Part shown: in pieces, positions 1-40,768 of the stretch
How positions within the stretch are numbered: position 1 is the stretch's first letter
How the letters are laid out: each line of letters opens with the position of its first letter
Assembly: GCF_007990755.1 (NCBI RefSeq)
Contig: NZ_BJXA01000079.1
Coordinates: 1 to 40,768, forward strand
Direction: 5' to 3'
Origin: Nocardia ninae NBRC 108245
GTDB lineage: Bacteria > Actinomycetota > Actinomycetes > Mycobacteriales > Mycobacteriaceae
Length of the DNA: 40,768 bases
The notes under the pieces: model-generated
Database searches by the model: none
What the model was told of the DNA's origin: nothing
The model's input: the letters and a program-made list of their open reading frames with translations, nothing else
Made by a program: the position numbers and the translations under genes

Positions 1-1167
1 GGTGGTGCCCTCGCACCGGCAGATGACGGTGTCGGGCCGGGTCCAGGTGAGCACACCGGGCCGGATCGGGTGCGCGGCCGCGAGGCGGGTCACGAATTGC
101 CCGGCCGTGCGGTGCCGCGCCAGCAGCGCACGGTCCGCGGTGCCGCCCGCTGCGGCCAGGCCCGCGACGGTCCCCTCGACAGCGGCGACCTGGGAGCCGC
201 CGATGCCGGTGATTTCCCCTGCGGCCCAGACGCATTCAGCGCTGGTCTGTTGCTTGTCGTCGACGTATACGAAGCCGTTCTCGGTCAGTCGCGCCCCTGC
301 CGCGACCGCGAGCTCGTGCTGCGGGGTGAATCCGTGCGAGACCGCGACCGCGTCCACCGCAATGGTGCGGTGGCTACCCGGGATCGGCGTCCAATTCGCG
401 TCGAGCCGGGCCACGGTGGCCTCTTCCGCTCGGCCGTCGCCCGCCACCGCGACGACCGCCTGCGCGGTGCGCAACGGAATCCGATGCCGCACACCGCATG
501 CCACGTACTCGAACAGTTCCAGGGTCTTGCCCGCACTGTGCCGCAGCTGCCAAGGACGGGTGGCCCAGTGTCGCAGGATCGTGCGGGCCGGGTTGGCTTC
601 CAACACTGCCCGCACCTCAGCCCCGTTCTCGGCCAGCGACTGTGCGACCGGAAGCAGGAACGGGCCGGTGCCGGACACCAATACGGACCGGCCGACCAGG
701 AGGCGCTGTGTCTTCGCGAGCGTCTGTGCGGCACCGGCGGTGTAGACACCGGGCAGGTCCCAGCCGGGGAACGGGCACGCCCGGTCGTAGGCGCCGGTGG
801 CGAGCACCAGCGCGTCGCCGCGGACTACCCGGTGCACCCGCCGGTCGCCCTCGGCGCCGATCAGCAATCGTACTGCGGGACAACCGCCTTCGGGGTGGCG
901 CTCGATCTGATAGACGGCGGCCGTAGGAAGGTACTCGCAGCGCGGATGCTCGATCAGCAGGCGTGCGCGGCGTGCGGCCGCCGCGTATCCGTGCCCGATG
1001 TCGAGCGGTTGCCGGATACCGTATGCGGCCGGGATGCGCCGGTTGTACTGGCCACCCAAGGCCTCGTTCGAGTCGATCAGGGTTACCGTCGCGCCGTGCC
1101 GCAGCGCGGATTCGGCGGCCGCGGTGCCTGCCGGACCACCGCCGATCACCACCACATGTCTGGTCAC
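1..1167 (-). CDS. FAD/NAD(P)-binding oxidoreductase with C-terminal [2Fe-2S] motif, alpha subunit of a hydroxyproline-type dehydrogenase (partial)
   Basis: The gene starts at GTG 1167 and is open to the window edge, so the 3' end is missing (389 codons seen). The N-terminus has a Rossmann FAD motif (VVVIGGGPAG, about residues 5-14). A second dinucleotide-binding stretch (SVLVSGTGPFLLP) lies near the middle. Near the edge, ICRCEGT is the start of the BFD-like [2Fe-2S] cysteine motif found in HcnB and opine/hydroxyproline dehydrogenase alpha subunits. In those families the subunit passes electrons from the substrate-oxidising beta subunit. Its start overlaps the stop of the small ferredoxin subunit by 4 bp (GTGA), which fixes the start and implies translational coupling. 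The FAD/[2Fe-2S] family is clear. The substrate is inferred from the neighbours. Confidence 0.85.
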   Translation of the reverse strand, partial: MTRHVVVIGGGPAGTAAAESALRHGATVTLIDSNEALGGQYNRRIPAAYGIRQPLDIGHGYAAAARRARLLIEHPRCEYLPTAAVYQIERHPEGGCPAVRLLIGAEGDRRVHRVVRGDALVLATGAYDRACPFPGWDLPGVYTAGAAQTLAKTQRLLVGRSVLVSGTGPFLLPVAQSLAENGAEVRAVLEANPARTILRHWATRPWQLRHSAGKTLELFEYVACGVRHRIPLRTAQAVVAVAGDGRAEEATVARLDANWTPIPGSHRTIAVDAVAVSHGFTPQHELAVAAGARLTENGFVYVDDKQQTSAECVWAAGEITGIGGSQVAAVEGTVAGLAAAGGTADRALLARHRTAGQFVTRLAAAHPIRPGVLTWTRPDTVICRCEGTT

Positions 1168-1478
1168 TGAGCGTTTCCTGTCAGTCGGGACTGGGTGGTG
1201 ACGACGTCGCCGTCCCGGGCGGGCCGCCGGCACAGCCGAACATCGGGAACATCGTTGACGGTGGCGACGCAGTCGAAACACACACCGATTCCGCAGAACA
1301 CACCGCGTGGGCCGCCGGTGGGCGCGGTGCGCCAGTGCGTGCGGCCGTCGGCCAGCAGCACCGTGGCGAGGGTCTGACCGTGCACGCCCGGCACCGGGGT
1401 GCCGTCGACGGTGACCGTCAGCGGTCGATCGGCGCGGCCGACGGGATCGGCCTCCGGTCGAATCAGATGTGGGCTCAT
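1164..1478 (-). CDS. Small [2Fe-2S] ferredoxin-like subunit (gamma) of the same dehydrogenase
   Basis: A 104-residue protein resembling HcnA and the gamma subunit of heteromeric D-hydroxyproline dehydrogenase. Cysteines at residues 62, 67, 70 and 83 give the spacing C-X4-C-X2-C-X12-C of plant-type [2Fe-2S] ferredoxins, within CGIGVCFDC. The start is ATG 1478, which overlaps the preceding stop as ATGA. A longer in-frame reading to 1637 would run into the beta-subunit gene and is not used. The protein probably shuttles electrons between the flavin subunits at the inner face of the membrane. It lacks a signal peptide or membrane segment. Confidence 0.88.
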   Translation of the reverse strand: MSPHLIRPEADPVGRADRPLTVTVDGTPVPGVHGQTLATVLLADGRTHWRTAPTGGPRGVFCGIGVCFDCVATVNDVPDVRLCRRPARDGDVVTTQSRLTGNAQ

Positions 1479-2692
1479 CGGGATACCTGCTCCGGTGTGG
1501 TGATGACGGCGGGCCGGTCGACGGCGAAGGCCGCGAGGTCGATCTCGCCGGGATGGCCCGCCAGCGCGGCGGAAATGAGTTGGGCGGTACCGACCGACAG
1601 GCCGATGCCCGCGCCCTCGTGCCCGGTCGCGTGCCACAGGCCGGGAAGTCGCGGATCAGGGCCGATGACCGGGAGGTGGTCGTCCACGTAGGGACGGAAA
1701 CCGCCGTACGCCCGCATGATCGCGACGTCGGCCAGGATCGGATACAGCCGCAACGCCTTTCGCGCGATGGCGGCCAGGCTGTCGGGGCGCAGCCGGTCGT
1801 CGAAACCGCACTGGCGGCGCGACGAGCCGAGCAGCAGCGGGCCACCCCTGGTCGACTCGACAACGGCCGACGATTGCAGGGCCGCGTCCGAACTGCCCAC
1901 GGCGCCTACATAATCCGCGTCGTAGACCTTGTGGAACACCGTCGGCGGCATGGGCGCGGTGATGAGCACGTCGCCTCGGCGCGGCTTGATCGCGATCGGC
2001 GCGCCGAGCAGCTCGGACACCACGCCGGACCACGGGCCTGCCGCGTTGATCACGATGTCCGCGTGGCGTGGACCACGGGTGGTCGCTACGCCGATCAGTC
2101 GGCCGTCGCGGCAAAGCGCGGCGGTGACCTCGCAACGGGTCTCGACGATCGCGCCTCCCGCGATCGCCGCGCCGAGCAGTGCGGTCGCGGCACCCGCCGG
2201 TTGTACCTGCGCGTCCTCGGGGTAGTACACGGCCGCGCACACGTCGCGGGTGAGTGCGGGCTCGGCCGCGGCCAGCTGAGCCGCGTCCAGGTGCTCGCAC
2301 TGCACCCCAGCACTGCGCTGGCTTCGGGCGAACACGGTCAGCGCCGTGGCACCCGCGTCGGTGGTGGCAACGACGATGCCGCCCTTGGGTTCCCATTCGA
2401 CGGCCGCCGCGTCGCGCGGTAGCCGCTCGGCGATCCGCGCGAGCACGGTGGGCCACAGTCGCCGGGACAGTTGGGCGAGCGCCAGTTCGGGACCCGGTCC
2501 CTTGTCCGAGACGAGCACATTGCCTTCGCCGTGCGCGGTGGTGCCCGAGGCGACCCCGCCCCGCTCGCAGACGCGGACCGAGGCACCGGCGAGGGTGAGC
2601 TGGTCCGCGAGTGCGCACCCGATCATGCCGCCGCCGATGATCAGGACGTCTGTTCCCCGTGGGGGAGTGGCGCGGGGCGGGGCTGCCGTCAT
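1475..2692 (-). CDS. DAAO-family FAD oxidoreductase, substrate-oxidising beta subunit (probable D-hydroxyproline dehydrogenase)
   Basis: A 405-residue D-amino-acid-oxidase-family flavoprotein. The dinucleotide motif LIIGGGMIGCALA is at about residues 17-29. A typical DAAO/GlyOx C-terminus follows (YGGFRPYVDDHLPVIGPDP, then GLWHATGHEGAGIGLS). In the heteromeric enzymes of this family the beta subunit oxidises the imino acid to the pyrroline and hands electrons to the alpha and gamma subunits. Start ATG 2692 overlaps the stop of the aldehyde dehydrogenase gene by 4 bp, and its own stop overlaps the gamma subunit by 4 bp. The trio alpha-gamma-beta beside a DapA-like deaminase and a semialdehyde dehydrogenase is the reason for proposing hydroxyproline. 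Sarcosine or another imino acid is possible. Confidence 0.85.
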   Translation of the reverse strand: MTAAPPRATPPRGTDVLIIGGGMIGCALADQLTLAGASVRVCERGGVASGTTAHGEGNVLVSDKGPGPELALAQLSRRLWPTVLARIAERLPRDAAAVEWEPKGGIVVATTDAGATALTVFARSQRSAGVQCEHLDAAQLAAAEPALTRDVCAAVYYPEDAQVQPAGAATALLGAAIAGGAIVETRCEVTAALCRDGRLIGVATTRGPRHADIVINAAGPWSGVVSELLGAPIAIKPRRGDVLITAPMPPTVFHKVYDADYVGAVGSSDAALQSSAVVESTRGGPLLLGSSRRQCGFDDRLRPDSLAAIARKALRLYPILADVAIMRAYGGFRPYVDDHLPVIGPDPRLPGLWHATGHEGAGIGLSVGTAQLISAALAGHPGEIDLAAFAVDRPAVITTPEQVSR

Positions 2693-4161
2693 TGTGCGCG
2701 TGCTCCGTTCACCGAGCGCGGCACGGAAAGCGGGTTGTCCGTGCGCAATTCGAGTGGCAGCAGATCCTCGGGCACCGACTGGTAGGTCACCGGCCGGAGG
2801 AAACGGGAGATCGCCGCGGTACCCACCGAGGTCGCCGTGGGTGCCGTCGTCGCCGGGTAGGGCCCGCCGTGCTGCTGCGCGTAGGTCACCGAGAGTCCGG
2901 TGGGCCAGCTGTTCCACAGCACCCGCCCGGCCGCCCCGACGGCGGCGGCGGTGAGCGCGCGGGTGGTGTCGTCGACCTGGTCGCCGAAGATGGAGACGGT
3001 CAGCTGGCCGTCCATCGAGCGAGCCAGTTCGAGCAGTTCGGCGGTGTTCCGGTAGCTGACGAGAAGTGTTGCCGGGCCGAACATCTCGTGCATCAGCGCA
3101 TCGCGATCGGCGAGCACCGTGCGTGCGGTGGTGGCGAGCAGCAGTGCCTCGCCCGGCCCGCCGCCGGCGAGCAGTTCCACGTTCGGGTGCGCGCGTACCT
3201 GCGCGACGGCGCGCGTGAAACCCGCGGCGATGTCCTCGTTGAGCATGTCTCCGGTCGGTACCGGGTTGCTCCGGATCAGCGCGGCCAGCTCGCTGAAAAC
3301 CGGTGCCTCCTCGGGGATGGCGACCAGTCCGGGCTTGGTGCAGAGCTGACCGGCGCTGGCGCTCACCGCGGTGAGCAGTCCCGCCGCGATCTCCGTCGCC
3401 CGCGTCCGCGCGGCCGCCTCGGTGACGAAGACCGGGTTGATGGAACCGAGTTCTCCGTAGAACGGGATCGGCACCGGACGGCGGGAAGCCAGGTCGTACA
3501 GCGCCCGTCCGCCCGCGGTGGAGCCGGTGAACGCCGCGGCGGCGATCGCCGGATGGGTCAGCGCCTGCACTCCGGCGTCCCGACCGAAGACGAGTCCGAA
3601 TGTGCCACTCGGAGCGCCATATTCGGCAAGCGTTGCATCGACCAGGCGGCCCACCGTGCGGGACAATGCGGGATGCCCTGGACTGGCTTTGACGATCACC
3701 GGGCACCCCGCCGCGAGCGCCGACGCGGTATCGCCGCCCGCGACGGAGAAGGCGAACGGGAAGTTGCTCGCCGCGAAGTTGACCACCGGGCCCAGTGCGA
3801 TATTCATCCGCCGCAGGTCCGGTCGCGGCGCACCCATCGGCCATTCGGCGTCCGCGGTGTCGATGCGCACGTCGAGGAAGTCGCCGTCGAGCACCAGCTG
3901 CGCGAACAGGCGCAGCTGGAAACTGGTGCGCCGCAGCTCACCGGCCAGCCTAGGTTCGGACAGGTGCGTCTCCCGCATCGCCAAGGGGATCAGCTCGGCG
4001 GCCTGCGCGTCGAGCCGGTCGGCGACGCCGCGCAACACCCCGGCCCGGTCGGTCAGCGTCATGGCCGCCCAGGGTCCCGCCGCCGCTGCCGCCGCGGTGG
4101 CAAGGGCATCGACCTCGTCGGCGGTGGTGTCGCGAACGGATTCGACCGCGCTTTCGGTCAT
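2689..4161 (-). CDS. Aldehyde dehydrogenase, probable alpha-ketoglutarate semialdehyde (2,5-dioxovalerate) dehydrogenase
   Basis: A 490-residue NAD(P)-dependent aldehyde dehydrogenase. Visible landmarks are the substrate Asn in FAASNFPF (N133), cofactor Lys in IVKAS (K158), the FTGST nucleotide loop (211-215), general-base Glu in YGELGSINP (E237) and nucleophile Cys in GQLCTKPG (C274). The ELGSINP and QLCTKPG signatures match the alpha-ketoglutarate-semialdehyde branch, which turns the product of the pyrroline deaminase into 2-oxoglutarate. ATG 4161 has a good GAGGAG ribosome site 6-11 nt upstream. A longer in-frame start near 4236 would overlap the upstream gene and has no such site. Second gene of the operon. 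Confidence 0.88.
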   Translation of the reverse strand: MTESAVESVRDTTADEVDALATAAAAAAGPWAAMTLTDRAGVLRGVADRLDAQAAELIPLAMRETHLSEPRLAGELRRTSFQLRLFAQLVLDGDFLDVRIDTADAEWPMGAPRPDLRRMNIALGPVVNFAASNFPFAFSVAGGDTASALAAGCPVIVKASPGHPALSRTVGRLVDATLAEYGAPSGTFGLVFGRDAGVQALTHPAIAAAAFTGSTAGGRALYDLASRRPVPIPFYGELGSINPVFVTEAAARTRATEIAAGLLTAVSASAGQLCTKPGLVAIPEEAPVFSELAALIRSNPVPTGDMLNEDIAAGFTRAVAQVRAHPNVELLAGGGPGEALLLATTARTVLADRDALMHEMFGPATLLVSYRNTAELLELARSMDGQLTVSIFGDQVDDTTRALTAAAVGAAGRVLWNSWPTGLSVTYAQQHGGPYPATTAPTATSVGTAAISRFLRPVTYQSVPEDLLPLELRTDNPLSVPRSVNGARAQ

Positions 4162-4207
4162 CGCTAGCTCCTCGTCTTTCGTCTGCACCCGATGATCTAC
4201 CGACTGC

Positions 4208-5119
4208 TTACCGGTAGCCCTTGGCGAGCACGTCACGGGTGTCCTCGGTGAGCTTGGCGATCAGCTCGGGCGCCAGCGGAACCCGCGGCGGGCGGCACTT
4301 GCCGCCTTGCCGTCCGGCCAGGTCCATCGACAGCTTGATCGCGTGCACGAACTGCGGCTTCGAGTCCCAGCGCAGCAGCTTGTGCAGCTCGCGGTACAGC
4401 GGAAGCGCCTTGTCCAGATCCCGGCTGACCGAGGCGTTGTACAGCTCGACCGTGGCCCGGGGGATGGCGTTCGGGTAGCCCGCGACCCAGCCGACCGCGC
4501 CGGCGATGCCGAGCTCGAGCAGTACGTCGTCCGAGCCGACGAGCACATCGAGTTCGGGTGCGAGTTCCTTGATCTCGTAGAAGCGCCGCACGTCGCCGGT
4601 GAACTCCTTGACCGCGACGATCAGGCCCTCGCCGTGCAGTTCGGCCAGGATGTCGGGGGTCAGGTCGATGCGCGTGTCGAACGGGTTGTTGTACGCCACG
4701 ATCGGCAGGCCGACCGCGGCCACTGTGCGGTAGTGATCCAGCACCGAGTCGCGCCCGCCGCGATAGGTGTTGGGCGGCAACAACATCACGGCGTGTGCCC
4801 CGGCTTCGGCGGCCTGCTCGGCCCACTTGCGGGCTTGCAGCGCCCCGTAGGCGGCGATGCCCGGCATCACCGTGAAGCCGTCCGGTGCGGCCGCGACGGC
4901 CGTGGTCACCACCCTGGCCCGCTCCTCGTCGTCGAGGGTCTGGTACTCGCCGAGCGACCCGTTCGGGCTCACCCCGTGGCAGCCGTTGGCGGCCAGCCAC
5001 TGCACGTGCTGCGCGTAGGCGTCGTAGTCGACCGAGTAATCCTCAGCGAACGGCAGGGTCGTCGCGACCAGGATCCCGTGCCAGGGCTTGGTCCCGGCTG
5101 AGGTGATCGGTTCGGACAT
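4208..5119 (-). CDS. DapA-family aldolase/deaminase, probable pyrroline-4-hydroxy-2-carboxylate deaminase
   Basis: A 303-residue TIM-barrel enzyme of the dihydrodipicolinate synthase family. The Schiff-base Lys is in VAVKEFTGD (K171), the catalytic Tyr in VAYNNPF (Y143), and the substrate loop NGSLGEY (53-59) replaces the GTTGE of DapA. In hydroxyproline catabolism this family deaminates and dehydrates the pyrroline to alpha-ketoglutarate semialdehyde, which the next gene oxidises. Start ATG 5119 is preceded by GGAGG at a good distance. First gene of the operon, 46 bp before the aldehyde dehydrogenase. A ketodeoxyglucarate dehydratase role (sugar-acid pathway) is the main alternative. The DAAO/ferredoxin/HcnB-like trio argues against it. 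Confidence 0.87.
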   Translation of the reverse strand: MSEPITSAGTKPWHGILVATTLPFAEDYSVDYDAYAQHVQWLAANGCHGVSPNGSLGEYQTLDDEERARVVTTAVAAAPDGFTVMPGIAAYGALQARKWAEQAAEAGAHAVMLLPPNTYRGGRDSVLDHYRTVAAVGLPIVAYNNPFDTRIDLTPDILAELHGEGLIVAVKEFTGDVRRFYEIKELAPELDVLVGSDDVLLELGIAGAVGWVAGYPNAIPRATVELYNASVSRDLDKALPLYRELHKLLRWDSKPQFVHAIKLSMDLAGRQGGKCRPPRVPLAPELIAKLTEDTRDVLAKGYR

Positions 5120-5165
5120 GGGAAGCCTCCATCTGCGCGAATGTCCGGCCCGGGAAACCAGACCG

Positions 5166-5188
5166 AATGTCATGTGACGTGTGACATT
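5166..5188. promoter_or_regulatory. Palindromic operator candidate upstream of the hydroxyproline-type operon
   Basis: AATGTCA and TGACATT form perfect 7-bp inverted arms separated by 9 bp, centred about 58 bp upstream of the first gene's ATG. The local AT content is higher than in the surroundings. The form suits a dimeric repressor such as a GntR/FCD protein. No candidate regulator gene is in the window. Confidence 0.5.
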
Positions 5189-5309
5189 GCACAAGGTAAC
5201 GGAGTGACGGTGATCACGCAAGAGGTGGGGAGTGACTGGGGACACGGGGGTGGATATGGGTGGAAGTTCTTGTAGCCCAGCTCCTTCCGTCCACTGGTGA
5301 GACGACCGA

Positions 5310-5344
5310 CGGTGCGGCTGATCGATTCGCGATCAGCCGCACCG
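5310..5344 (-). terminator. Rho-independent-like hairpin downstream of the lipoprotein hydrolase gene
   Basis: Perfect 15-bp inverted repeat (CGGTGCGGCTGATCG and its complement) with a 5-nt loop, 32 bp past the stop of the 5377-6876 gene. It lacks a U-tract, as is common in actinobacteria. It insulates that gene from the operon promoter to its left. Confidence 0.7.
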
Positions 5345-5376
5345 TGTCAGAGCTGGGTGTTTGTTCGAGTGCTCGA

Positions 5377-6876
5377 TTACTTCGGCACGGGGGTGACGGC
5401 GATCGGCGGGATGGCGTCCACACAGGAGGTCGGGCCCGGGGTGCCGGTGCGGACGAAGCGGTTGACGATGCCTGCGATGCAGCCGGTGGGCTCCAGGTCG
5501 GGCACGTGACCGGTGTTGGGGACCGACAGGAAGGTCGCCTGCGGGAACCCGGCCGCTACGCGCCGGCCGTTCGCGTCGGGGGTGATGGCGTCGAGGTCGC
5601 CGGACAGCACCAGCACCGGAACATTCGGCAGCGCTTCGCGTGCGTGCACCGGTTGCGGGCGGGTGAACGCGGGCCACCGGATGCAGGCGTCGCCACCGTC
5701 ACGTTGTCCGGCGCTGAAGCCCGCGGCGCTGAAGGCGCCGACGCCGTCGGGGCCCGCCGCGGCGAGACCCTCGCGGTATTGCCGCTCGCGCTCGGGCAGG
5801 GCCGACTCGCGTGACCAGAGGTTGGGGTAGTCGTTGCAGGCGACGGTGATGTAGAGATCGATGCTCTCTGCGGTCGGCTCGGCGGCGGCACGTTCGGCCC
5901 ACTGCCGCAGCGCGGTGTCGTCGCCGCTCGCCGCCGTGTGCAGCGCGGCGGGCAGCATGCCGAGCAGGGTCGGTTGCTGCGGATCGGCACCGACGCCGGT
6001 GGTCGCTACCTCGAAGGCGAGGGTGGCGAGCTTGCTTTCGCTGAGCTGCAAGGGATTCGGGCCGGTGATCGACAGGGGAGCGCTGGCCAGTCGTTGTGCC
6101 ACCGTGCGCAGGTCGGCGACGGCGGTCGCGCCGTCACAGGCTCGGCTTCGGTCGCAGATGCGTTGTAGCGCAAGCGATACCGCTTCCGCGTTGGGTCGCG
6201 ACAGCAGGTCGAAGTAGGGCGGGTAGGCGCCGGACAGCACGATGGATTGCACATGATCGGGATGGCGTTCGGCATAGACCGGCATCAGGTAGGTGCCGTA
6301 GGAAATGCCGTACAGCACCAGCTTCGGGATCCCGAGCCGGGCGCGCACGGCGTCGAAGTCATCGGCCGTCGCCGCCGAGGTGTATCCCGCCGCACGTGCG
6401 CCGAGCTGTTCGCCGCACGTCGCCACCGTCTGCTGCTGGTATTCGCGGGTGCCGAGCTCGTATCCGGCTTCGTCGGCGCCGCAGTCCACCGGGCTGGACA
6501 GACCGGTGCCGCGCGGGTCGATGAGCAGCAGGTCGTGATCGTCGAGCAGCTGCGCGGCCAGTTGGGTGGCCTGCGCGGCGTGCGAGATCAGCGGTACTCC
6601 GGGGCCGCCCGGATTCGGCGTGACGGTGCCTGCGGCGGGCACGTCCAGGTTGCTACGCCGGATCAACGCGTAACTCACTGCGACAGTGCCCATTTCGGGC
6701 CGATCGGTGACCAGCGGCCGTGACTCCACGCCGCACTGGACCTGATGCCCGGGCACCGTCGGGCACCAGTCGGGACCGGGCGGCGGTGCGCTGTCGCTGC
6801 CGCATCCGGTGACCAGCGTCGCGGCGGCCAGCACGGCCAGCAAGCCCGCGAGCGACCGCATTCCCTTGCGCATCAT
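5377..6876 (-). CDS. Exported alpha/beta-hydrolase lipoprotein, tripeptidyl-aminopeptidase-like
   Basis: A 499-residue secreted hydrolase. A basic N-terminus and hydrophobic stretch lead to the lipobox LVTGC (Cys25), so it should be anchored on the outer face of the membrane. The oxyanion segment NPGGPG (88-93), nucleophile GISYG (Ser192), a late SGDLD aspartate and NTGHVPD histidine make a complete triad. The C-terminal part looks like the TAP-like domain of Streptomyces SlpD/TAP peptidases, which release short peptides or act on related substrates. Start is the first of two adjacent ATGs (6876), with GAAGGG upstream. It is divergent from the two-component genes. Confidence 0.85.
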   Translation of the reverse strand: MMRKGMRSLAGLLAVLAAATLVTGCGSDSAPPPGPDWCPTVPGHQVQCGVESRPLVTDRPEMGTVAVSYALIRRSNLDVPAAGTVTPNPGGPGVPLISHAAQATQLAAQLLDDHDLLLIDPRGTGLSSPVDCGADEAGYELGTREYQQQTVATCGEQLGARAAGYTSAATADDFDAVRARLGIPKLVLYGISYGTYLMPVYAERHPDHVQSIVLSGAYPPYFDLLSRPNAEAVSLALQRICDRSRACDGATAVADLRTVAQRLASAPLSITGPNPLQLSESKLATLAFEVATTGVGADPQQPTLLGMLPAALHTAASGDDTALRQWAERAAAEPTAESIDLYITVACNDYPNLWSRESALPERERQYREGLAAAGPDGVGAFSAAGFSAGQRDGGDACIRWPAFTRPQPVHAREALPNVPVLVLSGDLDAITPDANGRRVAAGFPQATFLSVPNTGHVPDLEPTGCIAGIVNRFVRTGTPGPTSCVDAIPPIAVTPVPK

Positions 6877-7049
6877 CGAAATTCCCTTCGTTGGAGCATC
6901 TCCCGTATTCAGCGGAGTCGAGAGGAATCCTGCGTGGCAGACGTCAACGCTCAGCGAGGCCCGCGACAAAATCACGTAAGAATCCACCCGACCGAACGGT
7001 GCGGGAATTCTGGTCACTCGGCGGAGGGTGATGGCGGTCACGAAGGGGG

Positions 7050-7799
7050 GTGCTGGATCCGTTGGATTCGCTACTTACCAGCAACAATGTCAGCGTGACC
7101 AGATCGAGCTCGCCAGTGCCTGCCGCGTCCGTGCTCGTCGTCGAGGACGACCCGCATGTGCGCAGCACGCTGGACCAGTTGCTTCGCTTCGAGGGATACC
7201 GCGTCCATCTGGCCGCAGACGGGCAGCAAGCGCTGGAGATGCTCGAGCAGATACAGCCGGATCTGGCTGTGGTCGATGTGGTGATGCCGCGGTTGGACGG
7301 GTTGTCGCTGTGCAGGCTGCTGCGCCGCCGCGGTGACCGGCTGCCGATCCTGGTGCTCACCGCGCGGCATCAGGTCGGTGATCGGGTGGCCGGGCTGGAC
7401 GCGGGCGCGGACGACTACCTGGCCAAACCGTTCGCGACCGATGAACTGCTGGCCAGGCTGCGGGCGCTGCTGCGCCGCAGCACCCTGGACGAGGACGCCA
7501 CAGTGCTTTCGGTCGCCGATCTGACGTTGCATCCGGCGACGCGCGAAGTTTTTCGCGGGCAGCGGCCGATCGAGCTGACCAAGACCGAGTTCGACGTGCT
7601 GGAGCTGCTGCTGCGCAACGCGCGAATCGTGTTGTCCCGCAGCCGGATCTACGAGCACATCTGGGGTTTCGACTTCGACACCGAGTCCCGCTCGCTCGAT
7701 GTGTACATCGGCTATTTGCGGCGCAAGACCGAGCAGAACGGCGAACCGCGGTTGATCCACACCGTCCGCAATGTCGGCTACGCCGTGCGGCCCGCTTGA
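7050..7799 (+). CDS. OmpR-family response regulator (MprA-like)
   Basis: About 249 residues. The receiver domain has the acidic pair in VVEDD, phospho-acceptor Asp76 (VVDVVMP), Thr104 and Lys126 (YLAKPF). A winged-helix DNA-binding domain follows ([14 protein letters not shown], then VGYAVRP at the end). It is predicted to be phosphorylated by the kinase encoded next, whose ATG overlaps its stop (TGATG). The start is uncertain. GTG 7050 has an AAGGGGG stretch directly against it, rather close for a ribosome site. GTG 7095, just before the receiver fold, is an alternative that would remove 15 residues. The family and pairing are clear; the signal and regulon are not. Confidence 0.88.
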
Positions 7800-9121
7800 T
7801 GTTGCGCGCCAGGATCACCCTCGTCGTCATCGTGGCCGTGGTGGCCGCGATCGTCGTCACTCTCGCAACGTCCTACCGCGGGGTCTCCGAGCTGGTCGCC
7901 GAGCAGATCGACCGCAGCCTCAACGACCGCGCCGACGCCGTGCTCGCGGTGTTGCCCGCCGTGTTGCCCGAGCGGTCCGACACCATCGAGCAACTGCTGT
8001 CGGCCGACGGCGCCGCACACCCGCTGATACCGGGGCACGTGTCGCTGCCGGTCGCCGAGGCCGACCGCGCGGTCGCCAGAACCGGCAGCGGCACCGCCGA
8101 GTACAACATCGAGTTGGACGGGCTGCCCTACGGCATCCTCACCAAGCCGCGCCCCGGCGGCGGCGCGGTGATGGTGGCGCAGCGGTACCAGGAACCAGAG
8201 CGCATCGATAACGAATTCCTTTGGCGCACCGGCGGTATCACCGCCATCGCGGTGGCGCTGTCGGCGCTGCTGAGCTGGCTGGCCATCGGCCGCATCCTGC
8301 GGCCGGTCCGGCGGCTGCTCGCCGCGACCGAGCAGATCAGCTCCACCCAGGACCTGTCGGTGCCGCTGCCACCCACCGGCCGAGACGAAATCGGCAGGCT
8401 CACCGGCTCTTTCGACGCCATGCTGGGCGCGCTACGCCGCTCCCGGGCCCAGCAGCAGCGGCTGGTCCAGGACGCCAGCCACGAGCTGCGGACCCCGCTG
8501 ACCTCGATTCGCGGCAGCGCCGAATTGCTGCAACGGGCTCGGGGCCGACTCGACCACGACGACGAGACCCAGGTGCTCGATACCTTGGTCAAGGAGTCCG
8601 CGGCGCTCGACGCATTGGTCGCCGAGCTGGTCGAACTCGCCACCGACCAGCACACCGCCGAAGACGCCACCGAGGTGGACCTGCCCACGCTGGCCGAGGA
8701 CTGCGCGCAACGTTTCCGGCATCGCAGCGGGCGCGCCATCACTGTCACCGCGGACGATCCCGCCCCCGTGCTGGCGCGGCCGCGGGCACTGGCGCGGTGT
8801 GTGGACAACCTGCTCAGCAACGCGATCAAGTTCAGCCCGCCGGACACCCCGGTCGAGGTGCACATCCAGCACACCGAGTTGACGGTGCGCGACCACGGAC
8901 CGGGCATCGCCGCCGACGACACCACCGCGATCTTCGATCGGTTCTATCGCGCCGCGAACACCCAGGGCACACCGGGTTCCGGGCTCGGCCTCGCCATCGT
9001 CGGAGATATCGTCGCCGCGCATCACGGCACCGTTTTCGCCGAGCCCGGTCCCGGTGCGCGCATCGGTTTCCGGCTCCCGCCGATCCAGCCGCCCAGCGCG
9101 CACCGCCGCCGTCGGAGCTGA
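7799..9121 (+). CDS. Membrane sensor histidine kinase (MprB-like)
   Basis: A 440-residue kinase. TM1 at about 6-24, an extracytoplasmic sensor of roughly 115 residues, TM2 at about 143-163, HAMP (164-217), H-box DASHELRTPLTS with His228, N-box NLLSNAIKFS, G1 DHGPGIA and G2 GSGLGLAIV. ATG 7799 overlaps the regulator's TGA, so the two are translationally coupled. The last 10 residues are basic. It ends 2 bp before the convergent methyltransferase gene. The architecture fits the MprB/PrrB/TrcS group. The sensor domain has no motif that I can tie to a ligand. Confidence 0.9.
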   Translation: MLRARITLVVIVAVVAAIVVTLATSYRGVSELVAEQIDRSLNDRADAVLAVLPAVLPERSDTIEQLLSADGAAHPLIPGHVSLPVAEADRAVARTGSGTAEYNIELDGLPYGILTKPRPGGGAVMVAQRYQEPERIDNEFLWRTGGITAIAVALSALLSWLAIGRILRPVRRLLAATEQISSTQDLSVPLPPTGRDEIGRLTGSFDAMLGALRRSRAQQQRLVQDASHELRTPLTSIRGSAELLQRARGRLDHDDETQVLDTLVKESAALDALVAELVELATDQHTAEDATEVDLPTLAEDCAQRFRHRSGRAITVTADDPAPVLARPRALARCVDNLLSNAIKFSPPDTPVEVHIQHTELTVRDHGPGIAADDTTAIFDRFYRAANTQGTPGSGLGLAIVGDIVAAHHGTVFAEPGPGARIGFRLPPIQPPSAHRRRRS

Positions 9122-9123
9122 GG

Positions 9124-9951
9124 TCAGTCTTTGCGGCCGATGCCGCCGTAGATCACCAGCCGGGTGGCGGGCAGGCGGTCGTCGAGCCATTCCTGCACCG
9201 GCGCCACACCCGGTTCGATCAGCTCGAACCCGTCGAAGAACCGCGCAGTCTGCTCCCGAGATCGGTAGACGACCTGGGAGGGCGTGGCGTTGGTGTCCTC
9301 CTGCGACTGGCCGATGAAGTCCGGATGGGTCTCGTTGGAGCCGTGGGTGATCGCGAGATAGCTGCCCGGCGCCATCACCTCACGGAACGCGGCGACGATC
9401 CCGGCCGGGTTCTCGTCGTCCATCACGTAATGCAGCACGCCGATGATCAACACGGCGACCGGTTGGTCGAAGTCGATCCCGGCTTCGAGCTGCAGCCGAT
9501 CGATGATCGTCGCCGGTCTGCGGATGTCGGCCTGCAACGCCGTCACGCCGGGCGCCTGGCCCAGCAGCGCGTCGCAATGCGCGTGCACGACCGGGTCGTT
9601 GTCGACGTAGGCCACCCGAATCGAGGAATCGATCTTGCCGGCCACCTCGTGCACGCTGGGGGAGGTCGGAATGCCCGCGCCGAGGTCGATGAACTGGCGG
9701 ACACCGGATTCGGCGGCCAGCTCGACGGCCTTCACCAAGAACTGCCGGATGTACCGGGCCAGTGTTCTGGTGTCGGGGGCGATGGCGAGCATGCGTTGCG
9801 CGACCTCGCGGTCGATGTCGTAGTTGTCCTTGCCGCCGAGTAGGTAGTCATAGATCCGGGCCGAGCTCGGCACCTTCGGGTTGAGTCCTGGTGCTCGGTC
9901 TATGTCAGACAAGGTTTCCTCCCGATCCTCGACCATAATCGTAGCGATCAT
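9124..9951 (-). CDS. SAM-dependent methyltransferase of the DUF574 (Methyltransf_19) type
   Basis: A protein of about 275 residues with the family signature near the N-terminus (PSSARIYDYLLGGKDNYDID) followed by the SAM-binding motif FIDLGAGIPTSP. These proteins are numerous in Streptomyces and Nocardia. Their substrates are mostly unknown. ATG 9951 is used; a GTG one codon upstream and an ATG at 9936 are also possible, and none has a strong ribosome site. It lies 66 bp downstream of a MetE-fold gene on the same strand, so the two may form a small methyl-transfer operon. Confidence 0.85.
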   Translation of the reverse strand: MIATIMVEDREETLSDIDRAPGLNPKVPSSARIYDYLLGGKDNYDIDREVAQRMLAIAPDTRTLARYIRQFLVKAVELAAESGVRQFIDLGAGIPTSPSVHEVAGKIDSSIRVAYVDNDPVVHAHCDALLGQAPGVTALQADIRRPATIIDRLQLEAGIDFDQPVAVLIIGVLHYVMDDENPAGIVAAFREVMAPGSYLAITHGSNETHPDFIGQSQEDTNATPSQVVYRSREQTARFFDGFELIEPGVAPVQEWLDDRLPATRLVIYGGIGRKD

Positions 9952-10017
9952 CACTGGATGGTGCGTCTGGACGTGGTTCGACCGGCGTCGATGCGGGCCG
10001 GGTAGCGCGCTCGCGAA

Positions 10018-11058
10018 TTACTCACTCGCCGTTAGTGTATTGGCTCGTGCCATCAGGTCGTCGGCCACCGCCCGTGGTCGGCGGCCGAGACCGCAGGCGG
10101 TAGCCACACCGTCGACCGGCCGGCCGAGTGCCTGCTCGATGAGCTGCAATGTCTGCCGCTGCTGCGCCTCGGTCGGCAGGTCGTGCACCAGGCCGGCATA
10201 GAAGGCGGTGCCCTCGCGCAGCGTCAGCTTGCCTAGGGGCGCATAGAATTTCGGCTCGGCGGACGGTGGTTTGTCGCCCGCCGCGAACGGTCCGTGGATG
10301 TACTCCAGGGTCCGGTCCGCGGGCCAATGCCGGACGACCGAGTTGGCCAGATCGACCAGCGGCCGGGCGGTGCGCAGGGTGGCCCTGGCCTTGTTGTTCA
10401 GGCTGCCGAGACACAGGTGTACGCCGATGCGGGTGCCCGGCGGTGCCGCCGCCGCCAGTTCGGCGATGCCTTTGCCCAGGCCGAGCGCACCGTCGACCAG
10501 TCGGTGCAGTGGCTGGGTCTTGGCCATCAGCACCAGCTCCGCGGTGGCTTCGAGCTGGATGACGACGTCGTCACCGGCCAGTGCGCGGATCGCGACGATG
10601 TCGCGCACCGTCGCGTCGGTGAAGGCCTTTTTGTTCTGCAGCAGACCCGAAACGCCCATCGCGATGAACGCCATGGTGAAATCGGTCGGCATACCGATCT
10701 GTAGCGCGAGGCCGGGCAAATCCCTTGCCGCGCGCAGCGATGCGAATATCGGTACCGCTTCCTCGGCCTCGCGGCGATATCCGAGATCCATCATGTCGCC
10801 GGTGAGCTTCTTGCCGCCTGCGGCGCGATAAATAGTGCGGTTCCGGCTGGTGTTCCACTGGCCGAGTTTCTTCGACTCCAAAGCGCCTTGCGTGACCAGA
10901 TCTTCGATGATCGGGCGGATGTAGAACTCGTAGCGTCGTGTCTCGCCGGTGGGCAGTGTCCGTAGTCGCGATCCTGTGCTGTCGAGCATTGCTCTCATCG
11001 CTTCATCAGTGCTCTCAGCCGGAAAACTTCCTACGAAGTGCACCGCTCGCGTACCCAT
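10018..11058 (-). CDS. MetE-fold (cobalamin-independent methionine synthase/UROD-like) protein of unknown substrate
   Basis: A 346-residue protein without a close family name that I recognise. His214 and Cys216 (VHLCLGS) together with Cys322 (TACGLGRR) reproduce the H-X-C...C zinc ligand set of the MetE catalytic barrel. In MetE this zinc activates a thiol for methyl transfer. The length suits a single catalytic barrel, without the N-terminal MetE half. Start ATG 11058 lies 7 nt after a TAGTAT -10-like box read on the same strand, which suggests a leaderless transcript. The gene downstream is a methyltransferase. A thiol alkyl-transfer role is an inference. Methionine synthesis itself is not claimed. 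Confidence 0.75.
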   Translation of the reverse strand: MGTRAVHFVGSFPAESTDEAMRAMLDSTGSRLRTLPTGETRRYEFYIRPIIEDLVTQGALESKKLGQWNTSRNRTIYRAAGGKKLTGDMMDLGYRREAEEAVPIFASLRAARDLPGLALQIGMPTDFTMAFIAMGVSGLLQNKKAFTDATVRDIVAIRALAGDDVVIQLEATAELVLMAKTQPLHRLVDGALGLGKGIAELAAAAPPGTRIGVHLCLGSLNNKARATLRTARPLVDLANSVVRHWPADRTLEYIHGPFAAGDKPPSAEPKFYAPLGKLTLREGTAFYAGLVHDLPTEAQQRQTLQLIEQALGRPVDGVATACGLGRRPRAVADDLMARANTLTASE

Positions 11059-11438
11059 GGGGCGGATACTAGACCGACGGTTTGCTGTGCGCGCTCCACG
11101 ATACGAGTCGTTGCCCTTCCGTTACGACCTACGCTGGGACGGCCGCGCAGGCGGTCCGCATTACCACATGGTCGCTGCGAAACCTGCTGCCGGGGGCCAG
11201 CATTCGCCGAGTCATGGTGGACACGTCGTCGGCGCACGCTGCGGAGACGGTTCGGTGGCGCGGTTTACCAAGTGGGGCAATGTATCTCCGTCGGTGTGGC
11301 CGACAGTGGGGGATCTCCCCCTGATTTCGGTGATAGGTATTGCGCATGGATCAGTTCGCGGGTTAGCCTCCGGGTTGATGACTCAACAATGGGTGCCACA
11401 ATGGTTACCCTCGTGTATCTCCGAGGGGAGAGCGTCGC
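11059..11438. promoter_or_regulatory. Divergent intergenic region between the MetE-like gene and the secreted hydrolase gene
   Basis: 380 bp without a credible gene. Minus strand: TAGTAT at 11071-11066 is a good -10 box for the MetE-like gene. Plus strand: a GGGGG-ATCT-CCCCC hairpin at about 11308-11321 and a small inverted repeat GTTGA-TGAC-TCAAC at 11374-11387 precede the hydrolase start. Either could be an operator. Short open frames here look like GC-driven noise. Confidence 0.45.
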
Positions 11439-12440
11439 GTGCGGGCTTCGATCTGGTTATTTGTCGTATCAACAATCCTGTGTCTCACGCCGGGCATCGC
11501 CCGTGCTGATCACCCTGCGTTATCCGAAAACTGCACCGCGATTTCCTTTCCGGTGCCACCCACCGGAAATCTAGCCGCCGACTTGTGTATGCCGGCCACG
11601 CCGACGGACATCATCATGGTGTTGATGCCGGGCTCCAATTACAACCATACTTACTGGGATTTCCCTTACGCCCCTGCGACTTATAACTTCCGGCGCGCGA
11701 TGAATGCCGCCGGGTACGCGACGCTGGTGGTCGATCGTTTCGGCAACGGAAACAGCACTCGGCCGCCGAGCGCGTCGCTGACCGCGACCGGTTCGGTGCA
11801 GGCCTTGCACCAGCTCGTCGGCGCGGTCCGGCAGGGGCTGCCCGGTGTGCAGCCGTTCCGGAAGGTCATCACCGGCGGGCATTCGCTCAGCTCCGGTGTC
11901 GCGGTCATCGAGGCCAGCACCTACCACGACGTCGACGGTGTGCTGCTGACCGGGTTTTCGCACAGTCTGAACATGGCCGGGACGCTCAGCGTGGTCGGCA
12001 CCTACTATCCGGCGGCGCAGGATCCGCGCTTTGCCGGGCAGGGCTACGACCCGGGCTACCTGACCACGCGGCCCGGCACGCGTGCCTTCGATTTCTACGG
12101 CGAGGGTAATTACGATCCCGCGGTGCTCGCGACCGACGAGGCGACCAAAGAAGTGTTCTCACTGACGGAGTATCCCGACGGACTGACCTCCACCCTGCCG
12201 CCGACAACGAACTTCATCGACGTACCGGTGCTGGTCGTCAACGGAAGTGCGGATCGGTTGTGCCTGAACACATGTGCCGACAACGCCGCTCTGGCCGCCG
12301 GTGAGGCACCGTATTTCAGCCCCGCCGCGAAGTTGCGTACCTACGTGCTGCCCGGTAGCGGGCATTCGGTGAATCTGGCCCGCAATACCGCCGAATATCA
12401 AGCTGCAGTCAAGGATTGGATGTCTTCGATGTTCAAGTGA
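11439..12440 (+). CDS. Secreted alpha/beta hydrolase
   Basis: A 333-residue exported protein. A signal peptide covers about residues 1-23 (hydrophobic core then GIARA-D). Nucleophile in GGHSLSSG (Ser149), acid in NGSADRLC (Asp272) and base in GSGHSVN (His309) form a canonical triad. Four cysteines (32, 50, 275, 279) could form disulfides in the mature protein. GTG 11439 is supported by GAGGGGAG 6-13 nt upstream. It could be an esterase, lipase or dienelactone-hydrolase-like enzyme; the sequence does not decide. A hairpin terminator follows 9 bp after the stop. Confidence 0.83.
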   Translation: MRASIWLFVVSTILCLTPGIARADHPALSENCTAISFPVPPTGNLAADLCMPATPTDIIMVLMPGSNYNHTYWDFPYAPATYNFRRAMNAAGYATLVVDRFGNGNSTRPPSASLTATGSVQALHQLVGAVRQGLPGVQPFRKVITGGHSLSSGVAVIEASTYHDVDGVLLTGFSHSLNMAGTLSVVGTYYPAAQDPRFAGQGYDPGYLTTRPGTRAFDFYGEGNYDPAVLATDEATKEVFSLTEYPDGLTSTLPPTTNFIDVPVLVVNGSADRLCLNTCADNAALAAGEAPYFSPAAKLRTYVLPGSGHSVNLARNTAEYQAAVKDWMSSMFK

Positions 12441-12449
12441 CGGGCTGGT

Positions 12450-12482
12450 CGGCCACGAACCGTGCGTGCGGGTTCGTGGCCG
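12450..12482 (+). terminator. Hairpin terminator after the secreted hydrolase gene
   Basis: Twelve-bp perfect stem (CGGCCACGAACC and its complement) with a 9-nt loop starting 9 bp after the stop at 12440. It lies between convergent genes and may work in both directions. Confidence 0.7.
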
Positions 12483-12489
12483 GCGAACC

Positions 12490-12514
12490 GCCCAGCGCCC
12501 CTCACGCGCTGGGC
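12490..12514 (-). terminator. Short hairpin overlapping the 3' end of the 83-residue gene
   Basis: GCCCAGCGC and GCGCTGGGC form a 9-bp perfect stem with a 7-nt loop. It spans the stop codon of the 12502-12753 gene. It may add to termination of the subtilase operon or protect its 3' end. Confidence 0.45.
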
Positions 12515-12753
12515 TCGGCGCCCGATCCGTTGCCCGGCTCGATGCGCGGGTCGGCGAAAATTTGGATATCGGGTCCATAGGTATTCACCCGAGCCGCCGC
12601 CGCATCGGTCACCCGCAGGGCGTACAGCCCGGCCTCGGGATCCACCGGGACCAGACCGAAGGCGATATCGACGTCGTCGACGGTGAGCTTCAGCTCGCGC
12701 AGCGCGGCGGTCAGGGTCGCCTCCCGGGGGAGCCGAATCGTGAGCAACGGCAT
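12502..12753 (-). CDS. Small protein (83 aa) paired with the subtilase, possible I9/propeptide-like partner
   Basis: Not a protein I can name. It is 83 residues, acidic, and starts at ATG 12753 with GTAGGGGC just upstream. It follows the subtilase gene by 9 bp on the same strand, so it is almost certainly co-transcribed. The pattern of a short strand (LLTIRLP), a helix (TLTAALRELKL), a strand containing AFGLVPVDPEAGLYAL and a second helix (DAAAARVN) suggests a small ferredoxin-like fold like the I9 propeptides of subtilases. It could be a separate chaperone, inhibitor or substrate of the protease. This is inference from pattern and position only. Confidence 0.7.
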   Translation of the reverse strand: MPLLTIRLPREATLTAALRELKLTVDDVDIAFGLVPVDPEAGLYALRVTDAAAARVNTYGPDIQIFADPRIEPGNGSGAEPSA

Positions 12754-12762
12754 GCCCCTACG

Positions 12763-14106
12763 TTACGCGCGGGACGTGGTTCGTTTCAGTTCCGCGAGGA
12801 TCGCGGCCGCGTCGACGACGCCGTAGCCATAGTCGTAGTTGTAACCCCCGGCCTGCGCGGCCGCGGTCCGCTGCACCAGGGCCCGCAGCTGGGCGGGCGG
12901 CAACTCGGTCGACGACCATTCGGTGCGGATGGCCGCGACCAGACCCGCCGCGACCGGGCACGCCGCGGAGGTGCCGGTGTCCGGGTCGGTCGCGCCGAAG
13001 GCCGTCGACCCGAGGAAGTGGGTATAGGCGCAGACGTCCGGCTTGCGTGCGGTCAACCGGCCCGGCCCCTGGGACGAGTAGCCCACCCGCTGGCCTGCGG
13101 TGTCGACACCGCCGATGGACAGGACACTCGGATGCGAGTTGGCCCCGCCGATCGGCTTGTCCTTGTACGCGCAGCGGCCGTCCGGGCAGTCCCGCCCGCA
13201 GTTGCCCGCGGCGAAAAGGATGTCGGCGCCCGCGGTTTCGAGCGAGCCGACGATCACGTTGAACGGGTGGGATGGATTGTCGGAGTAGTTACCCGGCTGC
13301 CCGACCGGAAAATCCCAGCTGGGGGAGAACGAACCCCAACTGTTGCTGATCACCAGGGCGCGCGATGCGGCAGGCTGGTCGGTGAGCACCGTGCGCAGGT
13401 GGGCGTAGGCGGCCAGCGCGTCCGACAGCAGCCCCTCCATCACCGTGCCGCCCGGTCGCCTGCTGCGCAGCACCGGAATGTCGATCAGCGCGGCCTTCGG
13501 TGCGCCGATCAGCGCGTCGAATGCGCACATCGTGCCGTGGTCGACGGGGAACTCGCCCGCAGTTCCGCTGACTCCCGGCGGGTTCCAGCTGCGCGCCTTG
13601 TCGATCGTCACCGGCCCGCCGCGCACCTGCTTGACCCGTGCGGCATTGATGCCGGTGTCGACGATGGCCAGCGCCACCGACTTACCGTCCAAGCCCGCGG
13701 CCGTCAGATCGCCGTGATGCAGCAGAGTTTCGACATCGTGCCAGTTGCCGACGGCGGGCGTGTCACCACAGGTGAGATTGGTCTGAATGGCGGGATCGGC
13801 GAATACTCCGGTGACGCCACGCGAGGCAGACAATTGCGACAAACTTTCCGCGAGGGCGTCGTCGTCGATCACCCCGCGCACCACCACCGACGCATTGTCC
13901 GGTTGCAGTGCATAACTCAACTGATCGGATTCGGTCACGGCGGCAACACTTTTCGGTATCGCAACGGGCGCGAAGGAATCATCGAGCTCGATGCCGCGCA
14001 GATGCCCGGCAATGTCGGCGGAGGCGACCGGAACCGCGCGATCGGCCACTGCGGTAATCAGATCGACGGAAGGGCGAAGCTGAATAAGTACGCGCATGCC
14101 CGACAT
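12763..14106 (-). CDS. S8-family serine protease (subtilase), no signal peptide
   Basis: A 447-residue protein with all catalytic residues in order: Asp150 (AIVDTGI), His190 (DHGTMC), oxyanion Asn302 (AAGNCG) and Ser380 (GTSAACP). Residues 1 to about 115 form a propeptide-like region rather than a signal sequence. The protein is rich in cysteine for this organism (113, 194, 303, 307, 312, 359, 383), with three clustered beside the oxyanion Asn (NCGRDCPDGRC). Start ATG 14106 has GGAGGG 9-14 nt upstream. Upstream in-frame codons to 14184 lack one. It is co-transcribed with the 83-residue protein. Lack of a signal suggests a cytoplasmic or non-classical route. Confidence 0.85.
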   Translation of the reverse strand: MSGMRVLIQLRPSVDLITAVADRAVPVASADIAGHLRGIELDDSFAPVAIPKSVAAVTESDQLSYALQPDNASVVVRGVIDDDALAESLSQLSASRGVTGVFADPAIQTNLTCGDTPAVGNWHDVETLLHHGDLTAAGLDGKSVALAIVDTGINAARVKQVRGGPVTIDKARSWNPPGVSGTAGEFPVDHGTMCAFDALIGAPKAALIDIPVLRSRRPGGTVMEGLLSDALAAYAHLRTVLTDQPAASRALVISNSWGSFSPSWDFPVGQPGNYSDNPSHPFNVIVGSLETAGADILFAAGNCGRDCPDGRCAYKDKPIGGANSHPSVLSIGGVDTAGQRVGYSSQGPGRLTARKPDVCAYTHFLGSTAFGATDPDTGTSAACPVAAGLVAAIRTEWSSTELPPAQLRALVQRTAAAQAGGYNYDYGYGVVDAAAILAELKRTTSRA

Positions 14107-14542
14107 AATGCCGCCCTCCGGCCCGAAGTTCGCGTCGGCCACGCCACATACGGCCGAACTCGACACGTCTGTCCGGGCCGCCACGGCGAGAACCGCAAGC
14201 TGCCAGCAATTTCTCCGAACAGGGTGTCATATATCACAATACGCCGACCGCTGCGCCCGGCGGCGCCCCTGATCCGAACCCTAGGGGGCGCGGGTGAGTG
14301 GTGCCGAAGCGAACGTCTCGCATCGTTTCCGCTAGTCATAGCCAGAAAGGCTGTGGTGCAAACATATTGACGTCTTGGCGGCTGGGAAACCCTCTGCTAG
14401 TGCGTCTTTCGACGCTGGGGCACTGTCACGCCACCTTGACGATCGCTAGTCTCGAAGGGGTCGCCCGCCGCCGCTGGATCCTATCGGCCGGAGCGGCAAC
14501 CAAGTTCGACCAGTGCATCTCGATATTTGATGGGACGGTTTG
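14107..14542. other. Divergent intergenic region, no gene seen
   Basis: 436 bp between the subtilase (minus) and a small secreted protein (plus). It is more AT-rich near both ends. Short open frames are present, but none has a ribosome site or recognisable product. A TTGACG hexamer at about 14436 could be a -35 element for the plus-strand gene, without a convincing -10 at the right distance. Confidence 0.4.
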
Positions 14543-15004
14543 ATGAAATCACGAACACTCTCGGGCTTATCGGTAATCGCCGCTATCTCGGGTATCACGG
14601 CAACGATGGTCGGTGCCCCCGCCGCCTTCGCCGCGCCGCCCGCGTCGTCGGACAAACTGTGCACCATGTCCTACCCGGTCCCGGCGGGCGACTTCACCAC
14701 TCCGGCATCCAGCGATGTATTCGCGATCTCCAGTAACGGCACGCTCGATCTGAAGCTCCAGACGAATGCGGGAACGGATAACGCCTACGAACAGAAATTC
14801 TCCGTGGTCTGGGCGAATATCGACACCGGCAAGAGTGGCGTGGCGGATACCTCCGCCGTGGTGAAAGGCCCGGAGAACGTCCTGTCCATCCCCGCGGTCG
14901 AGACGAAACCCGGCCGACTTGCGTTGACCCTCAGCGTGTTCAACCACGGCGAGGGCCAGAACTACACCAACGGCGAATGCAGCGTCGAGTTCCAGGCGCA
15001 GTAA
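14543..15004 (+). CDS. Small secreted protein of unknown function
   Basis: A 153-residue exported protein. The signal peptide ends with the cleavage site AFA-AP after residue 30. The mature part of about 123 residues contains two cysteines (Cys40 in DKLCTM and one in GECSVEF near the C-terminus), likely one disulfide. Otherwise it is rich in Ser, Thr and small beta-forming residues, suggesting a beta-sandwich. The weak ribosome site GGGACGG precedes ATG 14543. I do not recognise a family. The gene stands alone and ends in a strong terminator shared with gnd. Confidence 0.78.
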   Translation: MKSRTLSGLSVIAAISGITATMVGAPAAFAAPPASSDKLCTMSYPVPAGDFTTPASSDVFAISSNGTLDLKLQTNAGTDNAYEQKFSVVWANIDTGKSGVADTSAVVKGPENVLSIPAVETKPGRLALTLSVFNHGEGQNYTNGECSVEFQAQ

Positions 15005-15010
15005 CCGAAC

Positions 15011-15035
15011 GGCCCGGCCGATAGTCGGCCGGGCC
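15011..15035. terminator. Bidirectional terminator between the secreted protein gene and gnd
   Basis: Perfect 11-bp stem (GGCCCGGCCGA) with a 3-nt loop, placed between two convergent stop codons at 15004 and 15052. Confidence 0.75.
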
Positions 15036-15051
15036 ACTCCGGGGTGAGGCT

Positions 15052-16506
15052 TCAGTCGGCCTTGATCTCGCTGCGGTCGCCGCTCCACAGCGTGTGGTAC
15101 TTGCCCGGCAGGTCGATCCGCTCGTAGGTGTGCGCGCCGAAGTAATCACGCTGGGCCTGGGTGAGGGCGGCCGGGAGGCGCTCGGCGCGCAGGCCGTCGT
15201 AGTACGCGAGCGACGAGGCGAAGGCGGGCACCGGGATGCCGAGCTGGACGGCGGCCGAGACCACGCGGCGCCAGCTGTCGATCGCGTTCTCGATGGCCGC
15301 CTGGAAGAACGGGTCCAGGATCAGGCTCGGCAACTGCGCGTTGGTGTCGTAGGCATCCTTGATGCGGTTCAGGAAGCGGGCGCGGATGATGCAGCCGCCG
15401 CGCCAGATGGTGGCGAGGTCGCCGGGGCGCAGGTTCCAGTCGTATTCGGTGCTCGCCGCGGCGATCTGATCGAAGCCCTGGGCGTAGGCGACCACCTTGG
15501 ACGCGTACAGCGCGCGCTCGATGTCCTTGGTGAACTGCTCGACGTCGGTGGGCTTGTCGGCGAGCCGGCCCGAAGCGAGCCCGACGGCGGCGCGGCGCTG
15601 GCCGGTCGCCCCGGACAGGGCGCGGGCGAACACCGCTTCGGCGATACCGGTCACCGGGACGCCGAGATCCAGGGCGGCCTTGACGGTCCAGCGGCCGGTG
15701 CCCTTCTGCTCGGCCGCGTCGAGGATGACGTCCACGAGCGGCTTGCCGGTCTTCGCATCGACCTGCTCGAGCACCTCGGCGGTGATCTCGACGAGGTAGC
15801 TCTCCAGCTCGCCCTGGTTCCAGCCGGTGAACACGTCGGCGATCTGCTTGGCGTCGAAGCCCAGCGCGTCGCGCAACAGGTGGTAGGCCTCGCCGATGAG
15901 CTGCATGTCGGCGTACTCGATGCCGTTGTGCACCATCTTCACGAAGTGACCCGAGCCGTCCGGCCCGATGTGCGTGCAGCACGGGGTGCCGTCGACCTGC
16001 GCGGCGATCGACTCCAGCAGCGGGCCGAGCACCTCGTAGGACTCCTTCGGCCCGCCCGGCATGATGGCCGGACCGTTCAGCGCGCCTTCCTCGCCGCCGG
16101 AGATGCCGGCGCCGACGAAGTGCAGGCCGCGCTCGCGCAGCGACTTCTCCCGGCGGATGGTGTCGGTGAACAGGGCGTTGCCGCCGTCGATGATGATGTC
16201 GCCCTCGTCCATGGCGGCGGCGAGTTCCTCGATCACCGCGTCGGTCGGATCGCCGGCCTTGACCATGATGAGCACCCGGCGCGGCTGCTGCAGCGCGCCG
16301 ACGAACTCCTCGATCGTCTCGGTGCGGACGAAATCGCCCTCGTCGCCGTGCGCCGCGAGCAGCGCGTCGGTCTTGGCGATGCTGCGATTGTGCAGTGCGA
16401 CGGTGTGTCCGTGCCGGGCGAAGTTGCGCGCGATATTGCTTCCCATCACCGCGAGGCCGGTGACCCCGATGTGGGCGCGTGCGTTCGATCCCGCCGAAGA
16501 CGTCAT
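15052..16506 (-). CDS. gnd: 6-phosphogluconate dehydrogenase, decarboxylating
   Basis: A 484-residue protein of the usual full length for the dimeric enzyme. The N-terminal nucleotide-binding motif is GVTGLAVMGSNIARN, followed by NRS (residues favouring NADP). Substrate-site segments are GISGGEEGALNGPAIMPGG and HFVKMVHNGIEYADMQ, with the catalytic Lys and His. The enzyme oxidises 6-phosphogluconate to ribulose 5-phosphate in the pentose phosphate pathway, giving NADPH. Start ATG 16506 begins just before the Rossmann motif; an in-frame extension to 16767 is arginine-rich noise. The gene is single and unrelated to its neighbours. Confidence 0.96.
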   Translation of the reverse strand: MTSSAGSNARAHIGVTGLAVMGSNIARNFARHGHTVALHNRSIAKTDALLAAHGDEGDFVRTETIEEFVGALQQPRRVLIMVKAGDPTDAVIEELAAAMDEGDIIIDGGNALFTDTIRREKSLRERGLHFVGAGISGGEEGALNGPAIMPGGPKESYEVLGPLLESIAAQVDGTPCCTHIGPDGSGHFVKMVHNGIEYADMQLIGEAYHLLRDALGFDAKQIADVFTGWNQGELESYLVEITAEVLEQVDAKTGKPLVDVILDAAEQKGTGRWTVKAALDLGVPVTGIAEAVFARALSGATGQRRAAVGLASGRLADKPTDVEQFTKDIERALYASKVVAYAQGFDQIAAASTEYDWNLRPGDLATIWRGGCIIRARFLNRIKDAYDTNAQLPSLILDPFFQAAIENAIDSWRRVVSAAVQLGIPVPAFASSLAYYDGLRAERLPAALTQAQRDYFGAHTYERIDLPGKYHTLWSGDRSEIKAD

Positions 16507-16766
16507 GCTGAAGGGCCTTTCACTCGGCGCGGACCCGGCCGCGCTCCACTGACTTCTCGACTTGTGAGCGTGCTGCTGATCGCCCTGGCAAGCGGTGCGC
16601 ACCGGAGCCGCAGGTAGCCGGTCCGGTGGTTCCGCTTGTGTCGCAAGAGAACCTGCCGTCCAACCTACATGGGTGCCCCGGCGGGCTCGTCGGGTCGGCC
16701 CCGGTTCGAGTGCCTCGGCGTTCGTGCAGGTCACGGTCGCAGCGCGGCGTGCAAGGGGCCTTGGCA

Positions 16767-16772
16767 TAGGAT
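16767..16772 (+). promoter_or_regulatory. -10 box (TAGGAT) for a probable leaderless transcript
   Basis: TAGGAT ends 6 nt before the GTG at 16779. No ribosome site is present, so transcription would start at or next to the start codon. This arrangement is common in mycolata. Confidence 0.5.
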
Positions 16773-16778
16773 CACCGG

Positions 16779-17738
16779 GTGCCCCTACGTCGCTGGATAG
16801 TCGCGTTGACGGTGTTCACCACGGTCGCCATGACCGCGGGCTGTGGCGACGGGGGAAAATCCGCCGCGGACCCGGTCGAGGTCGGCGTGCTGGTCATCAC
16901 GATGTTCGATCCGGAGACCGAACCATGGTTGCAACGGGAGTCGTTGCCGATCACCGTCGACGTGCCGACCGCGTATAAACCGGTGCACTGCAACGCCGAC
17001 GGACTGTGCGTCGCCGAGACCGGGCAGGGCAAGTCCAATGCCGCGGCCACCATGATGGCCCTGCTGGACAGCCCGAAACTCGACTTCACGAAGGCCCACT
17101 TCCTCACCGTCGGTACCGCGGGTGCGCCGCCGGACCAGGTCACCCTCGGCTCGGCGACCTGGGCCCGCTGGGTGGTCGACTTCGACCTGGGCAACCACCT
17201 CGTGCCCGCCGAGGCGCCGAGCCTGCCGCACGGCTACCGCCCCGTGGAGAGCTACAACACCGCCGCCTACCGGCTGAACGACAAGCTGGTCGACACCGCC
17301 TTCGGCCTGACCGAGCACGCCACGCTGGCCGACAGCCCCGAGGCCGCCGCCGAACGCGCGCTGTTCGGCCAGCCCGACCGCAAGCCGTCGGTGACCAAGT
17401 GCGACACCATGACCGGCGACGACTGGTTCTCCGGCAAGGAACTCTCCGACACCGCCCGGCACATCATGGGTGTGCGCACCAACGGCCAGGGCAGCTACTG
17501 CACCACGCAGATGGAGGACAACGCGACGGCCGCCGTCCTGGACCGGCACGGCTACCTCGACCGTTACCTGACCCTGCGCACCGTCAGCAACTTCGACCAG
17601 CCCTACCCCGGCCAAACCGTGCTCGATCACCTCGAACAGCAGTCCGCGGGCTTTCGCCTCTCGCTGGACAACGGCTACACCCTCGGCCGCACCGTGGTGG
17701 ATTACCTCCTGAAGAACCCATACCAGCCCGCCCGCTGA
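16779..17738 (+). CDS. Purine nucleoside permease (NUP)-family lipoprotein
   Basis: A 319-residue protein starting at GTG 16779 with a basic N-terminus, hydrophobic core and lipobox MTAGC (Cys22), so an exported lipoprotein. The body shows the NUP/phosphorylase-like segments: ITMFDPETEPW near the start of the mature part, ETGQGKSNAAATMMALL (a substrate-loop-like stretch), FLTVGTAGAPPD and MEDNATAAVL. Fungal homologues were described as nucleoside permeases, but the fold is that of nucleoside phosphorylases. A periplasm-side nucleoside-binding or -cleaving role is therefore as likely as transport. It converges with the siderophore-interacting protein gene, 34 bp away, with no clear terminator between. 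Confidence 0.83.
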   Translation: MPLRRWIVALTVFTTVAMTAGCGDGGKSAADPVEVGVLVITMFDPETEPWLQRESLPITVDVPTAYKPVHCNADGLCVAETGQGKSNAAATMMALLDSPKLDFTKAHFLTVGTAGAPPDQVTLGSATWARWVVDFDLGNHLVPAEAPSLPHGYRPVESYNTAAYRLNDKLVDTAFGLTEHATLADSPEAAAERALFGQPDRKPSVTKCDTMTGDDWFSGKELSDTARHIMGVRTNGQGSYCTTQMEDNATAAVLDRHGYLDRYLTLRTVSNFDQPYPGQTVLDHLEQQSAGFRLSLDNGYTLGRTVVDYLLKNPYQPAR

Positions 17739-17772
17739 GGCATCGCTGCCCGAGGGGCGCAGACCACCTTCC

Positions 17773-18612
17773 TTATTCGTCTCGGTCGTAATCGGCGATG
17801 CCGCGCTTCCAATACCCGGCGATCAGGTAGTCCTTCGCAGCGATGCCGAGGTCGTTGCGCACCCAGCGGCGCAGGGGCTTCAACACGCCCGACTCAGCGG
17901 CCAGCCACGCGTAAACCCGTTCTCCGGCAGGCACTTCGATACTGCGGACGGCCTTTTCGAAGGCGTCGCCGGTGCCGGGTTCGGCGTCGCCGCGATGCAC
18001 CCAGCGCACGTCGACAGCGGCGGGCGCATCGAGGGGAATCTCCTCCTCGGATCCGCGCACCTCGATGACCGCCCACCCGGATGCCGTGCGCGGCAACCAT
18101 TCCAGCCAGCGAGCGATGGCGGGCAGGGCGGTGATGTCACCGGCGAACAGATACTTGTCGTAGGTCTTCGGCACAACTTCACCGCCGGGCGGGCCCGCGA
18201 TGTGAATCCTGGTGCCCGGCTGCACCTGCAACGCCCACTCCGAGGCGAGACCGCCGGGGTGAATGGCGAAGTCGATATCGAGTTCGCGGTCCTCGGCGCT
18301 GAAGCGGCGGACCGTGTATTCGCGCGATACCGGTCGTGGCGAGCCCCATTGCAGGGAGAGCCCGTCTCTGCGGGGCAGCAGCAGCACACCCTGCTCGTCC
18401 GGAAAGATCAGGCGCACATGCTCATCCGGCACGTAGCTGTGGAATCCGGCGAGATCCTCGCCGCCGAAGGTGATGCGCAGCAGGCCGGCGCCGACCTTTT
18501 CGGTGCGGATCACCTCCACATCGCACAATCCGATCGGGTATCCGACTTTGGCCCCGTGCTCACTCGACAGCACCTCGACGATGCGTTCGGCGTAGGCGGC
18601 ACGATCCATCAT
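17773..18612 (-). CDS. Siderophore-interacting protein (FAD-dependent ferric-siderophore reductase)
   Basis: A 279-residue SIP-family protein. The FAD-binding motif SREYTVRRF (Arg97, Tyr99, Thr100, Arg102) sits at the end of the first beta-barrel. FAIHPGG and LFAGDITALPAIARWLE mark the NAD(P)H-binding half, and the C-terminus has the AAKDYLIAGYWKRG motif of the family. It reduces imported ferric siderophore in the cytoplasm to release Fe(II). Start ATG 18612 has AAAGGAG 6-12 nt upstream and overlaps the stop of the exporter gene by 4 bp. It is the last gene of the operon led by the NRPS, so it is expected to be iron-repressed. Confidence 0.93.
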   Translation of the reverse strand: MMDRAAYAERIVEVLSSEHGAKVGYPIGLCDVEVIRTEKVGAGLLRITFGGEDLAGFHSYVPDEHVRLIFPDEQGVLLLPRRDGLSLQWGSPRPVSREYTVRRFSAEDRELDIDFAIHPGGLASEWALQVQPGTRIHIAGPPGGEVVPKTYDKYLFAGDITALPAIARWLEWLPRTASGWAVIEVRGSEEEIPLDAPAAVDVRWVHRGDAEPGTGDAFEKAVRSIEVPAGERVYAWLAAESGVLKPLRRWVRNDLGIAAKDYLIAGYWKRGIADYDRDE

Positions 18613-19838
18613 GGCTTCTCCTTTCTCAACAGCGGCGCGGCGGCCAGCGACACCAACGCGACCAGTACCAATACGGATAGCCCGTAGGCCACGAGAGCGG
18701 TTCCAGGCGTGAAGAATTGGCCGACGACCCCGGCCACCATGGAGCCGATGGCGGCACCGGTGACGGACTGCACCATGAGCAGGCCCGAGATGCGGCCGCG
18801 CAGCTCCTCGGGAGCGTCCCGCTGCAGAATCGCGTAGCGCAGCACCATGTTCAACGCACGGGCCATGCCGAATCCGGCCAGGCCGAGGAATACCAGCGCG
18901 GCGTGCGGCGCGAGCCCGGCGACGATGACTCCGATCGGCATGAGCGCCAACGAGATCAGCAGGGCGAGGCCCGGACGGCGATTGCGGCCGATCCACCCGC
19001 TGGTGAGCGAGCCGAGTACCGCGCCGGCGCCGGGTGCGGCATAGAGCAGGCCGAGAGCGGTCTCCCCCACACCGAGTTCGTCCTCGGCCAAGGCGGGCAG
19101 CAATACCAGCGGACCGCTCACCATCATGGCGATGGTGCCGGTCAGCAGGGCCGCACGAATGACCTTGTGCCGGGCCGCGAACGCGATGCCGACGGCCAGC
19201 TCACGCAGCGGATGCGCGATCTCTCGCACGGGCGGCGGCTGTGGCCCGATGGACCGGATGAGTCCGACGGTGGCCGCAGTCGCGCCCGCACAGAGGAAGA
19301 ACGGCAGCGCCACACCGGTTTTCGCGATCAGCAAGCCGGCGATGGCTGGGGCGATCATGGTGCCCAGGTCGGTGGTGAGCGAGGTCAGCGCACCGGCGGC
19401 CGCCACCTTGTCCCGTCCCACCAGCATGGGGACGAGCGCCATGAGCGCCGATCCGCTGACCCCGCCGGCCAGGCCGTCGACCACGCCCGCGGCGTAGACG
19501 ACGACCAGCGACGGATGCGGCAGCAGCGCGTTCACACCGAGCACGAGAAACCCGAGACCGGCCGCGCTGCGCGACCATTGGATGACGTCGCGCCGGTCGA
19601 ACCGGTCCGCGATCACCCCGCCCGCCAGACTCCCGGCGAACAGGGCGATCGCGGTGACCGTGGTGACGCCGGCGACCTGCAGGGTCGATCCGGTGGCCTG
19701 GTAGACCTGCACGGGCAGGGCCACCATGAGCAGTCCGATACCGAGCACCGAGATCAACCGGGCCGCGAAAGCGTTGCGGAATTCCCGGCTGGCGCGCAGG
19801 GGCGAGGTATCGATCAGCAGGCCGCCGAGGAGTGTCAC
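18609..19838 (-). CDS. MFS exporter, EntS-like siderophore efflux
   Basis: A 409-residue major facilitator with about 12 hydrophobic segments and the MFS loop motif GGVIADRFDRRDV between TM2 and TM3. It resembles EntS-type exporters, which send newly made catecholate siderophore out of the cell. Start is GTG 19838, whose GTGA overlaps the stop of the binding-protein gene. Its own stop overlaps the reductase start. Position between the binding lipoprotein and the reductase, in one coupled operon, supports a role in export of the product of the NRPS. Confidence 0.88.
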   Translation of the reverse strand: MTLLGGLLIDTSPLRASREFRNAFAARLISVLGIGLLMVALPVQVYQATGSTLQVAGVTTVTAIALFAGSLAGGVIADRFDRRDVIQWSRSAAGLGFLVLGVNALLPHPSLVVVYAAGVVDGLAGGVSGSALMALVPMLVGRDKVAAAGALTSLTTDLGTMIAPAIAGLLIAKTGVALPFFLCAGATAATVGLIRSIGPQPPPVREIAHPLRELAVGIAFAARHKVIRAALLTGTIAMMVSGPLVLLPALAEDELGVGETALGLLYAAPGAGAVLGSLTSGWIGRNRRPGLALLISLALMPIGVIVAGLAPHAALVFLGLAGFGMARALNMVLRYAILQRDAPEELRGRISGLLMVQSVTGAAIGSMVAGVVGQFFTPGTALVAYGLSVLVLVALVSLAAAPLLRKEKP

Positions 19839-20833
19839 TTGAAGCGCTCCGCCAACAGGTCGAGGGTGGCCATGGCGCTGCGGTAATCCGGACGCTGGCT
19901 GGTGGTCGGCAGTTCGTAGACCTGGCCTGCCCGGAACGCAGGCAGTTGGGCCAGCATCGGGTCTTCCTTCAGCTGGGCGATGTTGCGGCCGCCGTCGAGC
20001 GTGACCACGAACAGCACCGGTGCGTCGACGACGGTGCTCAGCAGTTCGGGGCTGAAGCTCACCCAGTCGCCGGCCGCGGGCCGGGGCGGGTTGCCTGCCT
20101 TCGCCTCGACCTGGTCGTCCATGGTGATGCCGACCGAGGACAGCAGTGCGGCCAGCGGGGTGTTGGGGGCGACCAGGGTGGGCTTGTTGTCCTTGCGGGA
20201 CTGCATCACCGCGGTCGCGCCCTGCGGCACCTTGATACCGGCCTTCACCTTCGCGACCTTGTCGTTGTACGAGGTGATCAGGCTGTCCACCTTCGCGGAC
20301 TGGTTCACGATGTCGGCCACCGACTTCAACTGGTCCTGCCAGTTGGTGATGTTGGACGGCACCAGCGCGGTCGGGGCGATAGTGGTGAGCTTGTCGTAGT
20401 CGTTGATCGACTGCTGGCCCGGGTAGCCCGGGCCGCCACCGATGATCAGGTCCGGCTGCTGGGCGGCGATGAACTCCAGGTTCATGGCGTCGCCGGACGG
20501 CACCGCCTCGGTGCCCTGTTGCTTGGCGTCCGCGGCCCAGGCCGGGGGGAACTCACCGGGCTTCAGCGTGACGCCCAGGGCGCGCGGATCCGCCGCCTTC
20601 ACCTTCGCGCCGAGATCGTAGAGGTATCCGGCGAGCGCGCCGTTCACGACTACGATCCGCTGCGGATCGGCGGGCACGGTGACGACGCCCTTCGCGGTTT
20701 CCACCTGGCGGGTGCCGGACTTGCTCGACTCGTCGGAGGTCGAGTTTCCGCAGCCTGCCAGCACCGCGACCAGCGCGAGGATGAGTAGAGCTGCGGCGGC
20801 ACGAACGCGTGCCGTCATTCGGTGAAGTGACAT
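19835..20833 (-). CDS. Ferric-siderophore-binding lipoprotein (FepB-like)
   Basis: A 332-residue substrate-binding protein of the periplasmic-binding (Fhu/Fep) clan. The lipobox LAGC (Cys28) anchors it outside the membrane. GVVTVPADPQRIVVVNG opens the first lobe and EFIAAQQPDLIIGGG is the usual loop of this clan. It should capture ferric siderophore and deliver it to the two FecCD permeases. ATG 20833 is chosen; an internal ATG at 20818 would shorten the n-region of the signal peptide. It lies 35 bp after the NRPS stop. A longer open reading upstream is only the NRPS in another frame. Confidence 0.92.
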   Translation of the reverse strand: MSLHRMTARVRAAAALLILALVAVLAGCGNSTSDESSKSGTRQVETAKGVVTVPADPQRIVVVNGALAGYLYDLGAKVKAADPRALGVTLKPGEFPPAWAADAKQQGTEAVPSGDAMNLEFIAAQQPDLIIGGGPGYPGQQSINDYDKLTTIAPTALVPSNITNWQDQLKSVADIVNQSAKVDSLITSYNDKVAKVKAGIKVPQGATAVMQSRKDNKPTLVAPNTPLAALLSSVGITMDDQVEAKAGNPPRPAAGDWVSFSPELLSTVVDAPVLFVVTLDGGRNIAQLKEDPMLAQLPAFRAGQVYELPTTSQRPDYRSAMATLDLLAERFK

Positions 20834-20868
20834 GGATGGGTGTTCTTTCTGTCTTGTCGGGGGAGAGG

Positions 20869-23800
20869 TCATGCGCGAATCGCCGGATCCACGTCGAGCA
20901 GCGCCGCGACCTCGGTCCAACCCTTCGGGGACACGATGTCGAAGTGCGAGTAGGGGAGTCGCCGTACCACCAGCCGGGCGCCGGCGGCCCGCCACCCGGC
21001 CAGCTGGGCCTCGGCGCGTCCGGGTTCGGTGCCGGTGTCGGCGGAATACAGGGCCATCGGGCCGCTGTAGCGCGGCGATTCGGACTCGGTGACCATGCGC
21101 AGCAGCGCCGTCGCGGCCGAGCGGATGGCCACCGCGAGCTCCGGCTGGTCCTCGGGAATCTCGGGCAGCAGCCGGTCCAGCTCGGCGGGGTCGGCGAGGC
21201 TGCGAACGGCCCGGTCCGTGAGATCGGACAGCGGATGCGAATCGACCAGGCCCACATAGGCGAGCTCGTCGCCCTCGGCCGCCATGGCCGCGGCCAGTGC
21301 ATGCACGATATTGCCGCCCAGTGAGTAGCCGAGCAGGCGGTACGGGCCCCGCGGCTGGATGCGGCGGATGGTGGCCAGGTAGTGCCTCGCCAGATCGTCG
21401 AGCGTGCGGGCGTGGAAATCGTTGTCGCTCATCAGCGGTAGCTGCAGACCCACGATCGGCCGGTCGGCGCGCAGCAGCCGGGCCAGCGGACCGAACTGCC
21501 ATGCGGTGCCGCCCACCGGGTGGACGCAGAACAGCGGTGCGGCCGAGCCGCCGGTGCGCAGTTCCAGCACGTGATCGAGGCGCCGGCCCAGCATCGCGAG
21601 TCCATCGACCGACGGCGACGCGCCCGATGCGGCGGTGCCGAGGCGCGCCGCGAGCGCGCGCGGGGTGGGTGCGGCGAACACATCGTCGAGCACCGCCGCG
21701 ATACCCGCACGACCGAGCCGTCCGATCAATCGCACGGCCGAGAGCGAATGGCCGCCCGCGGCGAAGAAGTCGTCGTCCGCGGCGATCTCGGGGACCGACA
21801 GCACGGCGGCCATGGCCGCGCGGACGACGTCGAGTCGACCCGCGTCGCGGACGACGTCGAGTTGCCTCGCGTCGCGGACGACGGTCGTCGTTGCCACCTG
21901 CTCGGGTGCGGCGGAGTCCGGCGCCGGGAGCGCTTTGCGGTCGATCTTCTCGCTGGCGGTGCGGGGAATATGGTCCAGCACCAGGAAGGCGGCCGGAATC
22001 ATGTACGCGGGCAAGGCCGTACGCAGCTGTTCGCGCACCGCCTCGGTGTCGAGTTCGACCCCGGACCGAGCGATGAGATAGGCGACCAGGCGCTGATCGC
22101 CCGGGGTGTCCTCGCGCAGCAGCACGACGGCCTGGGCCACCCCCGCGCAGGTGAGCAGTGCCGATTCGATATCGCCGAGTTCGATCCGCTGGCCGCGCAG
22201 TTTCACCTGGCTGTCGCCGCGGCCGACGTACTCGAGTTCCCCGGCGGGGGTCCACTTCACCAGGTCGCCGGTGCGGTACATCCGGTTGCCGCGGCCGTAC
22301 GGGTCGGCGATGAATGCGCCCGCCGTCAGGTCCGGGCGGGCGAGGTAGCCGCGGGCCAATTGCACACCGGTGAGATACAACTCGCCGACCGTTCCGGCCG
22401 GGACCGGGCGTAGCCGCTCGTCCAGGACGCGCACGCCGGCTCCGCTCGCGGGGCGGCCGATGGGGACGGACAGGGTGTCGGCGTCGGTGGTCTCGTGGTA
22501 GGTGATGCACACGGCGGCCTCGGTGGGGCCGTAGAGGTTGTTGACGTGGGCGCCGGTGCGGGCGCGGACGCGGTGGGCGGTGGCGGGCGGGAGGGCTTCG
22601 CCGCCGGTGATGACGCAGCGCAGATCGTTGCCGGTGAGGTCGGTCTCCTCGGCCAGGACGGTGAGCATGGAGGTCGTCATCTGGACGGTGGTCACGTGCT
22701 CGTCGCGCATCAGCTGCGCCTGGTAGTACGGGTCCTTGTGGCCATCGGGCCGGGTCAGGACGATGCGAGCGCCGACAAGCAGGGGAAGGAACAGTTCCAG
22801 CAGGGAGGCGTCGAAGATGGGCGGGGTGCGGTAGAGGACGGTGTCGGCCGGGCCGAAATGCTGTTGGCGCTGCAGCCATTCGAAGGTGTTGACGATCGCC
22901 TCGTGGGCGACCGTGACGCCCTTCGGGACGCCGGTGGAGCCGGAGGTGAACAGCAGGTAGGCGGAGTTCGCGGGACGCAGCGGGGAAACCCGCTCGGCAT
23001 CGGCGATCTCGATGTCGGCGAATCCGGTGGTATCCAGCTGGTCGACGGCGACGACCTGGGCTCGGCCGGTAGCGAAACCATCGGCCGAGGTGCTGAGAAC
23101 CAATGCCGGAGTGGCGGTTTCGAGGATGCTGTCGATCCGTTGCGCCGGCTGTTCCGGATCGATCGGCAGGTAGACGCCGCCGGATCGGATGATCGCGTGG
23201 GCGGCGACCACCGCGTCGACGCCGCGATGCATTGCCACCGCGACCACCGTTTCGGGGCCGATAGCCTGCGAAATCAGCCAGCGAGCCAGGCGGTTCACCC
23301 GGGCATGGAAGGCGGCGTAGTCGACCGTGCCGCCCTCGGCCGTGACAGCGGAAGCAGTGGGATCGATCGCCGCCGTGCCCCAGGTTGCGAGGGTTTCGCC
23401 GTGGGTCTTCCGCGGGCGAACCGTCTCGGTGACCGCCGCGACGGTGGCCTCGGGATCGGCGGTCAGCGCGGTGAGCACCGCGCCGAGTCGGTCCGCGAGC
23501 TGAGTGGCGACCGCCTCCGGCACTGCCGCCGGATCATGGTGCAGCAGTAGGTCGAAAGTTTCGTTGGGCCGCGCGGTCACCACGATCGGGTAGTGGGTGA
23601 GGCTGTGCACGGCGACATCGGCTACCCGGAGCTGATGGTGTTCCGGTTGTCGCAGACCGGATTTCGGGAAGTTCTCGAAGACGACCAGGCTGTCGAACAA
23701 GCGGCCGAGGCCGACGGCCCGCTCGACGGTGGCCAGACCGAGGTAGCCCTGGGTCTGCATCTCGAACGAGGTCCGCTGGAAGTCGGCGAGCTGATCCGGC

Positions 23801-26800
23801 AACGAGCGCCGCGAATCCAGGTGCAGCCGAACGGGAACCGTATTGCTGAACAACCCGACCGTGGTCTCGACATTCGCCAGCTCCGCGGGACGGCCGGAGA
23901 CGACCGTGCCGAATACGATGTCGGTGCGGCCGAGCTGGTCGGCCAGCACCATCGACCAGGCGCCTTGCAACAGGGTGTTCATGGTGAGCCCGAAGTGCCT
24001 GCTCACCGTCTCCAGGGCGGTGCCGAAGTCGTCGGGCAGCGGCACCCGCAGACCCACGGCGTGCGAGCGCTGTCCGGCGATGCCGACTAGAGACGGTGCG
24101 GGCAACCCGATCAGATAGTCGCGCCAGCGTTCCAGCGCCGCCTCGATGTCGCGGGCACCGAGCCAAGCCAGATAGTCACCGTAATAGCCGGGTACCGGCA
24201 GTGTTTCGCCGTCGCCGTGGTACAGCGCCAGCGCCTCGCGCAGCATGATCGGCACCGACCAGCCGTCGGCAAGCAAGTGATGCGCCATCAGGATCAGACG
24301 CTGCGAGGTGTCGCTCAGGCGAATCAGCAGGACCCGCAGTAGCGGTGGCGCGGAGATATCGAACCGCTCGCCACCGGCCTGCCGCTCCAGCTCGCCCGCT
24401 GCCCGGTCGACCTCTTCGGCCGTGAGCGTGCGCAGATCCTCGACACGCCAACCTAATTCGGGCGCACTGGGCAGCACCTGCACCGGTTGGTCGAACTGCT
24501 GGTAGCAGAAGGCCGCACCCAGATTCGGATGGCGAGCCAGCATCCGCTCGAAGGCCGTCCGCAGTTGATCCGGCTCGACCGCACCGGCCAGCTCGAAACG
24601 CGCTGTCATGGTGTAGATGTCGTCGTCACCATCGCGCAGCGCGTGGAACAGCAACCCTTCCTGCAACGGCGAGAGCGGCAGTACGTCGGCGACCGGACCG
24701 TACCGCGCCGTCAACTCATCGATGCTCTGCTGCGGCAGCGCCATCGAGATACCGCGCGCCACCGCAGGGGTAGCGGGGGATTCAATGCCGGGCGCCGCCG
24801 CAGCAGCGGTGGCGGCGAGCTCGGCCAGCGGACGCCGCGTCAGCAGGTCCTGCGGCGACAGGATCAACCCCTGCTCGCGCAGCCTGCTGCTCACACTGAT
24901 GGCGGTGATGCTGTCGCCACCGACACCGAAGAAGTCGTCGTCGACGCTGACCGCGTCATGGCCGAGCGCGGTCGAGACGACCGCGCAGACAGCCGCTTCG
25001 GCAGGCGTTTCCGGTGACCGCCCACCCGCATCGGACGGTGGTTCGGGCAGTGCCCGCCGATCCAGCTTCCCGTTGACCGTGTGCGGGAGCGCATCCAGCA
25101 CGACCAGGCGCGACGGCACCAGATGGTCGGGCACCACGTCAGCAAGCCGCGAGCGCAATTCGACGGAATTCAACCCAGTGGCGCCGGCCGGCACCACGTA
25201 CCCGATCAAGGTGGGTCGCCCGGCGATCTCACGAATGTCGGCAGCAGCGGCCCGCACCTCGGGTAACGCGTCCAACGCCGCTTCGACCTCGCCCAACTCG
25301 ACGCGATGCCCGCGAATCTTGACCTGATTGTCGACCCGCCCCAGGTATCGGTAGCCGAGCCCCGGGACCCACCGCGCCCGATCACCGGTGCGATACATCC
25401 GTGCCCCCGGCGGACCGTAGGGATCGGCGACGAACCGATCCGCTGTCGCATCGGGACGACCGAGGTAGCCGCGGGCAAGCTGGTGCCCTGCCACGTACAA
25501 CTCGCCGACTCGTCCATCCGCGACAGCCTGCAATCCGTTGTCGAGCAGGTAGATCCGCGAGCCGGGCAACGGCTGCCCGATATACGGCACCTCGCCGCGC
25601 ACCGGAGCCGCGATGGCATCGACAGTGGACTCGCTCGGCCCGTACAGGTTGACCGCCGTGATCCCCGCTCGCTGGAGGCTCTGCCACAACTCCGGCGAAC
25701 ATGCGTCCCCGCCGAGCGCCAGCAGCTGCGGCGCGATACGCGCGAGTCCATGCTCCAGCAACCCGGCGACAAAGGCGGGCGTCCCATCGATGACATCGAT
25801 CCGATCCCGCCTGAAGGCTGCGACCAGCGCGGCCGGATCTCGCCGAATATTACTGTCGTACACCCGAATACAATGTCCGTCGAGGATCCACAGCAACGGA
25901 TCCAGCGCCGCGTCGAAGGCGAACGACGTCGTATGCGCCACCCGTAGCGCCCGACCCCCGGCCCGCGCCGCTGTTTCGGCGTACATTCCGCCTCGATGTG
26001 CGGCCACCAACTGCGCCAGCGCACCGTGGTCCACCAGCACGCCCTTCGGCCGCCCCGTAGACCCTGAGGTGTAGATCAGATAGGCGCCGTGCTTCGAATG
26101 CTCTTGCGCTGCAACCTCGTCTACCGACAGAACGTCAAAATGTTCCGCCAGCTCGGCCTGGTACTCAGCGCTGTCGATACCCACCACCCGGACCTGATTC
26201 GCCGGGGTGAGGTCCACTGCCAGCGACCCGGTACTCAACACCAATTCCGGTGCCGCGTCATCGATCATGTCGAGCAATCGGGGTGTCGGATGTTCCGGGT
26301 CGAGGGGCAGGAAAATGCCGCCTGCCCGCCACACCGCGAACAGGGCCACCACGAACTCCGCCGAGCGCGGGAGGGCTACGCCGACGACCGAATCCGGGCG
26401 AATTCCGTTGGCGCGCAGGTAGTGCGCGAGGCGATCGACCCGCTGGGTGAATTCGGTGGCGGTCCACTCCACGCCATCGGCGGCGAGCACGATCGCATCG
26501 GGGTGCTCGGTGACCATGCGGCTGAGGGCATTCGGAACCAGCTCGATGGGCGCGGCGTCGGCCGGTACCGAACGTGCGGCCAGCAGTCGGTCGCGCTCGG
26601 CGCGGTCGAGCAGCTCGAGGGCGCCGACAGGAGGCTTGTCCACGCCGATGAAGGCGTCGATGACCCGCATCAGGCCGTCGACGCGGCGGCGGACGGAGTC
26701 GCCGTCGTTGGTGCGGGCGTCGGATTCGAAGCCCAGCAGGATGGTGTCGTCCGGCAGGGGAGTGACCACCAGGCCGAGGTCTTCGGGCGGGCCGCCCGCC

Positions 26801-27948
26801 ACATTGCGGAGCACGCCCCGGGAGCCGTCGAAGTCGAGGGCGAAGTCGAAGATCTTGAGGTTCATCCCGACTCCGTGCAGGAGTTCACCGGCGCCGTAGC
26901 CGTGGAAGTCGCGGGCCAGGTCGTCGCCGCTGTAGCGCTGGTGGGCGCGGACCTCGCGCAGGGCGGCGGCTACTCGCACGGCGAGCTCGCCGAGGCGGTC
27001 GTCGGCGCGGACGGGCAGGCGAAGCGGCAGGACATTCACGGCCATGGCCGGAGTGGACAGGGCGGCGCGGCCCACTCGGCCCATGAGCAGCATGGACAGG
27101 ACCACATCGGAGCTGCCGAGCTCGCGCTGGAGATAGGCGGTGTAGCAAGCGATCAGGACGTCGGCCCAGGTGACGCCGTAGTTGTCGGCGCATTCCTTGA
27201 GGAGTGCGAGGGTCCCGGCGGAGAGGATGCCTTCGCCGCGGACCGTGTGCTCGACGGCGCCGCCGACATGGCGGCCGCGACCGTCCAGGTCCGGCCATGG
27301 CGTCAGCTGGTCGCGCCAGAACTGGCGGTCTTGTTCGAACTGTTCGCCCGCGCGGTACTCCTGCTCCTCGGCGACGAGGGCGGCAATGGTGCCGAAAGTC
27401 TGTTTCGGAGGCTTGGTTCCGCGCCGCATGGAGGTGTAGTGCCCGGCCACGCGGCGGGACAGCAGGGCGGCGCTGTAGCCGTCGACGATCAGGTGGTGGT
27501 AGAGCTGCACACACCAGACCTCGGTGTCGCTCAGCCGGATCAGTGTGTAGTTGTACAGCTGGCGATCGACCATGCCGCGGCAGTGCTCAGCGGCGCGGTG
27601 GCGTTCGAGGGCGACCGCTTCGTGCGCCAGCGCCAATGGCTGGGCGGCTACGCGCAGGTCGATGGTCGGCCGCAGTTCGGCTGCCGCATCGGTCACGAAT
27701 TGCCGTGGGCCGTCGCCGGTTTCGCGGAACCGCAGCCGCATGTTCTCGGATTCGGCGACCGTGCGCCGGATAGCCTCGGCCAGCAGATCGACGTCGATGG
27801 CCGCCTCGCCGGAGATCTCGAGCACCTCACCGACGAGGTAACGCCCGGATTCCGGATCGAATCGCTGGGCGTTCCAGATGCCCAGTTGCGCTCCGGTGAG
27901 CGGCAATCCGGGATGACCCGTGCTCTCGTCCCGTTCCACCACTCCCAT
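20869..27948 (-). CDS. Dimodular siderophore NRPS, C-A-T-C-A-T-TE
   Basis: A 2359-residue synthetase. C1 (about 15-430, HHLIVDG near residue 151) accepts the aryl starter. A1 (about 455-960, YTSGSTGRPKG) is followed by T1 (Ser1013 in GGDSITAI), C2 (about 1075-1490, HHLLADG near 1225), A2 (about 1515-2010, FTSGSTGVPKG), T2 (Ser2068 in GGHSLSAV) and TE (about 2130-2355, GYSLGGN at 2209). There is no epimerase domain. Pocket residues read from the alignable cores are D-A-D-D-A-G-L-V-D-K for A1, with three acids that suggest Arg, Lys or Orn, and D-A-L-Q-I-G-L-V-C-K for A2, closest to known Gly codes. ATG 27948 has AAGGAG upstream and an iron box 80 bp away. The aryl starter should come from the DhbE/ArCP pair. 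Organisation resembles DhbF/EntF, but the amino-acid prediction differs from both. Confidence 0.95.
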   Translation of the reverse strand: MGVVERDESTGHPGLPLTGAQLGIWNAQRFDPESGRYLVGEVLEISGEAAIDVDLLAEAIRRTVAESENMRLRFRETGDGPRQFVTDAAAELRPTIDLRVAAQPLALAHEAVALERHRAAEHCRGMVDRQLYNYTLIRLSDTEVWCVQLYHHLIVDGYSAALLSRRVAGHYTSMRRGTKPPKQTFGTIAALVAEEQEYRAGEQFEQDRQFWRDQLTPWPDLDGRGRHVGGAVEHTVRGEGILSAGTLALLKECADNYGVTWADVLIACYTAYLQRELGSSDVVLSMLLMGRVGRAALSTPAMAVNVLPLRLPVRADDRLGELAVRVAAALREVRAHQRYSGDDLARDFHGYGAGELLHGVGMNLKIFDFALDFDGSRGVLRNVAGGPPEDLGLVVTPLPDDTILLGFESDARTNDGDSVRRRVDGLMRVIDAFIGVDKPPVGALELLDRAERDRLLAARSVPADAAPIELVPNALSRMVTEHPDAIVLAADGVEWTATEFTQRVDRLAHYLRANGIRPDSVVGVALPRSAEFVVALFAVWRAGGIFLPLDPEHPTPRLLDMIDDAAPELVLSTGSLAVDLTPANQVRVVGIDSAEYQAELAEHFDVLSVDEVAAQEHSKHGAYLIYTSGSTGRPKGVLVDHGALAQLVAAHRGGMYAETAARAGGRALRVAHTTSFAFDAALDPLLWILDGHCIRVYDSNIRRDPAALVAAFRRDRIDVIDGTPAFVAGLLEHGLARIAPQLLALGGDACSPELWQSLQRAGITAVNLYGPSESTVDAIAAPVRGEVPYIGQPLPGSRIYLLDNGLQAVADGRVGELYVAGHQLARGYLGRPDATADRFVADPYGPPGARMYRTGDRARWVPGLGYRYLGRVDNQVKIRGHRVELGEVEAALDALPEVRAAAADIREIAGRPTLIGYVVPAGATGLNSVELRSRLADVVPDHLVPSRLVVLDALPHTVNGKLDRRALPEPPSDAGGRSPETPAEAAVCAVVSTALGHDAVSVDDDFFGVGGDSITAISVSSRLREQGLILSPQDLLTRRPLAELAATAAAAAPGIESPATPAVARGISMALPQQSIDELTARYGPVADVLPLSPLQEGLLFHALRDGDDDIYTMTARFELAGAVEPDQLRTAFERMLARHPNLGAAFCYQQFDQPVQVLPSAPELGWRVEDLRTLTAEEVDRAAGELERQAGGERFDISAPPLLRVLLIRLSDTSQRLILMAHHLLADGWSVPIMLREALALYHGDGETLPVPGYYGDYLAWLGARDIEAALERWRDYLIGLPAPSLVGIAGQRSHAVGLRVPLPDDFGTALETVSRHFGLTMNTLLQGAWSMVLADQLGRTDIVFGTVVSGRPAELANVETTVGLFSNTVPVRLHLDSRRSLPDQLADFQRTSFEMQTQGYLGLATVERAVGLGRLFDSLVVFENFPKSGLRQPEHHQLRVADVAVHSLTHYPIVVTARPNETFDLLLHHDPAAVPEAVATQLADRLGAVLTALTADPEATVAAVTETVRPRKTHGETLATWGTAAIDPTASAVTAEGGTVDYAAFHARVNRLARWLISQAIGPETVVAVAMHRGVDAVVAAHAIIRSGGVYLPIDPEQPAQRIDSILETATPALVLSTSADGFATGRAQVVAVDQLDTTGFADIEIADAERVSPLRPANSAYLLFTSGSTGVPKGVTVAHEAIVNTFEWLQRQQHFGPADTVLYRTPPIFDASLLELFLPLLVGARIVLTRPDGHKDPYYQAQLMRDEHVTTVQMTTSMLTVLAEETDLTGNDLRCVITGGEALPPATAHRVRARTGAHVNNLYGPTEAAVCITYHETTDADTLSVPIGRPASGAGVRVLDERLRPVPAGTVGELYLTGVQLARGYLARPDLTAGAFIADPYGRGNRMYRTGDLVKWTPAGELEYVGRGDSQVKLRGQRIELGDIESALLTCAGVAQAVVLLREDTPGDQRLVAYLIARSGVELDTEAVREQLRTALPAYMIPAAFLVLDHIPRTASEKIDRKALPAPDSAAPEQVATTTVVRDARQLDVVRDAGRLDVVRAAMAAVLSVPEIAADDDFFAAGGHSLSAVRLIGRLGRAGIAAVLDDVFAAPTPRALAARLGTAASGASPSVDGLAMLGRRLDHVLELRTGGSAAPLFCVHPVGGTAWQFGPLARLLRADRPIVGLQLPLMSDNDFHARTLDDLARHYLATIRRIQPRGPYRLLGYSLGGNIVHALAAAMAAEGDELAYVGLVDSHPLSDLTDRAVRSLADPAELDRLLPEIPEDQPELAVAIRSAATALLRMVTESESPRYSGPMALYSADTGTEPGRAEAQLAGWRAAGARLVVRRLPYSHFDIVSPKGWTEVAALLDVDPAIRA
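21821..21884. repeat. 27-bp in-frame tandem repeat in the NRPS A2-T2 linker
   Basis: Two full copies (21821-21847, 21848-21874) and 10 bp of a third. Each encodes a nine-residue unit (VVRDAGRLD, VVRDARQLD). The copies differ at few positions, so the duplication looks recent. It lengthens the linker around residues 2021-2042 without shifting the frame. Confidence 0.8.
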
Positions 27949-28027
27949 GGCAACTCCTTCACCATCTACCTAGTGCGCCCCCCTCCCTCGGTCCACCCGG
28001 GCTCGATGAGAGTCCAGCAGGGAGGAC

Positions 28028-28046
28028 TGAGGATAGGTTAACCTAA
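28028..28046. promoter_or_regulatory. Iron box (DtxR/IdeR-type) for the NRPS operon
   Basis: TGAGGATAGGTTAACCTAA matches the 19-bp consensus TTAGGTTAGGCTAACCTAA at 16 positions. It is 80 bp upstream of the NRPS start and downstream of the ATPase gene, so it should give iron repression of the operon NRPS, binding protein, exporter, reductase. Confidence 0.85.
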
Positions 28047-28107
28047 ATTCAGTTTCAACAGAAAAAGGTGACCCTCCCCACCGGATCGGCTACTTCTCGG
28101 TGCCGGG

Positions 28108-28935
28108 TCAGCTCACGCCCGCCGCGTTCTCCGCAAGCGGAATCACGAGTGGCGCACCGGTTTCCGGGTCGTCGATGATCCGGCAGCCGAGCGCGAAGAC
28201 CTCCTGCACCAACTCGGCGGTCGCGATCTCGCGCGGCGCACCGGCGGCGATCACCCGGCCGTCCCGCATGGCGATGAGGTGATCGGCGTAGCGGAAGGCG
28301 TGGTTCAGGTCATGCAGGACGGCGACCACGGTCCGGCCGGAGTTCCGGTTCAGCGAGCGGCACAGATCCAGCAGTTGGATCTGATGCGCGATATCCAGGT
28401 AGGTGGTCGGCTCGTCGAGCAGAATGATCGGCGTCTCCTGCGCCAGCACCATGGCGACCCAGACGCGTTGGCGCTGCCCACCGGAGAGCTCGTCCACCGA
28501 GCGGGCCGATAGGTCGGTGACGCCGGTGGCCGCCATGGCCGCGGTGACCGCGGCTTCGTCCGCCTGCGACCACTGGCGGAGCAGGGTCTGGTGCGGATAT
28601 CGGCCGCGCGCAACCAGATCCGCGACTCGGATGCCGTCCGGGGCGGTAGAGGATTGTGGGAGCAGACCGATGCGGCGGGCCACCTCCTTGGCTGGATAGT
28701 CGGTGATGGCCTTGCCGTCGAGCAGCACGGCACCGTCTTCCGGGGCGAGCAACCGAGCCAGCGCGCGCAGCATGGTGGATTTTCCGCAGGCATTGGGGCC
28801 GATGATCACCGTGAAGGCCCCGTCCGGAATATCCACCGAGAGCTGGTCACTGATGGTCCGGCCGCGATAGCCGAGGCGCACCCGGTCGGCCCGCAATCGG
28901 ACCCGATCCTGCTGTGCGCTGTGCTTCTCGTTCAT
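28108..28935 (-). CDS. fepC: Ferric-siderophore ABC transporter ATPase
   Basis: A 275-residue ABC ATPase of the FepC/FecE group. Walker A GPNACGKST, Q-loop LLPQSS, signature LSGGQRQRVW, Walker B IILLDEPTTYLD and switch His in VLHDLNHA are all intact. It powers uptake of ferric siderophore through the two FecCD permeases encoded just upstream. Start ATG 28935 has AGGGGA at 7-12 nt. An extended reading upstream would overlap the permease. Last gene of the uptake operon; a weak hairpin with a short T-tract near 28060-28090 may end it before the next iron box. Confidence 0.95.
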   Translation of the reverse strand: MNEKHSAQQDRVRLRADRVRLGYRGRTISDQLSVDIPDGAFTVIIGPNACGKSTMLRALARLLAPEDGAVLLDGKAITDYPAKEVARRIGLLPQSSTAPDGIRVADLVARGRYPHQTLLRQWSQADEAAVTAAMAATGVTDLSARSVDELSGGQRQRVWVAMVLAQETPIILLDEPTTYLDIAHQIQLLDLCRSLNRNSGRTVVAVLHDLNHAFRYADHLIAMRDGRVIAAGAPREIATAELVQEVFALGCRIIDDPETGAPLVIPLAENAAGVS

Positions 28936-28945
28936 CGTCGTTCCC

Positions 28946-29992
28946 CTAATTCCGTCGCGCCTCGGCGACCAGCACATATGCCAGATACACCCCGCCTACC
29001 GAGACGGTGACCACACCGACGGGCAGCGTGGTGGGTGCGAATATCCGCTGCGAGATCCAGTCGCAGGTCACCAGCAGCAGCGCACCCATGGCAGCGGCGG
29101 GAGCCAATGCGGTGGAGGCGGTGCGCGCCAGACGGCGGCCCAATTGCGGTGCGGCCAAAGCCAGGAAGGCGATGGGTCCGGCGACGGCCGTGGCGACGGA
29201 GCAGAACGCGACGCTCAGCACGATCAGTAGCACGCGGTCGCGTCCGACCCGGATGCCGAACGCCTGCGCCAGATCGTCACCCAATTCCAGGATGTGCAAG
29301 CGGGACGCGGTGGCGAGAGCGGCCACGCCGAGGACCGCCAGCAGGATGAGCGTGGGCGCGACCTGCGACGAGGTGGCCCTGCTCAGCGACCCCGCGCCCC
29401 AGGCGGCCGCCGACATGGCGGCGGTGAGATCGGCGCGCAGAATGAGCCAGGTATTGACCGAGGCCAGCATGGCGCTGACGCCGATGCCCACGATGATGAG
29501 CCGGAATCCGGTGACATTGTGCCGGAAGGCCAGCAGCTGAATGGCAAGGGCGGCAGCCAGTCCGCCGACGAACGCACCCGCCGAGGTTTGGAATCCGCCG
29601 CCGCCCAGCGTCAGCATGACGATGAGCGCACCGGTGTAAGCGCCGGTGTTGAAGCCGATCAGATCCGGGCTGCCGAGCGGATTGCGGGTCACCGATTGCA
29701 GGATGGCGCCGCTCACTCCGAGCGCCGCGCCCAACGCCAGGGCCAGCACCACGCGCGGAAGTCGCCAGTCCCACACCACGAGTCGGTCGAATCGCTGATC
29801 CCCGATGAACAGCGCGCGCAGCACCCGATCCGGTGGAATCGGGTAATCGCCGGTGCCGAGCGACAATACGGCCACGGCCAGTGCGGCGATGACGAGAATC
29901 GCGCACACCACCACGGTGCGCACACTCACCCGAACGGCGAGGCGCCGGGTTCGGACCACCAGCACCGAGTGCCCGAAATCGATGGCGGTCAT
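28946..29992 (-). CDS. fepG: FecCD-family ferric-siderophore permease (second subunit)
   Basis: A 348-residue polytopic permease with about nine to ten hydrophobic segments. Typical FecCD stretches are LPRVVLALALGAALGVSGA, QSVTRNPLGSPDLIG and GPIAFLALAAPQLGRR. The LGDDLAQAFGI segment is the cytoplasmic loop contacting the ATPase. ATG 29992 overlaps the preceding permease stop by 4 bp. It pairs with that gene product to make the heterodimeric channel. The FepG label is by order and resemblance. Confidence 0.93.
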   Translation of the reverse strand: MTAIDFGHSVLVVRTRRLAVRVSVRTVVVCAILVIAALAVAVLSLGTGDYPIPPDRVLRALFIGDQRFDRLVVWDWRLPRVVLALALGAALGVSGAILQSVTRNPLGSPDLIGFNTGAYTGALIVMLTLGGGGFQTSAGAFVGGLAAALAIQLLAFRHNVTGFRLIIVGIGVSAMLASVNTWLILRADLTAAMSAAAWGAGSLSRATSSQVAPTLILLAVLGVAALATASRLHILELGDDLAQAFGIRVGRDRVLLIVLSVAFCSVATAVAGPIAFLALAAPQLGRRLARTASTALAPAAAMGALLLVTCDWISQRIFAPTTLPVGVVTVSVGGVYLAYVLVAEARRN

Positions 29993-30999
29993 TGTTCGCT
30001 CACCCGGGTCCGCCGCGCCAGCCAGATCAGGATGGGTGCACCGAGGAAGGCGGTCACCAATCCCGCCGCCACTTCATCGGGCCGAACGAGTATGCGGCCC
30101 AGCATATCCGCGCCAAGCACCAGAATCGGCGCGAGCAGCATGGAGTAGGCGATGACCCAGCGCTGGTCGGGTCCGACGATCCAGCGGGCGATATGCGGCA
30201 CCGCCAAGCCGACGAAGGTGATCGGCCCCACCGCGGCGGTCGCGGTACCGCACAACAGGGTCAGCGACGTGACGGTGAGCAGCCGGGTCCGCCTGATGTG
30301 CACCCCCAGCGCGTGGGCGAGGTCGTCACCGAGGGCGACGGCATTGAGCGAGCGCGCGGCGATCACCGCCGCCACCAGGCCGATGAGAATGAACGGTGTG
30401 GCGCCGGTGATGACGTCGTAGCCGCGCCCGGTCAGCGCTCCGGCATCCCAGTTCCGCATATGGTCGAAGGCCTTGGGGTTCAGCAGTATCAACCCCTTGG
30501 TGAGTCCGGACAGCACGGCCGTGATGGCGACCCCCGCCAGCGTCAGCCGGACCGGATCCGTCCCCTGCCTGCCCGCGGTGCCCAGCCGGTAGACCACGAC
30601 CGAGGCCACTGCGGCACCGATGAACCCGAACCACACGTACGACGTGATCTCGGTGACTCCCAGAAAAGCGACCGCTATCGCGATGACGAAGGCCGCCCCG
30701 GCATTGATGCCGAGCAGTCCCGGATCGGCCAGCGGATTACGCGTCAGCCCCTGCATGAGGCAGCCGGCCACGCCGAGCGCGAGTCCGGCGAGCAGCCCGA
30801 GCAGCGTGCGCGGCACCCGGTACTCGGTGATGACCAGCGCGTCCGCCGACTCGCTTGCGTTCCAGAGCGCATCCCACACCTGCCCGGCCGGAATGGCCTT
30901 GGTCCCGATCATGAGACTGAGCAAGCAGGCAGCGATCAGTACGGCAGCCGCCAGCAGCCACCCCGGCCAGCGCCTAGGCCGTACGCGCATACCTTCCAT
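29989..30999 (-). CDS. fepD: FecCD-family ferric-siderophore permease (first subunit)
   Basis: A 336-residue FecCD permease. VPRTLLGLLAGLALGVAGC, QGLTRNPLADPGLLGINAG and GPITFVGLAVPHIARW are the conserved family segments, and LGDDLAHALGVHI is the ATPase-contact loop. ATG 30999 gives the usual family length, with GGAG 13-16 nt upstream. An in-frame TTG at 31083 is possible but adds a poor 28-residue tail. First gene of the uptake operon; the iron box at 31094-31112 is its likely operator. Confidence 0.92.
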   Translation of the reverse strand: MEGMRVRPRRWPGWLLAAAVLIAACLLSLMIGTKAIPAGQVWDALWNASESADALVITEYRVPRTLLGLLAGLALGVAGCLMQGLTRNPLADPGLLGINAGAAFVIAIAVAFLGVTEITSYVWFGFIGAAVASVVVYRLGTAGRQGTDPVRLTLAGVAITAVLSGLTKGLILLNPKAFDHMRNWDAGALTGRGYDVITGATPFILIGLVAAVIAARSLNAVALGDDLAHALGVHIRRTRLLTVTSLTLLCGTATAAVGPITFVGLAVPHIARWIVGPDQRWVIAYSMLLAPILVLGADMLGRILVRPDEVAAGLVTAFLGAPILIWLARRTRVSEQ

Positions 31000-31093
31000 C
31001 TGGTAATTTCTCCACGACTTCCGAGCTGTAGCAGGGCCTCCGAGAAGGTTTCGCCGGTCAGGCGCAGGGTCTCCATCGATCAAGCCTTAAAAT

Positions 31094-31112
31094 TTAGGTT
31101 TGCCTACCCTAG
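31094..31112. promoter_or_regulatory. Iron box for the uptake operon, overlapping the STAND gene stop codon
   Basis: TTAGGTTTGCCTACCCTAG matches the iron-box consensus at about 15-16 of 19 positions, counting the central G/C as free. It is about 95 bp upstream of the first permease ATG. The TAG stop of the upstream STAND gene (31109-31111) is part of the box. Confidence 0.8.
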
Positions 31113-33838
31113 CGTGTTATCTCGTCCGGCAGTAATCGCCCAGTAGGACGATCGGATGGACCGAGGCGGCGGTAGCTGTCGATGGCGTGGCGCGGATGGG
31201 CGGTGTCGCCGAGGGCGGCGCGGCAGCGGACGATGCCTTCCATGGCGCTGGCCTGTTGGATCCGGCTGTCGATATCGCCGGCCACGCGCAGCGCGTGGGT
31301 GAACATCGTCAAGGCCTCACCCGGCTCGCCGGCCGCCAACAGCGCCTTCGCGGTGTTGTTCAATGCCTCGACTTCCTGGACGCGGTAGCCGGTCTCGCGC
31401 AACAGGACCAGGGCTTGCCGGGAGAGGTCGGTGGCCTGCTCGTGGTTCCCGGTTTCGCGGCACACGGTGCTGAGGTTGACGAGTGCGTCGGCTTCCCCGA
31501 TGCGGTTGCCGGTCTCCCGGAACAAGATCAGGGCTTGCCGGGATAGGTCGGTGGCTTGCCGGTAATCCCCGGTGTCGCGGCGCACCTTGCCGAGGCAGCT
31601 GAGGGCTCTGGCTTCGCCGAGGCGGTAGCCGGCCTCCCGAAACAGAGTTGCGGCGCGCAGCAGCAAGTCGGCGGCCTGCCCGTAGTCCCCGGTGTACCGG
31701 CGCACGGTGCCGAGGAAGCCCAGGGCGCTGGCTTCGCCGAGGCGATGACCGATCTCCCGGTACCGGGACAGAACTTGTTGGAACAGCTGCGCGGCTTGCT
31801 CGTAGTCGCCGGTGTCTCGGCGCACGCCGCCAAGGCTGGCGAGGGTTCTGGCTTCGCCGAGGAGATAACCGATGTCTCGGTACAGGATCAAGGCCTGCCG
31901 AAGTAGGTCGGCAGCCTGGTCGTAGTTTCCGGTCTGCCACTGCACCATGCCGAGGTTGCGGAGCGCGTTGGCTTCGCCGAGGGGGTGGCCGGTCTCCCGG
32001 TACAGGGTCAGCACTTGCTGGAGTAGGTCGGTGTCTTGGTCGTAGTTCCCGCTCTGCCACTGCACGGTGGCGAGGTTGGTGAGGGCGTTGGCGCGGCCGA
32101 GGCGGTCGTCGAGACGGTCCGCGGCCGCGGCGGCGCGCTCGTGCCAGCGAAGGGCCAGTGACCACGGCCCCTCGCGCTCCAGAAATTCGGCCAGCACCTC
32201 GGTCAGCCCGACCATCCGCGCTGGGTCGCGGTCGGCGGTGTATTCGAGACAGGCGAGCAGGGTGGTTCGCTCCATCCGCAGCCACGCCAGCGCGTGCGTC
32301 TCGTCGCCGAATTCCGGCAAGACGGCACCGGCTGTGCCGGAGGTGCGCTGGTAATCGGTGGGGCGGGGCTTGTGGGTCAGCCATTGGTCCGCCGCTGCGG
32401 CGGTGCTCAGGTAGTAGTCCAGCAATCGCTGCACCGGCGCGGTGCCGTCGCTGGACGACGCGGCGAGGGCGCGCGCGTATTCGCGGACCAGGTCGTGCAA
32501 GCAGTAGCGGCCGGGTGTGGTCTCCTCGACCAGGTGGTCGGTGTACAGCGCATCGAGTTCGGTGCGTGCCTCGGCAAGCGGTATGTCGTTCAGCGCGGCG
32601 ACGGCGTAGGCGTCGAAGTCGGTGCCGGGGTGTAGTCCCAGCGTGCGGAACAGTTGCTGCCTGCCGGGTGGCAGGTTTTCGTAGGAAGCGGTGAACGCGG
32701 CACGCACCGCGCGTTGACCGGCGTCGAGTTCACCGAGCCGGTCCTGGGCGGCGCGGAACTGTTCGGCCAGTCCGGCGAGCGTCCACACCGGATGGTGAGC
32801 GGTTCGGCCGGCCAGTAGCACGATCGCCAGTGGTAAATACCCACAGAGCCGGACGATCTCGGCGACGGCCGCGATGTCCTCGCCCTGTGGGTTGCGTTGC
32901 GCCAGCCGGCAGAACAGGTCTTTCGCCGTGTCGGGGTCGAGGGTGTCCAGTGGTAGTGGGAGGGCGCTGTCGAGGGCGACGAGCCGACGGCGGCTGGTGA
33001 TCAAGGTGAGGCATTCGGGTCCGGTGGGCAGCAGCGGTTCGATTTGGTTGTGGTCGCGGGCGTCGTCGAGGATCAGCAGCACTCGTTTGGCGGCGACGCG
33101 GTCGCGCCACAGGTCACGGCGGGCGTCGAGGGTATCGGGGATGTGGCTGGGTGCGATGCCGAGGCCGGTGAGCAGGGTGGCCAGCACCTCGGCGGGATCC
33201 GCGGGCTCCTGTCCGGGGGTGTGGGTGTTCAGTTCGACGAAGAACCGGCCGTCGGGAAACGAATCCGACAGCAGGTGCGCCGCATGGGTGACCAACGTGG
33301 TTTTCCCGACGCCGGGCATGCCGTCGACAGTGTGGATGGCGACCACCCGGCCCGGTCCTGCCGCATCCAGGATCCGCTGCACCTCGACCTCACGCCCGAC
33401 GAAGGTGGGGACATCCCGTCGCAGCGAGGTCAGCACCGTGGGACGGACCGGCTGGGTGCTGGCCGCCTTCCACAGATGCCGCCAGGCCGACCGGTTCGAC
33501 AAGGGTGCGGGGACGGGACCGGACGCTTGCCGGGCCAGCGAAATCAGTGTCACCAGCACCGGATCCAGCGATTCGAAGCGGGAGGGCACGTTGCGCCCGG
33601 TCCGCCAATCGCTGATGCGCTGCATCAACGACCGATGGCTCTGTGCCGGTGTGCGGGCGGCCTTCCTGCGTTCCTCGGTCGCCGCCGCGACCCGCGCCAG
33701 CGTCGGATTGCCTGCGGCCTCCCAGAGTTCGGCGAACCTGGCCACGAATAGCGCTCGTGGCGAAGTGTCTTCGCCGCTGCCCCCGTTCCGACCGGTCTCG
33801 CTCGTCTCACCGCACACAACAACACACGATAGGGGCAT
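31109..33838 (-). CDS. STAND (NB-ARC) ATPase with N-terminal HTH-like region and TPR repeats
   Basis: A 909-residue protein. Residues about 30-105 resemble the XRE-like leader common in actinobacterial STAND proteins (RISDWRTGRNVPSRFESL at 74-91). FVGRE (146-150) opens the NB-ARC unit, with Walker A MPGVGKTTL (174-182), Walker B RVLLILDDA (252-260) and the GxP-like motif CGYLPLAIVLL (332-342). A helical arm follows, then six or seven 40-residue TPRs (about 575-860). Such proteins are nucleotide-switched signal sensors and act as transcription regulators or immune effectors. No SARP domain or toxin-like effector domain is seen. The start is uncertain: ATG 33838 begins at sensible protein but lacks a ribosome site, and a GATCC/GGATC inverted repeat lies against it. 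It sits 97 bp after dhbE on the same strand. Confidence 0.85.
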   Translation of the reverse strand: MPLSCVVVCGETSETGRNGGSGEDTSPRALFVARFAELWEAAGNPTLARVAAATEERRKAARTPAQSHRSLMQRISDWRTGRNVPSRFESLDPVLVTLISLARQASGPVPAPLSNRSAWRHLWKAASTQPVRPTVLTSLRRDVPTFVGREVEVQRILDAAGPGRVVAIHTVDGMPGVGKTTLVTHAAHLLSDSFPDGRFFVELNTHTPGQEPADPAEVLATLLTGLGIAPSHIPDTLDARRDLWRDRVAAKRVLLILDDARDHNQIEPLLPTGPECLTLITSRRRLVALDSALPLPLDTLDPDTAKDLFCRLAQRNPQGEDIAAVAEIVRLCGYLPLAIVLLAGRTAHHPVWTLAGLAEQFRAAQDRLGELDAGQRAVRAAFTASYENLPPGRQQLFRTLGLHPGTDFDAYAVAALNDIPLAEARTELDALYTDHLVEETTPGRYCLHDLVREYARALAASSSDGTAPVQRLLDYYLSTAAAADQWLTHKPRPTDYQRTSGTAGAVLPEFGDETHALAWLRMERTTLLACLEYTADRDPARMVGLTEVLAEFLEREGPWSLALRWHERAAAAADRLDDRLGRANALTNLATVQWQSGNYDQDTDLLQQVLTLYRETGHPLGEANALRNLGMVQWQTGNYDQAADLLRQALILYRDIGYLLGEARTLASLGGVRRDTGDYEQAAQLFQQVLSRYREIGHRLGEASALGFLGTVRRYTGDYGQAADLLLRAATLFREAGYRLGEARALSCLGKVRRDTGDYRQATDLSRQALILFRETGNRIGEADALVNLSTVCRETGNHEQATDLSRQALVLLRETGYRVQEVEALNNTAKALLAAGEPGEALTMFTHALRVAGDIDSRIQQASAMEGIVRCRAALGDTAHPRHAIDSYRRLGPSDRPTGRLLPDEITR
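31262..32104. repeat. Array of 120-bp units encoding TPRs in the STAND protein
   Basis: About seven consecutive 120-bp (40-codon) units, each starting near LGEAxAL and ending near YRETGxR. Six are close to one another in sequence; the last is diverged. Similarity at the DNA level is enough to allow unequal recombination and change in repeat number. Confidence 0.75.
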
Positions 33839-33935
33839 GATCCGTCGATTGTGGATCCGAGCTTGCCCACTGTCGCTCCCCGATAGCGCCTGAGCCCGAC
33901 ATAGCGACTGCGGCTCCTGTCGCGATCGGCCTGGG

Positions 33936-35579
33936 TCAGGTTGCGGTCGCTTGCATGGCGAGCGCTGCGCGTAGGGAGCGGCGGCTGATCTTGCCGACGC
34001 CGGTCTCCGGGAAGCTGTCCACCACTTGGAGCAGATCGGGAATCTTCCAAGTGGCCACGCCGCGCTCCCGCACGAACTGGCGGATCTGGCCCAGTGCGGG
34101 CGGCGTCGTCGGGTCGGCCGCCAGTACGAACACACAGCTGCGCTCGCCGAGTCGCTCGTCGGGCACCGAGACGACGATGGCGTCGCGAATCAACGGATGA
34201 TCGAGCAGATGCGCCTCGATCTCCTCGGCCGAGATCTTCTCGCCGCCGCGGTTCACGCGGTCGCCGAGCCTGCCCTTGACCACGAGGTTGCCGTCCGCGC
34301 GCAGGTTGACGACGTCGCCGGTGCGGTACCAGCCGTCCTCGGTGAACGACGACGCATTGGCCTCGGGATTACGGTAGTAGCCGCGAATCGTGTACGGCCC
34401 CTTGGTGATCAGCAGTCCGTCGGTACCGGGCGGTACCGGGTTCCCCGCTTCGTCGACCACCGCGACCTGATCGTGCTCGGACATCGGGCGGCCCTGGGTC
34501 GAGAGCACCACCTCTTCCGGGTCGTCGAGCCGGGTGTAGCAGACCAGGCCCTCGGCCATGCCGAACACCTGCTGCAGGGTGGCGCCGAGGGCGGGTCCGA
34601 TGCGGCGGGCCAGCTCGTCCGGGCAGCGGGCGCCACCGACGAGCAGCACCCGCAGGCTCGAAATGTCGTACTTGCTACTGGCTTCCGCGCGTTCGACCCA
34701 GAGCCGGGCGAGCGGCGGGACCAGGCCGCTGATGGTGACCCCGAACCGTTCGATCGCTTGGAACGCGGTGGTGGGGGAGGGGTCGATGGCCAGCGCCACG
34801 GTGCCGCCCGCGTACAGCGCACCCAGAATTCCCGGCGAACTCATCGGGAAGTTGTGCGCCACCGGCAACGCCGCGAGGTAGACGCTGGTGCTGTCGAGCT
34901 GGCAGAGCTCCGCGCTGCGGCGCACGCTGTAGAGGTAGTCGTCGTGCGTGCGCGGAATGAGTTTCGGTGTTCCGGTGCTGCCGCCGGACAGCTGCAGGAA
35001 CGCGATATCGGCGGCGGCCACCGTCGGCAGGTCGCGCGGGGCGGCCCGCAGGTCGTCGAGGGCGCGGATGCCGCCGGGCAGTGCGGTTCCGTCGTTGTCC
35101 GGGACAACGATCACGTGCCGCAGGTCCGGGGCGTGGTCACGCAGAATCGCGGCGAGGGTGGCGTGATTGAACCTCTGGTGGTGGTGGCAGGTGACGGCGG
35201 CCACCGCGCCGCTGGCCTGCGCGATCGGGACCAGCTCGGACTGCCGGTGCGCGGGCAGGCAGAAGACCGGCAGCGCACCCGCGTAGAAGAGGCCGAAGAT
35301 CACCTCGACGAATTCGGCGATGTTGGGCAGCTGGACCAACACCCGATCACCAGGCTGGATGCCGAGTTCGAGGAAGCCGGACGCCAGCGATGTGGCGCGC
35401 TGCTCGAGCTCGGCGTACGTCCAGCGGTTCCGGTCGTCTACCACGGCGATCGCGTTCGGCGTTGTGCCTGCGCGCGAGCTGAGCATGTCGCCGAAGGTCT
35501 CGCCGGTCCAGTACCCCAGCTCGCGGTATTGCGTGGCTTCGGTTGCCGGCCAAGGGGTTAGGTCGGATTGAGACGGCAC
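33936..35579 (-). CDS. dhbE: 2,3-dihydroxybenzoate-AMP ligase
   Basis: A 547-residue stand-alone aryl adenylation enzyme. The P-loop is LSGGSTGTPKLIPRTH (198-212). The aryl pocket AHNFPMSSPG (His242, Asn243, Ser248) and GMAEGLVCYTR (Val346) carry the Asn, Ser and Val seen in 2,3-DHB-activating DhbE; salicylate enzymes such as YbtE have Cys where Ser248 is. The late motif GRLGDRVNRGGEKISAEE and catalytic Lys in GVGKISRR are present. It makes DHB-AMP and loads the aryl carrier protein. GTG 35579 has AAGGAG 9-14 nt upstream. It is divergent from dhbA across a 68-bp gap holding one iron box. The STAND gene lies downstream. Confidence 0.95.
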   Translation of the reverse strand: MPSQSDLTPWPATEATQYRELGYWTGETFGDMLSSRAGTTPNAIAVVDDRNRWTYAELEQRATSLASGFLELGIQPGDRVLVQLPNIAEFVEVIFGLFYAGALPVFCLPAHRQSELVPIAQASGAVAAVTCHHHQRFNHATLAAILRDHAPDLRHVIVVPDNDGTALPGGIRALDDLRAAPRDLPTVAAADIAFLQLSGGSTGTPKLIPRTHDDYLYSVRRSAELCQLDSTSVYLAALPVAHNFPMSSPGILGALYAGGTVALAIDPSPTTAFQAIERFGVTISGLVPPLARLWVERAEASSKYDISSLRVLLVGGARCPDELARRIGPALGATLQQVFGMAEGLVCYTRLDDPEEVVLSTQGRPMSEHDQVAVVDEAGNPVPPGTDGLLITKGPYTIRGYYRNPEANASSFTEDGWYRTGDVVNLRADGNLVVKGRLGDRVNRGGEKISAEEIEAHLLDHPLIRDAIVVSVPDERLGERSCVFVLAADPTTPPALGQIRQFVRERGVATWKIPDLLQVVDSFPETGVGKISRRSLRAALAMQATAT

Positions 35580-35629
35580 TATCGAACTCCTTCTAGCCGA
35601 AACGTCGATGATTTACTTCTATCAAAAAT

Positions 35630-35648
35630 TAAGGTTAGGCTAAGCATA
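35630..35648. promoter_or_regulatory. Iron box shared by divergent dhbE and dhbA
   Basis: TAAGGTTAGGCTAAGCATA matches the consensus at 15 of 19 positions. The last base is the A of the dhbA ATG. It is 51 bp from the dhbE start. One DtxR/IdeR dimer pair here could silence both directions. Confidence 0.82.
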
Positions 35649-36457
35649 TGTCTAGGGAGAGTAAAGCCGGTAGCGGTGTGATAGTCACCGGCGCCGCCGG
35701 TGGCATCGGCCGAGCGGCGGCGGAGATCTTCGCGGCCAGGTCGGCGGCACCGGTGGTGCTGTGGGACCAGGATCCGGCGGTGCACGACACCGCCGGCGAG
35801 ATCCGCGCGACCCGAGCGGCGAGCATCACGCATGCGGAACAGGTCGATGTGACCGACGCCGACTCTGTCGACCGCGCCTTCGCTGCCGCCATCGATCGTA
35901 TCGGCCCGATCGACGCCGTCGTACATGCGGCGGGCGTCCTGGAAACCGGTGCGGTGTCGGAATTGACCGGGGCGCAATGGGATCGGTGCCTGGCGGTGAA
36001 CGCCACCGGGACGATGAACGTCACCCGCCGGGCCGCCGCGGTGCTCGCCGCGAACGGCGGCGGCTCGATCGTGGTCGTCACCTCGAACGCGGCGACGACG
36101 CCTCGGGTCGGGATGGCCGCCTACGGTGCGTCCAAGGCGGCGGCGACGGCCTTCGCCATGGCGCTCGGCCTGGAGGTGGCCGCCGCGGGTGTCCGGGTGA
36201 ACGTGGTGTCACCGGGCTCCACCGACACGCCCATGCTGCGCGGCATGTGGACCGAGGACGCGGCCGAATTGTCCGCAGCTGCCCGCGATCACGTCTTGGC
36301 GGGTGACCCGGCGAACTTCCGGCTCGGCATCCCGTTGCGCCGGGTGGCGCAGCCCGAGGACGTCGCCGAGAGCATCTACTTCCTGACATCCCCCGGTGCC
36401 CGGCACATCACCATGCACGACCTGCGCGTCGACGGCGGCGCCACCTTCGACGCGTGA
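35648..36457 (+). CDS. dhbA: 2,3-dihydro-2,3-dihydroxybenzoate dehydrogenase
   Basis: A 269-residue short-chain dehydrogenase of the EntA/DhbA family. Cofactor motif VTGAAGGIG (13-21), HAAG (94-97) in place of NAAG, catalytic Ser147, Tyr160 and Lys164 (YGASK), and the C-terminal GGATFDA. It oxidises the diol made by isochorismatase to 2,3-DHB with NAD+. ATG 35648 lies against the iron box. No ribosome site fits, so the message may be leaderless, or translation may begin at a GTG nearer the Rossmann strand. First gene of the operon dhbA, dhbB, ArCP. Confidence 0.92.
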   Translation: MSRESKAGSGVIVTGAAGGIGRAAAEIFAARSAAPVVLWDQDPAVHDTAGEIRATRAASITHAEQVDVTDADSVDRAFAAAIDRIGPIDAVVHAAGVLETGAVSELTGAQWDRCLAVNATGTMNVTRRAAAVLAANGGGSIVVVTSNAATTPRVGMAAYGASKAAATAFAMALGLEVAAAGVRVNVVSPGSTDTPMLRGMWTEDAAELSAAARDHVLAGDPANFRLGIPLRRVAQPEDVAESIYFLTSPGARHITMHDLRVDGGATFDA

Positions 36458-36487
36458 GCGTCCCATCATCGAACAGGAGATAGACCG

Positions 36488-37135
36488 TTGGCCATCCCGC
36501 CGATAGCGCCGTACTCGATTCCGGCGCGCGAGGACGTCGAGGCGAATCAGGTGCCGTGGTCGCTGGATCCGTCGAGGTCCGCGCTGCTGATCCACGATAT
36601 GCAGCGCTACTTCATCGACGCCTACCAGCCCGACCTCGACCCGATCGCGACCGTCACCGCGAACATCGCGCGCCTGCGCGAGCAGTGCAACGCGGCAGGC
36701 GTCCCGGTGATCTACACCATGCAGCCCGGCGACCAGCATCCCTCGCGCCGTGGCATTCTCGCGGACTTCTGGGGCAGCGGACTGAGCAACGGCCCGTCCG
36801 CCGCGATCATCGACCAACTGGCGCCCGGCCCGGCCGATATCCAGGTCACCAAGTGGCGCTACTCCGCCTTCCAGCGGACCGACCTGCGCGAGTTGCTCAA
36901 TCACTACAACCGCGATCAGCTCGTCATCACCGGCGTGTACGCCCACATGGGTTGCATGCTCAGCGCCGCGGACGCGTTCATGAACGACATCAAGCCGTTC
37001 GTGGTGCTGGACGCGACCGCGGACTTCGGGCGCGACGAGCACGTGATGGCCATGAACTATGTCGCGCGCCGCTGTGGCGCGGTGACCACCACCGACGCGC
37101 TGGAATTCGCGCTGCGGCAATCGAATGCGGCCTGA
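36488..37135 (+). CDS. dhbB: Isochorismatase, stand-alone
   Basis: A 215-residue isochorismatase. Asp37 (LLIHDMQ), Lys122 (VTKWRYSAF) and the [11 protein letters not shown] segment around Gly155 match the catalytic layout of EntB. It cleaves the pyruvyl group from isochorismate. EntB and most DhbB proteins are about 285-310 residues, with a C-terminal aryl carrier domain; here that domain is missing and encoded by the next gene. Start is TTG 36488, supported by AGGAGA 8-13 nt upstream. Confidence 0.93.
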
Positions 37136-37163
37136 TCAGGCGCTGGAAATCTCGAGGAGAAAC

Positions 37164-37412
37164 ATGAGCGAGCCGGTTACCTTCGGCCGCCAGGACGTGA
37201 TCGCCGATGTCGCGGCCGCGTTGGGTGTGGCACCACACGAGGTGCCTGAAGACGCGGATCTGACCGACGCGGGTTTGGATTCGGTGCGGCTGATGTCGCT
37301 GGTCGAGAAGTGGCGGTCCGGTGGGGCGGAGCAGGCGGACTTCGCGACCTTGGCGGCCGAGCCGGTGCTGAGCGCCTGGCTCGATGTTCTCGTGCCTGCG
37401 GATCAGTCCTGA
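37164..37412 (+). CDS. Aryl carrier protein, stand-alone
   Basis: An 82-residue carrier protein. The phosphopantetheine site is Ser40 in AGLDSVRLM. The helix after it (LVEKW) is the usual partner-binding helix of the ArCP of EntB. It takes DHB from DhbE and presents it to C1 of the NRPS. ATG 37164 has GAGGAG 5-10 nt upstream. In-frame codons before it overlap dhbB and are not used. Last gene of the operon, with a strong terminator 269 bp downstream. Confidence 0.93.
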   Translation: MSEPVTFGRQDVIADVAAALGVAPHEVPEDADLTDAGLDSVRLMSLVEKWRSGGAEQADFATLAAEPVLSAWLDVLVPADQS

Positions 37413-37790
37413 CCGACGAGCCTGCGGTTTCGCTCGTCACGGACTGCCGGCCCGACTGGGCGCGTTTCCCCAGTTGCACCATGACAGGTTCGTCGTGATC
37501 GGACCACACGGCCTCGGCTACCCGCAGGGTGGCACGGAACACACCCACGGTCTTTCGTTCTCGCCGCTGGCCGTTGTCGCGGTTCGGACCGGTGAGATCG
37601 TCCGCTCCTTCGCGCGGTGCTCGGTAGCGGGCGTCCGCGCCGAATATGCCGTTGAGCGGGCTGGAAGGTAGCCCGACAGCTGCGCCGCAGGCCGTCGGCC
37701 TGCGGCGCAATCGGACAACCCGATGTCCGCGGGGGCATCCGGGGCGCCTCCGTGTACTCGGACCCAGAAATGCGGCCAGAAACGTACCTG
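37413..37790. other. Intergenic stretch after the ArCP gene, no credible gene
   Basis: About 270 bp lie between the ArCP stop and a terminator at 37681. Open frames exist on both strands, but none has a ribosome site or family resemblance. It could be the worn-out remnant of a small gene, since intergenic spaces elsewhere in this cluster are short. From 37710 to 37790 nothing is seen before the next promoter. Confidence 0.4.
37681..37709 (+). terminator. Terminator of the dhbA-dhbB-ArCP operon
   Basis: Perfect 13-bp stem (TGCGCCGCAGGCC) with a 3-nt loop. It separates the operon from the iron-boxed gene downstream. Confidence 0.75.
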
Positions 37791-37818
37791 TTGACAGGTT
37801 TAGGTCTGCCTAACCTAA
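37791..37818 (+). promoter_or_regulatory. -35 element plus iron box before the glycine-zipper protein gene
   Basis: TTGACA at 37791-37796 is a consensus -35. The iron box TTAGGTCTGCCTAACCTAA at 37800-37818 matches at 16-17 of 19 positions and fills the -35/-10 spacer, with CCTAAG as a possible -10. It is the best iron box in the window. Bound DtxR/IdeR would block RNA polymerase directly. Confidence 0.88.
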
Positions 37819-37857
37819 GCTCAACGCATCCCGACCACACCTGAGAAGGAATTAAGA

Positions 37858-38574
37858 ATGTTGATGAGGAACTTTGCCGCGACGGCCTCGCTGCTGATCG
37901 CCGCGTTAGGCGTCACGGCCGGCACGGTCAACGCGGCACCGGCGGCGGAAGCCGACGCGCCGATCAATTTCACCGCCGAGACCACCGACACCCAGGCCAT
38001 CGTCTCCCTGGACGCGGGCTCGCTCGTGGTCGAGGACGGCGCGCTGAAGATCAAGGCCGCCAACGGCAATGTCGTCGCGGGCACCCCGCTGCAGTTCCGG
38101 CTCGACGACTTCACCTTCCCGATCGCCGCGGACATCTCCGGCCGCACCGCGAAGCTGACCCCGCAGCTGGACATGGGCAAGGCCGTTTACACCCCGGTCG
38201 CCATGCCCTTCGAGGACAAGGCCCCCTGGAAGACCGAGTACGACCGTGAGCAGGCTGCCTGGAGCCGGATGACGGCCACCATCAGCCTCGGCGCCAGCAT
38301 CGCGACCCTGGTCGGCGGCATCGGTGGCGCGGCCGTCGGCTGTGTCCTCGGCGGCGTCGTCGGCGGTGCCGTGATCGGTGGCACCATCGTCGGCCTGTTC
38401 GGTCCGTTCCTTGGTGGTATCGCCGCGGGTTGCCTCGCCGGCGCGGCCGCCATGGGCGCCCTCGGCACGGTCGCGGGCCAGATCTTCATCACCGCTCCGG
38501 TGGCGATCGGCGCGGTGATCCAGTACTTCACCACGATCAACCAGCCGTTCAACCCGCCGGCTCCGGCCAAGTAG
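37858..38574 (+). CDS. Iron-box-controlled secreted protein with a glycine-zipper membrane region
   Basis: A 238-residue protein of no family I can name with function. The signal peptide ends at VNA-AP after residue 26. Residues about 35-115 are a beta-rich soluble domain (LDAGSLVVEDGALKI, LDDFTFPIA). A charged stretch follows (EDKAPWKTEYDREQ). Then comes a Gly/Ala-rich hydrophobic region (about 141-225) full of GxxxG pairs (GGIGGAAVG, GGVVGGAVIGG, GGIAAG), and a Pro-rich tail. The layout resembles the many Nocardia/Rhodococcus secreted proteins with a DUF8020-like head. AGAAGGA 8-14 nt before ATG 37858 fits well. The preceding iron box predicts strong induction under iron starvation, together with the siderophore genes. 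A mycomembrane-associated role in iron uptake is inferred. Confidence 0.88.
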   Translation: MLMRNFAATASLLIAALGVTAGTVNAAPAAEADAPINFTAETTDTQAIVSLDAGSLVVEDGALKIKAANGNVVAGTPLQFRLDDFTFPIAADISGRTAKLTPQLDMGKAVYTPVAMPFEDKAPWKTEYDREQAAWSRMTATISLGASIATLVGGIGGAAVGCVLGGVVGGAVIGGTIVGLFGPFLGGIAAGCLAGAAAMGALGTVAGQIFITAPVAIGAVIQYFTTINQPFNPPAPAK

Positions 38575-38598
38575 TTCCGGCTGGCTGCACAGATATAG

Positions 38599-38626
38599 GT
38601 CAGGCCCCGCTTCGGCGGGGCCTGAC
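38599..38626. terminator. Strong terminator between the glycine-zipper gene and the LysR gene
   Basis: Perfect 12-bp stem (GTCAGGCCCCGC) with a TTCG loop, followed on the plus strand by TTGTTCT. It lies between convergent genes and can serve both. Confidence 0.85.
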
Positions 38627-38669
38627 TTGTTCTACGCGCTGTCGCCGGGACCGGGAGTGCGGCTGGTCG

Positions 38670-39650
38670 TTACGAAGGCAGGGGGCCGACCGGCACCGGA
38701 GTGCGGTGCGACACTTCGGGTTCCGGGCGCCGGATCTCCAGCAGTCCCGCCGCGCCGAACTTCCGGACGAGTTCCGAGTCGCTGATGACCTCGAGGAACT
38801 TCTCCACATGCATCGACTTGTCGCGCGCATGCACGGTCAATTCCCGGCGAATCGGGCGGGACAGCCGAATGATGGACAGCAGCCGGGCCGATCCGTGCAG
38901 TGCCATCTTCGGCACCAGCGCGACGCCGACCCCGTGTTCCACCAGGCTCAGTGCGGTGGTCACATCGGGGGCGCGGACGGCGAACCGGACGTGTACGCCG
39001 GCCCGGCCCGCCTCGCGCGAGACCGTGTCGGTCAAATCGGAGTTCGCGCCGCACCGAATCCACGGCGCCTCGACCAGTTGTTTCCACGAGCCGTCGAAGC
39101 TGCTGCGCTGACTGGGATGGCAGACGACGACGAGTTCTTCCTCGCCGAAGCAGTGCACGACCCGCGAGCTGGTCTGCTCCAGCGGTCCCACGGCCACATC
39201 GAGCGCGCCCTCTTCGAGCGTCGCGTTCAGCTCGCGCAGGTCGGTGAACGCCCTGACCTCGATGCTGTCGATATTCCGTTCGTGGCGCATCCGGTAGATC
39301 AATGGCGGCAGCAGCTTCTGGGCAATCGTCGGCGTCGTGCCGACGGTCATCACGCCGTCGCCGAACGTCTGCCCCATGGCCATGGCCTGCCGGGCGGATT
39401 CAACGACATCGGAGGCCTGGGCGAAGAACTCTCTGCCGAACTTGGTGAGCCTCGACCTGCGTGACCGCGGATCGAACACCTTCCGGCCGAGCGAGGTCTC
39501 CAGCGCGTCGATCTGTTGCGACATCGCCGAGGGAGTTATTCCGAACCGCCGCGCGGCGGCGGACAGTGAACCCAGCTGCACTGCGTTCACAAAGTAATCG
39601 AACTGTCGGAGCGTGATCGTATTGGAAGTAAGCAAGGGGTAATCAGACAT
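38670..39650 (-). CDS. LysR-family transcription regulator
   Basis: A 326-residue regulator. The N-terminal winged helix is clear (LRQFDYFVNAVQLGSLSAAARRFGITPSAMSQQI, about 17-50, the usual LysR HTH), followed by the linker helix and a two-lobe effector-binding domain starting at about 93 (MTVGTTPTIAQKLLPPL). Start ATG 39650 has AAAGG 7-11 nt upstream; a TTG two codons earlier is less likely. The target is unknown. It ends beside the iron-regulated gene but has its own promoter region to the right. No T-N11-A site stands out in that region. Confidence 0.92.
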   Translation of the reverse strand: MSDYPLLTSNTITLRQFDYFVNAVQLGSLSAAARRFGITPSAMSQQIDALETSLGRKVFDPRSRRSRLTKFGREFFAQASDVVESARQAMAMGQTFGDGVMTVGTTPTIAQKLLPPLIYRMRHERNIDSIEVRAFTDLRELNATLEEGALDVAVGPLEQTSSRVVHCFGEEELVVVCHPSQRSSFDGSWKQLVEAPWIRCGANSDLTDTVSREAGRAGVHVRFAVRAPDVTTALSLVEHGVGVALVPKMALHGSARLLSIIRLSRPIRRELTVHARDKSMHVEKFLEVISDSELVRKFGAAGLLEIRRPEPEVSHRTPVPVGPLPS

Positions 39651-40213
39651 CGGCAACCTTTGTATCGAGCCGTCGGCTCATCCGCAGCACCTTCGGTCCA
39701 TCACTGAAAATTAAGTGGCATTCCGTCACCGAGTCATGGCACGCGCCGGTCGACACGGACCGGCAATCACATCACATTCTTTCGTTAACTGTGCGTTCAT
39801 CCGCGAATTGTGGCGAAGCCGGAATGGCTGCCATCGAGGTGTTGCGCCGACTTGTGTGCAAGCAGTATCTACTGCGGTGACTGCTACGTCAAACGTTACG
39901 CCAAGCTAAACCTCCATGTAACCCAGATCACATTGTTGCTTCAATTGCATGACTCGGCCGCGCCCCGACCTGGGTCGATTGCGGACGAACGTTCCGTCTG
40001 CAACTGATGGCGTACGACCTTCCTTCGGGCTCGCAGGATGCGCGTCACGGAACCATTTTGACCACGAATGGCCTTGGTTAGGTGCTGATTCAAGGAAAAT
40101 CTCAACGGATATTAGCCCGCCTAACAACGCCTGCTGGGGAGCCGTTATCGAGACCCTGCCGCAGCGTTGTGGTGATTCGACAGTAGGCGTCGAACCGGGT
40201 CGCCGAGAGCTGT
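39651..40213. other. Long non-coding stretch upstream of the LysR gene
   Basis: Part of an 852-bp gap before the next gene. It has visibly lower GC than the rest of the window, and it should hold the LysR promoter on its left side. A pair GTTAGG (40078) and CCTAAC (40119) can fold over about 47 bp. No tRNA, integrase site or real gene is recognised. Open frames on both strands lack ribosome sites and family features. Confidence 0.4.
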
Positions 40214-40264
40214 GCTGTGATCCGGTGGTGATCTGTGGAAGCAGTTCCTGTGATATGGCTGTGA
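40214..40264. promoter_or_regulatory. PhoP-like direct-repeat operator candidate
   Basis: Read on the minus strand, TCACAGC (40264-40258), 4 bp and TCACAGG (40253-40247) match the mycobacterial PhoP box TCACAGC-N4-TCACAGC in all but the last base. A further TCACAGC lies at 40220-40214, exactly 33 bp (three 11-bp turns) away, and a degenerate copy lies at 40231-40225. The array is about 240 bp upstream of the exported-protein gene. Confidence 0.5.
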
Positions 40265-40361
40265 TCGGGTATCGGTGCGACTGTTAATCGGACCTTGATT
40301 CGATGTAAGAATGTCCGTTCTGCTTGTTGGTCACACCCGCCGAGTTCTACGCTCCGAAATG

Positions 40362-40468
40362 GAAGCCGACAGCCCGCAGTACCGCGTAGATGACCGCAGA
40401 GCGGCGGTCGAACGGCTCCCGACCGGCAGTTCGGACCAGGTCGTACCCAGCGGTGGGCTGTCGGCTTC
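40362..40468 (+). promoter_or_regulatory. Candidate structured leader RNA with a 14-bp closing stem
   Basis: GAAGCCGACAGCCC (40362-40375) pairs perfectly with 40455-40468 across 79 nt. Inside, GACCGC/GCGGTC (40392-40409) forms a hairpin and GAAC/GTTC (40410-40432) a second. The result is a multi-branch structure ending 34 nt before the ATG at 40503. It fits no riboswitch that I know by sequence. It could be a cis-regulatory leader or a small RNA. Confidence 0.45.
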
Positions 40469-40502
40469 GCCAGCGATCCAGCATTTCGAAGGAAGGCATC
40501 TG

Positions 40503-40768
40503 ATGGGGAAGCACAGCGCGCCGCGAAATAATGTCGTTCCCGCGCGACTGGCGGTGCTCTCGACGGCGACACTGATCGGCCTGGCGGTCTCGACCCAGGG
40601 CGGCGCCGGGCAGGCCATCGCGGAGGGGACGAACTCCGCCGCGGGCTCGGGTGACGACGTTTGGATCGCGCCGCCGAAGCAGGTGGTGTCCCCGGTGGTG
40701 GTGCCAGCGACCTATCAGCAGCAAGCACGGCCGAACGTCGCCGCGCCCGTCCGGGCCGAGCGACCGGC
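40503..40768 (+). CDS. Exported protein, N-terminal part only
   Basis: Open to the right edge; 88 full codons are seen. ATG 40503 has GAAGGAAGG 7-15 nt upstream. The product begins MGKHSAPRNN, then a hydrophobic core (LAVLSTATLIGLAVS), and a low-complexity Gln/Pro/Ala-rich stretch follows. This is the shape of a signal peptide plus linker as found in actinobacterial cell-wall hydrolases (Rpf, NlpC or M23 types) that carry the catalytic domain at the far end. The catalytic part is outside the window, so the family cannot be set. Confidence 0.75.
   Translation, partial: MGKHSAPRNNVVPARLAVLSTATLIGLAVSTQGGAGQAIAEGTNSAAGSGDDVWIAPPKQVVSPVVVPATYQQQARPNVAAPVRAERP

Follow-up and report, generated by a model that had tools for sequence, protein, structure and literature searches.

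How siderophores cross the outer membrane of Mycobacterium tuberculosis is described as unclear (PMC7058343; PMC9042941). MspA-family proteins are described as cell-wall channels of the mycolata, and in N. farcinica neither NfpA nor NfpB is reported to give channels without the other (PMC9233653). Zinc starvation is reported to induce the mycomembrane protein MspD in M. smegmatis (PMC13098993), and PPE4, PPE36/62, PPE37 and PPE64 are presented as mycomembrane proteins of a non-classical type that serve iron nutrition (PMC12802285). Helical pore-formers bearing GXXXG/AXXXA motifs are represented in a mycolate bacterium by EsxE-EsxF (PMC7810871). Siderophore secretion in M. tuberculosis is described as requiring Rv0455c, a helical bundle of the periplasm whose disulfide is essential (PMC9042941).

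Here we describe a gene for a secreted glycine-zipper protein, P0001 (hereafter the zipper gene), next to a catechol siderophore locus in Nocardia ninae NBRC 108245. The window, that is, the whole stretch of DNA analysed, is the 40,768-nucleotide contig C79 of this 9.7-Mb genome of 204 contigs. MspA porins (PF09203; NfpA/NfpB, and MspA-D of M. smegmatis) have, like P0001, a Sec-type signal peptide by eye, and in sister lineages they occupy the same iron-boxed slot beside fepD as does the zipper gene. They differ from P0001, which has no PF09203 sequence match, in being beta-barrel subunits encoded by a tandem pair, whereas P0001 is predicted to form a helical hairpin with a beta sandwich and is encoded by a single gene. 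As a metal-starvation-induced mycomembrane protein MspD appears to be the closest precedent for the regulation of the zipper gene, although it is a true MspA-type porin and is linked to zinc, not to a siderophore. PPE transporters differ from P0001, with its Sec-type signal peptide, in their PPE fold and type VII export, and no relation in sequence was seen. EsxE-EsxF, as described, resemble P0001 in being helical with GXXXG-type motifs and differ from it as WXG100 proteins of toxin export. Rv0455c (DUF5078), like P0001, is small, exported and tied to siderophores in a mycolate host, with two important cysteines, but it is described as acting in the periplasm (PMC9042941), unlike the mycomembrane location proposed here for P0001. 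The two share no family match, and the beta head and long hydrophobic zipper are peculiar to P0001.

The siderophore locus of the window

The window encodes catechol synthesis, an EntS-type exporter, and import functions comprising FepB/D/G/C and a SIP-like protein (Table 1). When FepD and FepC were scanned, siderophore-importer models ranked at the top, with scores below their cut-offs. The cluster contains no outer-layer component.

Table 1. Features of the zipper gene and the neighbouring siderophore locus in the window
Feature	Position	Strand	Basis
EntS-type siderophore exporter	18609..19838	-	NF007792, 443.9 bits (cut-off 324)
fepD, fepG, fepC, ferric-siderophore importer	28108..31083	-	ORFs; FepG named by similarity
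dhbE, 2,3-DHB-AMP ligase	33936..35579	-	TIGR02275 ranked first, 695 bits (cut-off 723.6)
dhbA, 2,3-dihydro-2,3-DHB dehydrogenase	35648..36457	+	TIGR04316 ranked first, 272 bits (cut-off 300)
dhbB-like, isochorismatase-type hydrolase	36488..37135	+	Name from context; weak RutB/hydrolase matches below cut-offs
Aryl carrier protein (ArCP)	37125..37412	+	Name from context; no NCBIfam match
N-monooxygenase gene remnants	37429..37668	+	tblastn pieces 37429-37503 and 37468-37668
TTGACA, candidate -35 hexamer	37791..37796	+	Read directly; ends 3 nt 5' of the iron box
19-bp iron (DtxR/IdeR-type) box	37800..37818		Palindromic; 17/19 to the DtxR/IdeR consensus
TAAGCT, candidate -10	37816..37821	+	19-nt spacer from TTGACA; overlaps the iron box
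Conserved 5' leader CATCCCGACCACACC	37827..37841	+	CCCGACCACACC in 10/11 promoters
Secreted glycine-zipper protein P0001, 238 aa	37858..38574	+	ORF
Signal peptide, residues 1-26 (VNA/AP), without lipobox	37858..37935	+	Read by eye
Beta head, residues 38-102	37969..38163	+	Predicted structure
Glycine-zipper helical hairpin, residues 127-175 and 184-228	38236..38541	+	Low-confidence model; GxxxG excess
Cys162, conserved	38341..38343	+	72/76 aligned members
Cys192, conserved	38431..38433	+	73/76 aligned members
Terminator-like hairpin	38591..38633	+	-34.5 kcal/mol, z -6.45

A preliminary description of this DNA had called the siderophore locus complete, which now appears too strong: an N-monooxygenase gene, intact in several relatives, survives in the window only as deletion remnants. 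In L137, L138, L140, L142, L144 and L145 this gene lies between the ArCP gene or dhbB and the zipper gene, and the protein of one relative matches TIGR04439 with 175 bits (cut-off 700); tblastn gave no match to it in L136 and L139. The remnant suggests that a hydroxamate-type step may have been lost from the siderophore. Since the zipper gene and its promoter are intact despite this loss, the role of the zipper protein would be independent of that enzyme's product.

Between fepD and dhbE (31109-34135, minus strand) lies an ORF of 1008 aa that by eye resembles an ATPase/TPR-repeat regulator. It adjoins a 16/19 box (31094) and is present in L026 (90%); L047 gave no match to it, and there fepD and dhbE are neighbours.

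An iron box within the promoter of the zipper gene

The DtxR/IdeR-type consensus that we used was TTAGGTTAGGCTAACCTAA. Against it the box upstream of the zipper gene, at a distance of 39 nt to the ATG, scores 17/19 on the minus reading and 16/19 on the plus reading. With up to three mismatches allowed, the window contains four matches at three sites, versus none in 100 shuffles, and this box is the best of the four, in agreement with the preliminary description, which had named it the strongest in the window. Across the whole genome the same threshold gave 11 matches at nine sites versus none for the reversed control, and the box shares the top score with one site on contig C47. Genes for a Peripla_BP_2 protein, a SIP reductase, and a thioesterase together with a GNAT protein are among the neighbours of other sites, and the consensus therefore detects genuine iron-regulon sites.

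The association of the box with a TTGACA promoter, also proposed earlier, was likewise borne out. The candidate -35 hexamer is TTGACA in 10 of 11 orthologous promoters and TTGAAA in L142, and CCTAAGCT is found at the candidate -10 position in all 11; a strict sigma-70 scan called no promoter at the zipper gene, TAAGCT included. At the equivalent position, all 10 orthologous loci of the same dhb type have a box scoring between 15 and 17 of 19, so that in all 11 loci of this type, the window included, such a box stands directly 5' of the zipper gene.

Of nine matches to PF01325 in the genome, two are strong (78.0 and 75.6 bits; cut-off 26); the model is also positive in 13 of 14 control genomes and does not single out an iron regulator. 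By its box and the presence of such regulators, the zipper gene fits a DtxR/IdeR-type iron regulon, and we infer a response to iron. In low iron, repression at the box by a DtxR/IdeR-type regulator would be lost and the zipper gene would be switched on with the catechol siderophore genes.

Sequence and predicted structure of the zipper protein

The signal peptide reads by eye as Sec-type with cleavage near residue 26, and A26 and P28 are at least 90% conserved in alignment A1. A model of residues 30-122 has eight strands with a mean pLDDT of 91.7 and a pTM of 0.77; comparison of this beta head with the PDB gave no match above noise, and assigning it to the alpha-crystallin/CS-like beta sandwiches would be tentative. 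The full-length model is of low confidence (pLDDT 63.3, pTM 0.36), with the C-terminal half (127-228) predicted helical. Residues 139-226 contain 11 GxxxG pairs versus a shuffled mean of 5.06, a count reached in 0.12% of 5000 shuffles; the broader small-xxx-small pattern is not enriched in the zipper region (21 versus 18.0 in shuffles, 14%). An exported protein with a beta-rich head and a GxxxG region, as first described, is thus what these readings support, and structure prediction yields a confidently folded head but a poor full-length model.

Purifying selection acts on the zipper gene (dN 0.06-0.10 and dS 0.31-0.54 against five orthologues). The gene appears monocistronic in the window because a stable hairpin follows it, one that a consensus terminator scan did not call. 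The 76-member alignment behind the cysteine counts leaves out L145, which has neither cysteine. In this gene (genome G031) the hairpin is 38 residues shorter, in frame, and both conserved cysteines are gone; it is either a natural variant or an assembly collapse.

The profile search also proposed earlier was run on Pfam, NCBIfam and the PDB and returned no usable relative. P0001 matched no Pfam family up to E 5. With 62 aligned members, five Pfam families were matched up to E 0.01, MspA not among them; nor was the Rv0455c domain (DUF5078), for which P0001 likewise had no match. The glycine-zipper family PF13441 gave nothing on P0001 and matched two of the 62 members, both distant paralogues, below cut-off. 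A match of P0001 to NCBIfam LpfA (E 5e-4, 19.6 bits versus a cut-off of 221) was set aside as chance. The PDB sequence search gave a best E of 1.6 with the single protein and 0.072 with a profile. No relative of the zipper protein was found in a phage search, and a plasmid search returned eight records with relatives, one from Nocardia and seven from Rhodococcus. In the open-licence literature searched, on glycine zippers in Nocardia or in connection with siderophores and on iron-limited Nocardia proteomes, nothing on this family was seen; judged by title, the papers linking glycine zippers to siderophores concerned no mycolate bacterium and those on proteomes were of no use.

These properties bear on whether P0001 might assist siderophore export or import from within the periplasm, as a soluble helical protein cinched by a disulfide and resembling Rv0455c. 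Export, the two conserved cysteines, the iron box and the adjacent siderophore genes, including that for the EntS-type exporter, would all suit such a helper. We nevertheless hold it improbable, given the absence of a Pfam match for the window protein, a long Gly/Ala-rich hydrophobic hairpin that is unlike a soluble protein, and a gene swap beside fepD (see below) that is with a porin, not an exporter.

Distribution of the family and exchange between its members

The zipper family is large and unnamed, and most members examined lack an iron box. At E 1e-60 or better, 137 of the 150 Nocardia genomes have a member; members also occur in 177 of 301 sampled genomes of the bacterial family, spanning 20 of 31 genera, at E 1e-5 or better. 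The genome of N. ninae has eight matches, with an iron box at the window copy only; the paralogues on C35 (80% identical) and C14 (68% identical) have none. From 293 relatives we kept 80 Nocardia loci, the best 80 in named genomes being all Nocardia. Eight of them have a box of at least 14/19 within 400 nt, the remaining 72 reaching at most 12/19; the background for such a box is 13 in 3338 segments of 410 nt. Seven of the eight boxed loci adjoin dhbE/A/B, and the eighth, L080, adjoins a dhbB readable in two frames.

In this last locus, from N. panacis, the two-frame dhbB (L080:9244-9625) next to the boxed zipper gene is probably either broken or the product of a sequencing error. A CTAGA-N9-TCTAG palindrome stands 36-37 nt before the start in 18 of the 80 loci, all unboxed (L027-L030, L032-L035, L042, L043, L045, L046, L048-L050, L054, L058, L075), and also at the N. 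ninae copy on C35 (L010); it is likely a different operator.

In trees, the class of the window is nested among unboxed paralogues. Trees also suggested a separate recruitment in N. altamirensis (L051/L142), which we rejected in favour of gene conversion after a comparison by segments. Residues 1-40 of L142 are 68-78% identical to four class members versus 55-56% to its own unboxed paralogues, whereas residues 41-238 are, by segment, 78-95% identical to those paralogues versus 67-78% to class members. L142 thus combines a promoter and signal peptide of the iron-boxed type with a mature part like the unboxed paralogues of its own species. It follows from this conversion that the mature domain is general and its regulation special, and that recognition of the siderophore by the mature protein is not required. 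That boxed and unboxed copies exchange their mature domains therefore points away from a dedicated siderophore carrier and towards a general membrane function brought under iron control; together with the presence of porins in many dhb-positive species, it weighs against a siderophore-specific receptor.

The same observations lend themselves to a broader alternative, in which the family would act on the mycolate layer, by stabilising or remodelling it, and the iron-controlled copy would adjust the envelope during iron starvation, with no siderophore path. The size of the family with its many unboxed copies, the exchanged mature domains and the nesting of the window's class among unboxed paralogues would all be expected of a general envelope protein. 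This alternative, which we consider rather unlikely, leaves unexplained why iron-boxed copies of three types stand beside siderophore genes and why they alternate with MspA porins in the fepD slot.

Zipper genes at dhb loci

DhbB was detected at E 1e-70 or better in 60 of 150 Nocardia genomes, and the survey comprised 59 dhb loci besides the window, some shortened by contig ends. In the 10 loci whose DhbB is at least 85% identical, and in the window, the zipper gene lies 0.5-1.8 kb downstream on the same strand (11/11). Among the other 49 loci a zipper gene was found within 7 kb downstream in two, L165 and L179, on the opposite strand and unboxed. On the 5' side, covered over 4-22 kb for 40 of these 49 loci, a zipper gene is present in 18, each with a box of at least 14/19 within 400 nt (18/18). 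The zipper gene accordingly takes three arrangements: after dhbB, divergent beside fepD (16 loci), or directly before fepD (two loci). The neighbourhood survey foreseen in the preliminary description, for co-occurrence with catecholate loci, therefore links the zipper gene to dhb/fep in three gene arrangements.

The unboxed genes near dhbB at L165:2783-3472 and L179:6206-6901 are second zipper genes, in genomes G066 and G148, which also have a boxed zipper gene beside fepD. A carbonic anhydrase gene (PF00194; L025:1792-2724) lies near a 16/19 iron box, ATAGGTCAGGCTTACCTAA; this box sequence recurs in 7 of the 12 dhb-positive genomes without a linked zipper gene.

The notion that every dhb locus needs a zipper protein was rejected, 19 of 37 fepD loci having porins only. 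Zipper-family members were absent from all 20 dhbE-type loci covered in a second genus of the bacterial family (20 of 26 places, 20 kb each). The 12 dhb-positive genomes without a linked zipper gene are 11 porin-only genomes and G046, which has no fepD in its stretch. Their 121 family matches, compared by eye with boxes of at least 16/19, have none within 1 kb. This cut-off misses boxes of 14-15/19, and about 500 nt upstream was therefore checked for 40 of the 121, where the best box score was 12/19. Homologues spread with no tie to iron boxes, which the preliminary description had said would speak against its proposal, were found in part: 72 of the 80 loci above and all 40 here score at most 12/19, and the boxed subset is linked.

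The position beside fepD is held by a zipper gene or by a porin pair

Of the 40 loci covered on the 5' side, 37 have fepD and make up the tally below, the window's own class lying outside it. The slot beside fepD holds a zipper gene only in 16, a porin pair only in 19, both in two, and neither in none (Fisher p 1.2e-8, with the relatedness of the loci left uncorrected). The three loci without fepD (L197, L199, L215) have neither a zipper gene nor a porin in their stretch, and L205 is truncated by a contig end. Loose cross-searches for zipper genes in porin loci and for porins in zipper loci gave weak matches only, with E above 0.1.

Where the zipper gene is divergent beside fepD (16 loci), 101-530 nt separate the matches, and the genes are closest to the L080 type. 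In L195 and L196 it directly precedes fepD in the same orientation; these genes are about 40% identical and form a separate lineage in the tree. Here a 16/19 box stands 5' of the zipper gene, not between it and fepD, the 700 nt leading up to the fepD match contain no box of at least 14/19, and the gap between the two genes contains a hairpin-like sequence by eye. In all 19 porin-only loci a tandem pair is divergent from fepD at a distance of 88-654 nt, and PF09203 (MspA) was above cut-off in all six porins scanned (four first and two second genes, from four loci). In L216 and L218 the zipper gene comes first, preceded by a 15/19 box, and the porin pair follows, preceded by a 13-14/19 box-like sequence.

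We considered whether the boxes of the divergent class prove iron control independently and rejected this, since a box belonging to fepD is present in 19 of 19 porin-only loci; independent box evidence therefore comes only from the window's class and the L195/L196 class. Within the window's class, the fepD region falls inside the fetched stretch for few members (the window, L026 and L047); their fepD has neither zipper gene nor porins adjacent, the zipper gene being beside dhb. An MspA pair was not found in the window, L136-L145, L026, L036, L047, L051, L070, L074, L076 or L080.

A FepD+FepG tree was built from 40 rows, the 37 tally loci with the window, L026 and L047. A fork supported at 98/92 unites zipper-only loci (L206, L217, L220) and porin-only loci (L221-L224) as sister groups, themselves supported at 98/91 and 100/97; L216 and L218, which bear both, lie just outside. 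The tree has six label changes overall, three of them forced for the zipper label by well-supported branches; the independent slot switches are few. The simplest reading of this topology is that the ancestor near the L206/L221 fork would have had both types and that its descendants lost one or the other.

L219 carries an MspA-type porin gene (L219:3319-3948, minus strand) with a zipper-type leader and a KFTK start. Local scores of its leader against six zipper leaders are 84, 68, 51, 48, 43 and 30, the best two (L213 and L203) spanning about 180 nt, versus 39, 33, 16 and 12, in the coding part, against four porins. The comparison is uneven, four zipper leaders scoring 30-51 and one of them below the best porin; the leader is probably a trace of gene exchange within the leader.

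The sharing of this slot by porins and an importer also bears on a further possibility, that P0001 is a membrane-active effector of the alpha-pore-forming type, secreted against other cells in iron starvation. We regard this as very improbable: the slot is shared with porins and the importer, the predicted structure is of low confidence, and no immunity gene was noticed adjacent.

Discussion

We propose that the zipper protein is a component of a mycomembrane passage, because the cluster lacks an outer-layer part and the porins beside fepD in sister lineages belong to a family of established cell-wall channels. The zipper gene would encode an exported envelope protein whose folded beta head would remain periplasmic or surface-exposed, and whose C-terminal glycine-zipper hairpin would oligomerise after inserting in a membrane, the mycomembrane being the most likely one. 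It would give outer-layer passage to the ferric (or apo) catechol siderophore, this direction included among what we infer, with FepB, FepDGC and the reductase serving the inner side and the EntS-type pump exporting through the inner membrane. In doing so it would fill the role of the tandem MspA-family porins of sister Nocardia lineages. To our knowledge there is no proof that MspA-type porins carry siderophores.

Taken as a whole, an iron-controlled mycomembrane siderophore passage that replaces or partners MspA-type porins has, in our estimation, an even chance of being correct. The narrower proposal, that P0001 is itself a helical, non-barrel mycomembrane channel for the ferric catechol siderophore, replacing the MspA-type pair in several lineages, is tentative and somewhat doubtful. 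For the siderophore-linked role first suggested, the alternation in the fepD slot makes the link to the locus stronger than had been claimed, while the part played in the mycomembrane would still be conjectural.

The arrangement amounts to a natural experiment, in which two unrelated protein types alternate at one iron-controlled position beside a ferric-siderophore importer; one of them belongs to a known outer-membrane pore family, and the slot therefore points to the mycomembrane step. It also offers a first way into the function of a family present in over half of the sampled genomes of the bacterial family (177/301). If the channel reading is true, mycolate bacteria would have a large, unnamed family of outer-layer channels, with P0001 as its first member.
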